Notes under the pieces: generated by a model
The model's database searches: none
What the model saw: only the letters and a program-made list of their open reading frames with translations
What the model was told of the DNA's origin: nothing
Source of the DNA: a virus
Virus record (IMG/VR): IMGVR_UViG_3300030333_003368
Coordinates: 1-22,667 of that record
DNA length: 22,667 bases
Strand: one strand, 5' to 3'
Translations under genes and position numbers: made by a program
Shown here: positions 1-22,667 of the stretch, piece after piece
Layout: the number at the start of each line of letters is the position of its first letter
Numbering within the stretch: position 1 is the stretch's first letter

Positions 1-608
1 ACCTCATTGGTGGGACTGGTGTTAGTACTGCTATCAGTGGAGATAATCTTACGATTACAAATGATTCCCCCAATGTAATACAAGAAGTCTATAGGACAGT
101 TACTGGAGATTCTGGTACAACAACTGCTGCGTTGGCAACATCATCTCTCGCTGTTTCTGGTGGTAATGGTATAACAACTGCTGTAACTTCAAACACAGTT
201 ACTGTGAATGCTGATTTATATCTCAGTGGATCTGCTTCAGAAAATAACAATATTATATACAATGGATCATCATGGGATCCTGTAACGTCACCTACAATAG
301 GATTTACATTCTCATCTAATGGTAATGCTGCATATAGAGCTGCAGGTGGTGGTGTTGATGCTTCTACTGATAATCCAACTATATTTGTTTATAGAGGTTT
401 TACATATAGATTTGATAATGCAACTGGTTCTGCACATCCTATTGCTCTAAGACAGACATCGGGTGGGTCAGCAGTAACAGAAGGTGTAAGTGGATCTCAA
501 GAATCTGTCCAATATTGGACAGTCCCAATGGATCTATCTCCTGGTACAACTTATGTTTATCAGTGCACATTACATGCAGCAATGGTAGGAAACTTAACGG
601 TAGTCTAA
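1..608 (+). CDS. Virion structural protein, C-terminal part, with cupredoxin-like domain (5' truncated)
   Basis: The reading frame is open from base 3 to the TAA at 606-608, so the gene starts before the window; a TTG at 132 is only an internal codon. The upstream part holds two related beta segments, GGTGVSTAISGDNLTIT and GGNGITTAVTSNTVTV, whose GG pairs are 50 codons apart (bases 9 and 159); such segments are common in marine phage tail and fibre proteins. The last ~100 residues have cupredoxin form: a strand-rich segment NPTIFVYRGFTYRFDN, a His in SAHPI (codon 435-437), then YQCTLHAAMVG with Cys 564-566, His 573-575 and Met 582-584. The Cys-x2-His-x2-Met spacing matches amicyanin-type copper sites. 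The next gene begins one base after the stop. A structural role is inferred from position and style; copper binding is untested. The domain may be only a cupredoxin-like fold used in a fibre or baseplate appendage. Confidence 0.75.
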   Translation, partial: LIGGTGVSTAISGDNLTITNDSPNVIQEVYRTVTGDSGTTTAALATSSLAVSGGNGITTAVTSNTVTVNADLYLSGSASENNNIIYNGSSWDPVTSPTIGFTFSSNGNAAYRAAGGGVDASTDNPTIFVYRGFTYRFDNATGSAHPIALRQTSGGSAVTEGVSGSQESVQYWTVPMDLSPGTTYVYQCTLHAAMVGNLTVV

Positions 609-609
609 T

Positions 610-2490
610 ATGGCAAGAACAGTCCCTGGTAGTGGTGCTTCTATTATCCCTGTATTCAATAGTATATTTGGGGTAAGAGATGTCTATGTCGTCAGTGGTG
701 GTGAAGGATATGATCCTGCTGATCCACCTAGACTGAGAATAGAGAATTGTGGTACTCCTATTAGAGATGCTGTACTAAGAGCAGTTATTGAAGGTGATGA
801 AGGTGTAATAACTGCTGTAGAAGTATTAGATCCAGGTGAAGGATATGACCCATTACGTCTTCAAATAGATGATGATGGTGGTGATGGATCTGCTAGAGGA
901 AATATCTTCCTTAAAGAAGATGGTGGAGTAGATTTCATCCAGATGACTGTACCTGGTGATGATTATTTTGATGCTACTGCTGAGATTAGAGGTGGTGGTG
1001 GATCAGGATCTGAGTTGATACCAGTAACAGGTTTGATTACTGGTCTTGCTATTGAACAACAAGGTAGAAACTACACAGAGGAAGACGTAAATATCATCAT
1101 TAGCGGTGGTGGTGGCCAAGGTGGTACTGGTGTTGCTGCTGTTAATCAATTCGGTGAAGTTTCTTCTATTACATTAACTAATCAAGGTGAATTCTTTGAG
1201 ACTCCTCCACTTATACAGTTAATTAAAGGTGGTGGATCTGGTGCTTCTGCTGAGGCATTTATTAACCTTGGTAAGATTACAAATATTGATTTACTTACAG
1301 GTGGTGGTGGGTATACTACACCCCCTGAGGTTATCTTTACTAGAGATACTGATCTAATTCGTGAAGCAAGAAACAGACAGTCACTAAACTCTACTGTATA
1401 TAATCTAACTGGATTAACCAGTAATGTTTCATCATCTACTGGTACTTTATTTGTCCAAACTACTGATCCTTATCCTGGTTCAGGTAAAATATTAGTTGGT
1501 AGAGAGATAATTAGATATACAGGTAAGACTGCTATATCAAATGGTGATGACTATGATGCTTTTACTGGTTGTGATAGAGGTCTTAATTTTAGATTTGACC
1601 AGAAAGTTATCTTAGATAATCTACAAGATGATCCAAATACAGGATTAACTGCATATAATTTCCAAGTAACAGATAAAGTTAGAAGGGTTATTGAATCATC
1701 TAATAACCGAGTTGCTATAGTATATGACTGGGATCCTGTTGAGAGAGCACTGTATCTAACATTCGAGGTTGATGAATTAGCATTCATCGATGGTGGTAGA
1801 TCCAATGAAAAATCCAAGATTGTAGCATTCGTGGCTGGAGTTGCTGGATCTAGTGGTACTGGTATAGAGCCTCATGTATTACTAGAGTCACAAGGTGATG
1901 ATATTGTTACCTTTACCGATCCTTTAGGTCTAATCCTCAACAGAAAGTTTGAAGATGATGATGAATTGGATGGTGTTGGTGATGGTATTATCGATTTAGT
2001 TAATACTGGCACTGAGTATGAAAACCAAATTAACCTAGATGGGGGTATAGCCGAGTCTAAATATGGTATAGAGGAAACTCTTGGTGGACAAAATACTACT
2101 CTATTCCAAGCTGGTAATCAAATATATGATGGAAATGCTACTCCTCTAGTTGCTACTATTCAATCTGCTGGTGCTTTAGGTGATGGTGATACTCATACAT
2201 CTACTGCATCTATGATAGTTGAATATATCAATTCAAACACCTTTACAAATACTGAGCAGATACAAGGTGGCACATCAAATATGACTGCTCATTCTACTGG
2301 AATAGTTTCTGGTCCTGTAATAGGTACCAATGAGAATCTTCATACATTAACTATAAAAGATCTTGTTTCCCCGAATGGTACCACATACTTGTGGACTGTG
2401 GGTGAGACAATTACTGGGCAGACATCAGGAGCAACGGCCAAGATATTCTCTATTGAATATACAACGGCTGTCAGAAATGAAGATGAATAA
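610..2490 (+). CDS. Baseplate/tail structural protein with GGxGY repeats, in T4 gene 7 position
   Basis: 626 aa, starting ATG at 610 one base after the previous stop; a weak AGGA lies about 20 bases upstream. Residues ~25-250 are six degenerate beta repeats of 36-45 aa with a core like GGxGYxxPPxV; their aromatic residues lie at codons 709, 844, 964, 1072, 1195 and 1312. Between the repeats are Gly-rich turns such as SGGGGQGGTG. Residues ~260-328 carry a module of the form ILVGREIIRYTG...GCDRG, and the C-terminus (residues ~545-620) has two GE..xG.TS.A modules. The protein directly precedes gp8, the place of T4 gp7 (wedge initiator), but I see no sequence likeness to gp7, so that equivalence is positional only. 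No signal peptide or membrane segment is visible. It is most likely a baseplate wedge or tail-associated virion protein. Confidence 0.7.
   Translation: MARTVPGSGASIIPVFNSIFGVRDVYVVSGGEGYDPADPPRLRIENCGTPIRDAVLRAVIEGDEGVITAVEVLDPGEGYDPLRLQIDDDGGDGSARGNIFLKEDGGVDFIQMTVPGDDYFDATAEIRGGGGSGSELIPVTGLITGLAIEQQGRNYTEEDVNIIISGGGGQGGTGVAAVNQFGEVSSITLTNQGEFFETPPLIQLIKGGGSGASAEAFINLGKITNIDLLTGGGGYTTPPEVIFTRDTDLIREARNRQSLNSTVYNLTGLTSNVSSSTGTLFVQTTDPYPGSGKILVGREIIRYTGKTAISNGDDYDAFTGCDRGLNFRFDQKVILDNLQDDPNTGLTAYNFQVTDKVRRVIESSNNRVAIVYDWDPVERALYLTFEVDELAFIDGGRSNEKSKIVAFVAGVAGSSGTGIEPHVLLESQGDDIVTFTDPLGLILNRKFEDDDELDGVGDGIIDLVNTGTEYENQINLDGGIAESKYGIEETLGGQNTTLFQAGNQIYDGNATPLVATIQSAGALGDGDTHTSTASMIVEYINSNTFTNTEQIQGGTSNMTAHSTGIVSGPVIGTNENLHTLTIKDLVSPNGTTYLWTVGETITGQTSGATAKIFSIEYTTAVRNEDE
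693..1350 (+). repeat. Six tandem 36-45 aa GGxGY-type coding repeats
   Basis: Six units in the 626-aa protein have aromatic anchor codons at 709, 844, 964, 1072, 1195 (Phe instead of Tyr) and 1312. The steps are 45, 40, 36, 41 and 39 codons. The typical layout is a hydrophobic strand, GGxGY, a PP or similar turn, another strand, then a Gly-rich linker. The units have diverged at the DNA level, so this is an old protein repeat rather than a recent tandem duplication. Confidence 0.8.
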
Positions 2491-2494
2491 CCCA

Positions 2495-2502
2495 CATAAA
2501 TA
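2495..2502 (+). promoter_or_regulatory. Putative late promoter CATAAATA upstream of gp8
   Basis: CATAAATA sits four bases after the stop of the 626-aa gene and 22 bases before the gp8 ATG. It matches the T4 late promoter core TATAAATA and the NATAAATA form described for marine T4-like phages, which is read by the phage late sigma factor (gp55). The same box recurs before two other genes in this window, which supports a regulatory role. Confidence 0.65.
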
Positions 2503-2524
2503 AAACTAAGGCAATTCATGTACA

Positions 2525-4060
2525 ATGGCGTTACTTACCGACCAATTTAGAATCTTTACTGCCGAAAGGTTTAGAAAGTCACTTGAAGGACCAGATCCTA
2601 CACAGTCTGACCTGTTGGCAGGTAGTGCTAGGGATCGCCTTTATGTGTTCATAGGCAGACCACAACCGTGGGATAATGAGAATGCACCTCCAGACCCAGT
2701 AGATTCATTCCAAGAATTTGCGGATGACTATTCGGATATGATATCCATGAAAAGGGTGTTAGCAAATGACACCATTCAGGTTATCCGTCGGACCGACTGG
2801 ATTCCCCCAGAGCAAACCACTGGTGGATTGGGTTACGTTTATGATATGTATCGCCATGATTACTCCTCGACTAAGACGGCATCCTCAGGTGCTACGAAAC
2901 TATATGATGCGGACTTTTACGTTGTTAACTCGTCCTATCAAGTTTACAAGTGCATTTACAACGGCACATCTCCTTCTGATCCTAACGGTAAACCTTCTAC
3001 TGTTGAACCTACAGGAACGTCCACCAGCATTATCACAACTGCTGATGGCTACCGTTGGAAGTATATGTACACGATCCCTGTTGGTCAAGTCTTAAAATTC
3101 TTCTCTAATGAGTATATGCCTGTGCTATCTGATACCGCAGTGGTAGCAGATGCTATTGGTGGAGAAATTGATACTATTATTATTGCCTCATCAGGTAGTG
3201 GTTATAACAATGGTACCTACGAAAACGTGCCTATTAAAGGTGATGGTGTAGGTGGTAGAGTTTCACTTGTTGTAGACGGTGGTCGTATTGCCTCTGCTAC
3301 TGTTACATCTGGTGGATCTGGATATACTTTTGGTAAAGTAATCATCGATGAAGTCAACGGTATTGGTGCTGGAACAGGTACTGGTGGTAGCGTTGAAGTT
3401 GTTATCCCACCAACAATGGGACACGGTGCTGCACCTGCTACTGAGTTAGGTGGTTTCCGTGTGATGATCAATACTAAATTCACATACGATGAAGGATCAG
3501 GTGACTTCCCAACTGACAACGACTACCGTCGTATAGGTCTAGTCATCAACCCAAACAAGTTTGGCACTGAAGAACTAACGTCCGATTTGACCTTAAGTGC
3601 TACAAAGGCCGTAATTTTTGCACCTACCTTTACTGGAAACTTCCAGACTGACGAGATCATTACCCAATCTCGTACTGTTGGAGGACAGCAGGTAACAGCA
3701 AGAGGACGTGTCATATCATGGAATAGTACTACTAAGGTACTTAAATATTATCAGAATAGAGTTGACGGTATATTCCCAGAATTTACTGGTAACCTAATTG
3801 AGTTTGAAGGTGGTAACCCAGTTGTGGGTGCTATCTCAGGAGCATCAGCAGACCCAGACATTAACTTCCCAATTATATCTGGATCTTCTACAAGGGTTAT
3901 TAATAATGCTGAGTATGACCTAGGTATGTCATTTACCAATGGTTATGCAAAGGCAGAAGTAGATCCAAACTCAGGTGAGGTTATCTACATAGATAATAGA
4001 GGTGCGATCACTCGTGCTGGTGACCAAATTGAAGACATCAAAATCGTAATCGAGTTCTAG
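2525..4060 (+). CDS. gp8: Baseplate wedge protein gp8
   Basis: 511 aa, against 334 aa for T4 gp8; the longer form is usual in marine T4-like phages. The N-terminus (MALLTDQFRIFTAERF, then YVFIGRPQPW, DMISMKRV and YDMYRHDYS) is the recognisable gp8 signature. gp8 is a wedge component of the six-fold baseplate and contacts gp10, gp7 and gp6 in T4. The extra length lies in the C-terminal half: two GGxGY repeats 40 codons apart (Tyr codons 3203 and 3323) and a segment at residues ~369-442 with NFQTDEI...VISWNSTTKVLKYY that resembles one in gp14. The C-terminus returns to gp8-like sequence (EVIYIDNRG...IKIVIEF). A late promoter box lies just upstream; AAGG at 2508-2511 is a poor ribosome site, about 13 bases from the ATG. 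The next gene starts four bases after the stop. Confidence 0.9.
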   Translation: MALLTDQFRIFTAERFRKSLEGPDPTQSDLLAGSARDRLYVFIGRPQPWDNENAPPDPVDSFQEFADDYSDMISMKRVLANDTIQVIRRTDWIPPEQTTGGLGYVYDMYRHDYSSTKTASSGATKLYDADFYVVNSSYQVYKCIYNGTSPSDPNGKPSTVEPTGTSTSIITTADGYRWKYMYTIPVGQVLKFFSNEYMPVLSDTAVVADAIGGEIDTIIIASSGSGYNNGTYENVPIKGDGVGGRVSLVVDGGRIASATVTSGGSGYTFGKVIIDEVNGIGAGTGTGGSVEVVIPPTMGHGAAPATELGGFRVMINTKFTYDEGSGDFPTDNDYRRIGLVINPNKFGTEELTSDLTLSATKAVIFAPTFTGNFQTDEIITQSRTVGGQQVTARGRVISWNSTTKVLKYYQNRVDGIFPEFTGNLIEFEGGNPVVGAISGASADPDINFPIISGSSTRVINNAEYDLGMSFTNGYAKAEVDPNSGEVIYIDNRGAITRAGDQIEDIKIVIEF

Positions 4061-4064
4061 TTCA

Positions 4065-7000
4065 ATGCCACAGAATACCAATCTAAATATTAGTCCTTAT
4101 TTTGATGATTTCAATAAGGACAAGAATTTTTACAGAGTCCTATTCCGACCAGGATATCCGATACAGGCACGTGAACTCACGACCATGCAATCGATACTCC
4201 AGAACCAATTGGAGAGTATCGGACAACACTTCTTTAAAGAAGGAAGTATGGTTATACCAGGTCAGGTGGGATATGACCTACAGGTACAAGCGGTTGTATT
4301 GCAGCAATCATTCTTAGGTGTAGATGTAGAAACATATAGAACTCAGTTAACAGGTCAGATAATTGAAGGTATTACGACTGGTATTAAGGCAAAGGTATTG
4401 TATTCAATCCCCTCAACTGAGTCTTCAAGGGGATACGTTACGTTGTATGTGAAGTATGTTGAGTCAGGTGACACCACTAGTGACACTACCCTCAAGACTT
4501 TTCAGCCCAACGAGCAATTACTGGCCGAAAATGAAATCACTTTCGGGACAACCTTAATCGAGGTTGGATCCCCATTTGCACAGTTACTTCCTGTTGATTC
4601 TACTGCTGTAGCATCTACTGCATATATTAATCAGGGTGTATATTTTATTAGAGGACATTTCGTTGACATTCCATCATCTCACCTCATCCTTGACCAATAC
4701 AGTAACAACCCATCTTACAGAGTTGGACTTGAGGTCAGTGAGTCAATCGTTACACCAGAAGACGATCCGACACTTAATGATAACGCAGCTGGAACATCGA
4801 ACTATTCTGCTCCAGGTGGTCACAGATTTAGAATTAAAACTTCATTGGTTAAGAAACCAATCAATGATGAAACCGATAAAAACTTTATTGAATTACTCCG
4901 TATCAACAACTCAAAGGTTGAGCAGTTTGTTACTCACACAGCATATTCAGAACTTGAAAGATCTCTCGCAAGAAGAACTTACGAAGAATCTGGAGACTAT
5001 GTAATTGATACATTCTCCATTAAAGCAAGAGAGTGTTTAGATGATGGTTTCAATAATGGTGTTTATAGAGTAGGAGAAACTACTAGTGGTGGACAAGTTG
5101 CTTCAGATGATTTAGTTGCATTTGAGGTATCTCCAGGACGTGCATACGTTAAAGGTTATAGGACTGAGTTCTTAGTGCCACAATATGTGGATGCTGCTAA
5201 ACCAAGAGACTTTGACTCAGTGCAAAACGCTATCCTAGCATTCAGACTAGGACAGATGTTAAAAGTATATGATGTATTTGGATGGCCTGAGCTAACTGGT
5301 GAAGGTGTTAGTCAAGCATATCAAATACTAGAGTTAACTGATGAGTGGACTCTTAACACTACCAACACTGTAACTGGTAGAAAGATAGGTAGAGCACGTA
5401 CTGTGCAGTTGCAGCAGACATCTATTACTGGCATATGGGATCTATGGATCTTTGATGTGCAGATGTTTACAGCAATTAACTTTGCAGCAGGTAACAATTC
5501 AGTGTCTGTAGGTAACCTATTAAGGGGTCGTACATCACAAGCAACAGGTTTCGTTGCTGATGCAGGGTCAGGCACATGGTGTCAGTTGGAGCAAGTCTCA
5601 GGTGAGTTCATAAATGGCGAGGTTATCGAGCGTGATGGCCGAGTTATTGGTACTCTTGAGGCAGCACATACTTATAACTTAACTGATGCAAGATCTGTAG
5701 TTGGTAGAGAAGATTCAGCATCTTCAGGTACAATTATCTTTGGTGCTAACCTATTACTCAATGATATTAAGATCATTGAAGGCACAACCATCACTATTGA
5801 TCAGGCAACTAATACTAGAATAGAAGGATTTAGGACAAAGTTTGCACAAGACCTACGTCCAGGTGAAGTAATAACATCAACTAATTCTAGTGAAGAAGGT
5901 GAGAATACTCTTAGAATTGCGAGAGTAGATCCTTCTGCTATTAATACTACATCTGAGAATGCTGCTACAGGTCAGTCAGCGTATATTTTTGACTACCTTA
6001 ATCAGTATGCATTACTAGAAAGTGGTCTTAAAAAAGGTACTGTTAATGACGGTGAGGTAACTGCATTAGCAAGAATGCGTCCCTTCGTATTCCAAAAGGA
6101 TTATCAGAATGGTGAATTAACAATTGACTGTCCTCGTACATCGATGAAGTCAATCTCTGACGAATCATTCTTTGTCTTCAGGACATTTAATAATAAGACT
6201 GTGGTATCTGGTGGTGTTACTGTATCTCTACCAGAATCTGAGCAGTTTGCAACACTAGATGATGAAAACTATATCCTAACAATCCTTGCAGAGTCTGGAT
6301 CAACATGGAGTGTTGGTGATAACTTAGATTTAGAAGCACTTAACGGTACCAACCCTGGTGGTGGTAACTTTGTAGTGACCTTTGGTGCTGACAGACAGTC
6401 AGTTACTATTGATGGTCTAGCAAACGTTAACACAGTTAAGTTAACAGCACTGGTATCTAAGAATATCGTATCGAAGAAGATTAAGACTGCTGCTAAGATG
6501 AGATGTCTTAATGTCCTTCGCACAAGAATTAATAATGACCAACCAAAATACGGTCTTGCCTATGGTAACTTGTATGGCACACGTATTGAGGATGAAGAAA
6601 TCTCATTCGCATTGAATGATGTATATAAAATACATGCTGTATACGAGTCTGAGACAGACAATGATGCCACTCCACCTTACTTAGTACTAACAGAATCCAC
6701 CTTCTTTGACAATGGATCTGTCATTATTGGTAAGACTTCTGGAGCACGTGGTAGAGTCATACAGTTTATCAACTCAACGTTGAGACTGTATTATGTCCAA
6801 CTAAATGAGACTCCATTTTCTGCTGGTGAGGCAATAGATGGCCAGGATGACGATGGATTACCACTTTCTGCTATCATCGATGATGCTGAAGGATCAGTTT
6901 CAAGAGGTAGTAAGGTAGTTACTACTCAGTATACATTAGAGACTGGACAGAAAGCACACTTCTATGATGTATGTAAGATAACTAGGTATCCTCAGTATAC

Positions 7001-10000
7001 TCCACCTATTCGTAAACTATTAATAGTCTTTGATTACTTCAAGCATGAGACATCAGGTGACTATTTCGCAGCACAATCCTATACAGGTATACCATACAAA
7101 GAAGTTCCAACCTACAAGTTGGATGGATCTATTAACTTCCTAAGAGACCAAGTGGACTTCCGTCCAGGTGTCGGTGAGTTAGCATCCAGAGATGGTACAG
7201 TATCTAACCCATTCCTAGTAGAATGTGCTTCCCTAGACTTTGGTGCAAGACAGTTTGATACCTCAGGTGGATCTGGTGGATCAACGATCTTTGATATTCC
7301 TAAGGTGAATACAGAGATCCGTATGGACTACTCTTATTATCTACCTCGTGCAGACAAACTATATCTAACACATGATAACCAACTTAAGATGGTGAGAGGT
7401 GTATCCTCTGAGGATCTACCACCACCAGACGGTATAGACAATGCTATGTTATTAGCACAGATTGAATACCGTCCTTATGTGTATGATGTGGAGAGAGATA
7501 TTCTCATTAACCCTGAGATTATCCGTCGTTATACTATGAAGGATATTGGTGATCTTGAGCAACGTCTTGAGCATGTAGAATACTACACATCATTATCTCT
7601 ATTAGAGACACAGGCAGAGAATACTAAGACATATGATGATAACGGATTTGACCGTTTGAAGAATGGATATGTTGTAGATGACTTTACTGATCATAACGTT
7701 GGTGACGTACTTAACGTTGATTACAAATGCTCTCTTGACTTCCAGAATGGATTCTTAAGACCTTCTCACTATACAACTAACGTACCTCTTCAGTTAAACA
7801 CATCAGAGTCAACTAATATTGTTAAGACCATTGGTAACATGGCTCTCCTACCTTGGGATGACCATGCAATCATTACACAACCATATGCATCTAGGACAGA
7901 GAATGTAAACCCATTCAACGTTTTCACATTCATTGGACGTGTTGATTTAACTCCTGCATCTGATGACTGGGTAGACACCAAGCGTATGCCAGCAAGGGTA
8001 GAAAACGTAGAAGGTGACTTCTCTGCTGTATCAAGAGATATGCAGGTAGACCAGAATGGTTTTGCACCTATTCAGTGGGGATCATGGAAGACTAACTGGA
8101 CAGGTGAATCACTATTATCTACTTCACAATTCCGAAATAGATCTGGATCATTCAGTGCAGGTGGTCGTAGACTCGGTAGATTGGGTCACGGTCAAGGAAG
8201 ACAGCCTCTATTCGTACACCAAAGAAGGACTTGGAGGGTTGTTAACAACCAAGCAAGACAGGGTATTAGGACACGTGTTGTACCTAAGATAGATAAGAAA
8301 TCTTTAGGAGACTTCGTATTATCTCAAACTGCTATACCTTGGATTAGATCACGTAACGTGGCATTCAACGTTGAGCGTATGAAGCCTCGCACAAGAATAT
8401 ATGCATTCTTCGATGGTGTTAATGTAACCACATATATTACACCTAAGGTTATTGAAATTGTTAAGTCATCAACTGCTGATCCTAACACTAACGAGACTCC
8501 TTTCGTTGTTGGTGAGACTGTAGTTGGTAGTACATCTGGATGTAGACTTAAGGTTGCTCCCGCTAACGATGGATATAAGACTGACCCATATGGCACTGGT
8601 ACAACAGCATTAGCAGAGTCTTATGCATCACAAACACCTTTCATTAATATTGATACTGCATCTCTAGCAGAGACAGTCAATCCAAACTACTACGGCAACA
8701 TGAATGTCGGAGAAGTATTGGTGGGACAGACTTCTGGAGCACGTGCAGTTGTTAAAGATCGTCGTCTTTTGACAGATAACATTGGTAGTTTCAAAGGCAC
8801 ATTCTTTATTCCTAATCCAGGAATGGATTCTAACCCACGTTGGGCTACAGGATCAAGGACATTCCGTTTCACTACTTCACCAACCAATGCTAAGAGTAGT
8901 GGTAGCGTAGATTCATCTGCTGAGACTATCTACACTGCTGCTGGTCAGTTGAAGACAGTTAGAGAAACTATCCTTGCCGTCCGTAATGCTGAATTGGTTA
9001 GAGATACCGTTTCTGATACTAGACAAGTTATTACAACTAGGACTGAAACCAGACAGATTGGTTGGTATGACCCTCTTGCTCAATCATTCATATGTGATGA
9101 GGAAGGTGGTGTATTCTTAACTGGTGTTGATGTATTCTTCAAGACTAAGGATGCTAACATCCCTATCTCTATGCAGATAAGGACAATGGAAAATGGTTAT
9201 CCTACTAAGGATATTCTTCCATTCTCTGATGTTACTATCAGTCCAGATCAAATAGAATTATCAGACAACGCTGCTATACCATCAAGGTTTACATTCAGAT
9301 CACCTGTATACGTTAAGCAATCAATTGAATATTGTTTCGTATTACTATCTGACTCTAACGAGTATCAGGTCTGGATATCAAGGATGGGTGACATCGATGT
9401 CTCTGGTACAAGGACTATATCTGAGCAGCCCTATGCAGGTGTGTTATTCAAATCACAAAACGCATCTACTTGGACAGCAGACCAGTATGAAGACATGAAG
9501 TTTACTGTCTATCGTGCTAAGTTTAATCAGACAGTTGGTACCGCAATACTTAATAATGCTGAGTTAGGTAAGGGTAACGGAGGTATACACAACCTTATAG
9601 AAAACCCAATACTGACACTGAAACCGACTCAACAACTATCTTTACCAGTTGGTAATAATTATAACTTTACCATTGGTGCTAGGATCAAACAGACACCATC
9701 AAATGCTCAGGCAACTATTAAAGAATTTGATGCTACTTCAGATCCTGAGAAGATAACAATCACTGATATTGATGGAGCATTTGCAGCAGGCTTCTTAGAT
9801 GCTAACAATGATCCATTCCAAGGAATTTCATCATCACAGTCAGTTGTGATTATGGAATTGTCTGCAATATACAACGGCACATTCTCTGAAGGAGATACAT
9901 TAAGTGGATCAACTTCATCTGCAACTGCTGTTGTTACAGCATACTATGCCCAAGGTGCCACACTTCCTGGTGGGGGTACTGCATCAGCTATCACAGTCTA

Positions 10001-11441
10001 CGCAAACTATGTTACTAAAGCATTTGACCTAAGTGACACTGTATCGGAGCCAGGTGGTACTAGTTGCACACTATCATCTCTAGTATATCAAGGTGACTCA
10101 TATACTGCTTATCCAACAGCAGCACCTTCTTATCCTGATGATGATAAGGAAATTGCAATCAGTCATAGAAACCACGGTATGCATCAACGTGCTAACAACG
10201 TGGAGATTGAAGGTGTTAAGTCTGAAGTACCAGATACAACACTTACAAGCACTCTATCTGCTGGTGCAACTTCTATTCAGTTGTCCGATGGATCTCAATT
10301 CCATGCCATCATTGGTGGTGCACCGATTGGAGATCTCAACCCAGGGTATATTAAAATTGATGATGAGATCATTAAATACTCTGCCATCTCTGGCACAGGC
10401 CAAGTTATTACTGTGGCATCAAGTGGTAGAGGTGCCAATGGAACTGCTGATGTAGAGCATGCTTCTGGATCTATAGTTGAATGCTATAACCTAGACGGTA
10501 TACCTCTGACAGAAATTAACAAAGTCCACACTTCTATTGAGTGTCCTTGGCTTGATAGTTTCATGTTATCAGTTGACCACGTTGCAACTAATGGTATTCG
10601 TGGTGGTGGGTCTAACGTATGGGCTTCACAGAATGTCCAGTTTGAAAGTTTCACACCAACAGTATCTACCATGGTACTGCCTGAAACTGAGATAACTGCA
10701 AGAATTAACACTACAACTGCTACATCTGTAGGTAGTGGTGGTGGAGAAGGTGCTTCTCAACCTCGTGACCAGAATTCATTTATTAATAATGGACAATATC
10801 TCGACATTGTATTGAATGAATTGAATGCTCTTGCTGCACCAGCGATGGTTGCCTCTAAGATTAATGAGCAAAACAAACTCGATGGTAATAAGTCATTGAA
10901 GATGGCATTAACATTGACTACTGAGAAGGATACATTATCACCATGTATCGACCTTGATAGATTATCTTTGATTACAACCTCCAACAGAATCAACTGGTGG
11001 CCAGGTGGTCCTGCTCCTTATGGACAGCAAGGACAGATTGATAGGACAATGGATGTCTCAGTCCTACCAACAGGTGATCAAAATGATGCCGTTTATATTA
11101 CACGTCTTGCAAGATTAGGTAGTGAAGCAAGATCGTTGAAGGTTGATTTCCAGATAACAAGACATCCAAGTACCGAAGTTAAAGTTTACTATCGTGCATT
11201 TAAGGCTGGCGACACTGCTGATCCTAATACTGTAGGATGGACTTTCATTGGTGCTCCAATAACTACCTTACAACAACAGTATGACTCTACTGCCACGGAT
11301 GAAATTCTGTGGAAAGACTACGCTTATGAAGTGAAGGGATTAAACTTTAATGCTTTCCAAATAAAAATTGTTATGAAGTCTTGGAGTCAGGCTAGAGTGC
11401 CTTTAATTGCTGATTTGAGGGCTATAGCGTTAGCTACTTAG
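4065..11441 (+). CDS. Giant DUF4815-type baseplate/tail structural protein (T4 gp9-gp11 position)
   Basis: 2458 aa, ATG at 4065 with no evident ribosome site, four bases after gp8, so probably cotranscribed and translationally coupled. The N-terminus (NLNISPYFDDFNKDKNFYRV, FRPGYPIQARELTTMQS, FFKEGSMVIPG) is the DUF4815-type start of large tail proteins in marine myoviruses. Scattered through the chain are GE..xG.TSGA.A.V modules, at about 4348, 5503, 6706, 8500, 8704 and 9880. A very basic Gly/Arg segment covers residues ~1361-1411, followed by conserved blocks AIPWIRSRNVAFNVERMKP and YAFFDGVNVT, and then DPLAQSF at about residue 1669. Residues ~2067-2139 hold a YIKIDDEIIKYS...GRGANGT module. 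No enzyme motif is seen. By position it replaces T4 gp9, gp10 and gp11, which build the outer wedge and tail-fibre sockets; the equivalence is inferred from gene order only. Confidence 0.8.
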   Translation: MPQNTNLNISPYFDDFNKDKNFYRVLFRPGYPIQARELTTMQSILQNQLESIGQHFFKEGSMVIPGQVGYDLQVQAVVLQQSFLGVDVETYRTQLTGQIIEGITTGIKAKVLYSIPSTESSRGYVTLYVKYVESGDTTSDTTLKTFQPNEQLLAENEITFGTTLIEVGSPFAQLLPVDSTAVASTAYINQGVYFIRGHFVDIPSSHLILDQYSNNPSYRVGLEVSESIVTPEDDPTLNDNAAGTSNYSAPGGHRFRIKTSLVKKPINDETDKNFIELLRINNSKVEQFVTHTAYSELERSLARRTYEESGDYVIDTFSIKARECLDDGFNNGVYRVGETTSGGQVASDDLVAFEVSPGRAYVKGYRTEFLVPQYVDAAKPRDFDSVQNAILAFRLGQMLKVYDVFGWPELTGEGVSQAYQILELTDEWTLNTTNTVTGRKIGRARTVQLQQTSITGIWDLWIFDVQMFTAINFAAGNNSVSVGNLLRGRTSQATGFVADAGSGTWCQLEQVSGEFINGEVIERDGRVIGTLEAAHTYNLTDARSVVGREDSASSGTIIFGANLLLNDIKIIEGTTITIDQATNTRIEGFRTKFAQDLRPGEVITSTNSSEEGENTLRIARVDPSAINTTSENAATGQSAYIFDYLNQYALLESGLKKGTVNDGEVTALARMRPFVFQKDYQNGELTIDCPRTSMKSISDESFFVFRTFNNKTVVSGGVTVSLPESEQFATLDDENYILTILAESGSTWSVGDNLDLEALNGTNPGGGNFVVTFGADRQSVTIDGLANVNTVKLTALVSKNIVSKKIKTAAKMRCLNVLRTRINNDQPKYGLAYGNLYGTRIEDEEISFALNDVYKIHAVYESETDNDATPPYLVLTESTFFDNGSVIIGKTSGARGRVIQFINSTLRLYYVQLNETPFSAGEAIDGQDDDGLPLSAIIDDAEGSVSRGSKVVTTQYTLETGQKAHFYDVCKITRYPQYTPPIRKLLIVFDYFKHETSGDYFAAQSYTGIPYKEVPTYKLDGSINFLRDQVDFRPGVGELASRDGTVSNPFLVECASLDFGARQFDTSGGSGGSTIFDIPKVNTEIRMDYSYYLPRADKLYLTHDNQLKMVRGVSSEDLPPPDGIDNAMLLAQIEYRPYVYDVERDILINPEIIRRYTMKDIGDLEQRLEHVEYYTSLSLLETQAENTKTYDDNGFDRLKNGYVVDDFTDHNVGDVLNVDYKCSLDFQNGFLRPSHYTTNVPLQLNTSESTNIVKTIGNMALLPWDDHAIITQPYASRTENVNPFNVFTFIGRVDLTPASDDWVDTKRMPARVENVEGDFSAVSRDMQVDQNGFAPIQWGSWKTNWTGESLLSTSQFRNRSGSFSAGGRRLGRLGHGQGRQPLFVHQRRTWRVVNNQARQGIRTRVVPKIDKKSLGDFVLSQTAIPWIRSRNVAFNVERMKPRTRIYAFFDGVNVTTYITPKVIEIVKSSTADPNTNETPFVVGETVVGSTSGCRLKVAPANDGYKTDPYGTGTTALAESYASQTPFINIDTASLAETVNPNYYGNMNVGEVLVGQTSGARAVVKDRRLLTDNIGSFKGTFFIPNPGMDSNPRWATGSRTFRFTTSPTNAKSSGSVDSSAETIYTAAGQLKTVRETILAVRNAELVRDTVSDTRQVITTRTETRQIGWYDPLAQSFICDEEGGVFLTGVDVFFKTKDANIPISMQIRTMENGYPTKDILPFSDVTISPDQIELSDNAAIPSRFTFRSPVYVKQSIEYCFVLLSDSNEYQVWISRMGDIDVSGTRTISEQPYAGVLFKSQNASTWTADQYEDMKFTVYRAKFNQTVGTAILNNAELGKGNGGIHNLIENPILTLKPTQQLSLPVGNNYNFTIGARIKQTPSNAQATIKEFDATSDPEKITITDIDGAFAAGFLDANNDPFQGISSSQSVVIMELSAIYNGTFSEGDTLSGSTSSATAVVTAYYAQGATLPGGGTASAITVYANYVTKAFDLSDTVSEPGGTSCTLSSLVYQGDSYTAYPTAAPSYPDDDKEIAISHRNHGMHQRANNVEIEGVKSEVPDTTLTSTLSAGATSIQLSDGSQFHAIIGGAPIGDLNPGYIKIDDEIIKYSAISGTGQVITVASSGRGANGTADVEHASGSIVECYNLDGIPLTEINKVHTSIECPWLDSFMLSVDHVATNGIRGGGSNVWASQNVQFESFTPTVSTMVLPETEITARINTTTATSVGSGGGEGASQPRDQNSFINNGQYLDIVLNELNALAAPAMVASKINEQNKLDGNKSLKMALTLTTEKDTLSPCIDLDRLSLITTSNRINWWPGGPAPYGQQGQIDRTMDVSVLPTGDQNDAVYITRLARLGSEARSLKVDFQITRHPSTEVKVYYRAFKAGDTADPNTVGWTFIGAPITTLQQQYDSTATDEILWKDYAYEVKGLNFNAFQIKIVMKSWSQARVPLIADLRAIALAT

Positions 11442-11471
11442 AACCTCATCCCCAACCCTTACATGGTTGAG

Positions 11472-11479
11472 TATAATTA
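11472..11479 (+). promoter_or_regulatory. Possible promoter-like AT-rich box before the small coiled-coil genes
   Basis: The 59-base gap between the giant gene and the ATG at 11501 contains TATAATTA followed by TTATTATT. TATAAT is a perfect bacterial -10 hexamer, but I see no fitting -35 element, and the box departs from the ATAAATA late core found at the other gaps. It could be a degenerate late promoter, a host-type promoter or chance AT-richness. Confidence 0.3.
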
Positions 11480-11500
11480 TTATTATTCCTTTTGTCAAGT

Positions 11501-11770
11501 ATGTCTGAAGATAAAGATACGATTGTCCCTTTTAAGGATGGTTTAGTACCTGTCCAGGGAAGGGATGGATGGTTTAGAGACCCAGATTCCAATGCCATTG
11601 TCAACTGTAACAAAACTCAGTACGATGAATATATGGCAGCATATAACAAGCGTCGGAAGAAGGATGAAAAGTTTCAGACTTTACAAACTGACGTGGATGC
11701 ATTAAAATCAGATATATCTGACATGAAGTCATTACTATTACAACTTGTGGAGAAAAAAGATGCCAGCTGA
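11501..11770 (+). CDS. Small conserved-type phage protein with C-terminal coiled coil
   Basis: 89 aa from ATG 11501 (MSEDKDTIVPF); an in-frame TTG at 11492 would add three residues but has no better ribosome site, so ATG is preferred. The N-terminal half has GWFRDPDSNAIVNCNKTQYDEY followed by a basic patch (NKRRKKDEKF), a layout I recognise from small uncharacterised proteins of marine T4-like phages. The C-terminal third, LQTDVDALKSDISDMKSLLL, shows hydrophobic heptad spacing typical of a short coiled coil, suggesting oligomerisation. The reading frame overlaps the next gene by 11 bases, so the two are probably translated together. No function can be assigned; a structural, scaffold or assembly-factor role in tail or fibre morphogenesis is possible from its position. 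Confidence 0.7.
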   Translation: MSEDKDTIVPFKDGLVPVQGRDGWFRDPDSNAIVNCNKTQYDEYMAAYNKRRKKDEKFQTLQTDVDALKSDISDMKSLLLQLVEKKDAS

Positions 11771-11990
11771 TGTAAGCGAAACAGTAAACCAAGACGAACT
11801 ACTTGGTCAATTCAAGGAAAGGTACAACAACCTTATCAATGAGAATAATCAACTCTCTAAAAAGATTAAAGATAATGAAGCAACCGCATTGAAACTGCTA
11901 GGTGCAATTGAAACACTGGAGTATTTGAATCCAGCAGAAAAGACAGAAGAGACTGCCACTGAGGAGACTCCTGTTGCTGCGGACGCATAA
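11760..11990 (+). CDS. Small coiled-coil protein with acidic tail, directly before the giant fibre gene
   Basis: 76 aa from ATG 11760 (MPADVSETVNQ). This start is preferred over an in-frame TTG at 11745 because GGAG at 11749-11752 is well placed for it. Residues ~13-57 (LLGQFKERYNNLIN, then NQLSKKI and ALKLLGAIETLEYL) form a likely alpha-helical coiled coil, and the last ~20 residues are Glu/Thr/Ala-rich and acidic. Length, coiled coil, acidic tail and closeness to a fibre gene resemble T4 gp57A, the 79-aa chaperone needed for fibre trimer folding. I cannot show homology, so a fibre-assembly role is a hypothesis. The stop codon lies inside the late promoter box of the next gene. Confidence 0.65.
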   Translation: MPADVSETVNQDELLGQFKERYNNLINENNQLSKKIKDNEATALKLLGAIETLEYLNPAEKTEETATEETPVAADA

Positions 11991-11993
11991 ATA
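11986..11993 (+). promoter_or_regulatory. Putative late promoter CATAAATA upstream of the giant fibre gene
   Basis: CATAAATA overlaps the TAA stop (11988-11990) of the coiled-coil gene and ends 42 bases before the fibre ATG. It is identical to the box before gp8. The remaining leader contains the palindrome TAGGATCCTA at 12018-12027, whose AGGA could act as a distant ribosome site. The box would start the unit carrying the fibre, gp13, gp14, gp15 and gp16. Confidence 0.65.
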
Positions 11994-12035
11994 AACCAGT
12001 AAGACTGTATGCAGTGCTAGGATCCTAATTAAGCA

Positions 12036-15000
12036 ATGGCAAATAGAATACAATTAAGACGTGATGGTGCCCAGCAGTGGGCAAACGTCAACCCAATTCT
12101 CGCTCAAGGTGAGATTGGTATCGAAATAGATACCTCTCGACTGAAGGTAGGGGATGGTGTTACGTCTTGGAACTCTCTTAAATACGAGAGACCAATCGAA
12201 ACCGAATCAAACACTGCAAATACTCTAGTAAAACGAGACGCTGACGGTAACTTTGAAGCAGGTGCCATTACTGCATCACTTATCGGTAACAGTGCTACAG
12301 CAACAAGATTAGCAAACGCTCGACAAATTGCCTTAGGTGGTGATATGTCGGGTAGTGGTACGTTCGATGGATCCTCGAACCTAACTATCACTGCTGAATT
12401 AAACTATGTTGTTGCTCTACCTCATTATGATGCTAATGATCTAGATGCTACAGGTACATACAGTCAAGTAACAGTTGACTCTAGGGGTCGTATTGTTGAC
12501 GCAGACAACCCAACAACCTTAGCTGCGTATGGAATTGCTGACGCACAACCATTAGATACAGATCTAACATCACTTGCTAGTATGACCTCATTCGGTCTAC
12601 TTTCAAGACAGTCTGAAGGTACAATTGTATCAAGGACTATTACTGGTGGTAGTCAGAGAATTATTGTTAACAATGGTAGTGGACAATCATCCAACCCATT
12701 CATTGACCTTGCTGATACAACTGTTGTTGTTGGTACTTACAACCCTGTAGGTAACCTAGACACACCTCTTATATCTGCAACTACAGGTGATGAGACAGTT
12801 AACACAACTAACTTCACAGTAGACCGATATGGTCGTTTGACATATGCTCAGACTTCTGCTATCGCTACAGCGAAGGAAGGTACTAAGAAACCTGCATACG
12901 ACGCAGGTACAGCATATAGTAGATACGATATAATAAAGAATTCTTCTGATAAACTCTATCAGGCAATTGCTGATATCGGTGCTGGTGCTGGTGAACCAAC
13001 CCATACCGATGCATCTGATGCAGGGTCATGGAGATACTTATCAAGTGCTGTTGCACCTCAGAAAGGTATAGCATCATTTGCTCAAGAAGATTTTGATGTT
13101 ACTGCATGGTTAGACCCAGAGCAAGGTGGTCATGTTACTATTGCTCAGAGAGGTGTTGATAACCTACAACTACAAAATAATAGAGTCTCTTTTGCTGACG
13201 GAAATACAAAAGAAGACTTTGAATTAGATCAGGAGTTGACAGCAACTACTGGTTACAGAGGATTTAATTATCTAAACTATGTTAAAGTCAACGATACTTC
13301 AGGCAGTCTTCTCTTCGGTGCTAATAACACTGGTGATGCTGGTGCTGGTGAAGTTGATATTAATGTAAAGACATTATTCAGTGATCCAGATTTCGTACTT
13401 GATGGAGCACTAACACAAAATATTGAGAAGACTGGTGAGGGTAGTTTCTGGATTAAGAATACTCAGAACTCATCATCTAATCAAGTCCTTAACATCCAGA
13501 TGACCAATGCTGGTACTGGTGAGGCAAGACTTAATATTGCTGCTGAAGATGGTATTACACTTCATGCTACTGATGCCACAGGTGGTTATCAGCATGGTCG
13601 TGTATGCTTTGAAGCATTCCATACTAAGCAGAATGTATTAGCATGTGACCCTGTAGGTAATTTCATACTTGATCCTAATGATACTAATGATTCATCATCT
13701 GGTGTTGTTGAGATCTGGGGTGATCTTTTAGTACAAGGTAACACTACTACAGTTAATAGCACAACTATTACAGTAGATGATCCTATTATCACTTTAGGAG
13801 GAGACACCGCACCTTCTACAGATGACAACAAAGATCGTGGTGTAGAATTTAGATATTATGATAGTCAAGCAAGAGTCGGTTTCTTCGGATGGGACGAAAG
13901 TTATAACAATGCTAACTTGTGGGCTGACACTGGTGGGTTTAGGTTCCTCTACAATGCCACTAACTCGAATGAAGTATTTACTGGTACTGACGCTGCTCTC
14001 ATCGCTGGTAACCTCGCACTCACAACTAACACAGGATCGACCTCCACGACGACTGGGACTCTGGTAGTCACTGGTGGTGTAGGTATATCACAGAATGTCC
14101 ATGTAGGTGGTGAAGTAACCATCGCAGGTCAGACTGAGATCAATGATACAGTATTAATCAAGTCTGATAATGAAGACTTTAAGATTCAAACTGCTGCTGG
14201 TGTAGATAAGTTTACTGTAGATACTGATACAGGTAACACAGTTATAGAAGGTACAGTTGATATTCAGTTAGAGACTGAGATCACTGACAACCTTATTATT
14301 AAGGCAGATAATAAGAAGTTTGATATTCAAACTGCTGCTGGTGTCAGCGTATTCGATGTGGATACTGACAACGGTAACACACATACAGATGGTACTCTCG
14401 ATGTAGACAGTGGAGTAACATTTAATAGCACTCTGGATGTAGATGATAATACAACACTTAATGCTGAGTTAGACGTAGATGGTGATGTAGTATTCCATAA
14501 TGACTTCCTAATGGATGTCACTGGTAAGACATTTACTATTACTAATGGTAGTGCTAATAAGTTTCAAATAACAAGCACTAATGGAAATACAGACATTGAA
14601 GGTAGTCTCAATGTTGGTGGTTACAATACTTTCGAGCGTACTAATAACATCGTTGTTGATTCTACAACATCAGAATCAGCGATTACCCTTAGCACTGCTG
14701 GTAACGCTACTTATGCTGGTGGTGTTAATATCGATAAAGATGTCCGTATCGGGACTGATCTCTATGTATCAGATAGGATTGTAGTCAAGGATGCTGGTAC
14801 AGCAAGGACAAGACCTTCATTATTAAATAACGTTGATATATTATATCGTCAATATGTTGGTGCTACAGCAGCACACAATGCAGAATTTGCTAATGACCCA
14901 GATGCAAACTTAAGGGTTGCTGGTGGTGTAGGTATCGTAGCAGATCTACATGTAGGAGATGATTTCTATGTTGGTAAGGTAGCAACTAATGATAACGTAG

Positions 15001-18000
15001 AATTTTCTATCCTAGGTGAGTCTGGATACACAACCATAGGACGTGTAGGACAGGGTAATGCAACCGATGGTGCTATTGTAGTCCACGGTGATGCAACATT
15101 CAATAGAGAAGTTAATATAACAGGTAGTCTAACAACTGTAGGTAATGCAAACACTGATGTATTAACAGTCAATGCAGTATCACAATTTACTGATGATGTC
15201 ACAGTTGACGGAAGTTTAACAGTCAACACCAACGCATTAGTCGAAGGTAACCTCACAGTTAATGGTACTACAACCACAGTTAATAGTACTGTAGTTACAG
15301 TAGATGACCCAGTATTCACACTGGGTGGGGACACTGCTCCAGGCAGTAACGATGCTAAGGATCGTGGTATTGAATTCAGATACTATGACAACCAAGCACG
15401 TTTAGGATTCTTTGGTTGGGATACTTCTGCTGGTAGATATGCACTTTGGCATGCTGCAACCAATTCTTCAGAGGCATTCTCTGGATCAAGATCTGGTTTA
15501 GATGCTGGTAGCATAAAACTATTTGACACAACTAACTCAACAACACCTTCTACTGGTGCATTAATTGTAGGTGGTGGTGCTGGTGTAGGATTGAGTCTAT
15601 ATGTTGGAGAGAATTTAGACGTAGCAGATAATACTGCTATAGGTGGAAACCTTGATGTTACAGGAGACTTTGATCTAACTGATGACCTTAGAATTAATAC
15701 TTCTAAGTTTACAGTAGATGCTGGCACTGGTAACACATATGCAGAGGGCACACTACAAGTTGATGGTAACGTCACCTTAGGTAATGCAGCAGGTGATTCT
15801 CACACTGTTACAGGTGTTGTCCAGTTTAACCAAGCAATTACTTCTACAGATATTACTGCTGATCAGATTAAGATTGGTGTTGATGCTGCTAATGAGATCA
15901 GCACTACTGCTGGTAATTTAGTACTTGATTCAAATGGTGGCACAGTAAATGTCACAGACGATTTAGATGTTGACAATAACCTTAACGTTGATGGCAATGC
16001 CAAGGTTGATGGTACCCTTACAGTTGATGGGAATACTACTATCGGCAATGCTGCTGGTGACTCTCATTCTGTTACTGGTACAGTTCAATTCAACCAAGCA
16101 ATCACGTCCACAGATATCACAGCTGATTCTGTTACCATTGGCGTGGATTCTGATAGTGAAATTAGCACTACTACTGGGAACAATCTCATACTCGACTCCG
16201 CAACTGGAGAAACTCAAGTCGATGATAACCTCACAGTCACTGGCACCTTAGATGTAAATGGTAATACCACAATTGGTAATGCCTCTGGTGATTCTCATAC
16301 AGTTAATGGTACAGTAACCTTTAATCAGGCAATTACATCCACTGACATCACTGCTGACAACGTGCAGATTGGTGTATCAGGTGCATCTGAAATTGATACC
16401 TCTTCTGGTAGTTTAACTATTGACTCTGCTACTGGTGAGACAGTTGTAGATGATAACCTAACTGTAAATGGCACAACAGACATTGATGGTTTAACCACCA
16501 TTACTGACTCACTAACAGTTAAGGCAGATAATAAGTTAGTTTCTATTCAGAATGCTTCAGGTCTAACTAAGTTTGAAATTGATACCGATAACGGTAATAC
16601 AGATATACAGGGCACTGTAAACATAGAGGGTGCTACAACTATTGATGACACTCTTAATGTCACACAGGGAGTTGATTTAGATTCAACATTGAATGTAGAT
16701 GGTGGAGCAACATTCCAAGATGATGTCACCATTAATGCTGACAATAAAGAGTTTAAGGTACAAAATAATTCTAATGTAACCAAGTTTACTATTGACACAG
16801 ACAATGGTAATACTGATATTCAAGGCACATTAGATGTAAATGGAGCAACTAATGTTACCAATACTGTTGGTATCACTGGTGTTACATCTATCACCAATAA
16901 TACTAACCCTGCTAACCTAATTGCTACTGCTGCTCTGAATGTAACAGGTGGTGCAGTAATTAATAAGGATGTCTTCTTGGGTGAAGACTTCTATATGGGT
17001 CCAAACAATGCCCCAACAGTCTCTATAGTTGGTGCATCTGGTAACACTTCTATTACAGGAACACTTAACGTTACCAATACAACGACTCTAGGCACTGCTG
17101 ATATAGGAACACTTAACCTATCCAACAACGCTAATATTGACGGATCAATCATAGTCAATACTGACAAGTTTATTGTTGCAGGTCTTACAGGTAACACTGA
17201 TATCTTTGGTACACTTGATGTTGGTGGTGCAACTGTTATAGATGATACCCTTAATGTTACACAGGGTGTTGACTTTGATAGCACATTAAATGTAGATGGT
17301 AACTCCACATTCAGTGGCACTATTACACAAAATAGCACTTCATTATTCAAGGATAATATAGTCCTACGTGGTGCATCTAAGACTCTAATATTACAAAATG
17401 GATCAAGCCAAGATAAGATCACTCTTAATTCAACTAGTGGCAACATTACTGCTAGTGGTACTGCTGACGTAGGTGCTCTTGACGTAACTAATAACTCCAC
17501 CATCGGTGGCACACTTGGTGTAACAGGACAGATCACTGGTAATGTAACTGGTGACCTAACAGGTAATGCTGACACAGCATCTCTAGTTAATGTAACTGAG
17601 ACTCCTACATCAAACTTGACATACTATCCATGTTTTGTTTCTGCTAACACAGGTAACACTGAAATCAGGACAGACTCTGGACAGTTACAATACAATCCAT
17701 TTGAAAACAGACTTACTGTTACTAACTTCAAATCAACTACTGACTTTGAGGTTGCAGGTAACTTAAACATTACTGGTAACATCACATATACTCAGTCACA
17801 GGTTGGTAGTATTGCTAACCATGATACTGATGATTTGGTAGAAGGGTCATCTAACAAGTATTTCACTAACGAGAGAGTTGATGATAGAGTTAACAACCTA
17901 ATCAACGCTGGCACAGGCATATCTGCAACTTATGATGATGCAGGTAATATGCTCACCTTAAGTGCAGTCCAGTCAGATCTTAATACTGACAACTTCACTG

Positions 18001-19238
18001 AAGGATCTACCAACCTCTTCACCACTGCAGCTAGAACGAGGACTCACTTCACGTATGGTACTGGTGTTGAGTTGTCGGGTGGTGGAGAACTTTCTGTTAC
18101 TCAGGCAGACATTAATACTGATAACGTAACTGAAGGTTCTACTAATCTCTTTATTACTGCTGCAAGGACACGTGGACATGTGTCTGCTAGTGGAGATCTA
18201 TCATATAATGCTTCTACTGGTGTATTCTCATATACAATCCCAACAACTATCGCATCTCTATCCAACCATGATACAGATGACGTAGCAGAAGGATCAACCA
18301 ACAAGTATTATACTGATGAGAGAGTAGATGACAGATTGAATGCTGTTATCATCGCTGGTACTGGTGTTACTAAGGTATATGACGATGGTGCTAATACATA
18401 CACACTATCTGTTACTCAGGCAGACGTTAATACCGACACAATAACTGAGGGATCAACAAATCTCTTTACTACTGCTGCCAGAACAAGGACACACTTTACA
18501 TATGGCACAGGTATTTCACATTCAGGTGGCACACTTTCTGTTACTCAGTCTGACATCGACACCGATAACATCACAGAAGGATCCACAAATCTATTTACAA
18601 CTGCTGCTCGCACTAGAGGACACATCTCTGTTAGCGGAGACCTAGCATACAACAGTAGCACAGGTGTTATCTCCTTTACTGAGAGAACTGATGCTGAGGT
18701 GAATACTCTTGCAGATGCAAGAATTGCTGCTGCTGATACTGACGATCTATCTGAAGGATCAACTAATCTATACTTCACTAACGCTCGTGCTGATGCTCGT
18801 GTAACAGCAGGTATAACTGGAAAACTTGATGCCTCTGCTGTTAGTGCTTTCGGTCTAACATTGGTTGATGATGCAGACGCTGCTGCTGCCAGATCCACAT
18901 TAGGATTAGGCACTGCTGCTGTTGCTGCAACTGGTGACTTCGCTACTGCTGCACAAGGTACAACTGCTGACAACGCACTCGCTGCGTCTGCTGTAAGCAC
19001 CTTCGGTGGCACTCTGATTGATGACGCAGACGCTGCTGCTGCAAGGACAACCCTTGGACTTGGATCTGCTGCTGTCGCTGCATCTACTGCATTTGCAACT
19101 GCTGCACAAGGTACACAGGCAACCACCAACGATAGTGATATCGATGATATCTATACTGAATTGAATGCTATTGGTAATGATGCTTCTATAACAACCGTCG
19201 CACAACTTAAGGCAGCACTAGCCGCTCTCGCAAGATAA
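12036..19238 (+). CDS. Giant repetitive tail fibre-like protein with Mtd_N-type N-terminus
   Basis: 2400 aa. Residues 1-55 (RIQLRRDGAQQWANVNPILA, GEIGIEIDTSRLKVGDGVTSW) match the Mtd_N-type N-terminal domain of phage receptor-binding proteins, likely the virion-attachment end. Residues ~100-185 hold fibre motifs GDMSGSGTFDGSSNLTI and YGIADAQPLDTDL. Residues ~286-335 (YDAGTAYSRYDIIKN...KLYQAI...GSWRYL) resemble a CBM5/12 carbohydrate-binding module. Residues ~560-1900 are beta-rich repeats of LDVDGNTTI/DNGNTDIQGTLDV type, probably a long fibrous trimer. Residues ~1928-2225 are two 149-aa copies built around DTDDL.EGS.N.YFT motifs, and the end carries two 51-aa DDADAAAARTTLGLG copies. No enzyme motif, membrane segment or reverse transcriptase partner is seen. 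Position corresponds to T4 12/wac; it could be a long fibre, short fibre or whisker. gp13 starts four bases after the stop. Confidence 0.82.
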   Translation: MANRIQLRRDGAQQWANVNPILAQGEIGIEIDTSRLKVGDGVTSWNSLKYERPIETESNTANTLVKRDADGNFEAGAITASLIGNSATATRLANARQIALGGDMSGSGTFDGSSNLTITAELNYVVALPHYDANDLDATGTYSQVTVDSRGRIVDADNPTTLAAYGIADAQPLDTDLTSLASMTSFGLLSRQSEGTIVSRTITGGSQRIIVNNGSGQSSNPFIDLADTTVVVGTYNPVGNLDTPLISATTGDETVNTTNFTVDRYGRLTYAQTSAIATAKEGTKKPAYDAGTAYSRYDIIKNSSDKLYQAIADIGAGAGEPTHTDASDAGSWRYLSSAVAPQKGIASFAQEDFDVTAWLDPEQGGHVTIAQRGVDNLQLQNNRVSFADGNTKEDFELDQELTATTGYRGFNYLNYVKVNDTSGSLLFGANNTGDAGAGEVDINVKTLFSDPDFVLDGALTQNIEKTGEGSFWIKNTQNSSSNQVLNIQMTNAGTGEARLNIAAEDGITLHATDATGGYQHGRVCFEAFHTKQNVLACDPVGNFILDPNDTNDSSSGVVEIWGDLLVQGNTTTVNSTTITVDDPIITLGGDTAPSTDDNKDRGVEFRYYDSQARVGFFGWDESYNNANLWADTGGFRFLYNATNSNEVFTGTDAALIAGNLALTTNTGSTSTTTGTLVVTGGVGISQNVHVGGEVTIAGQTEINDTVLIKSDNEDFKIQTAAGVDKFTVDTDTGNTVIEGTVDIQLETEITDNLIIKADNKKFDIQTAAGVSVFDVDTDNGNTHTDGTLDVDSGVTFNSTLDVDDNTTLNAELDVDGDVVFHNDFLMDVTGKTFTITNGSANKFQITSTNGNTDIEGSLNVGGYNTFERTNNIVVDSTTSESAITLSTAGNATYAGGVNIDKDVRIGTDLYVSDRIVVKDAGTARTRPSLLNNVDILYRQYVGATAAHNAEFANDPDANLRVAGGVGIVADLHVGDDFYVGKVATNDNVEFSILGESGYTTIGRVGQGNATDGAIVVHGDATFNREVNITGSLTTVGNANTDVLTVNAVSQFTDDVTVDGSLTVNTNALVEGNLTVNGTTTTVNSTVVTVDDPVFTLGGDTAPGSNDAKDRGIEFRYYDNQARLGFFGWDTSAGRYALWHAATNSSEAFSGSRSGLDAGSIKLFDTTNSTTPSTGALIVGGGAGVGLSLYVGENLDVADNTAIGGNLDVTGDFDLTDDLRINTSKFTVDAGTGNTYAEGTLQVDGNVTLGNAAGDSHTVTGVVQFNQAITSTDITADQIKIGVDAANEISTTAGNLVLDSNGGTVNVTDDLDVDNNLNVDGNAKVDGTLTVDGNTTIGNAAGDSHSVTGTVQFNQAITSTDITADSVTIGVDSDSEISTTTGNNLILDSATGETQVDDNLTVTGTLDVNGNTTIGNASGDSHTVNGTVTFNQAITSTDITADNVQIGVSGASEIDTSSGSLTIDSATGETVVDDNLTVNGTTDIDGLTTITDSLTVKADNKLVSIQNASGLTKFEIDTDNGNTDIQGTVNIEGATTIDDTLNVTQGVDLDSTLNVDGGATFQDDVTINADNKEFKVQNNSNVTKFTIDTDNGNTDIQGTLDVNGATNVTNTVGITGVTSITNNTNPANLIATAALNVTGGAVINKDVFLGEDFYMGPNNAPTVSIVGASGNTSITGTLNVTNTTTLGTADIGTLNLSNNANIDGSIIVNTDKFIVAGLTGNTDIFGTLDVGGATVIDDTLNVTQGVDFDSTLNVDGNSTFSGTITQNSTSLFKDNIVLRGASKTLILQNGSSQDKITLNSTSGNITASGTADVGALDVTNNSTIGGTLGVTGQITGNVTGDLTGNADTASLVNVTETPTSNLTYYPCFVSANTGNTEIRTDSGQLQYNPFENRLTVTNFKSTTDFEVAGNLNITGNITYTQSQVGSIANHDTDDLVEGSSNKYFTNERVDDRVNNLINAGTGISATYDDAGNMLTLSAVQSDLNTDNFTEGSTNLFTTAARTRTHFTYGTGVELSGGGELSVTQADINTDNVTEGSTNLFITAARTRGHVSASGDLSYNASTGVFSYTIPTTIASLSNHDTDDVAEGSTNKYYTDERVDDRLNAVIIAGTGVTKVYDDGANTYTLSVTQADVNTDTITEGSTNLFTTAARTRTHFTYGTGISHSGGTLSVTQSDIDTDNITEGSTNLFTTAARTRGHISVSGDLAYNSSTGVISFTERTDAEVNTLADARIAAADTDDLSEGSTNLYFTNARADARVTAGITGKLDASAVSAFGLTLVDDADAAAARSTLGLGTAAVAATGDFATAAQGTTADNALAASAVSTFGGTLIDDADAAAARTTLGLGSAAVAASTAFATAAQGTQATTNDSDIDDIYTELNAIGNDASITTVAQLKAALAALAR
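12891..13040 (+). other. Carbohydrate-binding-module-like segment inside the fibre gene
   Basis: Residues ~286-335 read PAYDAGTAYSRYDIIKN, then KLYQAI, GEPTHTDA and GSWRYL. The order aromatic, Ala-Gly, Tyr, then a strand with D-I-I/V, then Y.A, a Pro loop and a terminal Trp is the pattern of CBM5/12-type modules, which appear in many phage fibre proteins. Binding to host surface glycan would fit but is inferred. Confidence 0.4.
13729..14110 (+). repeat. Fibre module VTVDDP-GGDTAP-FGWD, copy 1
   Basis: Protein motifs in order: GNTTTVNSTTITVDDPIITL, GGDTAPSTDDNKDRGVEFRY, GFFGWD, then TTTGTLVVTGGVGISQNV. The same series recurs about 1.5 kb downstream (15238-15630) with clear residue identity but many substitutions. 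It encodes a folded module within the fibre's beta-repeat shaft. Confidence 0.8.
15238..15630 (+). repeat. Fibre module VTVDDP-GGDTAP-FGWD, copy 2
   Basis: Second copy of the module at 13729-14110: GTTTTVNSTVVTVDDPVFTL, GGDTAPGSNDAKDRGIEFRY, GFFGWD, then PSTGALIVGGGAGVGLSLYV. After FGWD the copies differ most (ESYNNANLWADT against TSAGRYALWHAAT), so that loop is the variable part of the module. Confidence 0.8.
15759..16470 (+). repeat. Three tandem fibre repeats (GNAAGDSHTVTG...FNQAITSTDITAD)
   Basis: The GNA(A/S)GDSH motif begins at 15780, 16044 and 16275, giving steps of 88 and 77 codons. Each unit contains VQFNQAITSTDITAD or close to it, then IGV....EI.T..G.L.LDS. The 11-codon difference comes from extra LDVDNNLNVDGNAKV-type residues in the first unit. 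Identity is high at the protein level, suggesting fairly recent unit duplication in the shaft. Confidence 0.85.
17817..18700 (+). repeat. Two tandem 149-aa C-terminal fibre repeats (NHDTDD...EGSTN)
   Basis: NHDTDD starts at 17817 and again at 18264, exactly 447 bases (149 codons) apart. Each copy carries EGS.NKY.T(N/D)ERVDDR, AGTG, then two EGSTNLF.TAARTR motifs and a GDL.YN(A/S)STGV.S end. A shorter AADTDDLSEGSTNLYFTNAR motif follows copy 2 at about 18730, so the family has additional partial units. The EGSTN-YFT pattern is common in marine phage fibres. Confidence 0.85.
18843..19120 (+). repeat. Two 51-aa distal fibre repeats (DDADAAAAR.TLGLG)
   Basis: S(A/T)FG.TL(V/I)DDADAAAAR(S/T)TLGLG(T/S)AAVAA begins at 18843 and 18996, a step of 153 bases (51 codons), each followed by FATAAQGT. 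The DAAAARTTLGLG motif is widespread in phage fibres. The chain then ends in a short likely helical segment IDDIYTELNAIG...AALAALAR. Confidence 0.85.
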
Positions 19239-19242
19239 GTAA

Positions 19243-20049
19243 ATGGCAAAACCCACTTCCAAAGCTGAATTAAAAGAATATGCTTTACGCAGGTTAGGTA
19301 AACCTGTACTAGAGATTAATGTCTCTGATGATCAATGCGATGATGCCATTGACTATACTATTGAGAAGTTTCAACAGTTCCACTATGAGGGTGCTGAGAG
19401 AGTTTATCTAAAACACAAGATAACTCAGGCTGACCTCGACAGATCCGCAGCAACAGCAGATGCGAGCTATACCTCAAAGGCAGGTAATGACACGTGGAAA
19501 GAAGGTATGACGTACATTGAAGTGCCTGATCATATCCAGTCGATTGAAGGTCTCTTCTCATTTACAGATAAAGGTACAGCAAATATATTTGATATCAGAT
19601 ATCAGATGAGGTTGAATGATCTATATGATTTTACCTCTACTCAATTCTATCATTATTATATGATTCAGCAACATCTTGAGACTATAGATTTCTTGCTAGA
19701 AGGATTGAAACCAATAAGATTTAACTCAGTACAAGATCGTCTTTATATAGACTATGACTGGGAGGCAGATGCTTTACTTGACAGTTACTTTGTTGTTAAG
19801 TGTTGGAGAGCATTAGATCCTACAACTTGGACTGAGATATACAATCAGATGTGGGTTAAAGATTATGTTGCTGCTAAGATTAAGAAGCAGTGGGGTCAGA
19901 ATATGACCAAATTCCAAAACGTTCAGATGCCAGGTGGTGTCACGTTAAATGGAGAGATGATATACAATGATGCAGTCCAAGAGTTGAAAGACTTGGATGA
20001 AAAATTAAGAACAGAATGGGAAACTCCACCACTAGATATGATAGGATAG
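19243..20049 (+). CDS. gp13: Neck protein gp13
   Basis: 268 aa (T4 gp13 is 309 aa). The N-terminus KAELKEYALRRLGKPVLEIN followed by SDDQCDDAIDYTIEKFQQFH is the characteristic start of gp13 in T4-like marine phages. gp13 and gp14 form the neck that closes the DNA-filled head and to which the tail joins. The central region contains the typical YIEVPDHIQSIEGLF, and the later WTEIYNQMWVKDYVAAKIKKQWG segment is also family-like. The ATG at 19243 lies four bases after the fibre stop, with no strong ribosome site, suggesting coupled translation from the fibre message. The order fibre-13-14-15-16 equals that of T4 after wac. Complete and without visible damage. Confidence 0.92.
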   Translation: MAKPTSKAELKEYALRRLGKPVLEINVSDDQCDDAIDYTIEKFQQFHYEGAERVYLKHKITQADLDRSAATADASYTSKAGNDTWKEGMTYIEVPDHIQSIEGLFSFTDKGTANIFDIRYQMRLNDLYDFTSTQFYHYYMIQQHLETIDFLLEGLKPIRFNSVQDRLYIDYDWEADALLDSYFVVKCWRALDPTTWTEIYNQMWVKDYVAAKIKKQWGQNMTKFQNVQMPGGVTLNGEMIYNDAVQELKDLDEKLRTEWETPPLDMIG

Positions 20050-20050
20050 T

Positions 20051-20926
20051 ATGGCACTCAACACTTACTTCTCTCAAGGCACTACAGGAGAGCAAGGTCT
20101 CGTAGAAGATCTTGTTATTGAGCAGATTAAGATGTTCGGTAAGAATGTATACTACATTCCTAGGACGTTAGTTAAACAGGATACTGTCTTTGGAGAAGAC
20201 ACAATGTCTAAGTTTGATGATGCGTTTGAAATAGAAGCTTATATCGAAGACAACTCAGGATTTCGTGGAGATGGTGACATGTTCACCAAGTTTGGTGTAC
20301 AGATAGCAGACCAATCAACGTTTGTTATATCAAGGAAGCGATTCACTGAGGCAGTTGACGATAACGCAACACTCATCGTGGAGGGTAGACCAAATGAAGG
20401 CGATCTCATATACTTCCCCTTGGCAAACAAGGTATTTGAAATCCAGTTTGTCGAGTATGAAGTCCCATTTTTTACACTGGGTAAAATATATACTTGGGGA
20501 TTACGTTGTGAGCTCTTCCAGTACAGTGACGAAGACATCGACACAGGAATTACAGAGGTTGATGCAATTGAGGTCAACTATGCCAATGCAATAAGTGTTA
20601 ATGTTGCTGAAGGTGGTAGTGGAGACTTCCAGGCTGAGGAGATAGTTACAGGTGGTAACTCTAATGTAACTGCTACAGTTAAGTCTTGGAATAGTGCCAC
20701 ACGTCAGTTGGTATTGTATAATAGATCTGGTATCTTTGCTATACCTGAGACACTTACAGGTAACACATCTAGTGCTGCTTGGACAAGTGCTACATATAAT
20801 ACCATAAATAATCAGAATGATAATTCTGATGCTAACTGGGCAGTTGAGACTCAGGCAGATGGTATCATTGATTTCACTGAAGGTAATCCCTTTGGTGAGT
20901 TTGGAAATAAGGGGAGTAGTATTTAA
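20051..20926 (+). CDS. gp14: Neck protein gp14
   Basis: 291 aa (T4 gp14 is 256 aa). The N-terminal two thirds, with EQGLVEDLVIEQIKMFG, VYYIPRTLV, FGEDTMSKFDDAFEIEAYI and FGVQIADQSTFVISRKRF, are a clear gp14 signature. With gp13 it completes the head and forms the connector to the tail. An insertion at residues ~190-250 has FQAEEIVTGGNSNVTATVKS followed by WNSATRQLVLY and ETLTGNTSSAA; this resembles segments of gp8 and of the giant baseplate protein rather than T4 gp14. The C-terminus (DGIIDFTEGNPFGEFG) returns to the usual family sequence. ATG at 20051 follows the gp13 stop by one base, with AGGA at 20043-20046. The stop TAA shares its last base with the gp15 ATG. Confidence 0.92.
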   Translation: MALNTYFSQGTTGEQGLVEDLVIEQIKMFGKNVYYIPRTLVKQDTVFGEDTMSKFDDAFEIEAYIEDNSGFRGDGDMFTKFGVQIADQSTFVISRKRFTEAVDDNATLIVEGRPNEGDLIYFPLANKVFEIQFVEYEVPFFTLGKIYTWGLRCELFQYSDEDIDTGITEVDAIEVNYANAISVNVAEGGSGDFQAEEIVTGGNSNVTATVKSWNSATRQLVLYNRSGIFAIPETLTGNTSSAAWTSATYNTINNQNDNSDANWAVETQADGIIDFTEGNPFGEFGNKGSSI

Positions 20927-21729
20927 TGTTAGGCACGTATTCTTATCACGAAATTATCAAGAAGACAGTAGTTGGATTTGGTACACTGTTCAATAATATT
21001 GAACTACGTCGTGTGGTATCGGGAAAGACCGAAGTTATGAAGGTGCCTCTGGCATATGGTCCTCGTCAGAAATTCTTAAACAGACTGAATCAAGTAGGTC
21101 TTAATAAGACATCTGTACAGATCACTCTTCCTAGAATATCTTTTGAGATACAAGGATTTAATTACGATGCAACTCGTAAAGTATCTCCCACTCAATACAT
21201 CAGGAATACACAATCTGATGGTAAAGAGTTTAAAAGTTTTATGCCAATACCATATAATTTGAATTTTGAATTGGCAATCATGGCAAAGAATCAAGACGAT
21301 GGTCTTCAGATTCTTGAGCAAATACTTCCTTTCTTTCAACCTAGTTTCAATATCACATTGAATCTAGTTCCAACTATGGATGAGAAAAGGGATTATCCTA
21401 TCACCTTAACATCTATTGATTATGAAGATGTATATGAAGGTGACTATGATACTCGTAGGACACTAGTCTATACCTTACAATTTGTTGCTAAGACTTACCT
21501 ATACGGTCCAGTCCAAGACAAGTCTGGAGAGGTTATCAAGAAGGCTATTGTGGACTACTCTACTAAGCAGGAGTTAGCACCTAATGCTCCAAGAGAGATG
21601 AGGTACACTGTCACTCCTGATCCAGAGACTGCTGATGCAGATGATAACTTTGGATTCAACGAATTAACTAGTGAATATGTCGATTCTAAACAATGGAACC
21701 CAACCACAGGACAAGATGAAGCAGTTTGA
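20926..21729 (+). CDS. gp15: Tail sheath stabiliser / tail completion protein gp15
   Basis: 267 aa, close to T4 gp15 (272 aa). The start MLGTYSYHEIIKKTVVGFG, then LFNNIELRRV and VPLAYGPRQKFLNRL, and the later PFFQPSFNITLNLVPTMDEK and RRTLVYTLQFVAKTYLYGP are diagnostic of the family. gp15 forms the hexameric ring capping the tube and sheath at the head-proximal end and joins tail to neck. The ATG at 20926 overlaps the gp14 stop by one base (TAATG), with GGGGAG at 20911-20916 as a good ribosome site. The 3' end overlaps the next gene by 14 bases. No insertion or damage is seen. Confidence 0.92.
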   Translation: MLGTYSYHEIIKKTVVGFGTLFNNIELRRVVSGKTEVMKVPLAYGPRQKFLNRLNQVGLNKTSVQITLPRISFEIQGFNYDATRKVSPTQYIRNTQSDGKEFKSFMPIPYNLNFELAIMAKNQDDGLQILEQILPFFQPSFNITLNLVPTMDEKRDYPITLTSIDYEDVYEGDYDTRRTLVYTLQFVAKTYLYGPVQDKSGEVIKKAIVDYSTKQELAPNAPREMRYTVTPDPETADADDNFGFNELTSEYVDSKQWNPTTGQDEAV

Positions 21730-22138
21730 TAGTATCTCTGATGCTATGAACGTTGACACTTCAATTGTCAAGAATGAAGGTGGCTGTGCAAAACGCAGTG
21801 ATCTAGCAGTACCTGTGACTACTGAGGGACAACTCAAGCAAGACTATGAGTACTCTCGTGGACAGTTGTATAATCTAATTGAGAAGGGACAGGAAGCAGT
21901 TAATGGTATCTTGGATGTCGCACAACAGTCTGATCAACCAAGAGCATATGAGGTAGCAGGCCAACTTATCAAACACGTCGGTGACGTTGCTGATAAACTT
22001 GCTGATCTTCATAAAAAAGTAAACGATATTGAGAATCCTAAGGGATCCTCAAGTGATAAACAGGTTACTAACAACACTATGTTTGTTGGTAGCACAGCAG
22101 AACTTGCTAAATTCTTAAAACAAAAGCAAGATAAATAA
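21716..22138 (+). CDS. gp16: Terminase small subunit gp16
   Basis: 140 aa from ATG 21716 (MKQFDSISDAMNVD); a longer in-frame start at 21671 would lie deep inside gp15 and is not favoured, while AGGA at 21708-21711 serves the ATG chosen. T4 gp16 is 164 aa. Family hallmarks are DYEYSRGQLYNLIEKGQEAV followed by PRAYEVAGQLIKHVGDVADK, a central helical hairpin region that in T4-like small terminases forms the ring-building core, and the C-terminal FVGSTAELAKFLKQ. The protein regulates DNA packaging with the large subunit gp17, whose gene is expected beyond the window edge. The stop codon lies within a late promoter box for the following gene. Confidence 0.9.
   Translation: MKQFDSISDAMNVDTSIVKNEGGCAKRSDLAVPVTTEGQLKQDYEYSRGQLYNLIEKGQEAVNGILDVAQQSDQPRAYEVAGQLIKHVGDVADKLADLHKKVNDIENPKGSSSDKQVTNNTMFVGSTAELAKFLKQKQDK
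22130..22137 (+). promoter_or_regulatory. Putative late promoter GATAAATA at the end of gp16
   Basis: GATAAATA overlaps the last codons of gp16, whose stop TAA is 22136-22138, and ends 24 bases before the next ATG. The ATAAATA core is the same as in the boxes at 2496 and 11987. A ribosome site AAAGGT (22145-22150) follows it, in the right order for promoter, leader, gene. Confidence 0.6.
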
Positions 22139-22161
22139 TCTAGTAAAGGTATTCTTTCAAA

Positions 22162-22667
22162 ATGTCAGTATTAAACGTTATTGATACGCAAACAGTAAGT
22201 GGTTCGGGTACTGCCTACATCACAGTTAAATCTGGTGTACTGCGTGTCCTTGCAACTTCAGCGTCTTCAATACAAGTTAACGCTGGACCTGCAATTACCC
22301 TCGCTGCTGGTGTCCCTGAGTTAATCTCATGTGGCAAACCTGCAAACGCAAGAATAGCATCTGCAACTGATGCTAACCCTATGGTTATCACTGTAGAAAG
22401 TGGTGGTACTCCTGCACATAAATTTGTTGCTGGAGACTATATCTCTACTCAGAATGGTGGTGACTCTAACTTCGCAGCTGCATTTGTTTCTGCTGTAGGT
22501 AGTGGTAAAGTAGTTGCCTCTGTAACTGATAGTACTATCACTACTGATATCGATTCATCTGGTGCTAGTGCAGACTATAGTAATGCTGATGCACAATTAA
22601 TCCTAGGTCAAACTCCTCTAGTTAATAGAGCAGTTAAACTGACTGCTGGTAGTGCTGATGTAATCGT
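22162..22667 (+). CDS. Unrecognised protein between gp16 and the expected gp17 (3' truncated)
   Basis: ATG at 22162 opens a frame that stays free of stops to the window end; 168 codons are visible. The start is supported by AAAGGT at 22145-22150 and a late promoter box just upstream. The sequence (MSVLNVIDTQTVSGSG..., then ITVKSGVLRVLATSASSIQV) is rich in Ala, Gly, Ser, Thr and Val with alternating hydrophobic positions, as in beta-rich virion proteins. No catalytic motif, signal peptide or membrane helix is visible. It is not gp17, since its start lacks any terminase ATPase likeness. A decoration, head or tail structural role is plausible from the late promoter and composition, but I do not recognise the family. 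Confidence 0.7.
   Translation, partial: MSVLNVIDTQTVSGSGTAYITVKSGVLRVLATSASSIQVNAGPAITLAAGVPELISCGKPANARIASATDANPMVITVESGGTPAHKFVAGDYISTQNGGDSNFAAAFVSAVGSGKVVASVTDSTITTDIDSSGASADYSNADAQLILGQTPLVNRAVKLTAGSADVI

Follow-up and report, generated by a model that had tools for sequence, protein, structure and literature searches.

The left edge of the window (the whole stretch of DNA analysed, 22,667 nucleotides) encodes the end of a T4 gp9/gp10-type baseplate protein of a T4-like marine cyanophage. Judged by its predicted structure, the last domain of this protein is a cupredoxin, with the Greek-key beta-sandwich fold. In its relatives, the ligands of a type 1-style site were kept or lost together, which suggests that the virus particles carry a bound metal, and this metal is probably copper. 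Metal binding by the domain is likely; the identity of the metal as copper and its role are unproven.

The known cupredoxins serve as electron carriers or as enzyme domains. What is new in the domain described here is its setting; the fold itself is known. The literature searched, which covered few subscription journals, yielded no account of a phage baseplate with a cupredoxin domain. If widespread marine T4-like phages do have a conserved, apparently metal-competent cupredoxin in their baseplates, the fold gains a new setting, and metal content becomes something that can be tested in studies of phage structure and host recognition. Such a domain would also give a function to proteins that are annotated only as structural or hypothetical.

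Carrier protein and predicted fold

The features at the left end of the window are listed in Table 1. The frame of the gp9/gp10-type protein runs open past the left edge and ends at the stop codon 606-608, and the 5′ end of the protein lies outside the window. The PHROGs name for phrog_677 is baseplate wedge tail fibre protein connector. A complete homologue at locus L001 has 492 aa and is 88% identical to the window in the cupredoxin domain. The N-terminus of this homologue, the part that is missing from the window copy, matched T4_gp9_10_N (PF07880, E 3.8e-9). This match and phrog_677 bore out the claim of the sequence-only reading that the domain belongs to a virion protein. In the records examined from T4-like phages of other hosts, the N-terminal match sits at the starts of gp10-type genes, whereas cyanophage records mostly annotate the carrier as gp9; gp9/gp10-type is therefore the safe name. 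The nearest isolates were phages of Prochlorococcus and Synechococcus, with P-TIM40 first (65% identity in the domain).

Table 1. Positions of the carrier protein, its C-terminal domain, the proposed ligands and the next gene in the window
Feature	Position	Strand	Basis or remark
C-terminal 201 residues of T4 gp9/gp10-type baseplate wedge / tail-fibre connector protein	3..608	+	phrog_677, E 3.6e-50
Predicted cupredoxin domain, 107 aa, C-terminal domain of the protein	285..605	+	AlphaFold2, Foldseek, VIA, profile homology
Putative His ligand 1 (SAHPI), equivalent of amicyanin H53	435..437	+	Invariant in A1 and A2; amicyanin alignment
Putative Cys ligand, equivalent of amicyanin C92	564..566	+	Sole Cys of the 201 residues; conservation; amicyanin alignment
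Putative His ligand 2, equivalent of amicyanin H95	573..575	+	Conservation; amicyanin alignment
Putative axial Met ligand, equivalent of amicyanin M98	582..584	+	Gln in 31/233 distinct copies elsewhere
Next gene, baseplate wedge subunit-like protein	610..2490	+	phrog_22827 and phrog_708 (767-1246 of 1383)

AlphaFold2, run on the domain with 28 sequences, gave a nine-stranded model (pLDDT 95.6, pTM 0.87). The C-x2-H-x2-M loop of this model sits between strands 89-94 and 101-106, and His51 is part of the loop that follows strand 40-45. The sequence-only reading had started the domain at 360. This was too late by about 75 bases: the first two strands of the model, at residues 5-12 and 16-21, precede that point, and the real start is at about 285-297. 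The model of the full-length homologue showed a well-predicted C-terminal domain behind a low-confidence repeat region. It was poor outside the C-terminal domain (pLDDT 60.1), so no trimer geometry is claimed from it.

The Foldseek search against the PDB returned cupredoxin-fold chains throughout the top 50 listed, nearly all of them copper proteins, with a best E of 6.5e-5. The matches listed included three-domain CuNIR, amicyanin, rusticyanin and plastocyanin. One factor VIII chain was also among them; the A domains of factor VIII have the cupredoxin fold too. The PDB matches listed by VIA-align were likewise all cupredoxin-fold chains. The best of them was 6tfd_A, domain I of CuNIR (Z 10.6, rmsd of 2.3 A over 92 aligned residues at 25% identity), followed by rusticyanin and CuNIR at Z of about 8-9. 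Domain I of the Hyphomicrobium three-domain CuNIR (2dv6, 6tfd) is thus the closest solved fold, but it is fused in a nitrite reductase enzyme and has a longer Cys-His-Met loop. Among viral models, the best matches were cyanophage gp9-type proteins, proximal tail fibres, S8-peptidase proteins and YHYH proteins, and giant-virus beta-sandwich proteins matched more weakly.

Profile A1, which was built from 28 close relatives and centred on the window, ranked amicyanins first in the PDB with an E of only 0.014. Profile A3 was built from 44 diverged phage copies, window included, that are 20-58% identical to the window. It matched CuNIR at 2.5e-6, three-domain CuNIR at 7.1e-6 and plastocyanin at 2.3e-5, and 60/60 PDB sequences listed were cupredoxins. 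Structure prediction, fold search and this profile-sequence homology together upheld the cupredoxin fold that had been proposed from the letters alone. The window domain itself scored 13.8-15.1 bits against Copper-bind (PF00127), under the 21.2-bit cut-off, and is not filed as a member of that family. A relative with an S8-peptidase domain (L176) passed the Copper-bind cut-off (34.9 bits) and the Cupredoxin_1 cut-off.

The capture of a host plastocyanin as a domain is not favoured, since CuNIR and plastocyanins of many sources score alike (no tree was made). Two scans of genome contigs, which detect close relatives only, gave no cellular relatives. The frame L271:757-1122 matched PF25489 (At5g54830-like domain, 1.3e-6) across its cupredoxin copy, and the plant-derived name of this match is a hint of eukaryotic relatives of the module.

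Ligand residues and their joint retention

The reading frame and the four ligand codons proved to be as first claimed, in the strings SAHPI and YQCTLHAAMVG, and the C-x2-H-x2-M spacing was confirmed on the PDB amicyanin sequence. The four residues aligned with the amicyanin ligands (Table 1), which supports a complete ligand set. Amicyanin (PDB 1aac/1sfd) shares the cupredoxin fold, the aligned ligands and their spacing with the phage domain, but it is a small electron carrier with Asn after the first His, is about 21-28% identical and is not a virion domain. The likeness is one of site and fold only, and no membership is claimed.

The sole Cys and the sole two His of the 201 residues all belong to the site. 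In the A2 alignment (alignments reach down to 20-25% identity), H51, C94, H97 and M100 were among the invariant columns. H48, C91 and H94 were invariant in the 44 sequences of A3. Part of the invariance in A3 reflects the choice of HCHM and HCHQ copies for that alignment; no such choice was made for A2. The ligand codons varied synonymously among 80 distinct gp9-type domains: CAC 62/CAT 18, TGC 74/TGT 6 and CAT 60/CAC 20 for His, Cys and His. A chance motif was rejected on conservation and fold.

The residue after the first His is Pro in the window and in about 87% (weighted) of the family. Asn or Ser at this place is usual, not universal, in small blue copper proteins, and is absent from the window. 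Type 1 sites of multicopper oxidases do have His-Pro. Without absorption data, the window domain is described as a cupredoxin whose ligand set is type 1-style and not as a proven blue copper protein.

An iterated profile search over all fetched loci gave 375 domains, of which 244 were distinct (about 43 effective at 62% identity). Ligands were counted in the 233 distinct copies that had all three His, Cys and His columns present. His-Cys-His was kept in 224 of these: 189 HCHM, 31 HCHQ, 1 HCHE, 2 HCHG and 1 with a truncated end. The Met of the two HCHG copies is displaced by one residue (CTVHGNGM). The site was lost in the other 9 (CNSS 4, ANF- 2, FSSA 1, QSTY 1, HSDV 1). Degenerate copies with the ligand set gone and the domain still readable were seen in L293, L209, L196 and L312, and those of L293 and L196 share their protein with other copies.

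The sequence-only reading would have been refuted by homologues that lose one ligand freely and keep the domain. This case was looked for and was absent: none of the 233 distinct copies had lost exactly one of His-Cys-His, and losses in the three columns came together. Among 42 representatives, 38 kept all three, three lineages lost all three and one lost two. Shuffling the losses between columns gave a permutation p of about 1e-5 for joint loss. The test assumes independent representatives, an assumption that holds only roughly. The sample also carries a selection bias, as part of the loci was fetched with CxxH peptides. Copies containing another search peptide, counted alone, comprised 118 HCHM, 8 HCHQ, 2 HCHG, 1 HCHE, 1 QSTY and 1 whose end is truncated. 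The profile is also biased towards intact copies, though this bias would conceal triple losses more than single ones. As far as aligned sequences can tell, this joint behaviour is that of a metal site kept or abandoned as a unit.

The all-or-none pattern speaks more for metal binding than for a fold conserved merely for its shape. In the latter case, the cupredoxin would be a beta-sandwich spacer, and His-Cys-His would help apo folding or packing. Beta-sandwich decorations are common in phages, the cytosol is reducing and low in free copper during assembly, and several ligand-less copies still read as domains. These few copies, which keep the domain after loss of the site, indicate that the fold can be useful without metal. 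However, a packing role would permit the single substitutions that were not seen, and the sole frequent axial change was to Gln, a known natural copper ligand. We regard a role in shape only as quite improbable. Axial Gln occurs in natural type 1 copper sites, as in stellacyanin-type cupredoxins. These share the residue with the main axial variant of the phage copies, but they are plant phytocyanins, and the copy of the window has Met.

Possible roles of the site

We hold with fair confidence that the type 1-style mononuclear site of the baseplate cupredoxin binds one copper, and that the domain serves as a rigid contact module. The analysis itself shows the predicted fold, the homology to cupredoxins, the identity of the ligands and the joint conservation of His-Cys-His; the copper, its loading time, the trimer and the role are inferred. 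Each subunit would bind one copper ion, which would probably be acquired after lysis, given the high affinity of such sites. With the metal in place, the Cys-His-Met loop would be held fast against the loop that bears the His. The locked domain may then act as a rigid module for contact, placed at the end of a presumed trimeric, fibre-like connector, where it would meet the tail fibre or the host surface. The inferred role is that of a stabilising or adhesive tip, not electron transfer. Two points count against copper: the phage is assembled in a cytosol poor in free copper, and Zn, Ag or Hg can also occupy a type 1 site. The copper-site reading is also weakened by the Pro after the first His together with the sub-cut-off Copper-bind score of the window, and by the few copies that keep the domain without the site.

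A redox-active copper site could instead exchange electrons at the cell surface or sense redox, so that fibre deployment or adsorption would follow the redox or light state of the host. The ligand set matches that of electron-transfer cupredoxins, and the phage copies show axial Met/Gln variation, a change that is a known way to tune the potential. Some cyanophages also show light-dependent adsorption. However, no redox partner domain was found in the carrier proteins, which are adhesin-like, protease-like or structural and not oxidoreductases, and the module recurs at the usual places of Ig-like and lectin-like domains. A redox role is quite unlikely in our view. A wider speculation, which we consider doubtful without setting it aside, is that marine T4-like cyanophages have redox-capable virion copper sites in a mobile, Met/Gln-tuned module that has spread among proteins of the baseplate, of fibres and of protease-like and adhesin-like kinds. 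In that case, adsorption or the triggering of the tail would hinge on copper or redox state, and the particles would form a pool of copper ligands in the ocean.

Iron-binding HxH sites have been described in tail-fibre proteins (T4 gp37 and others), with a Trojan Horse hypothesis and possible marine relevance (PMC11705849). These fibres and the domain described here both have metal-binding residues in the distal part of the tail, but fold, metal and ligands differ. A baseplate cupredoxin would add a copper counterpart to this iron idea. That a host outer-membrane metal uptake system recognises the captured copper, as proposed for tail-fibre iron, is very improbable: one copy does belong to a putative adhesin whose N-terminal domain is Mtd, but there is no receptor evidence, and copper in a type 1 site is tightly bound and buried.

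Distribution, carriers and neighbouring genes

The domain was matched at E 0.01 or better by 313 phage records, every one of them cyanophage or marine by name. All of the cyanophage records tested (8/8) were positive, with 1-5 copies each and 21 in total, in open frames of about 400 to 4,400 residues. With these eight records as positive control, no cupredoxin match was obtained at E 0.01 in T4, KVP40, pelagiphage HTVC008M, ValKK3, EcS1 and an Acinetobacter phage. T4 gp9/gp10 and the complete homologues of the carrier thus share the T4_gp9_10_N domain but not the cupredoxin. Cyanophages also encode PetE, a plastocyanin auxiliary gene product (PMC3037559). PetE is likewise a cupredoxin, but it is a free small photosynthetic electron carrier and not a domain of a baseplate protein.

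The module was found in baseplate, fibre, subtilase-like and putative adhesin proteins. Its carriers include S8-peptidase proteins, a collagen-like protein of P-SSM5 and a protein with an SU10 adaptor domain. A second, Gln-type copy is present in some gp9-type proteins (L014, L027, L030). A Peptidase_S8 (subtilase) domain with one or more cupredoxin domains was seen at L162:3210-5255, L176:5-2833, L214:1010-2974 and L159:2913-8408. The L162 protein is phrog_9158, and the subtilase-cupredoxin proteins in annotated cyanophage records are labelled hypothetical.

A YHYH-like gene lay immediately upstream of the gp9-type gene in 122/122 loci with enough upstream DNA, and mostly 27-29 bases before its start. 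In L001 this gene is 230-1822, and the P-TIM40 copy matched PF14240 at 2.5e-37. The left edge of the window hides the position of the YHYH gene. YHYH has been predicted as a Zn-dependent hydrolase (PMC7824862). In L123 and L125, a Gln-type cupredoxin is inserted in the upstream YHYH protein. In S-SSM4 and ACG-2014d, it is the downstream gene that bears a YHYH-like region and a cupredoxin; the downstream product of the window lacks this region and this domain of its longer relatives (L156/L157).

Further along the window, short overlapping frames with TTG starts (11492-11770 and 11745-11990) lie between genes of 2458 and 2400 residues, and their start sites are uncertain. The 2400-residue gene (12036-19238) encodes a fibre-like protein with many near-repeats, for example VDGNTTIGNAAGDSHSVTG.
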